Below are positions 1 to 64,000 of a DNA stretch of 64,000 bases, piece after piece. Made by a program: the position numbers and the translations under genes. Numbering within the stretch: position 1 is the first letter of the stretch; every line of letters starts with the position of its first letter. Source of the stretch: Neelides folsomi (lineage: Eukaryota; Arthropoda; Collembola; Neelipleona; Neelidae); NCBI GenBank assembly GCA_034687125.1, contig JAQGBZ010000193.1, positions 54,838 to 118,837 on the forward strand, read 5' to 3'. A model generated the notes under the pieces. The model had not been told where the DNA came from. It ran no database searches and saw only the letters and a list, made by a program, of their open reading frames with translations.

Positions 1-2
1 AT

Positions 3-703
3 GTCGAGAGCAGAGCAATGAAAGAAATTTCGAAAGATAAACCGAAAGCCGCTCCTTATCATCCGACATTTCAAAAACAACAAATTGATTCAAGTAATAA
101 TTTTAATTTTATAATGCAATGAAATGAACACATTAATTGCCTGAAAATATTAAAGTATGAGAATTTTATTAACTATTAGACCATTACCAATTGTAATTCC
201 TAAACATTTTCAATTCCACAGTGCCCATTGAGAATGAAGGAAATCCAGAATTGTTAAAGAACTTAACCAATGTTTACATCAAATCAGAAGGAGATAATGC
301 AGTCATAACAGCAAAGAAACTTCCACATGAGCGAAAAACTCCAACTGACATGATGTGGGGATTTGAAGAACCGGAAGTAGTTCCTCGTGGGAAAATGTCA
401 CTCCGACAAGCCTACACTCTTCTCAGTGAACATAATGCAAACCCAGAGGAGGTCACAGCTCTAAAGGCATCAGAAAAAGAAGGAATCAGTCATGAAGATG
501 CTCAGCATATATTTAAATATTACTACACTTACACAGCTGCTTATCCTATCAAAGACAAAGCTACGTCATCCACTTTAGTTGCTGTTAATGCTGTCAACGC
601 CTACTTGGAAAAAATAATTCCCAATAAAATAGATTTCAAAAAACTTAACGATGGTTCACACTTTATGGAAGCAAATCCCAAAAATAAGAAAAAAGATGAT
701 TAA
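3..703 (+). CDS. NDUFAF4: NDUFAF4, mitochondrial complex I assembly factor 4 (5' partial)
   Basis: Exons <3..93 and 222..703; intron 94..221 is GT-AG and splits an ATG codon (A|TG). The first visible exon reads ESRAMKEISKDKPKAAPYHP, the conserved N-terminal arm of NDUFAF4 (human counterpart NRAEREISK...P.HP). Exon 2 carries the core RGKMSLRQAYTLLSEH and the conserved block HIFKYYYTYTAAYP. Family members help assemble the peripheral arm of respiratory complex I on the matrix side of the mitochondrial inner membrane. The first roughly 12-15 residues, including the start codon, lie outside the window. The tail is lysine/aspartate-rich and ends at TAA 701..703. The gene converges on eIF2A, whose stop is 385 bp downstream on the other strand. 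Identification rests on both exons aligning in order. Confidence 0.85.
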
Positions 704-725
704 ATGATTATAGATCTATATTAAA

Positions 726-731
726 AATAAA
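726..731 (+). terminator. Poly(A) signal AATAAA of NDUFAF4
   Basis: Canonical AATAAA hexamer 23 bases after the NDUFAF4 stop codon. The remainder of 704..1087, between the two convergent genes, is AT-rich 3' UTR or spacer with no coding potential that I can see. Confidence 0.6.
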
Positions 732-1087
732 TTGTGACTTATTGTTTATGAAAAAGATAATCTAGCTTCAACCTCAAGTCAAGTAAGATTTTTATAGACT
801 GCCATATTTATCATTATAAATTGTATAATATGAAGAATTATAGATGCAAATTTTAGTTGGACGTTTAATTATTCAATGAGTGAAATTAAATATAAAAGTT
901 TGTTAATCGAGCAAAGTGTTTTTTATTCATAGATTTGCATATTTTTTATAGTATACAAATAGATAATAAAAATAGCAACAATGATTGACATAAATACGGA
1001 TATAATTTAATAAGTCAGGGATGTTCATAAAATCAAAATTAATAATATTGAATGAGTAACAAATTAATCAAATATTCAAATATTAAT

Positions 1088-3611
1088 TCAAGAAATCTCC
1101 AAGCTGGACAATTCACTCAGGAGCTCTTTTTCTTTCGAAATTTTCTCTAGCTGATTCTTCTCGACCGCTTTTCCAGCTTCAATGTCACTCTTCAGCTTTT
1201 TGATTTGGTCCAATTTCTTAAAAACAGGATTGATTGGAATTTTTATACATTGGACCAAAAATGGCCATGAAATAAAATTTATAGTTTTAAATAGGTATAA
1301 TGATCATATAAGTAACTATAATAGGATGTTACCTTTTTTAAGTTTTTAATTTTCTTTTCTTTTTCAACATCTTCTGAGCTGGCCACTTGAGCTGCAGGTT
1401 TTCCATGAGTCTTTGGCAAGAGAGCACCTTTATCCGCCTCCCCCCTTTTGGCCCTGACAACATATTTCCCTCCAGCAACTCCAGTTTTTGTTTCTTGAAC
1501 TAAAATAAAAAGTTTCCAAAATGTATTTGAGAAACTATATTTTATAATTGATTATTCTGATTTTTTTTTATATGAATTTCATTACGATTTTGAGGCTTCT
1601 TTCCAAGTTGAGCAACGAATTTGTCAAGTCTTTCTTGATCTGCAAAGGGTACGGACGGAGATGAGAGGAAAGGACAAATGCCATAAAGATGTTTTTCAGC
1701 TTTCCATTCAAAGCAGACTTTACTCGTGTAATCGTAAATTCTGAATTCATTATCAATTTGCCTTCTAGGAGCAGTTGAAGCAGTTATGAAATGCACTCCA
1801 TCTGTAAATTTAATTATTTTAATGGTAAATTCTTTAGTTTCGTCCTTTCGTCTAATGATTTATGTTTAGTTATTAAGCTTCAAAATGGTTTAATTCGTCA
1901 AATCACCATTAAGCCACGCAAGTTGGGTCGTAAGAGGCGCGCTCATTGTAGCGAGAAGTTTTTTATGCTTTTTGATTTCCCATATTTCAACATTTCCGTG
2001 GGACAAATTCCCGAATCCACACAAAAGAAGAAGGTTTCCTTGAGGGTTGAAGTAAATAGCATTCCTAGCAGCTATATTCATGTCAAAGATTACTTCGCAC
2101 CTGAAAATAAAATATACCATTATTACTATATTATTCAATCAATTAATCGTCTCCTAATCTTTCAACCTTGAATTGAAGATAACTGCTCTGGTTTGTGGCA
2201 TTTTCCCAGTTATAGCAGCAAATTCCATGGAGTTTGGACTCCATTCGGCAGCATGAATAACGTTTGAGTCTGACTCTGTTTGAATCATCGCCGTTTCCCC
2301 TAAAAATTGAAATAAGAAATCGTAAAATGAATTTAGTTTCATTAATTATTCAATTTTATTTTACATTTATGTTAGTTAATTTTGAAATAAAAATAATGCT
2401 AAATAAAAAAACAAGTTCAAAACCTTTGGTGTCGAGATAATGCAGCATGGTTTTTCCATAATATGATTTTCCTGTCTTGTCAATTTCCGTAGTCGTGATT
2501 AAAAGAACAGCGGTTCCTTTATAATTCCACTTCATCTTTACGGTATCAGCTTGAAAGAAACTTTTTGATGCCACAATTGTGTCGAAATTTGGGTACCGGT
2601 AAAGACGAGCAAATGAAGGTGTTCCAGCATTATTCGCTAATATAAGACAAAATTCGAGTTAAACATAAATAAATACATTTAAGGTTAATAATAAAGTTTT
2701 ACAAGTTGTAAGCTATAATTAACAATTAAATGAAACACAACGTTTGTGTGTACTTATGACTTGTGTATTTTTATTGAATTGAGCTTACAAGGTATGTATA
2801 GAAGGACATGAAGAGGAGCAGTTCCAGTTGAAAGTGAAAAGTTACCAACTTTCATAGTTTCAGGTGTTTTATTCGCAATAACACTGAAGTCAGGTAAATG
2901 TGAAAACATTACAATGTTCGAACTGAGCCGAGCGAATTTTTTCTCATCACCAGAAAATTGCACTTCTGGAGGTTTGCTGAGCTTCAACGAATAAACACTT
3001 TTGATGTTCTTGCCCTCTTTAATCTCCCAAATGGTGAAATTGTCATAGTCTGTAACAGATTTAAATTAGCTTTAAATGAGATTTTATGCTTATTTAATAT
3101 AGTTATTTAGTGAGTTTAATATTACAATGATCTAATTCATTAATAAAATATAAGTACTTTGATTAGGATTGTCCCATCCAATCAAATAGGATCCATTTGG
3201 TGAAAGACTTCCTTCAATGAGTTTATGTCGCAAACTGCCGATAAGCTGACCATCCTTTTTCTCATAAATATTGACACTGAAATTAAAGTCCAAAAACAAT
3301 TAAATACTATCTACATATTACATATTATTCTAATTACATTTTTAACAGAAAATTTCGTTTACCAAGAATTGTTTCCGATTGCAATGTGCTTCGAAGTAAA
3401 CGTGGTGACCATAAACCGAGATTCGCCTTCTTCCTTCTTAAACTTCTCCCACTGCTCGAACTTGGGTGGCCCATTGAGACAATATGTCCCATAGGTTTCC
3501 CTAACTGAAAATGAAAATTTGCAATTATTTTATAAAGGTTTATTAAGTTTTTATTAATTAAACCGGAAGAGTAAATTGTCACAGACCTCCAAATACATTC
3601 GAAGCCGCCAT
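1088..3611 (-). CDS. EIF2A: Eukaryotic translation initiation factor 2A (eIF2A)
   Basis: Ten exons, in minus-strand order: 3587..3611, 3363..3504, 3158..3276, 2789..3049, 2424..2636, 2167..2299, 1907..2100, 1586..1801, 1333..1499, 1088..1216. All borders are GT-AG and phases close to 532 aa (human about 585). eIF2A is a cytosolic beta-propeller protein that delivers initiator tRNA to the 40S subunit independently of GTP in alternative initiation. Diagnostic segments are YGTYCLNGPPKF near the N-terminus, ASKSFFQADTVKMKWNYKGT and DKTGKSYYG in the propeller, GFGNLSHGNVEIW, and the C-terminal coiled-coil helix KNQLEKISKEKELLSEL that closes the human protein too. The start ATG at 3609..3611 gives MAASNVFG and joins in frame to exon 2. 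Divergent from the ATP6AP2-like gene. Confidence 0.93.
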
Positions 3612-3768
3612 CTCTCTCAATTGAGGGTTGATGAGATAGTCTGATGATACTCGTTTAAGACCCGCCCTAAAATCCTCTTCTCTCTCTGAAAGAGAAATGC
3701 GTTTTTGAAAATCATTCCATTTCGAAGACTGTTAATTTATATTAACAATTAAAATATTCCCATTTACA
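3612..3768. promoter_or_regulatory. Probable bidirectional promoter, eIF2A / ATP6AP2-like
   Basis: Only 157 bp separate the two start codons, which point away from each other, so both 5' UTRs and both core promoters must fit here or overlap. No convincing TATA box is visible, which fits a housekeeping-type shared promoter. Inference from geometry only. Confidence 0.5.
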
Positions 3769-4286
3769 ATGGCTACAACGATTTCCCCGTTTTTTCAGTC
3801 TGTGCTGTCCAAAATTTGTGTTCTCATTGCATTTGCTGTTTATGTGGAAGGACAAGCCAAGGATGGACCACAATTAACACCAGACGAGGAAGACAGGGTA
3901 AGTTGGCGAATTTTTTTGTTTCAATAAAATAATCATTTTTTTATTTATATTTACTAAAAATATATAGAAATATGATATCATATTTATAATAGATTAAATA
4001 CAACGGGGCGTTACCAATAAGTGAGGATTATGCAGTCATTTTCAATATCCTCCTTTGGTTTGGAATTGGATTCCTTCTGACCGTCATTTCAATCTGTGGT
4101 AAATTAAATATTAGATTTACAGAAAAATTACTATTTTATGCAAATGAGTTGTGGACTTGGATCTTTCAATTATAATTATTTGACCAATGATTTACTTTTA
4201 TAGTCGCAATTGCTTCAATGGATCCAGGAAGAGATTCTCTCATTTACCGAGTCACCTCTGCACAGCGGTTCAAGAAGGAGAATTGA
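3769..4286 (+). CDS. ATP6AP2-like mini-protein (C-terminal M8-9 region only)
   Basis: Exons 3769..3897, 3993..4098 and 4204..4286, giving 105 aa. Residues 1-29 form a signal peptide (hydrophobic core ICVLIAFAVYVEG). A short acidic luminal stretch follows (DGPQLTPDEEDR), then EDYAVIFNILLWFGIGF, a membrane span, and the tail SMDPGRDSLIYRVTSAQ. The last 50 residues match the transmembrane and cytosolic end of ATP6AP2, the (pro)renin receptor and V-ATPase accessory subunit; the family signature DPGRDS-IYR is intact. Family members are normally about 320-350 aa with a large luminal ectodomain, which is absent here. There is no room for it between the eIF2A start at 3611 and this ATG, or in the 95- and 105-bp introns. 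A likely role is V-ATPase Vo assembly in endomembranes, by homology. Confidence 0.85.
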
Positions 4287-5057
4287 AATAATGGAGATAT
4301 CCTCTGTATGAATCATTTATTTTTTGTGATAGTCGTTCACGTATCTCAATTAGATTTTATTGTATTTTAAAGTATATTAAAAATGTGCAAATTTTTAATT
4401 CAAGTCAATAAGTTTGTAAAATGTTAGGTTTTTCGAACATTCTATTCTTTAACGTTATTTGGTTAAAATTTATAATTATGGGGGTGGATGTTAAATATCA
4501 TATTATATAAATGAATTTGACTATTAATCAATTTCATCTATAACCGCGTAATAAATTACAAGAGTCATCAATTATAAATTGTTTATTTTCTTATAAAAAT
4601 TTCTCATTTCTTAAAGTCGTTCAAAAATATCGCATCTTGTCAAAGTAAGCTGTAGGTACTAAATTACAAAGTAACTTTTTGCATTATTTAATGTCATTTC
4701 TCCTTCCAGAAAGTTATATTATAATATGTAATATATATTATTATTTATAGCGCACATAATATCAATTAAGTTCATTTTCATTTTAAATACTCAAATAGAT
4801 TATACTTAAATACATACATGTATGCGTAATGGTTTCACGTTTTGATCACCGGAGAAAGTAAAGAGAAGAATTGGAAGACTTACAATTAGTTAATAAAAAT
4901 GTAAATAGAAATATTCATTAGAGTCGAAGGAAGCATGTAGGAAGAAATTAATAATACGTTTTCACAATATTTAAAAAAATATTAGAGAAACAATCTTTAT
5001 AAGATCTAGAGTCAAAAATACTTTCTGGGAACTAACTTAAATAGGAGATATCATGGT
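4287..5057. other. Intergenic spacer with tail-to-tail gene ends
   Basis: Contains the 3' UTR of the ATP6AP2-like gene and of the cuticle-type gene on the other strand. It is AT-rich with many short A/T runs. I see no ORF, repeat array or RNA gene in it. Confidence 0.6.
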
Positions 5058-8000
5058 TTAATGAGCATATGCAGCATAGGCACCGGGACCAGCGTAATGG
5101 GCATATTGGAGAGGAGAGGCGTATTTAGCAACAACTGGAGTTGCAACGTGTTTCACAGCTGGAACTGCGACTGGGACTCGAGCGACGGCTTGAATGGCGT
5201 GTTTAAAGACAGTTGGTTGGTTAACAGCAACACGGTGGAATTTCGTGGCTGGTTCTTGAACTTCGACATCTTGGATGGTTTCAATTGGCCGAGTCACAAC
5301 AATTCTAAAATAGAAAACAATAAATAATGTTATTACCTTATTACTCAATCACTATATTTGTATTCCAAATAATTAATTTTTAATATTAAATACCTTCTAG
5401 TGGTGATTCTCTCTCCTCCTTGAAGTGAAAGATCTCCAAGAGCATCAGCAACTTGAAGGACTGAAGCGGAGTCAGCGGGCCTTCCATCCTCAGTGAGGAT
5501 TTCAGTAACGGTTCCTCCTTTGGCAGTGAGGAGATTGATCAAACGCTGTTGAAGCTCAGCGGGCATGTCAGGGCTGATGACACGGCCTTGTGGCAATCCC
5601 TGTGGCTGTTGTTGTTGTGGCTGTTGCTGTTGTTGCTGTTCTTGTTGTGGCTGTTGTTCTTGTGGCTGTTGGGGTTGTTGTGGCTGTTGGGGTTGTTCTT
5701 GACCTTGGGTGGAAGCTTCAATCACTTCAGTATCTTCATTGGATCTTTGAGCTGGAGCTGGGGATGGTTGTTGCTGTTGGGGTTGGGCTGATTGTGGTTG
5801 AGCGGTTCTTCCAGCCACGCGTCCTCCGACTCTTCCTGCAGCATCTGGAGTGAATCGTCCAGCAGCTCTCATTTGAGCGAACAAGGTTTGACCTTCTCCA
5901 TCGAGGATTTGACGAGATGCTCCATATCGGACAACAGGGGCATGATGAACAAAGTTGGTTGGGGTCAACACTGCTGGTCCCTATTAGGATAATTTCATTC
6001 ATTAGCGTAAAAGTGAAACTTAATGAATTAAACTATAAAAGCATCTGCTACACATCATTGTACATTTCTCCCAAGGAAATTGGCGAGATCCTTCTGATGA
6101 ATTGGCAATTATGCAAAGAGTGTCTTATTCAATTCAACAGGAGAAAACAAATGATGAATCAGCTCAGGTAAATTGTCTTGCTAATGCATTTGCAAAGATA
6201 TATCTAATGTGCATAGTTAGTACGTGTATAGTTTGAGTGATTAGAATGCAAATCACTTTCCTTATCCCGATCCCATCAGGATAAGATAAAATAAACAAAA
6301 GGATAAAAAATGGAAATGCTGAGATCCGGACCCTTATCTCTTTACGTCTTCACTCCCAAATCATTAGCAAAAGGGAGGTGAAGTGTTAAATGGGGTTAAA
6401 CAATTTTTTCAGAGTCGAGAGAAAGAGAATGGGAGAATGAATGGGCGATTAGGAAAAACATTAGGAAATCCTCAAGGAGTTCATCCAACTACTCTCGTCT
6501 AAGTAATAGAAAACATCCAATCTAACAATTGTATCAACTTTGTCGTTGACTCCTTCATCTCACACTTTGACACATCCACACACCAACACTCACCACAGAC
6601 ACAAAGAAGAAGGGAGGGATTGAGCTATAAAATCAAACTTGCTCTCTCCTCATAATAAATTTCTCATGATTTCATGCATTGCATCAGGTAAGGTCTAGAT
6701 ATACCATACAGGTATTATGTGTATTTATCATCGTGATCTCATCATTTATAAATTGATAAAAAGTGAGGTAATCAGGATGGGAATGGAAAAGGTGTGTTTT
6801 ATGGTGGAAGTGAGAAACGCAGACCTCCTGCTTATTCTTCATTAATCTACTTAATTTAACAGTATTACTCTTTGGTGAATGATTTTCTCCAATCCACACC
6901 TCTTTACCTTTTGTTCCTTTGAGATTGGTTGGGTGAGTTCAAGGGTGGCGGATCCCGCTGGTCGAATGATCACTCGGTGTTCAATGTCATAAAATTCTTT
7001 TCTAAGGGCTGGACGACGAACTTTGAGCTTCCTCGTGCTGACGGCGGGTTGAGCGACGTCCACAAGCTTTTGGGTAACTCCGTGGGAATAGGCGAGTTTT
7101 GTCACTGGAACGTCAGCAACTCCGGCAACCTTTGTGAGCACTGGAGTAGCGGCATATCCAACCTAAATATAACAACGATCCAAATTGTTTATTGTATTGT
7201 TCAAAGTGTTGAGTAATTCGTTAAATTAAAAATCCTATTAGCATTGTAATATCGGTAAATTAATTACGTATGGTTGATATTGATGTTGATAGTATTGTTG
7301 TTGATGGTAGTGGTTGAGCGGCAAACTTACCTTTTGGTGAACGGCAAGAGCTGGAGCAGCAGCATAGGCCAGTCTTTGTGGATGAGCATATGCAACTGGG
7401 GCAGCAACCTTTGTAGCGTAGGCTGGAGTAGCGTAGGCTGCAGCGGCATAGGCTGGAGTAGCGTATGCTGGAGCAGCGTATACTTGGGCAGCGTATGCTG
7501 GAGCGGCGTATGACACTGGAGCAGCAACCTTGGCCACAGCTGGAGCAGCGTATCCCAATGGAGAAGCGTATTGGTATTCGGCTGGGACAGCACGGTGGAA
7601 TTGTTGCTGGGCTTGCTGTTGTTGTTGGGCTTGGGCTCCTTCAGCTGCATTTCTTCCAGCAGCTTCTTGGGAATCTTGAGCGTCTTGCTGTTGCTGTTGC
7701 TCTTGTTGCTGTTGCTGTTGCTGTTGTTGAAGCTGTTGTTGTTCAGCAGCAAATTCTTGGGCTGCTTGGTCTGCAGCGGCAGCTTGCTGTTGTTGTTCAT
7801 CATGTTGCTGTTGTTGTTGTTGTTGCTGGGGCTGTTCTTGTGGTTGGATAGGTTGTTGTGGTTGAAGTTGGGGGAGCTATTGGGAAAATGGGATTAAACG
7901 TTTAATTTCAATGCAAACTTTTAATTCAATTAAACAATAATTTATTTAGCTTTTCGATGAATAACATATATGATTCCAAGTTCTAAAAGCTCTAAATAAC

Positions 8001-8370
8001 ATATGTAAAAATTCATTATATTTTAAAAATATTTAAAATATTTACTCGACTATAAATAAATTCATAAAAAATATTATTTTTTCCAAGAAAAAATTATTTC
8101 AATTCATTTATTTTAAAGATTTTTTATCTTACAAGTTAGATATAAGAATATCTTAAGTATAAAACAATCTTTGTAGATTATAAAAATAATAAAATGTCTA
8201 ATGTTATGATTTTGCCAAAAGTATAAAGAGGAATTAAAAAAACTTACTGGTTGAGGATCGGAGCTTCCAAATCCAAAGTAGGTGACTCCGGCCGGGTTTT
8301 GGAAGGAGTAACTTCTGAAACCCGCCTGGCTCAACGCCACTGCACCGAGGAGTACGAGGAAGCACTTCAT
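5058..8370 (-). CDS. Secreted AYAAPA/Gln-rich cuticle-type structural protein
   Basis: Five exons, minus-strand order: 8248..8370, 7331..7876, 6908..7162, 5394..5980, 5058..5304; phases close to 585 aa. Residues 1-16 (MKCFLVLLGAVALSQA) are a signal peptide. Residues 42-140 are Gln-rich, encoded by mixed CAG/CAA. Residues about 160-215 are AYAAPA/AYATPA repeats typical of arthropod cuticle and eggshell proteins. Exon 3 encodes a non-repetitive block including KVRRPALRKEFYDIEHRVII, probably a folded domain. Exon 4 has a second Gln/Pro block and ERITTRR. Exon 5 returns to Ala/Val/Tyr-rich sequence ending AAYAH. No chitin-binding RR consensus is visible, so it belongs to a low-complexity cuticle class. 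The first intron is about 370 bp and the third about 930 bp. Likely a matrix protein of the exoskeleton; the exact family is unknown to me. Confidence 0.82.
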
Positions 8371-8450
8371 GGTGTGGATGTTTATCTTATGGAGAGATTG
8401 TTGAGGGTGGCTCTCCGCTTTTGAACTGGTTTTGGGTGACCACCAAGATG

Positions 8451-8460
8451 TTTATATATA
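8451..8460 (-). promoter_or_regulatory. TATA box of the cuticle-type gene
   Basis: Reads TATATATAAA on the minus strand, 81 bp upstream of the start codon at 8370. This is suitable for transcription starting near 8425-8430. A strong TATA box is usual for highly expressed, stage-regulated cuticle genes. Confidence 0.65.
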
Positions 8461-8470
8461 GGGGACGGAT

Positions 8471-11400
8471 CCGGAATACGTTCCTCCGTCCACTGGGTGG
8501 ACAACGGTGAGGGATCAGACATACACAAACGGTCTATTTCCCTCCATGAATTTCATTCTTCACCCACTTTGAGGGCCGCTGATGCACACCATGGGAAAAC
8601 TCTCCCTTTGCTCGCACAAAGGCCAACACCCATTCACTCCACCATTCATTGGCCAGCCAAGTTAAATATGGTTAATTCCTCGAGTCAAGTCGTTTATGAG
8701 GAATTGTATAATAATCCCCATTCAACTTAATTTTAAGGCTCTCCAATTGCCTTTCGCCTAATTGAATTGAGAAGATGAAGGTAAAGTGCCTCATTTGAGT
8801 CACTGAAAATTCATACCGATGCGTATTATCCTCATGGACTTCAATACACGTGTAGGGGATATTTCGCAACTTGCTCGTGCTGGTAGATTAATTGCAGCTC
8901 AGCCCTTTGATCATTTCATTAAGAATATTCCAATCCTTCCTCTTCGTTAATTTGAGGCCATTGAGAGGTAATTAAAGCCCAAATGTTATTGATGTATTTA
9001 TGTATTTTGAGATCGGCTCTTTTGGCCCCGCTGGGTTTTGTCCCGCCCTCCTTCATTTTCTTTCTCCTTTTCAAACTGAGTTATAGAATGAGGAACGGAA
9101 AGTGAATTTGAATAATCGAAACAGATTTACGACGACGTTTTGGGTCAGCGGCAACTGAAATGATTTGAAGAAAATTAATAAACCAATTTCCGAGGTTGAT
9201 GATTGGGAATTGACTGTTAATCGACGTTACTCCATACAGAGAAAATTGTTAAATTTATTGATTATTGGGGATTTAGTGTAAAGTAGCCCTTAATGAACTG
9301 TCTGCCGAACTCAAAGGTAATAAGATTATTGATAATGTCAATGTGAAATGTCATGCATTATGAACACGAAAAAGTTTGAAATTTCATTATGCTCAAAATG
9401 TTTTAGTGTTAGTTAAAATTTAAAATCATTGCATTAGAGCAGTCTTAAAGTTTATATTATGAAAATCGGTTCTTAATTATCTTCCTGTAAAGTTTGGCAA
9501 TTCGTTTTTGCTTCAATTGGTCAATCAATGGGCATATTACAATAATAAATATTTGCAAATATTCAATTATATGAATCAAATTCTGAAACTTGATCCATTT
9601 TATAATTGATTGAATAATCTTACATAAGTAGGATTAAATGTAACAGATATCCAAATCAAACTCATCATACAAAGACGCATTCGCATACATAATTCACATT
9701 CTGATCATGTGATCTTATTCATTTTGTATGATCTATTATCCGTATGACATGAGTTGAGTATTACGTTCACTCAACAACTCAATTACACATGAGAAATTAA
9801 TATTGGATTCGATTTAATTACTCAAGAAAGCTAACTGTCATTTGTATTGTAAAGTGGCTCTCAACAAACAAGAAACTTCAAATTCTTGACAGACAGTCGA
9901 AAGGAATGGGAAAGAACAAAATGATTGATCCGCGATGATTGAATGTTCGTGAACTTTCGACCAATGGTTTTAATTGTTAAGAAATGAGATCATGTGTAAA
10001 AACAATCAAAAAATGAAAATGGAACAAAAGAATACATAATATATTTTAAACGCAAACTTGATCGATCATGAAGGACTTAAATGCGTAATTATTACCAAAC
10101 ATAAAACGAATTTTAATATGTAATAAAATGTAAAATGCGCTTAGTCAAGCGGCAAGCGGGTAAGGTCAGTACATGAGCTATTTTGGGTATTTGAATACAA
10201 CCCTAATGAATAGATTATATAAAGAGTTTCATAACTCTTATCAAAGAAGTTTTATTAAACGAACTAAAGAGAGATTTAACTGAAAGTGTGGGAATTAATG
10301 GAATAAAATAGTCACGGCACTTTTCATACAGTCATGAAGTGCGCCTTGTTAACTATAACTAGTGGTATTTACAGGTATTATCATTATGTAAATCTCTTCC
10401 CTATAAACGGTTATGGCTTTCATCTTTCGTCTGTTTACAAGTTAAGAGTGAATTGATAAATCCGGAGCATTAAGGATTGATCGTCTTGACAAAGATATGA
10501 GAATGTGGTGAATATATTAAATATATTTAAGGGACTTCACGAACCCAGACATCCAAGTTAGGCATATATTTGAGACACGAGAGACTTGATTAATATATTC
10601 TTAGATTCTTGAAGAAAGGGAAAGTGAAGCAGGATGCCCCATACTGGGAATAGACAAGGGTTTGAAAGACAGGAGCTGCAGCATATTGTCAGCATGACTC
10701 AATTTCCGAACTCTAATCCCTTCCTTTCCGAACCAATTCCGCCTCTTCAAAAATGAACACATGATCCCATTAAAAAGTCTAACCTTATGCAAAAAGACCC
10801 TGCTGATTCTCTCAAGAATCTCCGACCATGTTCATACAGGTATAGTTAATAGTTATATGAAGGATCATTCAACTGTTTGGTAAGTTAGATACTAAATATT
10901 TATTTGTGTAATATGCTCGTGTACCCAACAAGTACATATTTATTTACTGAGGTATATCCTCAGTATATCCATTATTGGTCCGATTGCTCCGTGTCAATTT
11001 GTGATGTTGAAGCAAGGTGAGATCCTTCGTGCAGATTCCTATTATCCAGAGACACACATTTAACGCATTTCACAATAGGTATACGCTAAAAACCCATTGT
11101 TGATCTGTCTGATGGGTTGAAATGGGAAACGAAGAATTTGCTCACATTTAGTCAACTATACATACACTAACTATGTACTTTAACTACTTTACGATTAGTT
11201 CCCAATGTTCTTGGCCACTTAAGCACATTATTATATTTTACATATAGTAGTAGCAAGTTGTGGTATAAGGGTGGAGCGTGGAGCTTTCGATGGGAGCTGT
11301 CGAGTTAAATGTGAATGGAAACCTCAAGATCTCATTTCTGATCCTTGTTTGTAAAAGGGCCAATCTTTTATTCCGAAAGGTTCAAATGGTCAAGAGCAAA

Positions 11401-14400
11401 GTGGATTACAGTTCTAACTTCATTTGACAATGGAAAATTGTTTAAACTGAGCTGCATTCATCTTTTTTGCATAGTAGTGAACAATAAATATATATCATTA
11501 TTTTCATTAAGATATGAATTGTATTAGTATTTACATAACCGACAATAGTTTGTATAGCTCATATTGGAATGTGTAGACAAATCCTCGCTTTATCTCAATA
11601 AGAGGAACCTGAACAATTAATTCAATGTTAGGGTAATAACCCTGATTGAGATTGTTATTCTTATAGGGCTTCAATGGGTTTATGATACTCATTTAAAGAA
11701 CTTGTGTATCTCTCCCACTCCACATTCTCCTTTTCATTGTGGGAATTTTCTCGTGAGCAGCAAGGTCTAATTAGAAACAAGATTCGAGGTGACAGTGAGA
11801 GAGTAAGATTATTTAAAGCACATGATGTGCATAAATTACCTTATTGTGCCATTTAGGAGCTTCAAGCGATTTCAGATCCTTTCAATTGAATCCATATCAA
11901 TACATGGGTAGCATGCCTACTTCTCTTTTTTCCCTACTAAAGGCTTTACATTTTGCACAAGAGGATAAATCGATAAGGGTTGGAAAGATAAATACTTATA
12001 AGGGTCAACTGTCAACCTTTTCATTCAACTAACTGTGTTCTATAATAGAGAATATTTACACTGTTGGATTCTTTACAAATTGTTTCCTACACAAAAAAAT
12101 CAATTGCTCGAGGGGTCGAGGGCTGTGATTAATTCCTGTATAGATTATTCATTTGGGCATTTATATAGTAAGTATTTTTATACAAACTGATTGTTGATTT
12201 TAAAATATTTCAATTTTAAAATCAATTCACCTAATCTATCTTCTTCGTTATATTATAGATGTAAAGAATAGCTAAATAAGTAACAAGTATAGAGCAATAT
12301 TTTTTTAATATTTACTACCAATATAAAATAATAGTTTATAAATAGTTATATCGCTCATTAAATCTTTTGATCATAAGCATTTTTTAATTAATAATGTTTG
12401 ATAACAATTTTTATAAAATATAAGTTTCAAAATATATGAAAAAGTTTCAACTAGACTATTAATAATTTTTCGGGCAAAAAAGTTTGAAAATTTGTACCCT
12501 ACTGATATGATATATTTTATTTTAAAATTTTTTCATTGTAACACCAATTGTTGTGCATATGAAACAAAAAAGGTATGCAACAAGTAATAAAGGAAAGTAT
12601 CAACACAATGCATGATCATTTTTCGTCTGAGATTTCGAAGACTTGATGTCGTTTTGACGTGAGCAAGTCAATAAACAGAAACAACCAAATGATTATGCAG
12701 TTCTTATTATTGAAAGCAAAAAATTAACATTCATGAACAAAACACATTTTGAAAGTTAACCCTCTGAAGTGTGTAGTACTGTAGTCCCTATTCATAAAGA
12801 AATAAAGGGTATTATATGAGTAGTTATTGATGTAAGATATTTTTTATGTTAAAAAATGTATTCGGCACTGTAAATATTGCAATATAGAGATACACGAAGT
12901 TATAGATCTGTAAAATAAGTGAGAATTTAGTTTCGACCAATATTTTCTATATAAAATTAATATTTATAATTTAAACATAGCTTATTACTTATTGTTATTA
13001 GTTAGTTATATGAGGTAAAATAGTTCTACTTGATGTCTTACTTGTCATTATGTAAGTATAAAGCTATGCACATTTTACAGAGTGGTGGAGTCTAGAATTG
13101 GAGAAATTGAAGAACAAAGCCATCATTTGAGTTGATGTGATATTTTCAATTGGTTCTAGAGAATTGTTTTGGCAAGAGAATTCCTAATTATTAGTTTATT
13201 ACAGTGAACAAATGATCGGATGCAATGGTTTAATGGCTAAATAATTATTTAGCTGAAGGCTTTTTAATCATTCACATGCAGAGATGCAGATCAATTGTCA
13301 AGACCTGCAATTCCATCACAAATGCGCCAGTCAATAAATGAAAGATCAGAGCAACCGTCTACCTTAATTTCAATAGTTAAAAATGAATTATTGAGTCTTC
13401 TCAAATTGCTAATTACAAATAGTAATTGACAAAGGGAAAAATTATCACTTGCTGAAAAATTTATTTTCATAATTTAAAATTTTCTTTTCGAAACACGCAA
13501 TACCTATGATCAGTATATCGAATGTATTTACCTATGCACATTACATAACTAGATTATATGTTATTAGTAAAAATTCTTAAAATTGAAAGTACAGATACTT
13601 CAAAACTTATCACTCACATTAATTTGTAAGGTACTTGCAGATCTTTGAATCCAGCTCTTACACAATATTTACATAGCGAATAGTAAATATTTTACTATTT
13701 TGTTTACTGTTCTTGACTGTCTTGTAGTTTTTTAATCTTTAAACCTAATTACTAACTTAATGCTAATGCAAGCTACTAACATGTAAATTTAATGAATTGT
13801 TTATACCTTTTTGGTATGCATTTATAATCCATTGATTGAAATAAACCTTCGTTATACAGATAATTTTCGTGACATAAATTAAAATACTTCACTCGATACT
13901 TGTGCCATTAACATAAAAATAGTCTATAATAGCAAATAGGGAAAAATCTAATAGTTAGAGAATTTGAAGGTCTAAAGCATAATAATTTCCAAAAGAAATA
14001 AGAATAATTATATTTAAAATTAATTAACAATACTTAAACTGGATTTGTAATGATTGAATGACCTGTAAATAATGAATTATAAAGTATTTTGATGGCTTTG
14101 ATGGTCAATAAATTTTTAACAGCCGTCTTGTTACGATTGTTCTAACAGGTCTGTAATAGATACTTTTACTTAATCATGCCACTAACTGTTGGCTTAATAA
14201 GGTAAAGATACACCCTTCCTCATTATATCAACATTTGGCTTATAAGATTTGAGTACCTGTATAATTCATATGCCGATATAATGCCCATATTATCTTATTG
14301 TTTTTATATTCTAATAAGTATTCCAATATATTATATACATACTACATAAAACTTAAGTAACATACCTAGGTACATAAGTACTTATGGTTAGTTAATAAAT

Positions 14401-17400
14401 AAATGTAGTGGTCTGGTCTGGTGGTTGGTGTCAGTGCATTAGATACATTGCGTTCCAATACATTGACATTCTGATTGATGAAAGTGATGTGATTATTGGT
14501 ATGCATCTACTTTTCTATTTTTTAATGGATTGATGATTCAATCTCATATACAAAGATTACAAGTACGCACTCATACCTATTAAAGTAAGTACATTTAAAA
14601 ACAACGGTCGTGTGCATTCATCATATCTATTTATTTTCTATCCAACATGGACATAATGAGCGTTAAATTGACTTCATTTCCATCACCCCAGTGTCAATTA
14701 AACTTGTAAACATCCACCCAACACGTCTCCACACTCAAAAGTTAAATATTAAAATGAACGGGATGAGATACACAAAACTCTTCGCAACACCTCCCAATGA
14801 CTTTTGAGGTTTGAGGTTTTGAGGTGGAAAGTCAATCGTTGTTTCTAACATGAGTGGGACGAATTTGTTGGCAAAGGTTGTTAATCTTCATAAATAATCA
14901 AACATTTCATTTGACCATTTGAACCATATTATTTATTTATATCTTTCATACCTTACGCATTCACGTAAGATTTAACTCAAATGATTTTATGAAGTGTATC
15001 TTTGCATGCGAATTTGGCTATTTGGGAATATGAGATTATCTCTTTTTGCATCACATTGTGTAGGAATGTAAAGTTGCGAAAATGTTCACAATCTAAATTA
15101 AGAGTTCAACTCGCTCAATTGAATCTTGAAATCATTAATTACGAATATGGTTTTGATAGAATTGCAATGATTCACTTTATTTATTGAATCAAGATAGCAT
15201 TCATTCAGGTTGTGAACTCGCTCATTTGATAATCTGCCAAAATCGTTTAAATATTATGACAATTCAGAGTAACACTTTTATGATGACGGATCAAATTAAC
15301 AGCCCAATAGTTATTACAAGAAATACTTTCTCTACATACTTGCATACTCTCTATATTACTTATTACTTATTACTCATTAAGATATTACATCCTTTAAATG
15401 ACAATGCATATGTATATTTTTACCCTTTTTTACTTTACGCTACATTTAACAAAGAATTCATTCGAGTAATTGTAAAAGACTCATTTCTTAATTAACTCAA
15501 AGGATTGATATACTTGGAAAGGCAAAGTGACACTACGCTTTAATTGACAATATTTATTCAAAGAAAGGGATAATAAACGTAAAATTTTAACGCATTTAGG
15601 TCAATAAACACAAATGTGCATTTCAACAAAGTGGTTATTTATTTTACTTGCGATTTGCGAATCAAATCAAAAAGAGATCGAAGCATTCTTATAATATTTC
15701 CAAATCTAATCAGAAATAAGCACAAAATGATGTAGAAATAAACTGGAATTTTATCCTTTATTTAATTAAAATGGGCTAAAGGTTTAAAAAGATATTTGCG
15801 TTTAATTATATAATGCTAACAAGAAAGGTAATTGTAAAAGATAACACTGTATATAAATCATCTGTAAGGTAAGCATAAAAATTAAGGTGTTCTCACGTTC
15901 TCAGAGTGGTCTGTTTAAACAATGTGATAGGGTGTCCAAAACATATCATAATTATTATGCAAAATGGAATTAAATGTTGACTCTGATTTATCGCATCCAG
16001 ACGAATATCTCCTGTGTGGGGTCAAATATGATTTTGAAACATGAGTCCAAAAGGGGAGTGAAGTGGATCATACCTGCTGCAGGTATTTTAAGTAGATAAA
16101 AGTGCGAGTGGGCGAAGTCAGTGAATTATCGTTATGGATCTCCCTCCCATTCAGTAAAGATTAAATCATTTGGGTTTACATTGAGGCAATATTGGATTTA
16201 TGGGCTTAAAAACTTGCTCCACTTCAAGGGTCAAGCAACTTCTATTTTCAATTTTTAAATCAAACCTTCCCAAGAAAACTCGTAAATGAAGATCTAGTAA
16301 TATACGTAACTATAATAAAGGTTAGCAAAGTCAATTATGGCTGCTTCATATGTATATGAGTGTTAGTTAACCAAATCCTAAACCTCCTCAATGCCTTTCA
16401 AAATGAATAACGACGGGGAAGGGAAAGAATTGAAAGAAAAGTCTAATTACCAAACCTGCAATATCCTAATCAATAATCTCAATTAATCGTCAGTTGTGGC
16501 TTGTGGTGCTCAACCGTAAGTCTTATGAACAAAACAATGGTTAATGGGCGTTCTTTATTTAAATTTCTAATAAATGGGTTTGTCGAGTTGAAGACAAAAG
16601 CGAATTTTCGATTGTTTCCTGCTTTTCTAATTGTCAATTACTAAATATTCCTTTGCAGAAATGTTTAATTTAGTCCTGTTCAAATTCTTACTCGGTTTGC
16701 ACAGAGTAATACAATTTTAATACATAATACATCATATTTATTAATAATTTGTCTAATAATAATAACTAATAAACTATTCAATTTAAAATTCATGAGGTTT
16801 AAATTCGTTAATGTACAGTAGTAATGTTGGTATTATGTAGGTATTTACACTACATAAGAAGGAGTAAAAGAAGAATACATAGTTATAGGAAATACAGGTA
16901 TTACTTTATTTATAGGCTTAATTTATTAGGACTAATAAATAAAGCTTGTCCTTTCAAATTGTAGATTCAGCGGCAAGGCCAACACTTAAATTATTATATA
17001 AACGTTCAAACCCTTAGTCTTCACCATCATATCATGCGATATGAGAATGATCCAGTAAAAACAGTGAACAGAATAATATTTACTTTGAGCTTACGTTTAG
17101 ATTTAAGCATTCAAGCGCTACGCTTTAGCAGTTGAGGAAGCATCATGCCAGATGAACAATTAATTCTTCAGTTGTAGGAAAATGTTTTTAATATAAAATA
17201 CTTGGTATTATATTGCATAAATTATTTGTTAACTAAATATTCAAATCAATATTCATAGTCGTAGAATATAAGTTGTAAGATACGAATTTAGCTCATATTA
17301 TATTGCAAATAACATAAGTATTCATTTACTCATATTAGAGTAGTATTGACATTTTACCAAATATAGTACTGTAGTTATGCACATATTTATGGTAGTATAC

Positions 17401-20261
17401 TATTTATGTAATATTGTGTGGACCATATCATATATCTGACAGTACATACATCAGGAATGCATTGCGTATTATTTATTAATTGTACCAATAAAGAGAAAAA
17501 AGTAACAATTATTCGCGTTAATGTATTCTTAATTGAGGCCCGTAGGCATACTTAACATCTTGTAGAAGGATAATTAAGCAAGTAGGATTGAAATGGATAT
17601 GATAAGCTTTCAGGGTTGATCCATATACTCAATGAAATTAAGATAAGTTATTTCCGAGATTTGAAAGAAAAGCAATGTAAGTGACACCTCACAAGGCACT
17701 CAACTTTGTCCAAAATTGTAACTTGGCTTGTCTAATATACGAAAAAATCCCTTTGCTAAAATACAGCAGACACAACGGCGTGTATGATAGAATATTTTAC
17801 TTTTGGACATGTGCAAACCTACATAAATGCAATAAATCCATTATTGTGACTTGCTCACTTGATTTTAATCTTGACATTTTACAAGAGAAATACTTTTTGG
17901 TAAAGGCATAATTACATAATCTAATATATGAAGTGTGGTGCAGTTTGCAAAGCCACTCGATTCTCTCATTCTTAAACATAGCTCAGACATTCAGACATTC
18001 ACCAAAGTCAGATAATTTAAGATGAAGTGCATTATTGGGCTTGAGAGTATAAAAAATATAAAGGGACCGGTTCCTATTGTATCAAAAAGCTCCTACACGG
18101 ATTCAGTGACAGGAGATCGTCTTAATTGGGTCAAATGTGGACTCTTAAGCATTTAACCACGTAAAAAATGACATTGGGATTAACACCAGTCTTTACATTA
18201 AAATTAAATAAATTATATGCATCCTAATTAGAAATAATTATAATTTAGATTACTTATAACAGCAAATTAAAGATACCGACCTTACTCATATAAAAAATAT
18301 TTATCGTAATTTACAAATATAATACCTATGTAGTATTGTAAGATTTTAAAGTTTAATTACTACTTCTCAATCGTATTTTGTATTTACCCTATTTTAATTG
18401 GATCAATCAGCTTGGAGCGATTTCAACTGCTAAAAATAAGAATAGAATGAGTTATTGTATAACTTCAACTTATAAAATATTTGTTTATGCTTTGAACATG
18501 CTAATGACCACCATTGAGTTTGGAATTAGAGATTGGACAACGGATGCATAATAATTTCATTGATTAGCTCATCCAATAGCGCTACTTAACTAAATTGGTT
18601 TAGAAGGTGAAATTAAAATATTTCAGGTAGATCTATTGAAATATGCAGCAAATCTATTCGCAAATAATTATAAATACACACCCATGCTACTACATAGGTA
18701 CATATGAAAATATTATATATAAAATTATCTTTGTATTTGAAATTTGATGAGGAATGCTTAAAGAATAATGGAATGAGAGAGGGGAGAGACAAATATAAAT
18801 TACAATTGTGCCTTTGTATTTAACTCTTTACCCTTTCTATCTTTCGAAGCCATTCATAGATGTTTGCCTCTTTGTTGTTATTTGCCAATTCATAAAGAAT
18901 CATTTATAATAAAGTTTATCGAGTGAGTTATATAAGCAGAAATGCATACATGGCATATACCGACAAACACAAAGTTGATCAGCACGGATTTTGTGTCCCT
19001 CGGAGGTCTTTTTCATCTGTCAAACTATACTAATTGCATTCCTAACCCTCACGCCCATTCTCACTTTTAAATCCTGATTTTTATTGCTGATACGCTTCAT
19101 AGAAGTTCATATATTTGTCAATTGGAGAAGATATGGGTGTTGTGTGAGTAAAAGTTAAATTATCATCTTTGGGAAAACGCAGACCTAAGGCCAAAAAGAC
19201 CAATTCGATTTCAATCTTTTGTGCGAGGCTTTTGAGCACCAAACAAGATTAAATTTTCACATTTATTATCCAATGATTCAAGAGAGTGAGATAATAAAAC
19301 TTTGACTTTTAAAAGGGTTTTTAATTAAATTCTCCCTAAACGAATTTTTAATTCTGAAAAGAGAACGTGTGTGTTTTGCAATTGGCGTGTTGAAGTGAAA
19401 ATAGACGATTTAACTTACGCCAATTGCCTCATTTGTCTTCTCGAGTCCATTCATGATCTTTAGTTAATAAAGGGCATTATAAGATGATCTCACCCTTTGG
19501 ATCAGAATTATATGATTAATATTTATTGGAGTCTGGTCTTGGCATAACCTTAGAGGGACAGGGTCACCTAATTAAAGATATGGATTTTGAATCAGCTCAC
19601 AGCAGTAGTAGAGAGGTTGAGAGACGTTGGCCTATATTTATTCCTCTCTCCTTTTTCTGACATGGATCTCCCAGGGCACCCTTAGCACTGAGGTTTAATT
19701 GGGCGGTGGTGGTCGAATTCCTGCGAGGTAAACCAACCCAATCCCGTCAATCCATTAAATGTAAACGGTTATCAAACTCTCGTCAAATGACTATAAATCA
19801 CCGCGCATTGTTGAATAAGAACAGAGGAACAATCAATGTTTTTGAGACGCAACAGGAGGGTCAACATCTCATGTTTATTCGCTCAATCGAATGATATTGG
19901 ACCAGCGGCTTCATTTTTCCTTTTTCTCTTTCAAGGTGCCAGAGCCTGAATGTCCAATTACCTCAACTTAGAGATTATTTAATAAGATATTATATTAAAT
20001 GCAGAACCTGAACCGCTAACTGAATGCGAGACCTTTTGAGTTCTTTTTTTTTACTTCATGCAGGTACCTTTGATTTGTTTCTAATCTCTAAATGGACGGC
20101 TCAAGTGACTCAAGTCCTCCAATGCTTCCTTAAGAGATAAAACGGAAAGTGAGCGAATTGGTTATTATTCCATAATTGAATATGAAGATACTCATCTTGC
20201 CTTATAATAGTAGTTGTGAACAATTGATGGCAATTATAAAAGAATATGATCCTTATGTGTA
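8471..20261. other. Gene-poor region of about 11.8 kb
   Basis: I could not find any ORF here with recognisable protein features or any set of exons that join. Composition alternates between very AT-rich stretches and somewhat GC-richer patches, for example 8.5-9.2, 10.5-11.8, 16.0-16.7 and 18.9-20.1 kb. The patches could be regulatory sequence or non-coding transcripts, but nothing in the sequence proves it. A short ORF at 8497..8730 lacks neighbours, signal or homology. Confidence 0.5.
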
Positions 20262-20651
20262 CAGGGTGAGGCTAAAGTCGCTTCGTTTTGTTCAAAATCA
20301 ATCATATCTTTTTTATTCTTTAATAGATTTTTATTAAAATGGCTGGTATCTTCCTTAGAGTATATCATATCATATAAAAATGAAATTTAACTGGTTAATT
20401 AAGGTAAATCTTGGCTTCGATACACAGAAAACCTCCTTTCTGAAGTCCTTTTCTGCGGGAAATCACGTTTTCTCAAAGAAAAGTGACTGTCGTTTATTTA
20501 ATGTTTAGCCTGTTTAACCATTTCGGCTTATATTTGGATACATAATATATTGATATATTCCCCATCGAATTGCTATCATAAAAGATTTTTATCAATAATC
20601 ACCTTTAAGTTATTAAATGATTAAAAACGAAGCGACTTTAGTCTCACCCTG
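20262..20651. mobile_element. MITE of Tc1/mariner type, 390 bp
   Basis: Near-perfect terminal inverted repeats of about 30 bp: the left end reads CAGGGTGAGGCTAAAGTCGC and the right end is its reverse complement with one mismatch. The element is flanked by TA at 20260..20261 and 20652..20653, the duplication made by Tc1/mariner transposases. The interior is AT-rich and has no transposase ORF, so it is non-autonomous. Confidence 0.88.
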
Positions 20652-20653
20652 TA

Positions 20654-21072
20654 TGGATTTTTATCAAACCTATCTATAATTGCAGTTAATCATCCATGAT
20701 TCCTAATAAGGTTCCTTACAATGCTTAATTTCCACACTCTAACTAACATTAAGATAAAATGTATTTTTTCTTATTAGAATATCGGGGCAAAGAACAATCA
20801 ACTTTCAACTGCAGTGATAATGCACCATACGCTCCTTTATTTATTTTATCATCAATGAATATCGGAATGAATTTTTGGAATTATGGGTTTTTAATTAGCG
20901 AATTTCATAAGAACTTTGAGAACTGCTTCGTCTACTGCATCAGTAACTTCTTTTTGAAAGGAGCTCGGACATTCTTTTTTCACTCCCTCTGTATCTCCTA
21001 ATAAATTACAAACAAAAGTTAAGTCCAATTTAACATTAATAAACATACCAATAAACCTTTTTATTAAATCAG
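20654..21072. other. Intergenic spacer
   Basis: An 80-aa ORF at 20759..21001 (+) has no signal peptide that I trust, no recognisable domain and no exon partner. I treat the stretch as non-coding. Confidence 0.45.
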
Positions 21073-22956
21073 TTAAAATAACAATATAATAATACTTTTA
21101 ATAATCGTATCCACTCCAGATTCTGAATGTGCATGGGACGTTCCTTTCTTTCCAGATTGTGCCAAACTGTTGGCGTCTGCAGATCCAATATCTAATATTC
21201 AAAAGGAAATGATAAAATTATGATTACCAATAAGCAGATGTTAAACAACTAATAATCCTATTTACTTAAGGATTGTATTATTTCAAGTTCATGAAAGTAA
21301 TTGCCCTTTATTTGTAAAAAGAGCGAAACCATATTTAAGAAACTTTTTAATATTCATATCAACTTTTTCATATAAAAAAGATGATAAAGAGAAAAAAGTT
21401 TCCAAATTATTGAATAAGCAGAATTGATAAAGTTTTGTGCCTCCGGTTATCAACGAAAGCGCATTGGCTTGTGAATAGCCTTCATATCCAGAAATTGCAA
21501 TCGCATTATGAACTTTGTGCGATCTTTTTTCTCGTAGATGTTCAGAAGGAGGGGAAGAAGTTTCTTCGGAAATTGGTGACGTCGTTGGTCCGACATTCGA
21601 ATCGGTCGAAGAAATCTTTTCATTATGTCCCAAGCTGCTCTTACTGTCACTTTCATTCAACTTCGGTTTGGTCATTTGAGTCAATGAAGTATCATTCTTT
21701 GTGTCATTCATTGACGGGATTTTATTTGTTGTTCCAAGGAGAGCCTCCTTAAGGGTTTCTTTAATTGCCTTTGTTAAAGATACTTGTGTGCTGACGATGT
21801 CAACAGAACAACCTTCAGGCAATCCTCTTTTTGTTCCTGGTATTGAAAAAACAAATAATTACAACTAATTGTATGTGATATAATTGAAAAGCTATAAATC
21901 TTTTATATAATAAAATATGATGAGCTAATTGTTGGGTCTAAATCATGAGATTACTTTGTGAATTATATGACGTTGCGCTTCCTTGGGCAATGGCTAAGCT
22001 TCCCCCAATAGCTGCTGATTGTTGATTTGCTGAGCCTCCTTCAAATACACATAAGTAGATTGAATTGATGTTTGTAACTTTGAAATGATTTTTAAAAAAT
22101 GAATCTTTACCGATAGCTGTGGCCGCTCCATTTGCAATGGATGAACCTTCACCTTGAGTTACAGCCAATGAGTTTTGTGAAGCATGCCCATCTTTTAAAA
22201 TTTATAAAATCATAAATAAATCATTTATAAATTTATAATAATATAGAGGTAAATACTTATTTCAGTTCAAGTTTATAATTAATGGATAAATAAGAAGTGA
22301 GAATTAATGATGATGAATTACTGAATGCGTTGGCTTTTCCGTCGGCTAAAGATGTTCCACCAAAACCAGAAATTGCAGCCGAATTTTGTTGAGCATTTCC
22401 TTTATTTAAATATAAATTATAAATTACATTAAAATATTTTATTATGTTCTTATAAAATGTCAAAATACCATTGAATGCAGTTGAAGTTCCCTGTGCAAGT
22501 GCTAATCCATAATTTCCTGCAGCTGCTAAAGATGCCTGAGACGCCAAGTTGGGTCTGCCTCTTAAACCTATTTATTTTATGATTCTATCATCGAATTTAT
22601 GAGAATGCCAAATTTTGTTATAAAGTACCAAACAAATTTGTAATTTTATTTTTAATAAATTGAATGCCAAAATGCTTGATAATTCAATTACCTTCTAAAT
22701 ACGCACTTCCTGCAGCAAGTGACGTTCCTCCTGGATGGTCACTAAAAGCATTCGAAGATTGACCAACAATTGTTCTAACTTCATAAAAGTAAAAATAAAA
22801 AGCTTGAGTATTTATTCAAAGACAATTTATTGATACAATTAGAATTTTTATATCAAAATTTTTTTAAATATATTCCAAACAAATATTCTCACTTTGAGCC
22901 CCTTGAGATAGTCCAATTATTGAAAACACTGTAAAAATTGTATTGAATTTATTCAT
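21073..22956 (-). CDS. Secreted Gly/Ala/Ser-rich modular protein (silk-like), eight or more exons
   Basis: Minus-strand exons: 22893..22956, 22692..22778, 22469..22567, 22322..22399, 22111..22191, 21955..22038, about 21441..21836 and 21073..21191. Every junction is phase 1. Exon 1 is a signal peptide (MNKFNTIFTVFSIIGLSQG). Exons 2-6 each encode one 26-33-residue module rich in G, A, S, N and Q, such as SAAISGFGGTSLADGKANAF and SLAVTQGEGSSIANGAATAI. Exon 7 encodes a hydrophilic Ser/Thr/Lys-rich stretch and KRSHKVHNAIAISGYEGYSQ. Exon 8 is another module ending in a hydrophobic tail (IIKSIIILLF), possibly a GPI signal. The exon 7 donor is uncertain: a phase-correct GC donor after 21441 gives 335 aa, and a GT donor after 21330 would add a less likely tail. 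I do not recognise the family. Structural secretion is an inference from composition. Confidence 0.7.
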
Positions 22957-23089
22957 TATGAATTATGATTATATGTACCTATGTGTGTAATTAACTTATT
23001 AACTTTCTTTGATACACAAAATTCAACAAGAATTTTCTCTGTGAAAATAACTGACCTTTTAATCAATCACACTCGTCATTGATCAGCTA

Positions 23090-23097
23090 CTTTTATA
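23090..23097 (-). promoter_or_regulatory. TATA box of the Gly/Ala/Ser-rich gene
   Basis: Reads TATAAAAG on the minus strand, about 135 bp upstream of the start codon at 22956. It is the only strong TATA motif between this gene and its divergent neighbour. Confidence 0.5.
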
Positions 23098-23983
23098 CAC
23101 AATTAAAATCATATTAGGACTTATTGCGTCATATCAAAACAATAACAGTCTCGATTAATTGGATTTGTATAGTTATTGCAATATTTAACAAGCAATAGTA
23201 GTAGAAATAATATATTATCTAAAATTAAATGCGTTTGACAATTGCATACATTTGAAGGCTAAATGTAAGTCAAACATGACATACCGGTATATACAATATC
23301 TCATTATTTGTATTATGTACTGTACATTAATATTTTCATTTAGATTTCTCAATCATTTTAACTAAACTTAAAATTATAAACTATCCCAAATCACATGTCT
23401 CTAATAATTTTGTAAGTTAATGGCTAAGTGCTTTCAAACGACTTAAGAAGAAACTCCCTAATTGTAATGATTTGAGTCAAAAGACATTCTGTCAAGAAAT
23501 GCAAATAACAAAACAACTTGTTAGGAAAGTTTACACTTACGATTTATTAATTAGCTGGATTTTCCAAAACTTTCCACCAAGACTAATTTTATATAATAAA
23601 CATCCAATTTCATGTGTTTACTTTGTAATAAAATGATGTAACAATGATGTTAATAAACGAATTAAATGAGGCTCATTGAAAATGTTTATATTTCTTACCT
23701 TGTGATCATCTTTGTTCATTTTAAAATTATGTAGTTTATTTGAATAATGCATATTATGTTGTGAAATATACTAGATAACACTTTGATCATCGACCAATTA
23801 TGATTATATTTTATTTCTTACATCCGCGTTTGACATTTCAACAAAGTCATTAATGAACTTTAGTATATTTCCAAATCATTGAAGCTTAAATAGCGGCCTC
23901 AAACAAATATTAAATTAAGATATTGATTCGGGTTTATTTCTGCTTTGAATAAAATAGTTCTAATGCCCATATTTGTATTCAAG
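23098..23983. other. Spacer between divergent secreted-protein genes
   Basis: AT-rich, with no ORF or repeat that I can support. It should hold the control elements of the gene at 23984 and possibly of its divergent neighbour. Confidence 0.45.
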
Positions 23984-24526
23984 ATGTTCCATTTGTTTGT
24001 AATTTTATTTATCATGCAATCGTCTTTAGGTAAAACATAATTTTCTACTGCTTATTAAAATTTATAGTCAGCTTTATAAACAAATAATTATATTTTAGAG
24101 GCGCATATTTGAATAAATAATAATATGCAATGGTTTAATGGCATTAACGGTGTACAATTTTTGTCACTTTGAATAGGGAGAATTGAAGAATTGAATTCGG
24201 TGACAACTTCTTTTGCATCTTCTGGATTCAGGGGACATTCGGTAGCAACAGGATATGCTGGAGGAGGATCAGCCACAGCAATTACAAAAGATTACGGCAC
24301 GGCCATTTCTAATATTTATACTCCAGGTTGAAAATAATATTATGTTAATCAATGCAACTTTGATCTTGCTCATCATTAGTATTTACAATGATTTCAGAAA
24401 ATAACGATCTAATTGACTATTTTATATTGATATTTATTAGACTATAATCCTAACGTTTTTCAAGATCAAAATACAGCTATTACTGGAAATCATGGAACTT
24501 CAATCGGAGCAATCAATGGCAAATAA
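23984..24526 (+). CDS. Small secreted Gly/Ser/Thr-rich protein, 93 aa
   Basis: Exons 23984..24029, 24177..24326 and 24441..24526; introns are GT-AG and phase 1. The signal peptide is MFHLFVILFIMQSSLG. The mature part contains VTTSFASSGFRGHSVATGYA, GGGSATAITKDYG and a C-terminal NTAITGNHGTSIGAINGK. An in-frame upstream ATG at 23963 would add MPIFVFK; I preferred 23984 because it has A at -3. The make-up resembles one or two modules of the gene at 21073..22956, including the alternating hydrophobic/Gly/Ser pattern, the exon phase and the signal-peptide exon. I do not recognise the family. Probably extracellular. Confidence 0.72.
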
Positions 24527-25032
24527 ACCTTTGTTTAATTAACAGATAATTAGCATTTATTATTTACTCTGTTCCAGTTTAACACATCACTAAAATTTCA
24601 TTAAAATAAGTATAACATATTATGTAGCATACTATATAATAAGTAATATGTACTAAAATTGAATGCAATAAAAAGAATCTTTCTCTTTCCTCTACTTTCT
24701 AAAATCTTTTCAATTTTGAAAAAAACAAAGAGTCTTATAGTCATTCCTTACAATATTATGTACAAATTACCTAAATCAAGAATTTTTCTCATCTATCATC
24801 TATTAGTGATTCATAAAACTGTGAATCATATGCATATTAAAAGGCTCATTATTTTGACATTTGGGCAATCTCGGGAAACTGGAAGGTTGAAATTAAGGAG
24901 TTTAAGTCCAAGATTAGAAGACTAATGAGCGTAAAATGAAAGCAGGACATATATTATCCAATTCACTTGTTTCCCAACAGCCCATCATAGAAAATACTCT
25001 CTAGGGTCTCCAAGTTTTCAAGAATCTTTACA
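24527..25032. other. Spacer between two same-strand secreted-protein genes
   Basis: Holds the 3' UTR of the 93-aa gene and the promoter of the next. The ORF at 24659..24925 (+) encodes an AT-driven, Lys/Ile/Leu-rich peptide without support and is left out. Confidence 0.45.
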
Positions 25033-25544
25033 ATGATCAAGTTAATAATTTTTTCAACGCTCCTTTATATCGCGGCTTGTAATACTGAAACTGGACCTTT
25101 GCCATCAGGTAATTTATCATTTTAATATTATACCTAATTAACATTAGGTATTAAAATCATTAAATAAAATCTTTAATTTTTTAGACAAGGCTGCTTGGCG
25201 TAAAAGTCGATCAATACTTGAAAACATTTCTCAATCTGGATTCAGTGCAAACGCGGATGGCGGAGGAAGTTCATTTGGATCAGCAGTTGGAGGACATGGC
25301 AAGATAATTCACATGCTGTTTATTAATTCCAAAATTAAATATTTAATTTAAAATTTAATTTAAATTGAACTATTGTATAAAAAGAAATATTTGATGTAAA
25401 TTTGTTTTAACAGTGCCATCAAATGCAGTAATAGGAAATGCACAAGGTGTTCACTACGATAATGCAGCGACTCCGACAGGCCCTGGAAAAGGCTATTTTG
25501 TAATTATCCCTTTACTTGGACTTTCTTATCTTCTTCAATTGTAA
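25033..25544 (+). CDS. Small secreted Gly/Ser/Asn-rich protein, 106 aa, with a GC-AG intron
   Basis: Exons 25033..25108, 25185..25298 and 25414..25544, all phase 1. The signal peptide is MIKLIIFSTLLYIAACNT. The mature part has ENISQSGFSANADGGGSSFG, then NAVIGNAQGVHYDNAATPTG, and ends in a hydrophobic tail, GYFVIIPLLGLSYLLQL, that looks like a GPI-anchor or membrane segment. Intron 2 begins with GC rather than GT (CATG|GCAAGA); reading through it instead would meet stops. It lies 506 bp after its neighbour on the same strand and shares the three-exon plan, so the two probably arose by duplication. Function unknown. Confidence 0.7.
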
Positions 25545-26291
25545 ACTTTGTCAACAATCATTTATACTTACAATACTTTGGATGTCTTCTATTCGTATAG
25601 GTTCGTTTAGAGAGTGTTCTCAATGAAATGAACAAAATGTGGCAGGAATTATTCGAAAGACTCAAATCCCTTTCATACTATGTAGCTATTTGAACTTGAA
25701 TAAAAGCAAACATTTGAAGAGCAAAATTTTAAATTATGTTTTCACAACAAATGCAAATTCAATTACATGCATATCTTTCATGAATCTACTTAAATATGTT
25801 TACAGTATACCTAGGTATACACTCTTCTATTATCCTTGCCTATTCCTAAACTAAAATGGGTAGTTGAATTATATTACCTACATACCTAATATGGATTATA
25901 AGTTTTTCACCAACATTCCTGATTTGATGGTTCAACAAAGATGAATAAATAAAATGTCAATAAAATTATAATGATTCTAAATCTTTTAACATAACATAAA
26001 TATAATATGGATACTCTTATTTTATTGGAAATGAAGCTCGAAGCAGTTGAAAATATTCTCTTGTGATATGATGTAGATATATGATCTTCGCTAGTTTTAG
26101 TCCTTTTTCAATTGCATAGATAATGAATTGAATGCGAGTTCGAGTAAAAGGTAAAATGAAAAACATAATTAACAAATTGAAAATTGAAAATTAACTCTAA
26201 AAATTAGGAAGATTTAGAATTAAAAATCATTTTTGTATCAATTGAAGTTGAAGAATTCCAATAATATCAATTTTATTATTATAATTGTGAC
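25545..26291. other. Spacer after the 106-aa gene
   Basis: 3' UTR followed by AT-rich sequence. The ORF at 25639..25854 (+) shows no signal, domain or splice partner. Confidence 0.45.
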
Positions 26292-26474
26292 AGGACCGGC
26301 CTTATAGCTTGGTATAAATTTGGAGGCCCTAGGCAAGGAGAATTTTGAGGCCCCCAAATTTTATATTTATGTTATATAAGGTTTTCTTGATATAGTATGT
26401 ATTAGTTTATATCAAATTTATCTTTTATTTCGCATAATGAATAGCCAAATATCCTAGATTTTTTTCAAAATTCA

Positions 26475-26760
26475 AACAAAAATCTGCTACCGGAATGACC
26501 TTTAGGTCCCGATAAAATTTTTAAAAATCCGGATCAAAAATCTCTAAAGGGGCCTTTAGGTCACGAAAAGTTTCTTGAAAATTTGGACTAAAAATCTCTA
26601 GCGGTACCTTCAGATCGTGAGAATTTTTTTTAAAACACAGATAAAAATCCCCGATAAAGATTTTTATTAGACTAGAATTTTTTTATAGATTGAGACTAAA
26701 AAACTGTATTAAAACCTTTGTGTTCCGTGAATTTTCAGAGCAATTTTGACAAAAATCCCT
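26475..26760. repeat. Degenerate tandem repeat, unit of roughly 55-60 bp
   Basis: Successive copies start with AAAAATCTCTA or AAAAATCCC and contain a CCTTTAGGTC(A/C)CG-like core, then a T-rich run. At least three copies are readable, at about 26480, 26538 and 26598, before decay. Lies inside the hAT-like element. Confidence 0.55.
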
Positions 26761-26926
26761 ATTGATGATCTGAATATTAGCCACAAGATATATTTTATAC
26801 CAATTGGTATTCCTAGCTAAAAATATTCAAAATTATATACGACTTTGACGAATTTTTTTAATACAATTCCTATAAGTTTATGACAAAATTTTAAGTCATT
26901 TTATCTAGTGTAGAGGACAATTTTTT

Positions 26927-26958
26927 GAGGCCCTAGGCGGCCGCCTAGGGCCTCAATG
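26927..26958. repeat. Perfect 32-bp GC-rich palindrome
   Basis: One half-site is TTGAGGCCCTAGGCGG, followed directly by its exact reverse complement with no spacer. It stands out in an AT-rich neighbourhood and is probably a subterminal repeat of the surrounding element. Confidence 0.85.
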
Positions 26959-26960
26959 GA

Positions 26961-27349
26961 TTGTGATTCAGAAGATTTCATGGTCTGGAGTTCATTGACC
27001 GAAAAAAGTATGCAAAAGAATAGGAATTCAGTAATTAAATTAAACTCAACGTTTAAAATGGCAGGGAGAAATGAGAATATTCATTGTATTTATGTAAATT
27101 AATATCTTGGAGTTAAATAAAAATTTTGTGCCATATAAATTGATATATTTGCCATTAAAAATATTTTTGAACAAATTGATTTATTAAATATAAAAGGAAA
27201 GTGACTTCATTCTTTCAAAGAAATTCTTCATTATTTGATTCATTTCATTTAGAGCATTATTTAAACCGACCTATAAGAAAATACAATCACCAATTTAACA
27301 AAAATTAGATTTTTATAAAAAAATTGAAAGATTCCAGAGAATATGGAAA
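26961..27349. other. Spacer upstream of the 98-aa gene's 3' end
   Basis: AT-rich, with probable 3' UTR of the minus-strand gene that ends at 27350. No coding signal seen. Confidence 0.45.
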
Positions 27350-28196
27350 TCATACAAAATAATCTTTTTGTGTCTTTTTCAGATTATCATATTCATTGTC
27401 CTGTCCATAATATCCATTATTAACATCTGATTCTGAAGGTACGGGTACAGGTGCAGGTACATTTGCTATATATGATCAAAAGTGGTTGTATATTTTATGA
27501 TTTTTTAATATTAAAATATTTAAATAGTCTTAATATCGTTTTTGAGTACATTTATTAACATTTTCAATTAACAATTAAAAATAATAAAATATATCGTAAC
27601 AATATTATTTTTATAATAAGTCATTTTTATAAGTAAACAATATAATAACAAAAATGTTAATATGATTTACATGATTTATAATAAGTATTATAATTTATTC
27701 GTGTAATACAATTATAATATTTAAGATTAGTTTTTTTCTATGTAAAGATTTTAATGCTAAAAATCGCTAAAGCAGTCAGAATTGTAAAACACAGAGAAGC
27801 CTGATGTGATGGTACGCTATTGTCTATTCATCAATCATAAAAAATTAAATATTTTTTTATTTAAATGTAAAGCAATTTAAATATTGCTTTAAATATTACA
27901 AAAATGACTTACAGGTATCACATCCAATTGATTGATCAATGGCTTGGCCATTGACTGAACTAGCAGAGTTCCCAGTTTGAGTTATTCCGGATATTACATC
28001 TCCATTATGGCTCTGGCATATAATGCTCTTTCCTTTAATTAATATTTGATAAAAATTTGTAGCCCCCAATAAAATAAAAATATTTTTATTATTAAATATT
28101 TACGAAAGTGAAACAAAAATAAAAGCTTTTTTTACCCGCTTGTGTTGCAGAAATGAAGATCAAAACAAACATGAAGGATAAAACGGATGAATTCAT
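27350..28196 (-). CDS. Small secreted Gly/Asn/Gln protein with Pro/Val stretch, 98 aa
   Basis: Exons 28136..28196, 27913..28032 and 27350..27465; GT-AG and phase 1 throughout. The signal peptide is MNSSVLSFMFVLIFISATQA. The middle exon encodes ICQSHNGDVISGITQTGNSA and SVNGQAIDQSIGCDT, with two cysteines that could pair. The last exon encodes PAPVPVPSES and a Tyr/Asp/Asn-rich acidic tail ending DYFV. It shares the exon plan (61-nt signal exon, two phase-1 exons) and module flavour of the three preceding secreted proteins but lies on the opposite strand. Extracellular role inferred from the signal peptide; family unknown. Confidence 0.7.
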
Positions 28197-29082
28197 GATG
28201 ACGAATAAAAATGAAATTTGTACTGGATAAAAGTTAAACCAATATTGAATGAGGTTGGTGCGCTAATTGTATAGTTCTTATAAACAGATTAAATGGAACT
28301 CTACTCTTATTGTTAGCTGAAATCGTAAACGAACTTACTAATGACCAAATATTAAATACCAGACCTGATAATTAAGTCATTATAAGATGATAATATGAAA
28401 ATGACGAAGGTAATGTTATGAATCATAAAGTACTCTGTTTACATTATTAACCTCAAAAATAGTAATTAAAGGAAAGGCCAATTTTCGCCTTGGAGTTAAA
28501 TTCCATGGGGTTAATTATATCCATATTTGTGTAAATGGACAAACTTGTTGATAGTGAATGTAACACGCCCATTTAGAATTAATTACCTGCTACACATTGA
28601 GAATTGAAATTTTTTATTAGTCATCAACACTCGTATTAAGGAGAATATTAACGCTGTTTGATAAAAATAATTTTATATTCAAAAAATGCCAAATTATATT
28701 TAAACTGTTACATGTTTTGTATGAAGAATTAATGAATAAGTCTTATTTTTTATATTTATTAAATAAATTTATTTTATATACATTTTATAACATATACCTT
28801 GTGTTCTGATTTCACACACAAAATTTTTAAAATGTTAATAAATAAAAATACAGGTACTTATATATTCTATTCCACACTAACATTAAGATACTACTATAAT
28901 ATAATATATCTAGAAATAAACTTATCTATAAAAACAAAATCTTATTTAAAAATCACAAATATGACAAGACAAAATGACAATATTACATTATTTTGTCATG
29001 TTATTAACATGATGTTATCATTAATTTCACATAAAAATAAATTTTTATATTGATTTAAAGCGGAAAGAATTGAAGAAAATTT
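28197..29082. other. Intergenic spacer
   Basis: Contains the promoter side of the 98-aa gene (a TTTATAAGAA motif near 28280, minus strand, is a weak TATA candidate) and the 3' end of the receptor gene. The ORF at 28799..29053 (+) is AT-driven and unsupported. Confidence 0.4.
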
Positions 29083-32000
29083 TTATATTAATATTTTAGC
29101 TATTTCGTCTGCATTCGAGAATTGTACTGTGGTTTCAATTGCATTCAATTTTGCAGTCGTACTCGCTCCCGCTGTTGGTTCTCTTCTATAATTTTTGTTC
29201 GCCACGAATGTCGTGAGAGTCGAAGTTCTTAAAAGTGCAAAGTTGAATAAATAAGTTTATTAATTGAGATAATTATTAAAATATTAAAAAACATAAAAAT
29301 ATTGTACGCGATGCAAAAGCATCATTCACCGAACAAACAATACTACGTGGTAGATATTGTATGAAATTTAACATTGATAGAAAAAATCTTTGTGCACTTC
29401 ACTTATTGAGTCCATGAGATACTTTGTATGTGTAGATGAGAATGGGATTGAAAGCAAGAATAATGAAGAGCATAGAGAGATAGGATTATTGCATTCAGAG
29501 GAATGAACTATAAATTAAACCTTTGTAATTCTTTTCTCTTCGGTCTCCTCAGATGAAAAATCCCATAAATGAGAGGGTTGAACAAACTGTTTGACATCCC
29601 GAAGAAGAAAATCCCATCTTTTAATTTTTCATTCACCAATACAACTAACCCAGTATGATCATCTTCACCCTTGTAAAATAAATCGAATAATTGTAATTAA
29701 ACTAAAATTATAAATTATTTTATCATAGTACGTCTAGTTTAAATTAAGTTTTTACCTGCTCATTCAAATTCCCAAAAATGTAAATCATCATTAAGGTGTT
29801 GTAGGGAATCCAACAGCCTAAAAAGGTCATAACAATTGCGACAGAAATCCTCAAACTCTTGATTTTAGCTCTTCTGATGAGATTTCTCCGCTTAGCATCA
29901 ATGAGCTGTTTGGAGGCGTCTGGAAACTCCTCATTTCCTTAAATTAAACCGTAAAGATGGTAAAAATTCATGGAAAAGTCTTTAATAATTTATAAAAATT
30001 TCCCAGTCTCCAGGGTTTGACTCGCATTTAATTACTTTGGAGTGTACAAACAGTGAGAAGGTACGTCGAGACCAAGATAATAAATGGGACGATAAACATA
30101 GAGAAAAGAGTGAATGTCGCGTAGAGTTTCTCTTGCCATGCTTCAGTGTAGAATCCGAAAGTCACACATTGGTGGAATGGTTCAATGAATGGTCCCTTAC
30201 TCACATGAAACACGACCATCTGGAAACATTTTTCATATTACATTTTTTTATCTTAAGTGCCCCTTATATTAGAATATACTTTTCCTCTGGTTCGGCATTT
30301 TATCAACTTTGTACAGATGCAACTTCAGTTTTATTTAATTGCATATCCTCAATTTAGAAGTGAGCTTATTAAAAAAGGGCACCCCAATAGAGTATTAGAA
30401 CTTTCTCTAATTAAACAAATATTATGCATATCTTTTCAAATAATGAGCTTATGTTCACAAGATAACTTTGTACTAAATACAATATAGGATACATACCTGT
30501 GGTTTGAGCAAATAAACGCCTACATTTTATCATTTTATTATTTTACTTAAAATTCTGTTGAACATTAAAAAATACCAATTAACTTATGTAATCATTTTGC
30601 AACATCTTTAATTAGTTTCTGAGTTTTTATAAGGTTATTTATAGAAACTCCAAATGAAAAAAGGTAGCAATAAATCAAGTAGAAATAAGACAAGATAAAT
30701 GATTGTTTACGACTTTTCTCAAAACATACCAGTTGAACAAGAATAAACCATTTAGGATAAACATTTAGTAGGGTCTACAACAATTAATTAGCGAATCTAT
30801 TGTAGTACAATATATGGTAGTATTTTTTAGACTCATTAGTTCAACGTACAAATGAACTTTTAATATAAGAAAATTGACAAAAAACAAATATGTCCATTCC
30901 CTTAATAAAGTTTCTCAAAGTTTTCATAATTGTGTATAGGTAAGAAGTAAATATTAGTGAAGAATACTGTAACATATTTACCTACATATTACATACAAAA
31001 CAGAAATTGTAAAACAACAACTAATATCGATATAATTTGTATTAAATATAAAATAAATGGAATTGTTCTGGAATTTAATAATTTCTATTTAATGTAAACT
31101 TAAATATTTGAAAAAATAACTCTGTTCATTTTTAAAGCAATTGAGAGAAAACATTGGAAAGCAAACAATAATTTTTAGTTGTAAATAAATATATTCTTCC
31201 CCCAAACATTCTCAAATTGAATAAATAAGCTTTCGAAACACTTCAAACGGCTGTCATATTTTTGTCATTTTTTCAAACTGTGTCGTTCATTCCCGAATAT
31301 GAGTGTTTATTCATTAATTATTCATAAGTAGAATTATAAATACAGTTATAGTGAGTTTTTGCAGTTGGTGTAAGTTCAATGAAAGTTGGTTTAGCATAGT
31401 AAATAACACTAAAGATTCTTACAAATTACTTTTTTCTCATTAATTTTAAAGTTTAATAATTTTTTTAGAAAAAAGTGTCACGAAGAAATTAATTGGCAAG
31501 ATAAATTGAAGGCTTCATCTGTTTCCGGGACCTGATCTTGAATAAAAACTACTAAATGCTTAGGGTAGAAAAGGCCCCCGATTCAATTTAATTTCGTATT
31601 TTATTCCCCCACAGATCATAATAATATCCGCCCCTGAAGTTTTGAATAGAATCCCATATAAGATATTTAAGTAATAATAACATTTTCCATGAGAAAGTTT
31701 ATGGTTCTCATAAGCAATTCCTTTTTTATATTAAACAGGGTTTCTAATACCAAGTTTCATGAATAATAAAGTAGTGTTATGAGAGAAAAGACTTGAGTGA
31801 TTTGTCACAGTCTGCCATGAGGATGCATAAAGTGGAACTTCTTTCAAAATCCATTATCTTTGGAATAGGAATACCATATGTTTGCGTATTACGTACATCA
31901 AGGTCCTTAATTCAAAAAACCCAGATTCGCGTAAGTTATTCGTATGAAATGAAATCAATAATATGTTTTACCACTTAAGGTAAATTTGTCCCATATGGCT

Positions 32001-35000
32001 CACTTTTGATATTTATAAGAATTTTTTGACATTTATTATTTTCCTTTTCATTCAATCTGTATACTTCCCAAGAAGAATTATTATTTTTTTTACTACTTTC
32101 TATGATGAAAGATATCGTCATCGTGCAATGTGTTACTGCTGTTATATTGCTATTACTTACATATTACCTATGTATATAACACATGTACTGACAGATATCT
32201 TTGGAAGTAAATAAATAATATTACCTTGTTCTATTTCTCAAAGTCTTTCTATTCCCATCAAATTGGCACAAATCTTTAGGGAAAGAAAGTTAACTTTCTC
32301 AAACTATCTTCCAGACATGTCTTATCGGATAAATGTCAAGCTGTTAAAAAGTTATACGGAAGTCTTTTTCACAAATATGATCAAGGAAAAATTTTTTTGC
32401 TTGTGATTGAAATTTGAACCACTCAGGTCCTTTACCATTTAATTATCTTTCAAATGAATCACGATCCCATGATTCGAATGCTTTTAAAGCTACCTAAAAA
32501 CATTGATTTCAGAGGATCAAACGAAAAAGAAGGAAATTCCCTTGAAGCGAAAATGTTGTAATTAATTTTGACTTCCGCACGTGCCCAAAGTTTATTCATT
32601 CCCAAGAAAGACAAGGAATTTTACTTAAGCCAGGAACCACAATGAATTCTCTCACCCACAAAATTTATCTTTTTCAATCAATATAAGTTCAGGCAAAGGC
32701 AGAACACTCATTTGGATTTGTCCATGAAAAGAGTTTAAATTCTCATTAATCCATCCAACATTCCCTTTTATTTGGGAGGCTCCAATGTCATCGCAGTGTT
32801 CTATGTAAGGATTATGACAAAATCACTTTATTTCCCCAGAGAGATTCTTGGAAATAAGGCAATATGTAATATATTGTCCTTGGTCTTTCTAATGGCCAAA
32901 CCCCGGCCGCGTCACTTTTTTCAATTTCCGAAACTGGGGAAAAATCAATTGAGATAAACTAAAAAGTTTGTGGGATGAGTCTCTGAATCATAAATGTGTT
33001 GTTCGACATGAGAACTTGAGAATGAAACTCACTCTCGGTGTTACAAGAAATATTGTCTTGTCGTTGGGCGTGTAATGGATGAACAATTTCAAAATTCTTG
33101 TCCCATATTGGATCGTAAAACTAAAATACATAATGCTGTTAGTAAGCAGGACATGTGACACAAAAGCTTTTTTCTCGTGACTTGGAACAAAAATACAATT
33201 ACGACACCTAATACCAGTTGTTCGGTTGTTCGCCATCAAAGTGAAAACGTTAACACTATTTAATGGCCATGTTTACTTTTCTATTACTGGTTTGAATGAT
33301 TTAGTTTCGGCTAACGCATTTAAAAATTTTATGAATATTTATAGTGTATTAAAACATGGATAAATGCAAGAGCGATTTATTTTTACAGGATTTTCCAATT
33401 TTCCAAGCTAAACTTTTTTATAATAAAATCTTTATTAAACTTTGGGTAAACCATGTCCAAAAATCCAAACTACTCAAAAGACGGCAATACAAGTATACCT
33501 ATAAGGCAAAATATTTATTTATAATGAAAAGTTAAATTAAACTTCGAACCAAGTTGGAAAATCTCATTAAAAGTATAAAAATGTTAGCAAATATAATGCG
33601 ATATTTGTACTCAATTTTAATTAAATTAGTAATTAAATTAATTTTTAGGATTATCTTGTAAAAGATGATCATAACATAATACATATAAATACATATATGT
33701 ATAGGATATAGGATAAAATCCCCTTTAATTTATATTACTCAGTAGCGGTTATATAAAATTGATTAATTATTAGGTAACATCTATTTATTTAGAAAAAAGT
33801 TTGACATACCTGTGGAATACTCAAAAGAGCGCTCAGAGCCCAACAGCCAGCAATAAATCGGAAGCATAAACCTTTTGATATGGGTTTCAAAGGATACTTC
33901 ACAACTGCAATTCATTATTAATTAAAAGAATTAGAACTGAACTTTTATTGAAAAATATTTTTGCACTTGTAAATGTAAAAAATATATGTATTTATGTAAT
34001 TACCAATAAACCTGCAAAGAGAATTAACAGGATTAAAAAATAATTTCACAATAAAGATATTTTTAATATAATTTATGTACATAATGAAAATTTTCAAGAT
34101 CTTTAATTAAATCTATAAAAATACGAACCTGTCAACTCCAATAAGTACCATGATAAATGTTGATAAGTAAAGACTGAACATTTGGAAAAATTTAAACAAT
34201 TTACATTCCACATTTCCAGCTTTCCATTCAACTGTGACATTCCTGAGGCAAAACAAATAACTTTATTCCTTTTCAGCATCCAAGAAGATTATCTCATAAA
34301 ATACTCCCAAAATACCCAAACTCCCAATACTTTAACTTTATAACTAACCCTTTACTTGAAGCAAATTGCAAAGTTATAAAAGCCACATAGCCAACACAAC
34401 TTACTTAATCATTATGGCCAAAGCGTGAAAATATTTATAAACATTTAATGTAAAGATGAAAGACGTTGGCCACATTGGTAAACATGAGTTTTTTCTTTAG
34501 AGTTTTTTTATTCAAAGAAATGAAAAACGAAGATCATTTTCTTACCAAATTGCCTCGCCCATGATGCACCAGAAAGTGACAAAGATATCTGAGATCTAAA
34601 TGTAAACAAAGTTCTCGGATTTAACGGATCGCGTGTAAAAGATCATTTTCGCCTCATCGTTGAATGCCCGCACAAGTTATCTCTATGCATTATTCAAAGT
34701 CGGGATAACCTTAGCGGTAAAAAATCGCTTATCGTTCCCAATATAGATTTTGAATAATGATAGTTAGAAACAAACTTTGCATAAAAGAGTAAGTATATCT
34801 TTCCATGCAAGAGAACTTCTGGGGGAATTCTTTGAGAACTTTGAGCATCAAAGTGTGCGATGATGTGCGAAAAGACTTTGAGGTAAAAAGTTGAAAAGCT
34901 CACTGATAAATGATAGATGAGTGTGTAAACGTGTGCAGATCGGGTTCGCTTTGATTTGTGGATACTTTTCATCGTGAGAATATTTCCAATGAGCGAGAAA

Positions 35001-35140
35001 ATGGCCATCAGCATCAAAATAGAGAATCTGATAATGGCCGAATTGGTCAGTGTGGGAGCATGGCCCAAACAAGTTGAGTTGGAGAAACTTCCATTCACTG
35101 ATGATGATGAGGAATTGAATGGATTTTCGCATTCATCCAT
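29083..35140 (-). CDS. AKH/red-pigment-concentrating-hormone-type receptor (GnRH-receptor superfamily GPCR)
   Basis: Nine exons: 34904..35140, 34546..34595, 34129..34242, 34004..34011 (8 nt), 33810..33904, 30036..30219, 29756..29937, 29521..29669 and 29083..29227; total 387 aa. The N-terminus is Asn/Ser-rich with glycosylation sites. TM1 is at about residues 36-57 (GNILTMKSI). The TM2-TM3 segment has YHLSISDIFVTFWCIMGEAI and KLFKFFQMFSLYLSTF. The DRF motif replaces DRY (GVDRFIVVKYP). Extracellular loop 2 has HVSKGPFIEPFHQCVTFGFY, very typical of AKH receptors. TM6 is CWIPYN and TM7 NPLIYGIFHL. The ligand is probably an AKH/RPCH-family peptide, with Gq signalling controlling energy stores or pigment. 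An ACP or corazonin receptor is less likely from loop 2. The 3.6-kb intron 5 (30220..33809) holds no other supported gene. Confidence 0.88.
34004..34011 (-). other. 8-nt microexon of the receptor gene
   Basis: Reads GTTTATTG on the minus strand between CAG and GTAAT splice sites. It supplies the third base of R, then F and I, then the first base of V, completing GVDR-F-I-VVKYP. Without it the reading frame breaks and the conserved Phe of DRF is lost. Confidence 0.8.
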
Positions 35141-37494
35141 ATTTGGAGACTAAACAAAACAAATGATTATAATTTTTATAATTCACATTTATTGATTCAT
35201 CATAATATGTGACAACTTGTTTAGATATCAGATAGACAATTACTTACATACATATTAAATAGTATTTACCTTACATTACATCCCATTCCCATTACATCCA
35301 ATACTATATATTATATATCATACCTAAATATTCCAGGTTCGTAATTATACACAGACAATTATACACAGTTAGACAGGTATTATATGCTTTCATCTGATGT
35401 TGCTATTTCAAAGAAATATTCAGGAACATCTTTTATAGTATAATAATCATTTATTTTGGTATACATTACATAATGTAATGCTACATACAATTATTTAGTA
35501 TAAAGATATTACATATGAATGACCATGATAAACCCCAACCCGTGTCTTATAATTAATATAATAACAATTATTATCATACTTTTGTCAAGATTCTCCGATT
35601 CAGAAACTTGTCATTTCCTAACGAATTTACTTATATCTAATATATAATAAATTAGGCTAATAATGAATTTACAACATAATTATGAACTATAAAGACTGAA
35701 AGTAATTTTAGCTTAATTGCAAGATCCTTTAGGAGTCAAAGAACTCAAAAGCATGAACTTTTATTATTTAATTAAACCATGTCACTTCATATGAAGATAG
35801 AGCAGATCAAAAGGTTCAAAACTTTGTCGATATTCAAGATAATCTTCAAAAGAATTTGAGAATAGTGTATACCTCCAATATAAAACTGTATCGTGTGTAT
35901 GTATAGTATATTATAGAGTAAATACATATACCGTATATATTGTAATACATTACTCATACTTATGTTATCGTACCTACCTCAAGACTAATACTCTTCTATT
36001 CTTGCCTTAATGTAAAGACAAATATTATATGTTTATAGCGAAACTCACACCCAGATTTGAAGGCACGTTATTAATAATGATATGCCTTATAAAGTAAATG
36101 CAGATATAATATTTTCAGTATCTGCACTTACCGTAATATAATTTACGTAATAAGTACCTATCCAATATATACTTAATTTTATTTCTCCTCCCTTGACGTC
36201 AAATTGTTGGAAAAGGAACCCTCCTGAGATTCAATAAAATACTCTAATTTACGGCTCTGGTTATTGGGTTCTACGCTAAGGTTCATTTTACTTTCCATCT
36301 CTTTGGACTCTAGAGCATTTGAGTTAACGAGGGCAATAAAATACCAGTGATCCTTATGGAATTAAGGTATGCGGTGGACAAATATTTTCAATGTTTGGAC
36401 GTTACTAATTTTATTTGCTATATAACATACATAATATATCAGTATGTATTAAATGTATCTATTATTTGTATGTCTACTGTACTGTATGCTTTTTTAATGA
36501 CTGGATACAACTTACCTACTACAACTACTACATTTGTAGTACCTTACTATTAGTATGTGCAATAATTTTATAACATACAAATATGCAACTCTATTAATTG
36601 CAATGTCAATGGACTATGAATTCTTTGTATTTATTCATCAATCCATTTTCAATTCCCCAACTTTAAAGAATAATTCCTTTAATTAAAAATTCATTTCACT
36701 CTATCTTTCCTCTTTGTAATCTTGTGTGAAAGTCATTTGTAATCAGATTGAAAGACATTTCTAATTAAAAGTTTGGTGAATCGATTCTTTTTAAATTAAG
36801 AAAGTATACAAAGGTATGAGATAATGGTTGTGCTTATTTAAGCTGAAAAATAGATTTCTCATTTATAAAAAGGAACGCATGTTAACTATTCTAGAACAGA
36901 CAATCATTACCTGTAATTCCAACTTTATGAAAGAGTAAAACAAATATTTTAACAACGCAATATGTAGTAGATGTGGTCATATATTTATGTAGCACTATTT
37001 TTGAATTGTTCTCCACTCTATGAAAATGTTAAGCAAAGTATTTATCGAAATGACTTCGATGAAAAATCTTCTCTACATACTGTTGTGTTATCCTAAAGGA
37101 AAATGTATTTTATGTTCGAAAAATTAAAAAATGTTCACAGTAATTTTGGGTCATACAAGTATACATTTTCCGCCCACGTTGTCAATTAGATAAAATATAC
37201 AATTACCTATTAGTATGTTTTTGAATGAAATCCTGACTAAATATGATATTTTTTGTTTTCTGAAACATTATATAACGATGAATTTAAAGAGATTTTCATA
37301 CTTATAATACCCCCAGGCTTACTTAATGTTAGTATTACTACTGAAAGTCTATTACATTTATATAAAAATATTACAAAACAATGTTTACAGTGTATAAATA
37401 TTAACTATATAAATAATTGTACGATCTATAATCTAATATTGTAATATACCTACCAAAATATAACAAAATAAGCATGAATATGTATATAATTTTA
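35141..37494. other. Gene-poor upstream region of the receptor
   Basis: AT-rich, with many TACCTA/TAGGTA and TACATA words and short direct duplications, for example around 35345 (AATTATACACAG repeated). The ORF at 36347..36553 has no supporting feature. Confidence 0.45.
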
Positions 37495-37657
37495 GGCTGG
37501 ACTTTACTATCCGGAAAAACTCCATGCTGCTCCATGGAGGCCCTATGTTAATACATTATTCGCGTTATTTAGGTTAGGTTAGGTTTTGTATTAGAGGATA
37601 GGGGCTCCATGGAGTTTTGTGACGTTTTTCCGGATAGTAAAGTCCAGCCTAATTTTA
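37487..37657. mobile_element. 155-bp hairpin MITE with perfect 8-bp target duplications
   Basis: The element itself spans 37495..37649. Its ends are exact inverted repeats beginning GGCTGGACTTTACTATCCGG and continuing for about 25 bp. A second inner inverted repeat built around CTCCATGGAG makes almost the whole element one hairpin. It is flanked by identical TAATTTTA copies at 37487..37494 and 37650..37657, the length made by hAT, P or Merlin transposases. The loop contains three TTAGG units near 37569-37585. No coding capacity. Confidence 0.9.
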
Positions 37658-40600
37658 TTTTCCCTTCAGAATTACTTGTGCGTAGGGAGGGGAAATATAC
37701 AGACTCGAGCGTCAAAAGGATTGAGCAAGTTACTTTAAATGTTTACCTCAGATAAAAGGAGAGATCATTCTACAGTAAATACAAAATGTGAATGGTTTAA
37801 TTTGAATTTTTATATTTTAACAAAAACGCTCTCTAATCTGTTCTCTTAATTAAATATGCAGTAGACGAGACTGTAAACTTCATTAATTTCAAGTTTCAAA
37901 TAAAAATATTTATAAACTACTTTCTGCATACTTATAAATCGTATGGAATTCTATTGTATCAGAAAAATATAAAAAGAAAGTGTGGTAGGTTCGGTAGGCA
38001 TAGTATGAATTGCTGTTACTAATTTTTGTTTTGGTATTTGAATATTATATCAAGTATTATAATTACATTACTACTTAAGCTAATTTGTCAAATTAAGATA
38101 AAAAATTAATCCTTACCTTTGTTTAATTCAGTACAGAAAGTATGTTAGTTTGTTCAGGTTTCATCTTCCAGAGTTAATTACCATTTAATTTAAAGCACTC
38201 AAGGTAGATTGTTTATGCAGTAGATGTGGAAAGTTAATTGTGCATTACAGAGGAACGAAAGAACAAACGAGGTTGGAAAACATTAGTGCTAAGATTTTAA
38301 GTATGAATGAACTCACTCGGTGAAAGAAAACTATAAAGAAAATTGGCCGTAAAAGTTGGAATAAAAGGAATTTTCTTTGTATCTGGTCTGGAACTTGCTA
38401 TGTAGCATCTTCCGATTTTTCATCATTGCTTCATTTCGAGTTGTTGTCTTCTATATAAATTGGGTAAGTAAAAGAAATTTCTTCACTGGATGAGATTTTC
38501 TATGTAAAAGTTGGTTCTTTCGAGTTTCAAACTTTGTTAAAATAAAAGCCTGTAAAAATTCTCAAATGGGAGCTCACATTCAGAAGAAGCCAAAATCTTC
38601 ATTTGAAAAATGAATTTGATTTGAGTTTGGAGAAATTATGCAGAAAGCTTTTGGACCATTTCGCCTACTCGGTCCAAAATGTTCTTTGGAGTATGTTGAA
38701 TGTAATAGTCACACACAAGGAACTTTTCTTTTGTTTCTTATATTTAAATTTCTCAAAATTGAGCTCTTTGTTCCAACTTTGGCTTTCCTTCAGGATTAAA
38801 CAAAACAGGAATTGTGCATGAAGGAGTCTTTCCTCTATTTCCCCAAATTTGAATGATTGTCACTAATAAGGAATGAGAAATGAGGGGTCTCTTTCTGTCA
38901 TTTCATATTTTATATGTAAATTGTAAATAAAATAAATATTTACAAAGTGGGACAAAGACGGATGAGCAGAACTGCAGTTACAAGTGGGGAAAGTGGGAAA
39001 ACAAGAGTAGTGAATTTACAATGGGCTGAGTAGATATTATGATTTGATATTTATTTAGATCTTCGAAGAGGGATGAGAAGATGCTTCGGAGCCGACGGGT
39101 TGTTGGAGAGTGAAAGTGTGAGCTGAAGGCTATACATTTGATTGAGTCAGATTTGCGTCCTGCTGAGCCTCGGCGGCTCCAACCTTCCGAAATGAACAAA
39201 CCATGTCCTTACATGATCCAATGCGAGTTGCGTTCTCCCTCGTCCTCATCTTCTTTTCTCTATATAGTGAAACTCAGCATTTCTACTCGACCGTATTGAC
39301 TTCAATTTTTTTGAGGATTATGGGGAAACTTGTGGATCAACTTTCAGTAAACTGCTGTTTGGCATTCGCCATTTATTTTTTCCCTCTTTTTAAATAGCTT
39401 AGATGATTTAATGACTCCTTCGGTTAACTTTTTTCAATGGTCGACCATTAAATATAATGATGCATGATGTATTTATTCCAGACTTTATTTAATTCTTAGG
39501 ATCTTGCAATTCTTTTCATTGGAAAGTAGGTAGGAATAAAATTGCCCTACTCAAGGAATTAAATTTAAATCATGAAATATTAAAGTATATAATTTAATTT
39601 ATTTCTCAAGGAAGAAATACGCAGCTCACAGTGTATTAATATTCAAAATTTGTATGTTACCTTTTGTAGTATAGTAGGAACTCAAGTGAATCCGTATAGT
39701 ACAAAGTTAGAGTACTGATAGATACTGTACCGTACTGTACTGTAGTAAGAAGATACACGTATGAATCCCGACTACTATAAATTATAATTTACTGAGCTTT
39801 CTTTGCAAGTTTTCATGTTTTATGTTTACCATTAGCGTCGCAGCGGTTTTGGCAACTTTAATTGATTTGATAAATATTTTCAAAGCTTCAACATGGTCCT
39901 AACTCCTATGTATTAACCACAATTGAAAATAATATTCTTGGAAAAGTTCAAAAGCAACTTTGTTTTGATCCATATCCACGTTCATTGATTATGGCCAAGA
40001 GCTCTTTTATCATTCAGTAAACTTTAAACTTTACGTGAAACTAACGATATCTTACTATGTATTTATTTGACATGTGGATTCGTGTCATCTCAACTCCAAA
40101 CATCCAGACTTATTGACACTATTGAGGCAAAGCAAACGAATTTTGTGTGTCAATGTATGTCAATGAACTCTAATGTAAGTATATAAGTATTAGTAATATT
40201 GGGTAATAGTCGTTGTTGTAACAATTGTAATGGAGGGATGAAATGGATGTTGTTCCAATTTGTAACTCAACTTTATCCTTCTTATTCGCCGCACATACGT
40301 TCGAAGACGTGATTAGGGAAGAAAGCTGCGTGCTTTTACTTTCACTTAATTAAACTTTACTCTAGGGCTAAACTAGGGCTAAACAATTGTGGGTTTAGTT
40401 AAAATACACCTTATACAATCAGTTGTGGGAGATTTGAACCCTTCAGGAAGGAGTATAGTCTTTCCGGCCCCTTGAGTTTTATTGCTCTTCCTTATTGATT
40501 TCGCTTTGAGATCGCTCTTTCGAGGTCTTTCGACTTCCGTCTCTCTTTAGCAAAACAAATTATTCACCGTCCTCCTCCCAGATGAGCGGAAACATTTAGT

Positions 40601-43189
40601 AAATAATGAGAATCTAAACAATAGAGTGAAGCTCTATTTCCTTCTAATGCAATTCTCAATAGTGCACTGACTTAAAATTAGTTGAGAGTCGATTGGAGAT
40701 AAAATACTTATAAATGGAAAATGTGTAGTAAATATTATTAAAAATTGAGTTATAAGTTGTACATTAATAGATTGACTACAGAGAATATAAAAAAGACTGA
40801 CAACGACATGTCAAGAAATTATGCAATGGATCCAAAGTAAATAAAATTTAAGAGTAAATAATATACTCTATTTTCGCTACTTATGTGATGCTATGCAAAA
40901 TATCTGTAGATACTTTCCATAATACATAATACACAAATATAAATATTTAACGCGTAAGTACTTTACAGTAAAACAGTAATTATTAGATACTGTTAGATAG
41001 TATTATTCTAGTAAAAAAACTAAACTTATTTATAGTATACAATACACAATGTGTATGTGGTTTTGCATGAAATGACGATACTTTCCATAAATTATTCCAT
41101 GGTATAATATGAATTCAAGGTGAGCTTATTTAATATTTTATACTAAAGTAGTTAACCGAAGTGGGATCTTTGGTTTATACAATTTAAATTCTCATCATAT
41201 TAAAGTATGAATTTCATCCGCTTATATTTTCTAGTGAATTGTCAATTCGATTGTATACAAGGCATGCTGTAGAATAGACATTTGTAAATTATGTTTTAAT
41301 ATTTCAAATTTTAGAACTCCTACTTTAAATAAAAATAAATAAGTTGAGTAAATTCTGGAATTGATATTTAAGTATACCTATGTGAGATACTGTAGTTCAA
41401 GATATTTTATTTATAAAGTCAGAAATACTGTTTAGTATCATGGTTTATTATGAACTTTAATAATGTACATACATGATAGGCGATAGGTAATGTTACATTA
41501 TGTAATATAGGTAATACATGTTATTTATGCACAAAATTTGATATAATGCTTAACTGTAGAAAATTTATGTTTCTAACAATTATTAAGATATATGCTTAAA
41601 TTAAGTGTTATTCATTTGCCAATTAACATTCTCTTCATTTTATGAAACGTCGCAAACATTCCTGACGTCTTAATTGAACGCTGGGAGTTATTTATGGATT
41701 TAGCCGTATGGGTACAAATTGAAAAGAAGGCCATTAGGCCATTAGTTTTTAATTGTCAAATTGTTATACATTATTTAAATGGAGAAAGACAACTAATGAA
41801 CCAATAAACTGAAGTCAACGCTAATAAAACGCTAATAAAATTATAATAAATTATAAAGATAGATTATTATAGTTTAAATATAATATTAGTATAAATCCAT
41901 ACTTTTAGAAGTTTACTAAATAAAGTCAAGTTGTTTTAGAAATGATTATCATTTCATAAAAACATTATCATTTATAAAGTACAAAATTGAATTAGGAAGA
42001 ATTCAATGTGAACAATAGAATATTAACGCTAAAAATAAAGTTGCATGAGATCTTATTAACATTTACTTTAGGTATGCCAATTGCAAATTGAAACGCTAAA
42101 TAAATAAAGTGAATACCAATAATGAAGAACTTTTGCCTACGCCGTTTTACTTCATTACATCACAGAAATTGAATTTGTAGAAATTGAACAGAATCTCCTG
42201 TCTTGATCAACAACAATGTTCAACATTCAATAACATGTGTACTTTAAACAAACCGAATATTTTATGCCATTTTCTAACCAGCTAACTTTATATTGAGGAT
42301 AATTTATGGTCGAGCGACTTCACAAAATTATTTTTACACCTCACAAAACTTTGAATTATTATTTTCATTATCGTCATTCTTTCAATTTAGTTTTAGTTTT
42401 ACCATTGCCCAATGTTCTTTGATAATCTCATCCCGTTAAATAAAGTTAAGCCTTTATAAATGTATTCCATTATGGCTTGTAACTTTAAGCTCTTATTCTC
42501 TGGAATGAAATTATTTGATCATCAAATAAGTTAAAACTTTACATTTTTAAAATGTAAAAGTAGAACAAAACTAGAGCTCTCATTTTAAATTCAAACATAC
42601 CAAGTTTTCATATTTTTTAATGATGCATGCTACTAAATAAATGCATAAATAGTAATAGTACATCAGTCCAGATAATCAAATTCCAGGTATGATTAAAAAT
42701 ACTATGAAAAGAAATATCCAAACATACGTATAGATAATTAATAATCATCAGAACTTACGCTATTATGTATATTACCTCTTAATTTTTCAATTTTTTGGTC
42801 ACGCAAAAAAGAAGGGATATTAGGTAGGGTTAAAGAAATATTTAAGAATATTTGATTTAAAATCATTATTATGTTTTCTCACACTCAAATAAAAAATTCA
42901 ATGAAATGAGTTCCAAAATCCACAACACTCTTGTTGTTTTTCTTTTTAATGAAAGTGACATTAATATTAGAATAATTATTAAAATTTTTATACACTGGAA
43001 TAAAATTTTGAATTAACAGTTTCGATTTTTACACTAAACATTATACATTTAATTAAAACTACTTATGCTTAAGAATATAAAATATCACGGGATGAACTTT
43101 CATAATAAAATAATAACAAACAATTACGAAACATTAAAGAATTTCAAAGCTTTTTTATGCTACTTGCGTGTAATTAGCATTCAGCATGT
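37658..43189. other. Gene-poor region of about 5.5 kb
   Basis: I see no joinable exons. Short ORFs (for example 38603..38821, 39203..39397, 38978..39199 minus) lack domains and partners. A GATTTGAACC word near 40428 prompted a tRNA check that failed. AT-rich throughout. Confidence 0.45.
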
Positions 43190-46100
43190 TTACACTTGCC
43201 TTTCATTAACTTTTTTTACCGTTGTTGGTTCATCCGATTTATTAATCTTTTTCTCGTCATTTGGTTCTAGTGGCTCGTCGGTATGTATGTTGACAGGAAG
43301 CTGGCCAATAAATCCTTCCATGACGCTGAGTCTTCTTACCGGAAGATTCCTGCACCCAAGAAGTCCCTTATCGGCTTCAACTTCTCCGGAATCTCCAATA
43401 ACGCCGCCTCCGGTTTCGACTTTTTCTTTAATTTCATCTTCCCCTTCCATCTTCTCATCCTCTCCGCTTTTGGCTATTACCCCAACCTTCGTATGCTTCT
43501 TAATGTAAGTGAGATTCGCAATGAAGTATAGGACAGAGGCTATAAAGGCCGAGGCGGAAAATATCCTAAACGATTCTCTCGTCCCAAACCACTTAATTAA
43601 AAATCCACCAATTAGACTTCCCAGACCCCGGCCTGGAAAATTAAAGATTCAATGTTTTATCTATTTTAACCAATGTCATTTATTGAGTGAGATCCTCAAG
43701 CCGCCAATTACCAATTCCGAAGTAAAGACCGCCCATTATCCCTTGAACGGTCGCAATGGTGTCTTGGGTGGAAAGTGCAGCAGCATACATTGTCGCGGCA
43801 GTTATTGCCAGACAACCCGTGACGGCTTCCAAAGCCTCATATGGCAAGCACATCCAGGGATTCTCAATGTAGGAAAATCCTTACAAATACAAACCCAAAC
43901 AATCCAATTTAAACAAAGCTCCTCAATTTAATCAGAAAATAATTGGGATAGACAGAGATATTCCCTAAATAAGCTTTCTAAATCCATGTTAAAAATCAAT
44001 TATTTCAATTTGTTATTGTAGCTGGTTGATTAAAAATTTATGACAAATATAAAACCCAATTGAAAAGTTTAAACAATCCACAAGATTTTATCTCTCATCT
44101 AATTGGCTATTTAAATAATGTAAAATCAATATAAGGAAAAGTATTCACCGAGCATTCGTATGCTGTAAAACAAAAGTCCAATGGAAATGACGTTGACATG
44201 GCCCAATCGTTTTACAATTGGCCCACAAAGAACGAGAAACGGAAGTCCGAATGAGCCACTCGTTGTGACTGTTAATCCCATAAGGACTTCGTTCCCGCCC
44301 AAGTCTTTGAGGAACCAAAAAAGGAAGCTCTCGACGTATCCCCAAGCTGTCCCTGAAATCCGAATTTATTAGTTGATGAAATCCTTTGATTTGCTCCCAT
44401 CCTTTCAATGTTGAATTACCCGATGCGAGAACTGCCAAGAAAAATAAAACCGTTTCCAAGTTGGAAAGAACTTTCTTTAATTGGGACAAAATGGAACTTG
44501 AAGGTTTTTTAAATGTGAGATCGATTTTTAACGTTATTAGGGAGCAAAGAGCTTGAAGTGCTGCATATAAATAAAATGCAGGGCGAAAATCTTGTGTTTT
44601 GTATATCAATGTCCCAGATCTAAATGGTAAGAGAATCATTCAATTTTTTGTCAATTTAATTACCATCTTTTATCCCATAAATATCTTATAAATCAAGTTT
44701 AACTTATTTATATGTCATTCATTACAATGGTGAAGCAATACAAGCCGCCACTACTCCTGTAAATTTTTGAATTCCAAGTTCACCTCCCTGTTCCTTTAAA
44801 GGCCAATTTAACAATTTAAGCCAACAATTACCATTTTCCAAAATGTGTTATAAATAATGATTAAAAAGTCATTATACTTTGATTATAGCCATTACTGCTC
44901 CTTCGAAAACAATATATGATGTTGAACTTGTGAGGCCTAAAAGAATACGAAATAGTGTATTGAGCCAAAATGTGAGAGAGACATCAAAAACCTAAAAGAC
45001 CAATTAAAACATTTATATACATAAAAACATGAACATATTTGGTATATTACTTGTACATATTTCATATTGATTTTATATTAGATAGTATATGATGTATTTT
45101 AAGTATAATGTGATATTGGTAATAAATCATTCCCAACATTGTTCATCCATCCAAAGCCATTTCCTTACCTTTACTTCTCGCAAATTGTTACAAAAAAGCT
45201 TCCTTTTAAAAGTAGTGAAGCATTGAGAGACACAGGTTGGGTTTTTTCGCATAATGGAGTTGGGTAAAGAACAGGCCTTTCCTTTGGGAACACTTTTGGC
45301 CCCTAAAGAGAACAACCCTTGCACTTCAAATTCAGGATGGGTCACATTAATCTCTATTTCTTCTCCTTTCTCTTGAAGGTCATTGGAGTAGGCAAGGTTG
45401 TGAATCTCCAGCATTTCATATTTCTCAGAATCTGATAAGTGATTGTATTCGAGAAATTTTAAAGCACACTTTCTTCCGCCACTTCCATCACACTCAATTT
45501 CAAGCCTTTGGTTCGGAATGAAAACTTTTCCATTTGGAAGTGTAAAGTTTCTCTGTTCTGGCGGCGAGTCTTCTTGGAAATCTTCAGAAGCATAATCAAA
45601 TTCGGGGTCGAGTAAGATATTGCTTTTGGATACTTTTACAACATCTTTAGTAATCTGTTCATCATCACAAAGGATCCCACAGTAAAGTGGGGCAGGAGGA
45701 AGATCCAAATAGTTCAAACGGGTCAAATTTATATTACAAGGAATATCATCAACTTGTTTAATTGCGAAGGCCGGAGTTGAAGAGCTACTCGACGAAGAGC
45801 TGCAGGAAAATGAGAAGGTTACATTTTCAGGCAGATTGATTTCCTGGCGAGCTATCGGAATCAGCACGAGGAGAAGACTCATCCCAGCATTTATTAACGT
45901 TATGGCCGCTAAGAAAACCTGTGAATAATTACAATTATAACACATTGCGAACATCATATAATTAATACCTCTGACGTCAAATTTTAACCCAATTCTTGTA
46001 AATTTTTTTTGAAGAAATTCTAATGAAATTAATTAAGATACTACTGATATTCATATACCTATTAGTATTCTAGTATAAATATTAGAATGTAATACCAACC

Positions 46101-48274
46101 TACTACTTAATAGTAGAATGTAATACCAACTTACTTGAATATTTTTAAATATGATAATGTTTTATGTAAATAAATATCTGCAAGAGAATAAGTTACCAGA
46201 CTGGAAGCCAGACAGGCTTTCTTTATAGCAAATCATGACAATAAGTAAGGTAAATATTTATTCAATTTAAGTGTAATTTTATAGGACAAACCTTGAAGTT
46301 TCCAATTCGATCAGCCAAAATGCCAGCAAACGGAGGTCCAAGAATGGCAATAATTGGAATAAAGGCTTGGATGATTCCTGCTTCAGATGGATTCAACCCG
46401 AGGTATTTCATATGGAGTGCGAGAAACGGATAAAGGACGAATAAAGCTTTGAAAGATAAATGAGTAATTCAGTTCTCAGCTTCTCGTAAATCAACTATAT
46501 ATTGTATTACTTTCTTGGTGAATGAAAGTTTAAATTCAATCTCAACTAATATGGGATTCAGAAAGCTGTAAGGGTGTGATTCGGAAAATAATTTTATTTT
46601 AATCGTTTCTAGAGATTCAGAATCTTTTTTAATTCTTATGCTCTTTATTTAAATGTTAATAGGAGAGTACAGCAATTCAAAAATTTAACCTTTATTCCTA
46701 GTGAAAGACTCTGTATTTTTGTAATACTATGATACTTAAATGTACCGGGTGGCACAGAGTTAAATGTGTATTTTTGATCATGTACAACTTTTTAACAGAA
46801 GTTTCTCAAAGATTATCATTATAAGCTCAATGCATCATACAACTAAATTCTATATTAGTAATAATCTTAATTTGTGATTTGAGCCTCATTTGCTTAAAAA
46901 ATACACCATTGCAAACGAACTCCGGAATCTTCCCAAGCTATTTTACATAAAGTTATGGGTATTTCGCTTAACTCTTGGACAATTCTAGCTATGAGATCTA
47001 CAAGGGTTGAGGGGCTTTTGTCATATACCTGGTTATTCATTACATGATCCCAAATGAAAAAAATCGAGAGGCTTATATTGTCCAAGCGTTCAGGGAAATA
47101 CCCGTTGCTAAATGTAACTATAAATGAAGTTTCGAGGCTGTCGAAGATCGCTGCATCGCTGCACAATTTTGAAGCAACTGTGGCTTAAATCACAAATTAA
47201 GATTATTCTACCATAGTTGTATGTTGCATTGAGCATATAATGGTAATCTTTGAGAATATTCTGTTAAAAAGTTATATATGATCGAAAAACTCATAATCAG
47301 TTAACTCAGAACCACCCGGTATTTATGTATTTAATATTTAAAAGTAGATGCAAAATGGGATTATAATATCTTAATAACCAAAAGTTAAAGTGAAAATTAA
47401 TAATTAAGAAAGATTGCAATTAAGAAAATGTAAATTTTACAACGATAGAACAAAGCATTATCGCAATACGTTTTTAGCTTTCATGATGTTTTACTCACTT
47501 TACCCCAATATTTGTGTTAAGGTCAATTATAACTTCTTTACAGTAAATTAAATTGAGATTCATTTTTAAAATTCTCTAGGAACGATCAAAATAAAATTAT
47601 TTTGCGAATCACACCCTTATAGCCTGCTAAATCCCATATATTTCCTTATATAACATTTTGGTCGTTCCGCGCTCCATTTAATTCCAATCCGATTCTTCAT
47701 TCATGACATTACAAATTGCAGGGATCGTATACATTATGAATTTTTATATACAAGACATGTAAAATAGTGAAATGTAAAATATTCAAAAGTGAGGCTTTGA
47801 GCATTTTAATAAAAAATTTTTTATATTACAGATACATACAAGTAGACGTTTTACTGCAATAACAAATACTAGATAAAGTAAAACTTAGTGAGTAGAACTC
47901 ATACAATTGGAAGGCTGTAAAAGACTCTATTAGCATAAGAATGAAAGATGAAGATATTCATTATCTATCCCTCCTATTTATTCTTGTTTTTGAGGAAAAA
48001 GGTATATGCTACAATATACCTTTAAGATAAATGGAAGGTATTCAGTTAAAAAAGTGTTCTTACTTGCGTATTTGAAAAAGTATAGGAACTTTATAGGAAG
48101 CAACTTTATATTTGTTATATCCGCCTCTAGTCCTTTCCAAAATCCAAGATCTTTCATTGCTTTCTGGCCTTCATTATTACATTCCAAATTGAGTCTTTTT
48201 GTATTTTCCGCATCGTTCGTTTCAAAATTTGAAGTTGTCACAGAAAAGGAATTTTCACTCGAATTTTTTTCCAT
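43190..48274 (-). CDS. MFSD6-like major facilitator superfamily transporter
   Basis: Nine exons: 48064..48274, 46292..46446, 45169..45918, 44878..44991, 44726..44793, 44420..44619, 44149..44352, 43712..43879 and 43190..43632; phases close to 770 aa. Exon 1 is a hydrophilic N-terminus leading to TM1 (KFLYFFKYATLFVLYPFLAL), a splice-created span. Exon 2 has LGLNPSEAGIIQAFIPIIAI and the loop ILADRIGNFK. Exon 3 encodes TM3 and then a large Ser- and Cys-rich extracellular loop of over 200 residues. Later exons give TAWGYVESFLFWFLKDLGG, LVLCGPIVKRLGHVNVI and the MFSD6 signature QGIMGGLYFGIGRGLGSLIG. The C-tail is Glu/Lys-rich and cytosolic. Family: multipass plasma-membrane protein with substrate undefined. 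Intron 1 carries a mariner-type element. Confidence 0.87.
46745..47319. mobile_element. Tc1/mariner-type element with long inverted repeats and a transposase remnant
   Basis: The ends read CCGGGTGG and CCACCCGG, flanked by TA at 46743..46744 and 47320..47321. The inverted repeats extend imperfectly for about 140 bp each side (matching blocks include AACTTTTTAACAGAA and ATAATCTTAATTTGTGATTT). The centre, minus strand 46894..47166, is a decayed ORF whose FFIWDHVMNNQVY and DLIARIVQELSEIP resemble the C-terminal end of mariner-like transposases. The catalytic triad is not present. Lies in intron 1 of the MFSD6-like gene. Confidence 0.8.
46894..47166 (-). pseudogene. Mariner-like transposase C-terminal fragment
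   Basis: About 90 codons corresponding to the end of a transposase of the type with ...DFFLWGxLKxxVY... followed by a DL-ARI helix. The N-terminal DNA-binding domain and the DDE/DDD residues are missing, so it cannot be active. Matches by motif memory only. Confidence 0.55.
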
Positions 48275-49736
48275 GAAGCTTGATTACTCTTCTGTGAGTC
48301 ATAAATTAAATTTTACGCTCTGCTAATTTTTTATATTATCTTGAATGTAAACAAAATTATTATGCATATTATAAGAACAATTTTAGAATTTATGAATTTA
48401 TTAAGTTCTGACTCTTAATTTTCTATTATACGAATTTCAATAATCTAATTTGCGTTAAATCACTTAATAATAAAAAATAGGTAAGCAGGTATTTATATAA
48501 TATATATATACATAAATACCGTATTTATTTTCATTTAAACTACCTTTATGTATAAATTGTATAAAATAGAATAACATGTTTGTTAAGATTAAAAGTCAGG
48601 TTAAATAATTAATAGAGTGTATGTAACATACCCATTCTATGCAGAAAGAATTTAAATACTTAACCTTCAACCCAACAGAAAGATTCCTTACCTCAAATAT
48701 GAAAATAATCTGAAGAATTAAACGTCCTGAATGAACAAAAAATTATCTCGAGTTTTGGGTAAGCAATTTGAATGCATAAATATATCGGTAGCTTATTGAT
48801 AAATGAAATCATGATCACGACCTCGAAGTTTTTAAAATTCTCATTGTTTTATCTGTCAAGAATTGAATGTTCGACTGTTCCTTTTTTAAATAGACTACTA
48901 TAATATTTTTGGCAAATCAATTTAAAATCAAGACATTGAAAATTGAAACATTAATCATTCATATTACACGTACCTAATACATACATTATTATGTAATAAA
49001 CAATTTAATATTATGAATATGTAAATATTAAATCAATCTACTCAATCTAGTAAGTAGTATTTATGTATATATTAAGTTGTATATGGTATAGTACACGTAT
49101 AAATACTACATACATAGTTATTTAAAATCCTTATCTCGTACTGTTAATGCTAATGCCTACAAATTGATGCATTCCATTCTTAAGCATCCTAGAGCAGAAA
49201 CTACCACAGATCTATCCTAATCTATTATTCTACACATTCACTGAAAACCAATATACGTAATGTTTAAATATTTCTCACATGTAATAAATATTTAATTACT
49301 TATCTATAACTTATGAAGAATAATGAATAGGTAAGTAATAATAAGTTCAATACCATTTGTAGATCAGTAAAAATGTTAAATGTTCATGACTTTAACCTTA
49401 ATATGTAATGAAATACTTTTGCATTAATGTTATGTTTAAACACGTGGACTCGCATTGAGGATAAAATACCAATAGTTATTTACATTTTATTTTTCATGTG
49501 AAATTTTTATTTGAAGTTTATATTAGTAATTAAATTTGTCTATACTGTTATAATTAAACCACGTGATCAATTTTTATGTTAAAGCAATTTAAGAGTATTT
49601 TTATTACGTATGGTTGGTTTACGACTATATTTATAATTTTTGGTTAACAATTGTTTTATAATATTTACACCTGTAATTTGTGGAATAATTATGTAATATA
49701 AAATTTTATTAATTTTATACTTTAATTTACACTTCT
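48275..49736. other. Intergenic spacer
   Basis: Promoter side of the MFSD6-like gene and 3' side of the leucine-rich gene. AT-rich with TACATA/TATGTA-type simple sequence near 48495-48530 and 48970-49115. No coding signal. Confidence 0.5.
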
Positions 49737-51645
49737 TTAATCTACGCTAAAAATCGAAATGGGAGACGCTTGACTTTCTTCGATTTCATTTGCAATAGAA
49801 GCAATGTCTGCATTATTTGGATCATCGGAGTCTTCCCCTTCCCCTTCGGCTTCATCTTCCGAGCCTAAAGGAAGATTCAATTTTTAAAGAGTTTAAAGTT
49901 ATAAAAGGCTGAATGTTATTAATACTACAACTTTGAAGTTGAATATGAAGGATTTAAATTGAATTTCGAAGATGTGAGAAAAGATTGAAATGTCCAAATA
50001 TTCAAATCACCTGTTGTTGTATAATAGAATCCGTCATCGTCGGAGTCTTCAGCAATGTAGTAATTTTGAAATAGATCGTAATCTCCATCTTCAGTGAGGT
50101 AAGCCCTAAAAGACGGGGAGTCATTTTTTCTCAAGAGCATCTTTGCCAAGATCCGATATCCATCTTCGGATTCGTCCTTTTTGAAGAGACTCTCTTTGTT
50201 GAATCCCTCAACAATTTCAATCTGCTCAAGAGCATTCGCTTCCGTCTGAGTTTCAAGGAGCCCAGCGAGTGTGTCAATGCCAATCCCCAAATCTCCTTCC
50301 TCCCCAATTCCCTCCAAATAAAGTCCACTGAGATTGGGATTATTCGTGACCAGCGTCGCAATGTCGTTCTTCCCAATGAGCAAATTGGAAATTTTAACGC
50401 TCGTGAGCCCTGCAGGAACCTTGTGAAGGTTCATGAGTTCAGGAATTCGGTTTGGATTCGGAGCTTTGTCAGGACTTCCGCTCAGAGCGAGAACTTTCAA
50501 CTTCACACATTCTCCAAATACACTGCAGTCAATCGGTTTGAAGTTTTTCCCTTCTTCATCCCATGTGGATATCTGAGCTGCGAACTTCTCTAGGGTCTCT
50601 TTGTTTTTAGAAATGATTTTCGCAGGGAATTTGAGATAATCCTCTACGCACCAAATCTGACAATATTTGAGATTCAACTGTGTTTTGAGGAACTTTCTCC
50701 AAATGTCAATGCTTCCGCTTGGTTTAAGTGTGTAGAAGTGGAAACTTCCCAGAATTGCTTCCTCCGCTAATCCTATATTCACATCAAAGGTATTTTCTCC
50801 TTTGGTTCCCTTTGACGCCTTGATGTTGCAATTGTCATCGAGATCCAGGAAGATTTCATGAACAATGTTCAGATACCTTAGAGTTTTCCGATGATTCCCA
50901 ACGGCTTTGAGAATGGCTTGAATGAGATCTTTCTCCTTTGCTGAAATCAGGGGGAGGGAAATGGAAAGAAAATTCAGATTTGGGTATTTTTTCTCGATGA
51001 GACAAATTGAATTTTCCATTATTTTCACAATGTTTGACTTCTTGGCCTCGCCAAGCGTAAATCCCATTGAGCTGATTTGAAAGACTTCAAGTAAGGGTAG
51101 GTTCAATTTGGATGTGCCTAGTTTGAGCCATAAGTACTCGAGCGTTGAGACGTGGACTTCGAGGTTAACGAGATTCTCGAGAGGAAAGATCAGTTTGTCA
51201 AACGTGGCTTGAGATATTTGTCCAAAGAAATGAATCTCTCGGAGTTGGTGGGGCGAAACGTAATTGGGAACGACGGCGTTTTGTAGGTCGCTGACAACGA
51301 GATGAGTGACGGGGCCCTCAGCCAATTTGTCAACATTTTCCCAACAAATCTTCTGTTCACCCGCAGACCAAAACCGACTCTCAGCCCCAATGTACATAAT
51401 TCGCTCGATATTCTTCACACTTACACCAGGTTGTTCATTGTTGCTATCTCCCACACTGTTGGATGTTTCTTCGATCCTCACAACATCTCCTGAACTCACC
51501 TTCTTTTTAATTGAATTTTCCGGGATTTCTGGCCCAATCGTAGAACTTGTAAAATCATGATGAAAAATGTTAATCTTTAAAATTGATAAGCATGAAAATT
51601 AATTATTTATGGACTAAAATAGATGAACCTCGATTACCTTTCCAT
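49737..51645 (-). CDS. Leucine-rich protein of unknown function, 556 aa
   Basis: Three coding exons: 51638..51645 (only ATGGAAAG), 50011..51545 and 49737..49864. The start was chosen because the large exon's open frame has no upstream ATG, and the 8-nt exon joins in phase to give MESSTIGPEIPENS. The body has irregular leucine-rich strands (LTSVKISNLLIGKN, NNPNLSGLYLEGIGEEG, LEVFQISSMGF, LKVLALSGSP), suggesting an LRR horseshoe without a clear F-box. The last exon is acidic (SEDEAEGEGEDSDD), a possible nuclear or adaptor tail. No signal peptide or membrane span, so probably cytosolic or nuclear. Codon use matches neighbours. I do not recognise the family. Confidence 0.75.
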
Positions 51646-53581
51646 GTTCTTTATACCAAACCGCCGATTGAATTACAATGATGCAAAATTAATTTTGAAG
51701 CAAGATTTACATTTAGCAACATGAATTTTTTTTAGCAGAATAATTAAAAAATTATATTTTTATAATATTATCCATGGATCTAAAATTGGAAAAAGGAAAA
51801 AAAGAAAGAATAAAAAGATGCCATGTTTGGATGCAAAAAAACTTTAAACCCATTTTAATTTACAATGATTAACCCCTTCACCTATAGATGCATTAAATTC
51901 ATTATGACTTGCCTTTCATGTGCTTTCTACTTTAATAATCATTCACTTATAGAAATGCCTTTTGAAATAATTAGTTCAATGCTCTTCGATACGAAGACTT
52001 AGAGATCAATCGCTCTTAATTAACATATTGCTTTTGGATTAGGAAGAACATTGGAATGTTGTTTATAAGTAAACCTTAACGTGAAATTAATCATTGTTTT
52101 TTGTTTTCATAATTCATAAATGTATCATATTACTCTTGAGTTGAGTTCCATTTACATTAAAGAAGGTATTATGTTTTATCATGTTCATACAAGATTATGA
52201 GGGAGCATTGTAGTTCCTAATTAAATGAAATGAATTTTCAGGCTCCAAACAATTTTCGACAATCCAATTTGTGTGAAAGCTGACGAACCAGAAGTTTACT
52301 TTATGATAGCTTTACTTGGTTCCTTGTGATAAGTCCATAGCTATACTTGAGCACATGTCAGAATTTATACTTTATAACAGTGTAACGTAATTGAAAACAA
52401 GGCTTGGATATACTGTGAAATATACAAATCATATTTTCAATATAAGGAATAAAGGGCCTTTTATTATAAATTTTTTTAGCATCTGTCCGCTGAATATTAA
52501 ATATTTAGTGACTATTCATCCCTGTAAGTCAATGAAGGTATATAATTTTAAGAAATCGTTAAAAAGTTTATTTTATATTTTATTTATGGACTCATTTGAA
52601 TTTGAATAACGTAAGGAAATTTTGAACCATCAATAGCTCGTTCCTTTCACGAAACTTTTCAAAGTCCTTTGATCTAATTTTTTTGGTATAATTTAGTGAA
52701 CAATGCATACATCATGGAAAAGAGATTTGGAAAGTTAGATTCGGGAAGATTCGTTGAGTGTTGGAAGAGTGGGAGCGGAATAATGCCTCTTGAGAGAAAT
52801 GAAGGTTGAAGAAAACTACTGAATAAGGTTTACCAATTCTGAGGTGACAGGGAAATAATGCTGATGAGGCTGCAGCTTCTCTCCCTGTGTCAACCTCGAT
52901 ACGACCTCCATATTATAAAGCCGCGAATTGGACCAAACTCTCTTTCCCACTTACTTTTACCCTATTTCCGAAACACTCGGATCCCTTTCCCAGAATGCAA
53001 AATGAGGGGAATAGGGCCTAGGAGAAAACGGATTTCTCTCAACCATGAATCTTATAAAGTATCTGTATAATATTAAGTATATACCTAAATATATTGTGCA
53101 CACATAATAATATTTGCACTAGGAATACATAACAGTACTTATTTCTTTATCATATAATTTATATCTATCACATACTTTATGTATATTATGTATTGTACAT
53201 TCATGAGAAAAATCTATGTGATAATGTGGTTGAAACTTGTACAAACACCATCATTGGAATTGGAAGAGATATATTTAAACAAGTTCCTGACTTTTGACGC
53301 ACATTTATTGCATCACAACATCGGAAATACGCATTATTGCAAATAAAATTTATTGTATTGTAGGATTAGATTTATTTGCAGAATCTAACTCATTGTTTCA
53401 TTACATTGTTTGAGGAGTTAACGTAGCGAGTTGTATACAGTGAATAGATTAAAGGGTAATTAAAATTATAATGAAAGGCTGAAAGAATGATGAAAGTGAA
53501 GAATCATGAATACATTTATGACCGCAATAACCGAACAGAGTTAATAATAATACTTTCATTAACGAACATGTTGTTCTTTAA
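51646..53581. other. Intergenic spacer of about 1.9 kb
   Basis: No joinable exons. The ORFs at 52391..52609 and 52858..53070 (+) have no signal, domain or partner. The segment 52780-53050 is less AT-rich than its surroundings but shows no coding pattern that I trust. Confidence 0.5.
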
Positions 53582-56329
53582 TTATCTGGTCTTTATTTGC
53601 TCTGAGAAAGACTCGATGACGTCACGAGCAAATAATTGCGGTTCTTCAAAGGCAGCAAAGTGGCCTCCTTTTTCTGCCTTTGTGAATCTGGAGATATTTT
53701 GATATTTGTCTTCAACGAGGAATTTAACTCCTGGAAAAAGTTCCTGTGGGGTTACAAGACAAGCTGTCGGGACCTTCACGGGAACCCTAAAAATTGAAAA
53801 TTTATTCATAAACTCTTCTACCTGTAGGTATTTACAATGATGAGAGTGAAATTTTTCAAGAATGGAGTTTTTGAGGTTAAATTATTACTTATGCATTTCG
53901 AAGGTTTTCTGTTGAAGAGCAAAGTGCTCTGAATAAAGTCTCATTGAAGTGGTAATTGAATTTGAGACCCAATAGATCATTACGTTGTCCAACAATTCAT
54001 CCACTGTGTATTTCTCTTTCAACCCACCGTCTTTCCTCGTTGTGAATTCAACATTTGTCCAGGTGGAGAATTTTTCTAAAATGTAAGCAGCCAATCCTGT
54101 TGGTGAGTTTGACAATGCAGCTCCTAAAAGAAATTGAAAATATCCATTTATCACTCACTTTATATCAGATACAGCTAAGTATATGTGGGTTTGCAATTTA
54201 AAATGGGGTTTGCAATTTGCAATTTAAAATAATTCTCAAAATTTTAAATCGTTGCTTAAGTTATATTTAAATTGAATTTTAGAAAAATTTAATTAATAGT
54301 TGTTATTCGGATACTAAACCAAATATGGACTTAATGAGTTAATTGCGGATGTGTACAAATTACAAAGTGCGATGCTCTTTGTTTAGCTCTTGATGAGAAA
54401 AATTTCAATTTTCACATCTTTTATTTCCTATTCTCATCCTTTTTAATACATGTTAAATATTCAACTATTAAACTAATCAAATGGTTTTTCAACGTTTAAT
54501 GAGTACATAGGGTTAAAGATAAATGTAAACCCTATAAATATGCAGTTTATATGTTCTAAAAGATTGGCAAGTTGATCATAATTGGTTTAAACACATCATT
54601 AAATTGCTGTACTATCATAGTATTTAATAAAAATATAACTTTAGTAAAATTCAAATCACTAGTAACTGAAAATAAATTCTAATTTTGAGATACCCCTTTT
54701 TAAATTGCAAACCCACATATGCAAAATACACAAGCAAAATATGGCTAAATTATGCAAAAATGAAAATAGTAATAGTAGTCTTAAATTAAGGCTACTTCAA
54801 GGAATACTATTCCATGTGATTTAATGTCATAAATACGTGCAAATAGCGTATTAAAACTTGTTTTATCAATCCAAATACTCGTGTGAATCTTTTCTTGGCT
54901 TTTGTAAATATTTTTCATACCTATTGTGTCAGGCTTCGTCGCTTGCAGATGCAAATAGCCAGACTCACGCGAGAGAAAGTTAATAAGTTTTGAAGCAGGT
55001 GTCATAATATTTATCTCTCTTTCGCTGAGGAAGATATTAGGAAGGGTGAGTGATGCAGCAAGTCGGAGGAATCCTCTTGGATGTTCGCTGACGCAAAGGT
55101 TGAGATGAATTCCTTTCACTCTGCATTTTGATACACGCACAAATTTAATATAAATTCCATCCATTATATTTATATTATATTCCAAATATTATATAAATAT
55201 AAAGGCAATGCATTTTTATACATTTCTGGGTAAAGTGTGGCCATGTGAGTGGCAATGATTGAACCCCAGTCACCACCCTGGACGTAATAGGTGGAGAATC
55301 CAAGGCGTTCCATTAGCTTCATAAAAACTTGGGCCATTTGAATTGGGCCTAAGCCAGGCCGAGCAGCAGCATCGGAAAATCCATATCCAGGCAAGGAAGG
55401 AATTATGAGCTGTAGAAATGGACAAAAAATTGTTCAATGACATAGAAGTTATTATGGTATTTGTCCTCCGTATGAAAGCGTGAAGAATTAACTTAAAGCT
55501 TCCTAAGGCCCTATACTATAAATTTCATACGATGTAAACCTAAAGACCATCCCGGTTTTGAAAACCACCAAAAGAGTTAAAATCTAATCCAGTGGGGTTT
55601 ATTAAAAAACGAAGAAAAAGCTTTGGTAGTTATTTTATAGTATTATGTAGTAAAACTGCCTTAACTAGTATTTTAATACTTTAAATTATGCTTTTGTATT
55701 ACTACATAATTTGAGTATAACACTAGTATAACACTGGAGTATTAAAAGTGTTAAAAGGCTTAGGAAGAAAAAAACGTAAAAACCTCAAAGTTGACATGGG
55801 AGTCTTTTGGATCGGTGAGAAGTGGGATTGCTTTTTGAAATTCAACGAATGATCCGGGCCATCCATGAAGAAGAAGGAGCGGTAATGTTTCCTTATATTT
55901 CTTCCCATTCTCGCTCTTCACACGTTGGAAATGAATGTCAAGACCCGAGATCATGGTCTTGAATTGTGGATATTTGTTCAACGCTGTTTGTCTCTCATTC
56001 CAATTGTATTTATCGAGCCAGTAGCTTGTGTACTGACGGAGGGTTTCAGTGTTGAACCCATACTCGAATCCAATTCCTTCAAGGGGTTCTCGAAGCCGGT
56101 TCGTGTCTTTCAATTCATTTTTTAAACGATTTTTGAGATCGGTGAGTGCGGACTCTTCAACTTTGATTGAGAATGGGCGGATGGACGTGTCTTGTTTTTC
56201 ATTAAATTTTGACTTGGGACCCCAAAACTCGTCTTTTAATTCGGGAGCAACACCATCACGGAAACTTTGAAAGGTTTTATAACTAATAATACTTATGAGA
56301 CCAATTATTAAAAACTTAAAAATGCCCAT
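53582..56329 (-). CDS. Microsomal / juvenile hormone epoxide hydrolase
   Basis: Five exons: 55784..56329, 55222..55409, 54921..55120, 53889..54123 and 53582..53786; 457 aa, against 455 in human EPHX1. The N-terminal membrane anchor is FKFLIIGLISIISYKTF, followed by the EHN domain (FSIKVEESALTDLKNRL). Catalytic parts are all present: oxyanion motif HGWPGS (155-160), nucleophile Asp229 in GGDWGS, acid Glu405 in the TPQEL stretch and base His432 in KGGHFAAFEEP. GLAAYILEKFSTW is also conserved. It hydrolyses epoxides to diols at the ER membrane. In arthropods this family degrades juvenile hormone or methyl farnesoate epoxide and xenobiotics. Intron 3 holds a MITE. Which substrate is used cannot be read from sequence. 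Confidence 0.92.
54184..54717. mobile_element. MITE of about 534 bp in intron 3 of the epoxide hydrolase
   Basis: Ends are inverted repeats: TGTGGGTTTGCAATTTAAAA at the left and its reverse complement at the right, continuing into GGGGT. They are flanked by TA at 54182..54183 and 54718..54719. The left end repeats TTTGCAATTT twice. No ORF inside. Tc1/mariner type by target duplication. Confidence 0.78.
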
Positions 56330-57972
56330 TATAAGAAAAACCTTTACAATATTTTAACTACTTATTAGGACTAACTAGATTGTCAAAAGGATAATTTAAT
56401 TGAAATTGAAAAATGATATTTCTAAAGACTCAAATGTCAAGTATTCCAATATGTACTGTATATGGTAAATACATTAGTTAGATTATTGTATAAACATGAT
56501 AAGGGAATATGTAGTTTAAGTTGATGTAATTTTAACGATAAGAGCTGATGTGAACTTTAAGAGTGCTTACTTGATATCACTTAAATTAAATTTATATTAT
56601 GTAAGTGTACACTGGTGCACTTAATAGACATTTTTAATAATCTAACTACTTATATTACCTATTCTATAATTATATCAAAATAATATAGAAAATATATAAT
56701 ATTTTAGTGGAGATGTATCTAATACCTAGTGATTTTCAATGCGATATTTGATCATGCGATGTGATTATGCAACATTACATTACCTTATATCACTGTGAAG
56801 TGTAAAATAAATATAGTAGGCAAGAGCGTGAATTGCATATTTTATTGTGCTTTTGCTCTCCACAAATATTAGCATTATACTTATAACCACAACCAAGTTT
56901 ATGTAACGTTGTTAAAAATTGAAGGTTCTTTAAAAACAGCCTTCATTGATGATTCTCGTTTAATAAATTTATATTTGGACTCTTGATGCCTGAGCATAGC
57001 TTACGATGGCTGTACTGTTTTGGACGACTGCGAACCTTGCAAAAATATAATTAATGATTTTAATTTTTTAATACTTATATTATAAAATATTGTATAGAGG
57101 ATAATCTTTGAACTAAAACTAACGTGTAATAAGCATAAAATTAAAAAATTATACAAAAAATATTTTTATTTTAAAAAGAAACCTTTTGGATTAATTAAGC
57201 TTCTTCCATTAGCAGTTAATGAGTTAAGTAAGAGAATAATTAATATCACTTCGAGTAAGATTTGCCAATTTATTCGAAACTTCATAATAATAATAAATTA
57301 ATTGTATACAAAAACCAATAAGTGTATTTTAACTATGTATTACAAGGTGACCCGTAGTGTCGTAGTGTGGTATTCATTAATTCTAAATTCATGGCCATTC
57401 AGATTTCCTGATTTCAAAAGGACGTAATTGAGTTTTAATTGTCATTTTATTACTTATTACTAGTTTACACCATAAAATTATAAAAGTAGTCATTAGTCGA
57501 TACCACAATCCCACATCAATTCATTATTTAAATAGCTAGTTAGTTAAAATATAACATAAGCATACCCATATACTTGAAACCCTAGGCTGAACTCATCCTG
57601 ACTTGGATTTATAGAGAATCAACTGGTACAATATTTAATCATTATTGAACAATTCATTTTATACATATTTGGAACACTGATTAAGAATAAATGTATTAAG
57701 CTATAGCTTTTAGTTAAACTACTCTCTACTTTTACTAATATTTAAGAATAATTCTTATGAGTTATCTAATAATGTCAATACTTTTTATTCTATTTATGAT
57801 GAGATGATTCATTTAGGCAAGTGAAATGGCATCAGACATGAAATGTTATCTTCAGTACAAAAAAGAATATAAAATATGATAGATACATTAAAGATTGATA
57901 TTGAGTCTTATGCATGAATATAAATGCATTCGAAAATCTTTTAAAATGGCATAATAAATAGATGGTAAGAAT
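56330..57972. other. Intergenic spacer of about 1.6 kb
   Basis: Promoter side of the epoxide hydrolase and 3' side of the matrix gene. AT-rich, no ORF over 60 codons with any feature, no repeat pair found. Confidence 0.5.
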
Positions 57973-60900
57973 CTAAGCTTCAACCACCACTCTATTGTGA
58001 TGTCTCAAATGTCTTGTTCGCCGTTGGCATCCAACTTCGTCGCTTCCATCCATACAATCATTTTCTCCATCACATCGATCTAATTTTAAAACGCATTGAT
58101 CTCCAGATCTACATCTAAACTCTTGTTCAGAGCAAGATTTTCTTTCATCTATCAGGAGCTGAATTGATTCTGTGCTGCTTCCCATTGAATTCCTAGCCGT
58201 GCATCCGTATTTCCCTTCGTCCTTCTTTGAGACGTTCAGTAGCTCAAATACAGCATTCGGAGTGCTGGCTTCAACTAATTCTTCCGTTTCTCGATCCCTG
58301 AAAACATTTTTATTAAATTCTTTCCCCATGTAATAAACATAAAACACATTGTGTTGTGTATTTCCTTTTAACAATGCGTCGCGACTTATCGAGAAAATAA
58401 TATAAAAACGTCAATTGACTCACTCGAAGTATCTCGACCAGAGAACTGAAGGAGTCGGTTCGCCAGTTGCTTCGCATTCTAGAGTCACTTTGCTCCCAAC
58501 AAAGACTCGTTGAATGCTTGCAGGGTTCAACCGCACTCGTGGAAATGTCAACTATGGAATTTAATTTAAGTTATTAAATTACGGGTATTATTAAATTGTA
58601 ATAATAATGTTTTATTATACAAAATACTAGTATTTAGTATTTGTATTTTCTGATATAAAAGTGTATAATTATAAAGGTAATAATAAAAAGTGTTCCTATT
58701 TATAAGTATTATTTAATAAAGTTTTTAAACAACCTGGGTATTTTTTTCATTGTCAGGTTGCCCTTGATCCATTACAGGAAGAATTGAGGCGGAGTTGTTG
58801 AAATATATTGTCCCATTTCCGAAAACTCTGACATCTTCACAATCACTTACATTCCGACTCCTAACAACGAGAACGACTTTTTTAAGACTAATAAAATCGT
58901 CGGTTCTATAAATGGCAGCAGAGCAAATATAAGTTCCGCTATGGCTAATTTCTGCATTGTGGAAAGCAAGAACCGAGGCTTTATTCTCCTGTCGGACGTC
59001 GAGCTGCTCCGTCTCTGCTCCTTCCTTTGTCCATTTCTCATTTATCTAATGGGTTGAAAATAACAATGAAATTGAGAAAATTAGAAATAAACACATGCGA
59101 CATGTTCATGTTCGTTTAAAAGGTCAGGGTGCTTACTTTGTTTGCATTATATTCTGACGCTATGCAAGCAAACCTCGCAGATTCCCCTTCCTTAATGCAA
59201 AGGAAGGGAGGGGACACCTCGATTGAAATATGCGGAGGATAATCTGGGATTTTCACCATGCAATATTCCTCATCGCTCACTTCTACATATTTACATAATA
59301 ATTAATATTTCATTTATAATTACTTCAAAGAAATTAAGTGTCTACTAAAATTATGAAAATAAAATGGCATATCTGCAAAAATATTTTTTAGGAACAAGGT
59401 GACAAAGCAAAGGAAGAAAAGAAAGGGAAGGGAAATGTGCATAAAGGGAAAATGGGTGAAAAGGTCAACATACCAATAGTTGAGACAGCAAATGCAATGG
59501 TTTTTCTACTAATAGGATCTTTCAATGTACAAATCACATCCATATTTCCTTTGATCACAACATTTGTTGACATAATTCCAGCGGAGATTTCCCTTCCACT
59601 AACAGAGCTCGCAATATTTGCTTCAAATTCCATTACATAAGGACTCGTGCTCTCCGATGTACAATTGATCACAACATTGGTTCCAGAACAATCGTGGACG
59701 TAGGATGGGTTGATTTGAAGTGAAATAAATTCTAATTTGTAATTAAATGTAATTAATTAATCGGTAATGATTAAGAATACAGATAGATAAATACATAATA
59801 TATGTAAGTTCTTTTACGACCATACATACTTATGTATCTGAACTTATGTAAATATTAATACATTTATCTACTTTGTATTTTGCTTTTAGTGTTTTAGTAT
59901 TAAAATGCTTATACTTCAAAAGAGTATAGTTGAGTAAAATTATTTGCACATATAAAGTGCTTACGCATTGTTTGACATCTTGGCCCACTGAATCCTTTTT
60001 TACACTTGCAAATGACGGTCGAGAATTCGTCCACGAAGCATCCCAGGGAATTCCGTCCACATGGGCATTTTCTACAAGACCCAAAAATGCTGATCGTTGT
60101 CTCGCTCGTGTCCCGATAGTGGCCTTGAGAGCAGCTCTATAAAATATAAGATTGCCATACATATAGAATCCCAAAGAAATGGGAAAAGGAGAAAGCATTA
60201 ACGTCGGCCCATGAAAGGCTTCTCATGATGAATGGCGTAGAATTGAAAGAATAATTGGATCACCTCGCAAGACAACCCTTGATAACCCATCGGACACTGG
60301 CACTGTTCAATGTTGAGCGGAAAGACGGGGAATCCGGGCTGGCGCCTTTTGGTCGCAAAGTCAATAGAAATATCTTTAATGTAAGTCTGGTCGAGTCCGT
60401 TGACAAGTGAAGCTCTGATGAAAAGAGCGCTCACATCTTGTAAAACTTCCATTATTTCCCATCTGCTCGCGATTCGAGTCAAATTGTCTCGTAGGAATAG
60501 CCAATTGGCCTTAGGACTCAATTCAGCTTCCATTACCTTAAAACTTCCTTTTAGATTCTGATGAAAAAGATATTAGAAAATGGGTCGTAAACTCACTGAA
60601 TAGCTCGAAGGAGAACTTGGGAAATCATTCGAATTCCAAAAGAGAGCCATGCCATATTTCCCAACTATAATCACGTCGTGATCTGGATTAGGACTAATGG
60701 GTCCTCTGTTTGAGAATTTTCTCAAGACCTTGATCCATCCGCCGTATGAAGTGATCTAATAAAGACATTTAACCTTATGACATCTTATTCATATACCCAA
60801 ACTACGTCATTGTGATTTGCAAAGTTCCAGCTTTTTCGATTTATCTGGAACTTTGTAAAAGCTTTGTAAATGCTTAAAGCTTATTGAATATTTAATATCT

Positions 60901-63028
60901 TTATTTTATCCTTTTATTACTCGATTTCCTGTAAAAGGAATTGACCAAAAGAGATCTCCATTATATCTATCTGTATTTTGAAATCTGTATTCTCCATTTT
61001 CAAGAATTTCAGTATCTAAAGTGTGAATTCTGTAAAAAAAATTACAAGATAATATAGAATATTATAGATTTATAGACTTGTCCAATACACACGTTTCTGA
61101 CCTACATATTTGCGTATGCCAAAAATATTGTAAAATATATAACAGTATAAATTTCACATATTATGTAAAATTGTATGTAATATGAATGTTAAATACCGAT
61201 TTGTCAATTGAATTCCGTCCGTGAAATGCTGTGAGCTTCTGAAATATATTGCACTCTGGCAGTTAGTTGAGAGTCCAGAACAAAAACATTGAGAGCATCC
61301 AACGGGATTAAATTGACTCAATCCGAAATATCCTGGCTTGCAAATGTTACATGTTGCTCCCATTACATTCGCCTATATCAAACATTAATTATATGTAATA
61401 CAATAATTGTATAAATTTTAAACTTTTAAACGCGTGAAATTATTTAATTAATAGAATTAACATAGATTATTATTAAGGTATTTGTAGTATGTAGAGAAAA
61501 ATAAATTAGGTAAAAGTACTTTTACTTACTTTGCAAATACAAAGAGATTCATGTTGAAAGGCCATTCCTCTCAAGTCACAAATGCAAGGAGTACAAGTTA
61601 TGGATTTTGAACATTCTGGACAAGGACGGCAAGGATTTGGACAATTGTCTCGACAAGGACTTGGGCATTTTTGACAAGGACTCGGACAATCTTTACAAGG
61701 GCTTGGACATGTGACATTCCCACAAGGCGAAGGACAAGTTGTACAATTTGCACACGGTGGACAAATTACATTAGGAGGGTCACAAGGTTTCGTTGGAGGG
61801 CATGTAGTGTCAGGTGGGCATTCCTTCTGTGGCGGACATTCATCCTTAATATCACAAGGAGGCCTAATTGGGCATTCTGGACATTCTCGTTGAGGTGGAC
61901 ATTCATTTCTCTCACATTCATCGCAATGATCATCGCAATAGTCTCTTTCTCTTCTGCATCTATTACACCCTCGAGAAATGCATCTTCGTTCGCAATCTCT
62001 GTTCGAACAACTGTGGCAACTTCCACATTCTCGATCACAACGTGATATTTCGCCCGAACAAGTGTCACACCTGGCTTTCTTTCTATTATACTCATCATCG
62101 CGGTTTGAGCCCCTTGGTGGACATTTCCCATCACCATTTGAACATTTCCATTTGTCCGTACGTTTACAGTCGTAGGGATATTCATCATTTTGTTTACATC
62201 CAGGAGAACAACTCCTACAGCCTTTACCAGTGTATTCTTCTTGGCATTTACATATTATATCCCCATATGAATCTTTGTAACATCCTCCATTGAATCTATT
62301 CAAATAATTAATTTTCATTTCATCACTCTTATTATTTATCATTTATCATTACATTAAGCTTTATTTATCCTGTTATTTAGCTTTATTTATTAAATTATAT
62401 AGCAAGTCCATTAAACAAATTCAACTTTAATTTGAAAGTTTAAATATGAGTTAAATATATTAAGTATGTAATATTTATAAAATACCTTCCTGATGCCGTT
62501 GGGCACGGGCAATCTTTACATTTACCATTATCTCTATAAGTTCCTTCTCTACATGTTGTGTCAATTGGAACGCAAGGACCACAGTAACTTCCATATCCTT
62601 CTTCACGCTCGGTTCCACTCGGACATTCCTGATTAATGTGATTAATATCAGATTTAAATTATTGGTAATTTTACTCATTAATGGGGAGTTGATATTTCAG
62701 AATTCAATGATATGTTTATGGAGGTTGGCTTATTAATTAATAATACCCCGCATTGACGTCCATTATTTCCATTAAAGGAAACTGATTCAGCCAGGCTGAT
62801 GATTCCCAAAACGATGGTCTGATTGATAATGACAACAATGAGAATGAGTGATGTTTTAATTTAAGAATTGTTGAATTAATTTAAGAGAAAACTTTAAAAT
62901 ATCAATTTGAATCTTAAATAAGACCAATAAGACACATAATTCGGTATGATCTGATATTATTAATTTAATTGATATTGTATTTAACATCTAAAACTTACGA
63001 TAATCGCGACTTCAGTGATGTGATTCAT
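57973..63028 (-). CDS. Secreted laminin-IV/Ig/LDLa matrix protein (perlecan-like), 1022 aa
   Basis: Fourteen exons: 62999..63028, 62747..62818, 62486..62628, 61530..62295, 61197..61372, 60921..61029, 60597..60755, 60264..60536, 59965..60136, 59474..59731, 59137..59282, 58734..59045, 58424..58551 and 57973..58297. The signal peptide is assembled across exons 1-2 ([17 protein letters not shown]). Order: Cys-rich region 30-337, including a CPSPC-repeat block; laminin EGF 337-395 ([17 protein letters not shown]); laminin IV (LamB) about 396-575, ending [17 protein letters not shown]-like 577-634; Ig-like regions about 634-720, 725-870 and 873-965; LDLa 969-1005 with the calcium motif [12 protein letters not shown]; basic tail. 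LamB plus Ig plus LDLa is the perlecan (trol/UNC-52) toolkit, but perlecans start with LDLa and end in laminin G. Probably extracellular matrix; a paralogous or lineage-specific protein. Confidence 0.85.
61530..62295 (-). repeat. Cys-Pro repeat domain encoded by one exon
   Basis: A single 766-nt exon of the matrix gene. Its second half encodes repeated C-P-x-x and C-P-S-P-C units (for example [19 protein letters not shown]) with few other residues. The first half is Cys/Arg/Asp/Glu-rich. Cysteine spacing is too regular for chance. No named domain recognised. Confidence 0.8.
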
Positions 63029-63072
63029 CTTTATTTTTAGAAAGGAGACAATCTTAACAAAACCGTTATGAG

Positions 63073-63082
63073 GCTCCTTATA
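63073..63082 (-). promoter_or_regulatory. Weak TATA-like element before the matrix gene
   Basis: Reads TATAAGGAGC on the minus strand, about 45-55 bp upstream of the start codon at 63028. The position would leave only a very short 5' UTR, so this is tentative. Confidence 0.3.
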
Positions 63083-64000
63083 TTGCATTTAGATATTTAC
63101 ATTGTCCATTTTTTATATCATTCATAAATTATTTATCAATAAATAATAAAAAATCTCGGTAAATTTTTGTAGATTGGCAATTGGCATACATTAAACATTG
63201 ATATATATTTATTTGAAATAGATTAATCAATAGTTGTTAGATTTATTTGTGCTTGTGTCTGAATGATAATTCTTCTAGACAAATTATCTTGCTGGTAAGG
63301 TAAAAGGCTTCATTTTTATACCAATTGTTAAATGAATGATAAAACCAAAGAAGTCAGTGAATAAGCAAATGAAGATAATATTAATAGGGCATTAGTTAAT
63401 AACTGATAACTTAATGTAAATATTAAAGATTTATTCAATTTTAAACTGTTGTTTAATATACATCATGTCATATTTAATTTCCATTTAAGTACATATAATG
63501 TTTATTTATCAAAATTAAGCAAACATTTGCATATTTAAATGTAAGTAGATTATGCATTTACATTTTCAAATGCATATCCAATCATCAGTGATGAAATGGC
63601 CTAATATACAGAAAGGATGTAAATGATCAAAAAATGAAATCGATCCTTAAAATGTTATAAAAAGGTGAAATGCTTTTTATATGATTGAACTGATACATGA
63701 ACATGACAAATAGAATATTTATACGAGTACTCGTATTTTCTGGTTTTTGCAACTTAATTTTTTCTGGTATTTAAGATTAAATGAGTTTTAAGGGTACATA
63801 AATGGACAAAAATGAATTGCTCTTTAAAAAACATTAGAAAATTTATTGTTTTTTCATATTTTTAGTCTAAAATATAGTGCAAAGTGCAAGTTTTCATTGT
63901 ATAATCTTAAATACTCTATCTAATATACAGGGGACTATGCTCTGGATTTGGACAGGGCGTTTATTTAATTTTTCTCTTATGAATATCTCTTGTGTTTTCG
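63083..64000. other. Spacer at the right edge
   Basis: AT-rich, no gene seen. At 63926-63940 TATACAGGGGACT could be the start of another TA-flanked element that runs off the window, but its partner is not visible. Confidence 0.4.

What the first reader, a model, noticed from the sequence alone, without database searches (positions are those of the whole stretch)
21073..28196. Cluster of four small secreted Gly/Ala/Ser/Asn-rich proteins sharing one exon plan
Seen: genes at 21073..22956 (-), 23984..24526 (+), 25033..25544 (+) and 27350..28196 (-) each start with a 46-76-nt signal-peptide exon, use only phase-1 introns, and encode modules in which hydrophobic residues alternate with G/S/N/T (e.g. 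AISGFGGTSLADG, AITGNHGTSIGAING, AVIGNAQGVHYDN, VISGITQTGNSASS). I recognise no named family. Inference: a local duplication family of structural or glandular secretions (silk, cement, filament or eggshell).
Basis: partly seen in the sequence, partly recalled or inferred. Interest (0 to 1): 0.75.

Follow-up and report, generated by a model that had tools for sequence, protein, structure and literature searches.

The report
Two pairs of small secreted-protein genes
A stretch of what looks like an arthropod genome carries four small genes for probably secreted proteins, which fall into two related pairs rather than one proven family and may be parts of an extracellular material; they look like real genes with some unusual features, but nothing shows that they are a new kind of system.

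Summary
Four spliceable genes with signal-peptide exons are there. The set is two pairs. Gene 1 has seven degenerate copies of a ~27-residue G/A/S/N module (z=12 against shuffles); gene 2 carries two more (best non-self hits of the gene-1 profile in the window). Genes 3 and 4 are paralogues: same exon phases (1,1,0) and homologous last exons (15 of 28 residues, z=15) with hydrophobic residues at 7 of 7 heptad places, predicting a short coiled coil. No link between the pairs could be shown. Hydrophobic/polar alternation is not above chance. Gene 1 has two RxKR furin-type sites. Pfam and NCBIfam (four proteins) and the PDB (gene 1 and two profiles) gave no accepted match, but no eukaryotic genome collection was searchable, so novelty is open. 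Best reading: secreted matrix or gland proteins that self-associate; rival: furin-cut peptide precursor. Transcription, function and species are untested.

The parts
22893..22956 (-). gene 1 exon 1, signal peptide (by eye)
   Evidence: ATG, hydrophobic core, donor GTGAGA, phase 1
22692..22778 (-). gene 1 exon 2, module 1
22469..22567 (-). gene 1 exon 3, module 2
22322..22399 (-). gene 1 exon 4, module 3
22111..22191 (-). gene 1 exon 5, module 4
21955..22038 (-). gene 1 exon 6, module 5
21441..21836 (-). gene 1 exon 7: RTKR site, Cys + helix, Ser/Thr-rich linker with three N-glycosylation sequons, REKR site, module 6; its 3' donor is a tentative GC donor
   Evidence: (helix at residues 13-33 of the exon model, block pLDDT 87 and 93)
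21096..21191 (-). gene 1 exon 8, module 7, ending IIK/R
23984..24029 (+). gene 2 exon 1, signal peptide (by eye)
24177..24326 (+). gene 2 exon 2, module
   Evidence: 9.9 bits
24441..24526 (+). gene 2 exon 3, module and stop
   Evidence: 12.9 bits
25033..25108 (+). gene 3 exon 1, signal peptide (by eye)
25185..25298 (+). gene 3 exon 2, Gly/Ser/Ala-rich; GC donor (GCAAGA)
25414..25499 (+). gene 3 exon 3, ends ...YF, phase-0 donor
   Evidence: (I1)
28136..28196 (-). gene 4 exon 1, signal peptide (by eye)
27913..28032 (-). gene 4 exon 2, Ser/Asn/Gly-rich, two Cys
27356..27465 (-). gene 4 exon 3, ends ...YF, phase-0 donor
   Evidence: (I1)

Best explanation
The locus holds two pairs of duplicated genes for small secreted proteins. 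In pair A (genes 1 and 2, head to head) a phase-1 exon coding a ~27-residue Gly/Ala/Ser/Asn module was duplicated repeatedly in gene 1; gene 1 is a precursor that a furin-type protease probably cuts at RTKR and REKR into a five-module chain, a Cys-helix/linker chain and a two-module chain with a second Cys-helix tail. In pair B (genes 3 and 4, tail to tail) a short G/S/N-rich chain ends in a 25-residue heptad helix that probably makes the chain oligomerise. The most likely role is a self-associating component of an extracellular material or gland secretion. Shown from sequence: modules, splice-compatible exon plan, homology of the gene 3 and gene 4 last exons, heptads, furin motifs. Inferred: transcription, secretion, cutting, oligomerisation, role.
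For: Gene models with consistent splice phases. Seven gene-1 modules alike, z=12, 0 of 1000 shuffles; gene-2 exons are the top non-self hits of the gene-1 profile over six frames of the 64-kb window, 12.9 and 9.9 bits (E 0.011 and 0.0038) against a best of 4.0 bits in the reversed control. Genes 3 and 4: last exons z=14.9, 0 of 2000 shuffles; whole mature proteins z=16.9, 0 of 1000; 72% complementary over 90 nt as an inverted repeat; 13 of 24 changes at third codon positions, p=0.028; hydrophobic residues at 7 of 7 a/d positions in both, shuffle p=0.004 and 0.002; AATAAA at or next to both stops. RxKR occurs twice in gene 1; 0 of 5000 shuffles have two. Exon-7 helix predicted with block pLDDT 87 and 93. 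Low Cys, near-neutral charge and G/A/S/N-rich repeats fit a low-complexity structural secretion.
Against: No transcript or relative could be examined. No accepted Pfam match, so no silk, cement or cuticle family is indicated. Residue alternation expected of simple beta strands is at chance. The one structure job with modules gave a single helix (residues 7-61) running through module 2, a translated intron and the start of module 3, with block pLDDT 88-96 at residues 11-50; the intron spoils it, but it does not favour beta structure. Without their last exons genes 3 and 4 are only weakly alike (z=2.8, p=0.019). The gene-1 tail helices do not show a significant heptad pattern (5 of 7 and 4 of 7, p 0.13 and 0.61) or moment (p 0.14 and 0.12). 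One gene-1 donor (after exon 7) is a weak GC donor.
Confidence: 0.42

Rival explanations
1. Gene 1 (and perhaps its neighbours) is a furin-cut multi-peptide defence precursor, working like Drosophila Baramicin A (furin sites between tandem repeats) or like Gly-rich hymenoptaecins with internal repeats.
For: Two RxKR sites between repeat blocks. PMC8423362 passages describe Baramicin A as cut at RXRR sites between tandem repeats and name furin-processed Attacin C; PMC2853521 passages describe Gly-rich hymenoptaecins, one with four internal repeats, and nasonins duplicated as exons between phase-1 introns.
Against: The would-be pieces are near neutral (net +3 counting the site itself, -2, 0, -2), whereas many such peptides are cationic (recalled); no Pfam match up to E=10, with HMMER's filters dropping most matches above about 0.1.
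Confidence: 0.2
2. All four genes are one family, diverged too far for sequence tests. Not exclusive of the best explanation.
For: Neighbouring, similar composition, signal-peptide exons, 14 of 16 introns phase 1; gene 2 exon 2 against gene 3 exon 2 p=0.037 before correction for 85 exon pairs.
Against: The nine-module profile does not separate genes 3 and 4 from their shuffles; the four between-pair whole-protein tests give p 0.065-0.62; none of the 26 listed hits of the gene-1 profile is a gene 3 or 4 coding exon.
Confidence: 0.25
3. Secreted proteins delivered to a host or prey by a feeding gland, if the animal is a parasite.
For: Small secreted labial-gland proteins without known domains or orthologues are reported from a parasitic copepod (PMC9107468, passages read).
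Against: The species is not known here; those proteins are described as rich in charged residues, unlike the near-neutral repeats here.
Confidence: 0.1
4. Genes 2, 3 or 4 are decayed copies or chance open frames.
For: Exons are short and one gene 3 donor is GC; no transcript evidence.
Against: Profile hits for gene 2; homologous last exons with intact frames and third-position bias in genes 3 and 4.
Confidence: 0.08

Closest known systems
Barnacle Gly/Ser-rich cement proteins (GSrCPs, related to the 19-kDa cement protein)
   Same: Gly/Ala/Ser/Thr-rich low-complexity blocks flanked by more charged, complex blocks (passages of PMC5099703)
   Different: No homology shown or testable here; the modules are about 27 residues in separate phase-1 exons, with furin-type sites and short helical tails
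Copepod egg-string cement proteins (FCGS1-6 of the salmon louse)
   Same: Arthropod gland secretions with signal peptides that form an extracellular material (PMC6947537, outline and passages)
   Different: FCGS proteins have EGF and TSP1 domains and FCGS1-5 are Cys-rich; gene 1 has 2 Cys in 363 residues and no Pfam match
Furin-cut or repeated defence precursors (Baramicin A; Gly-rich hymenoptaecins)
   Same: Furin-type sites between repeat blocks (Baramicin A); Gly-rich internal repeats (hymenoptaecin)
   Different: Near-neutral pieces and no family match

Membership tests
Barnacle GSrCP / 19-kDa cement proteins | sequence homology to known members | not testable with these tools
   no eukaryotic protein collection on hand; phmmer of gene 1 against the PDB gave 0 hits at E<=1, which covers only solved chains
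Barnacle GSrCP / 19-kDa cement proteins | low-complexity Gly/Ala/Ser/Thr blocks flanked by charged blocks | tested here: met
   in gene 1 only: modules 1-5 are 73% G/A/S/N/T/Q and are followed by a charged helix/linker; definition from passages; composition alone is not membership
Copepod FCGS cement proteins | EGF and TSP1 domains, high Cys | tested here: not met
   no Pfam match in genes 1-3, one sub-threshold Tup_N in gene 4; Cys counts 2, 0, 1, 2 in whole proteins
Attacin/hymenoptaecin-type Gly-rich AMPs | match to a family profile | tested here: inconclusive
   no Pfam match of this kind up to E=10; which of these families Pfam holds was not checked, and weak matches are mostly filtered
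Attacin/hymenoptaecin-type Gly-rich AMPs | furin-type processing sites | tested here: met
   RTKR and REKR in gene 1; none of RxKR type in genes 2-4, one RKSR in gene 3
Attacin/hymenoptaecin-type Gly-rich AMPs | immune induction | not testable with these tools
   no expression data
Fibroin or spidroin silks | terminal-domain or repeat profile match | tested here: inconclusive
   no Pfam match for genes 1-3 and only sub-threshold Tup_N for gene 4; which silk models Pfam holds was not checked

The most novel reading that the evidence does not exclude
A lineage-specific extracellular-material kit built from exon modules: one gene makes a furin-cut polyprotein of G/A/S/N modules and Cys-helix tails, and neighbouring genes supply short chains that oligomerise through a coiled-coil tail, so that assembly is controlled by cutting and by tail pairing.
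Probability: 0.2. Interest if true: 0.55.

Novelty: new member of a known kind. Interest (0 to 1): 0.33.

Why it matters
If the reading holds, it adds a small, gene-clustered set of low-complexity secreted proteins in which module copying by phase-1 exons can be read directly from the genome, and it gives concrete tests (furin cutting, tail oligomerisation). If not, it is an ordinary pair of orphan duplications. It also shows how a reading by eye can stop at the first in-frame stop past a donor: the last exons of genes 3 and 4, which carry the strongest evidence of kinship in the cluster, were missed.

Tried and rejected
One four-gene family: unproven. Alternating beta pattern: not above chance in 5 of 5 regions. 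Egg-string cement of the copepod FCGS type: rejected on domains and Cys content. Kinship of the gene-1 helix tails with the gene 3/4 tails: 4 comparisons, p 0.08-0.44; likeness between the two gene-1 tails is only suggestive, p=0.011. Further copies elsewhere in the window: six profiles run; hits outside the cluster stayed below the best reversed-control hit for four of them and were slightly above it for two (6.2 against 5.4 bits for the gene-1 tails, 6.0 against 5.3 for gene 3/4 exon 2), all at E above 0.4, so I count none. In one search a five-sequence module profile reached 9.3 bits in its reversed control, close to the 10.6 bits of a gene-1 module left out of it, so short-module scores near 10 bits need care. 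Relatives in prokaryote genome contigs (gene 1) and IMG/VR (gene 4 only): 61 and 7 pattern stretches, none confirmed. PDB: gene 1 none at E<=1; the two profiles only hits at E 0.22 or worse; genes 2-4 were not searched there whole. NCBIfam none for four proteins at E<=1. Whole-genome look-up: none held. Structure: the only contiguous stretch used with two modules includes a translated intron (mean pLDDT 76, pTM 0.42); the exon 7 job has mean pLDDT 59, pTM 0.24. No fold search was run on either model. Nine paper searches were made and six papers opened (passages of PMC5099703, PMC9107468, PMC2853521, PMC8423362 and PMC8600823; outline and passages of PMC6947537); no description of these proteins was seen in the listings or passages, which does not show that none exists. 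In PMC8600823 the three passages for 'silk' were only in its reference list.
Full report
What was checked. The region was read on both strands and four spliced models were built. Gene 1 (-) has nine exons from 22956 to 20891 (363 aa), gene 2 (+) three from 23984 to 24526 (93 aa), gene 3 (+) four from 25033 to 25693 (122 aa), gene 4 (-) four from 28196 to 27184 (125 aa). Of 16 introns 14 are phase 1 and 2 (the last of genes 3 and 4) are phase 0. Two donors are GC rather than GT: after gene 1 exon 7 (GCACAA, weak, tentative) and after gene 3 exon 2 (GCAAGA). Signal peptides were judged by eye; no predictor was on hand.

Why the missed last exons are likely real. An inverted repeat of 90 nt, 72% complementary, lies at 25592-25681 and 27190-27279 (I1). 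Read as exons these give VRLESVLNEMNKMWQELFERLKSLSYYVAI in gene 3 and VGLNNALNEMNQIMKNFFERMKSLSFYI in gene 4, with 15 invariant columns over the 28 shared positions. The exon-to-exon score is z=14.9, 0 of 2000 shuffles; it ranked first of the 85 between-gene exon pairs (my count from the exon lists), of which 25 were printed. The next best, gene 1 exon 3 with gene 2 exon 3 (p=0.0025) and gene 1 exon 4 with gene 2 exon 2 (p=0.003), would not survive correction for 85 tests on their own. Of 24 nucleotide differences over 27 codons 13 fall on third positions, p=0.028. Both last exons are preceded by a phase-0 intron after ...YF and have AATAAA at or beside the stop. Hydrophobic residues fill 7 of 7 a/d heptad places in both (shuffle p=0.004 and 0.002), which predicts a short coiled coil. 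Without the last exon, genes 3 and 4 are only weakly alike (z=2.8, p=0.019). Gene 1's last exon has moderate support: matching phase, AATAAA soon after the stop and a modest likeness to the Cys-helix segment of exon 7 (p=0.011).

Modules. Seven gene-1 exon pieces share a degenerate pattern, roughly NSxAxSGxxGTSxAxGxA; their mean pairwise score is z=12 above shuffles, 0 of 1000. A profile of the seven, run on all six frames of the window, finds gene 2's two coding exons as the best non-self hits (12.9 and 9.9 bits, E 0.011 and 0.0038); the reversed-sequence control reaches 4.0 bits. None of the 26 hits listed there is a coding exon of gene 3 or 4. A nine-module profile gives genes 3 and 4 0.5 bits each, reached by 359 and 174 of 1000 shuffles. 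Whole-protein tests: gene 1/gene 2 p=0.008, gene 3/gene 4 0 of 1000 shuffles, the four between-pair tests p 0.065-0.62. So there are two pairs, and one family is unproven.

Architecture and mechanism. Gene 1 reads: signal peptide, five modules, RTKR, a Cys and a helix (residues 13-33 of the exon-7 model, block pLDDT 87 and 93 at residues 11-30, the rest low, mean 59), a Ser/Thr-rich linker with three N-glycosylation sequons, REKR, two modules, IIKR, Cys tail. None of 5000 shuffles of its sequence holds two RxKR motifs. Cutting there by a furin-type protease is inference from the motif. Genes 3 and 4 read: signal peptide, G/S/N-rich exons, heptad tail. Gene 3 also has RKSR near its N terminus, a minimal site. 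The gene-1 helices lack a significant heptad pattern or hydrophobic moment, so the coiled-coil argument covers genes 3 and 4 only. The most economical role is an extracellular material or gland secretion whose chains associate through the tails; no step of this has been observed.

Results against the reading. The claimed alternation of hydrophobic and small polar residues is not above shuffles in any of the five regions, and in gene 1 modules 1-5 it is lower than in most shuffles (0.39 against a mean of 0.48). The structure job with two modules (first row: module 2, translated intron, module 3; seven rows in all) gave one helix over residues 7-61, high in confidence over module 2 and the intron; the intron makes it unfit as evidence, but it does not favour beta structure. 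No accepted match came from Pfam (best: Tup_N, E=0.033, below its cut-off, on the gene 4 tail), NCBIfam or the PDB (gene 1 and two profiles). The defence-precursor rival keeps some weight, because furin sites between repeats (Baramicin A) and Gly-rich internal repeats (hymenoptaecin) are both known there, though the pieces here are near neutral.

Surroundings. Genes 1 and 2 are head to head, their ATGs separated by 1,027 nt; genes 3 and 4 are tail to tail with repeat-containing DNA between them. A TATAAAAG lies 141 nt before the gene 1 ATG and TATAAGAA 86 nt before that of gene 4; genes 2 and 3 have only looser TTAAATAG and TATTAAAA matches (no chance control). ARAGORN and Rfam found nothing in the window. 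Elsewhere in the window Pfam gives matches above its cut-offs in 4 of 10 open frames scanned: UPF0240, eIF2A, an epoxide hydrolase N terminus and a laminin B domain. Cuticle-protein-like Ala/Tyr/Pro repeats at 5-8 kb (by eye) suggest an arthropod. I considered a caligid copepod from recalled base composition, but nothing here tests the species, and the copepod and barnacle comparisons are analogies.

Verdict. Very likely real genes, boundaries corrected, two duplicated pairs, function inferred. Novelty cannot be judged without eukaryotic collections; orphan low-complexity secreted proteins are common in arthropods (general knowledge, not searched), so interest is moderate.

Noticed in passing
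window 20205-20708: Inverted repeat arms (20205-20289 and 20624-20708, 71% complementary; a 30-nt part 97% alike) that look like the ends of a small non-autonomous transposon just beyond gene 1.
   Followed up: partly
window 26296-26964: Stretch between genes 3 and 4 with a 48-nt near-palindrome at 26917-26964 and three 54-nt direct repeats at 26499-26660, possibly a mobile-element remnant.
   Followed up: partly
window 22400-22468 and 22039-22110: Two gene-1 introns (69 and 72 nt) are multiples of three without in-frame stops, so retaining them would keep the frame; may be chance.
   Followed up: no
window 25500-25544: Read through instead of spliced, gene 3 would end in a hydrophobic tail resembling a GPI-anchor signal by eye; an alternative form is possible.
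   Followed up: no
window 61509-62342 (-): Long open frame very rich in Cys and Pro repeats with no Pfam match at E<=0.01, near laminin-domain and, by eye, LDL-receptor-like exons.
   Followed up: no
window 5061-8451 (-): Glutamine-rich and Ala/Tyr/Pro-rich frames resembling arthropod cuticle proteins by eye.
   Followed up: no
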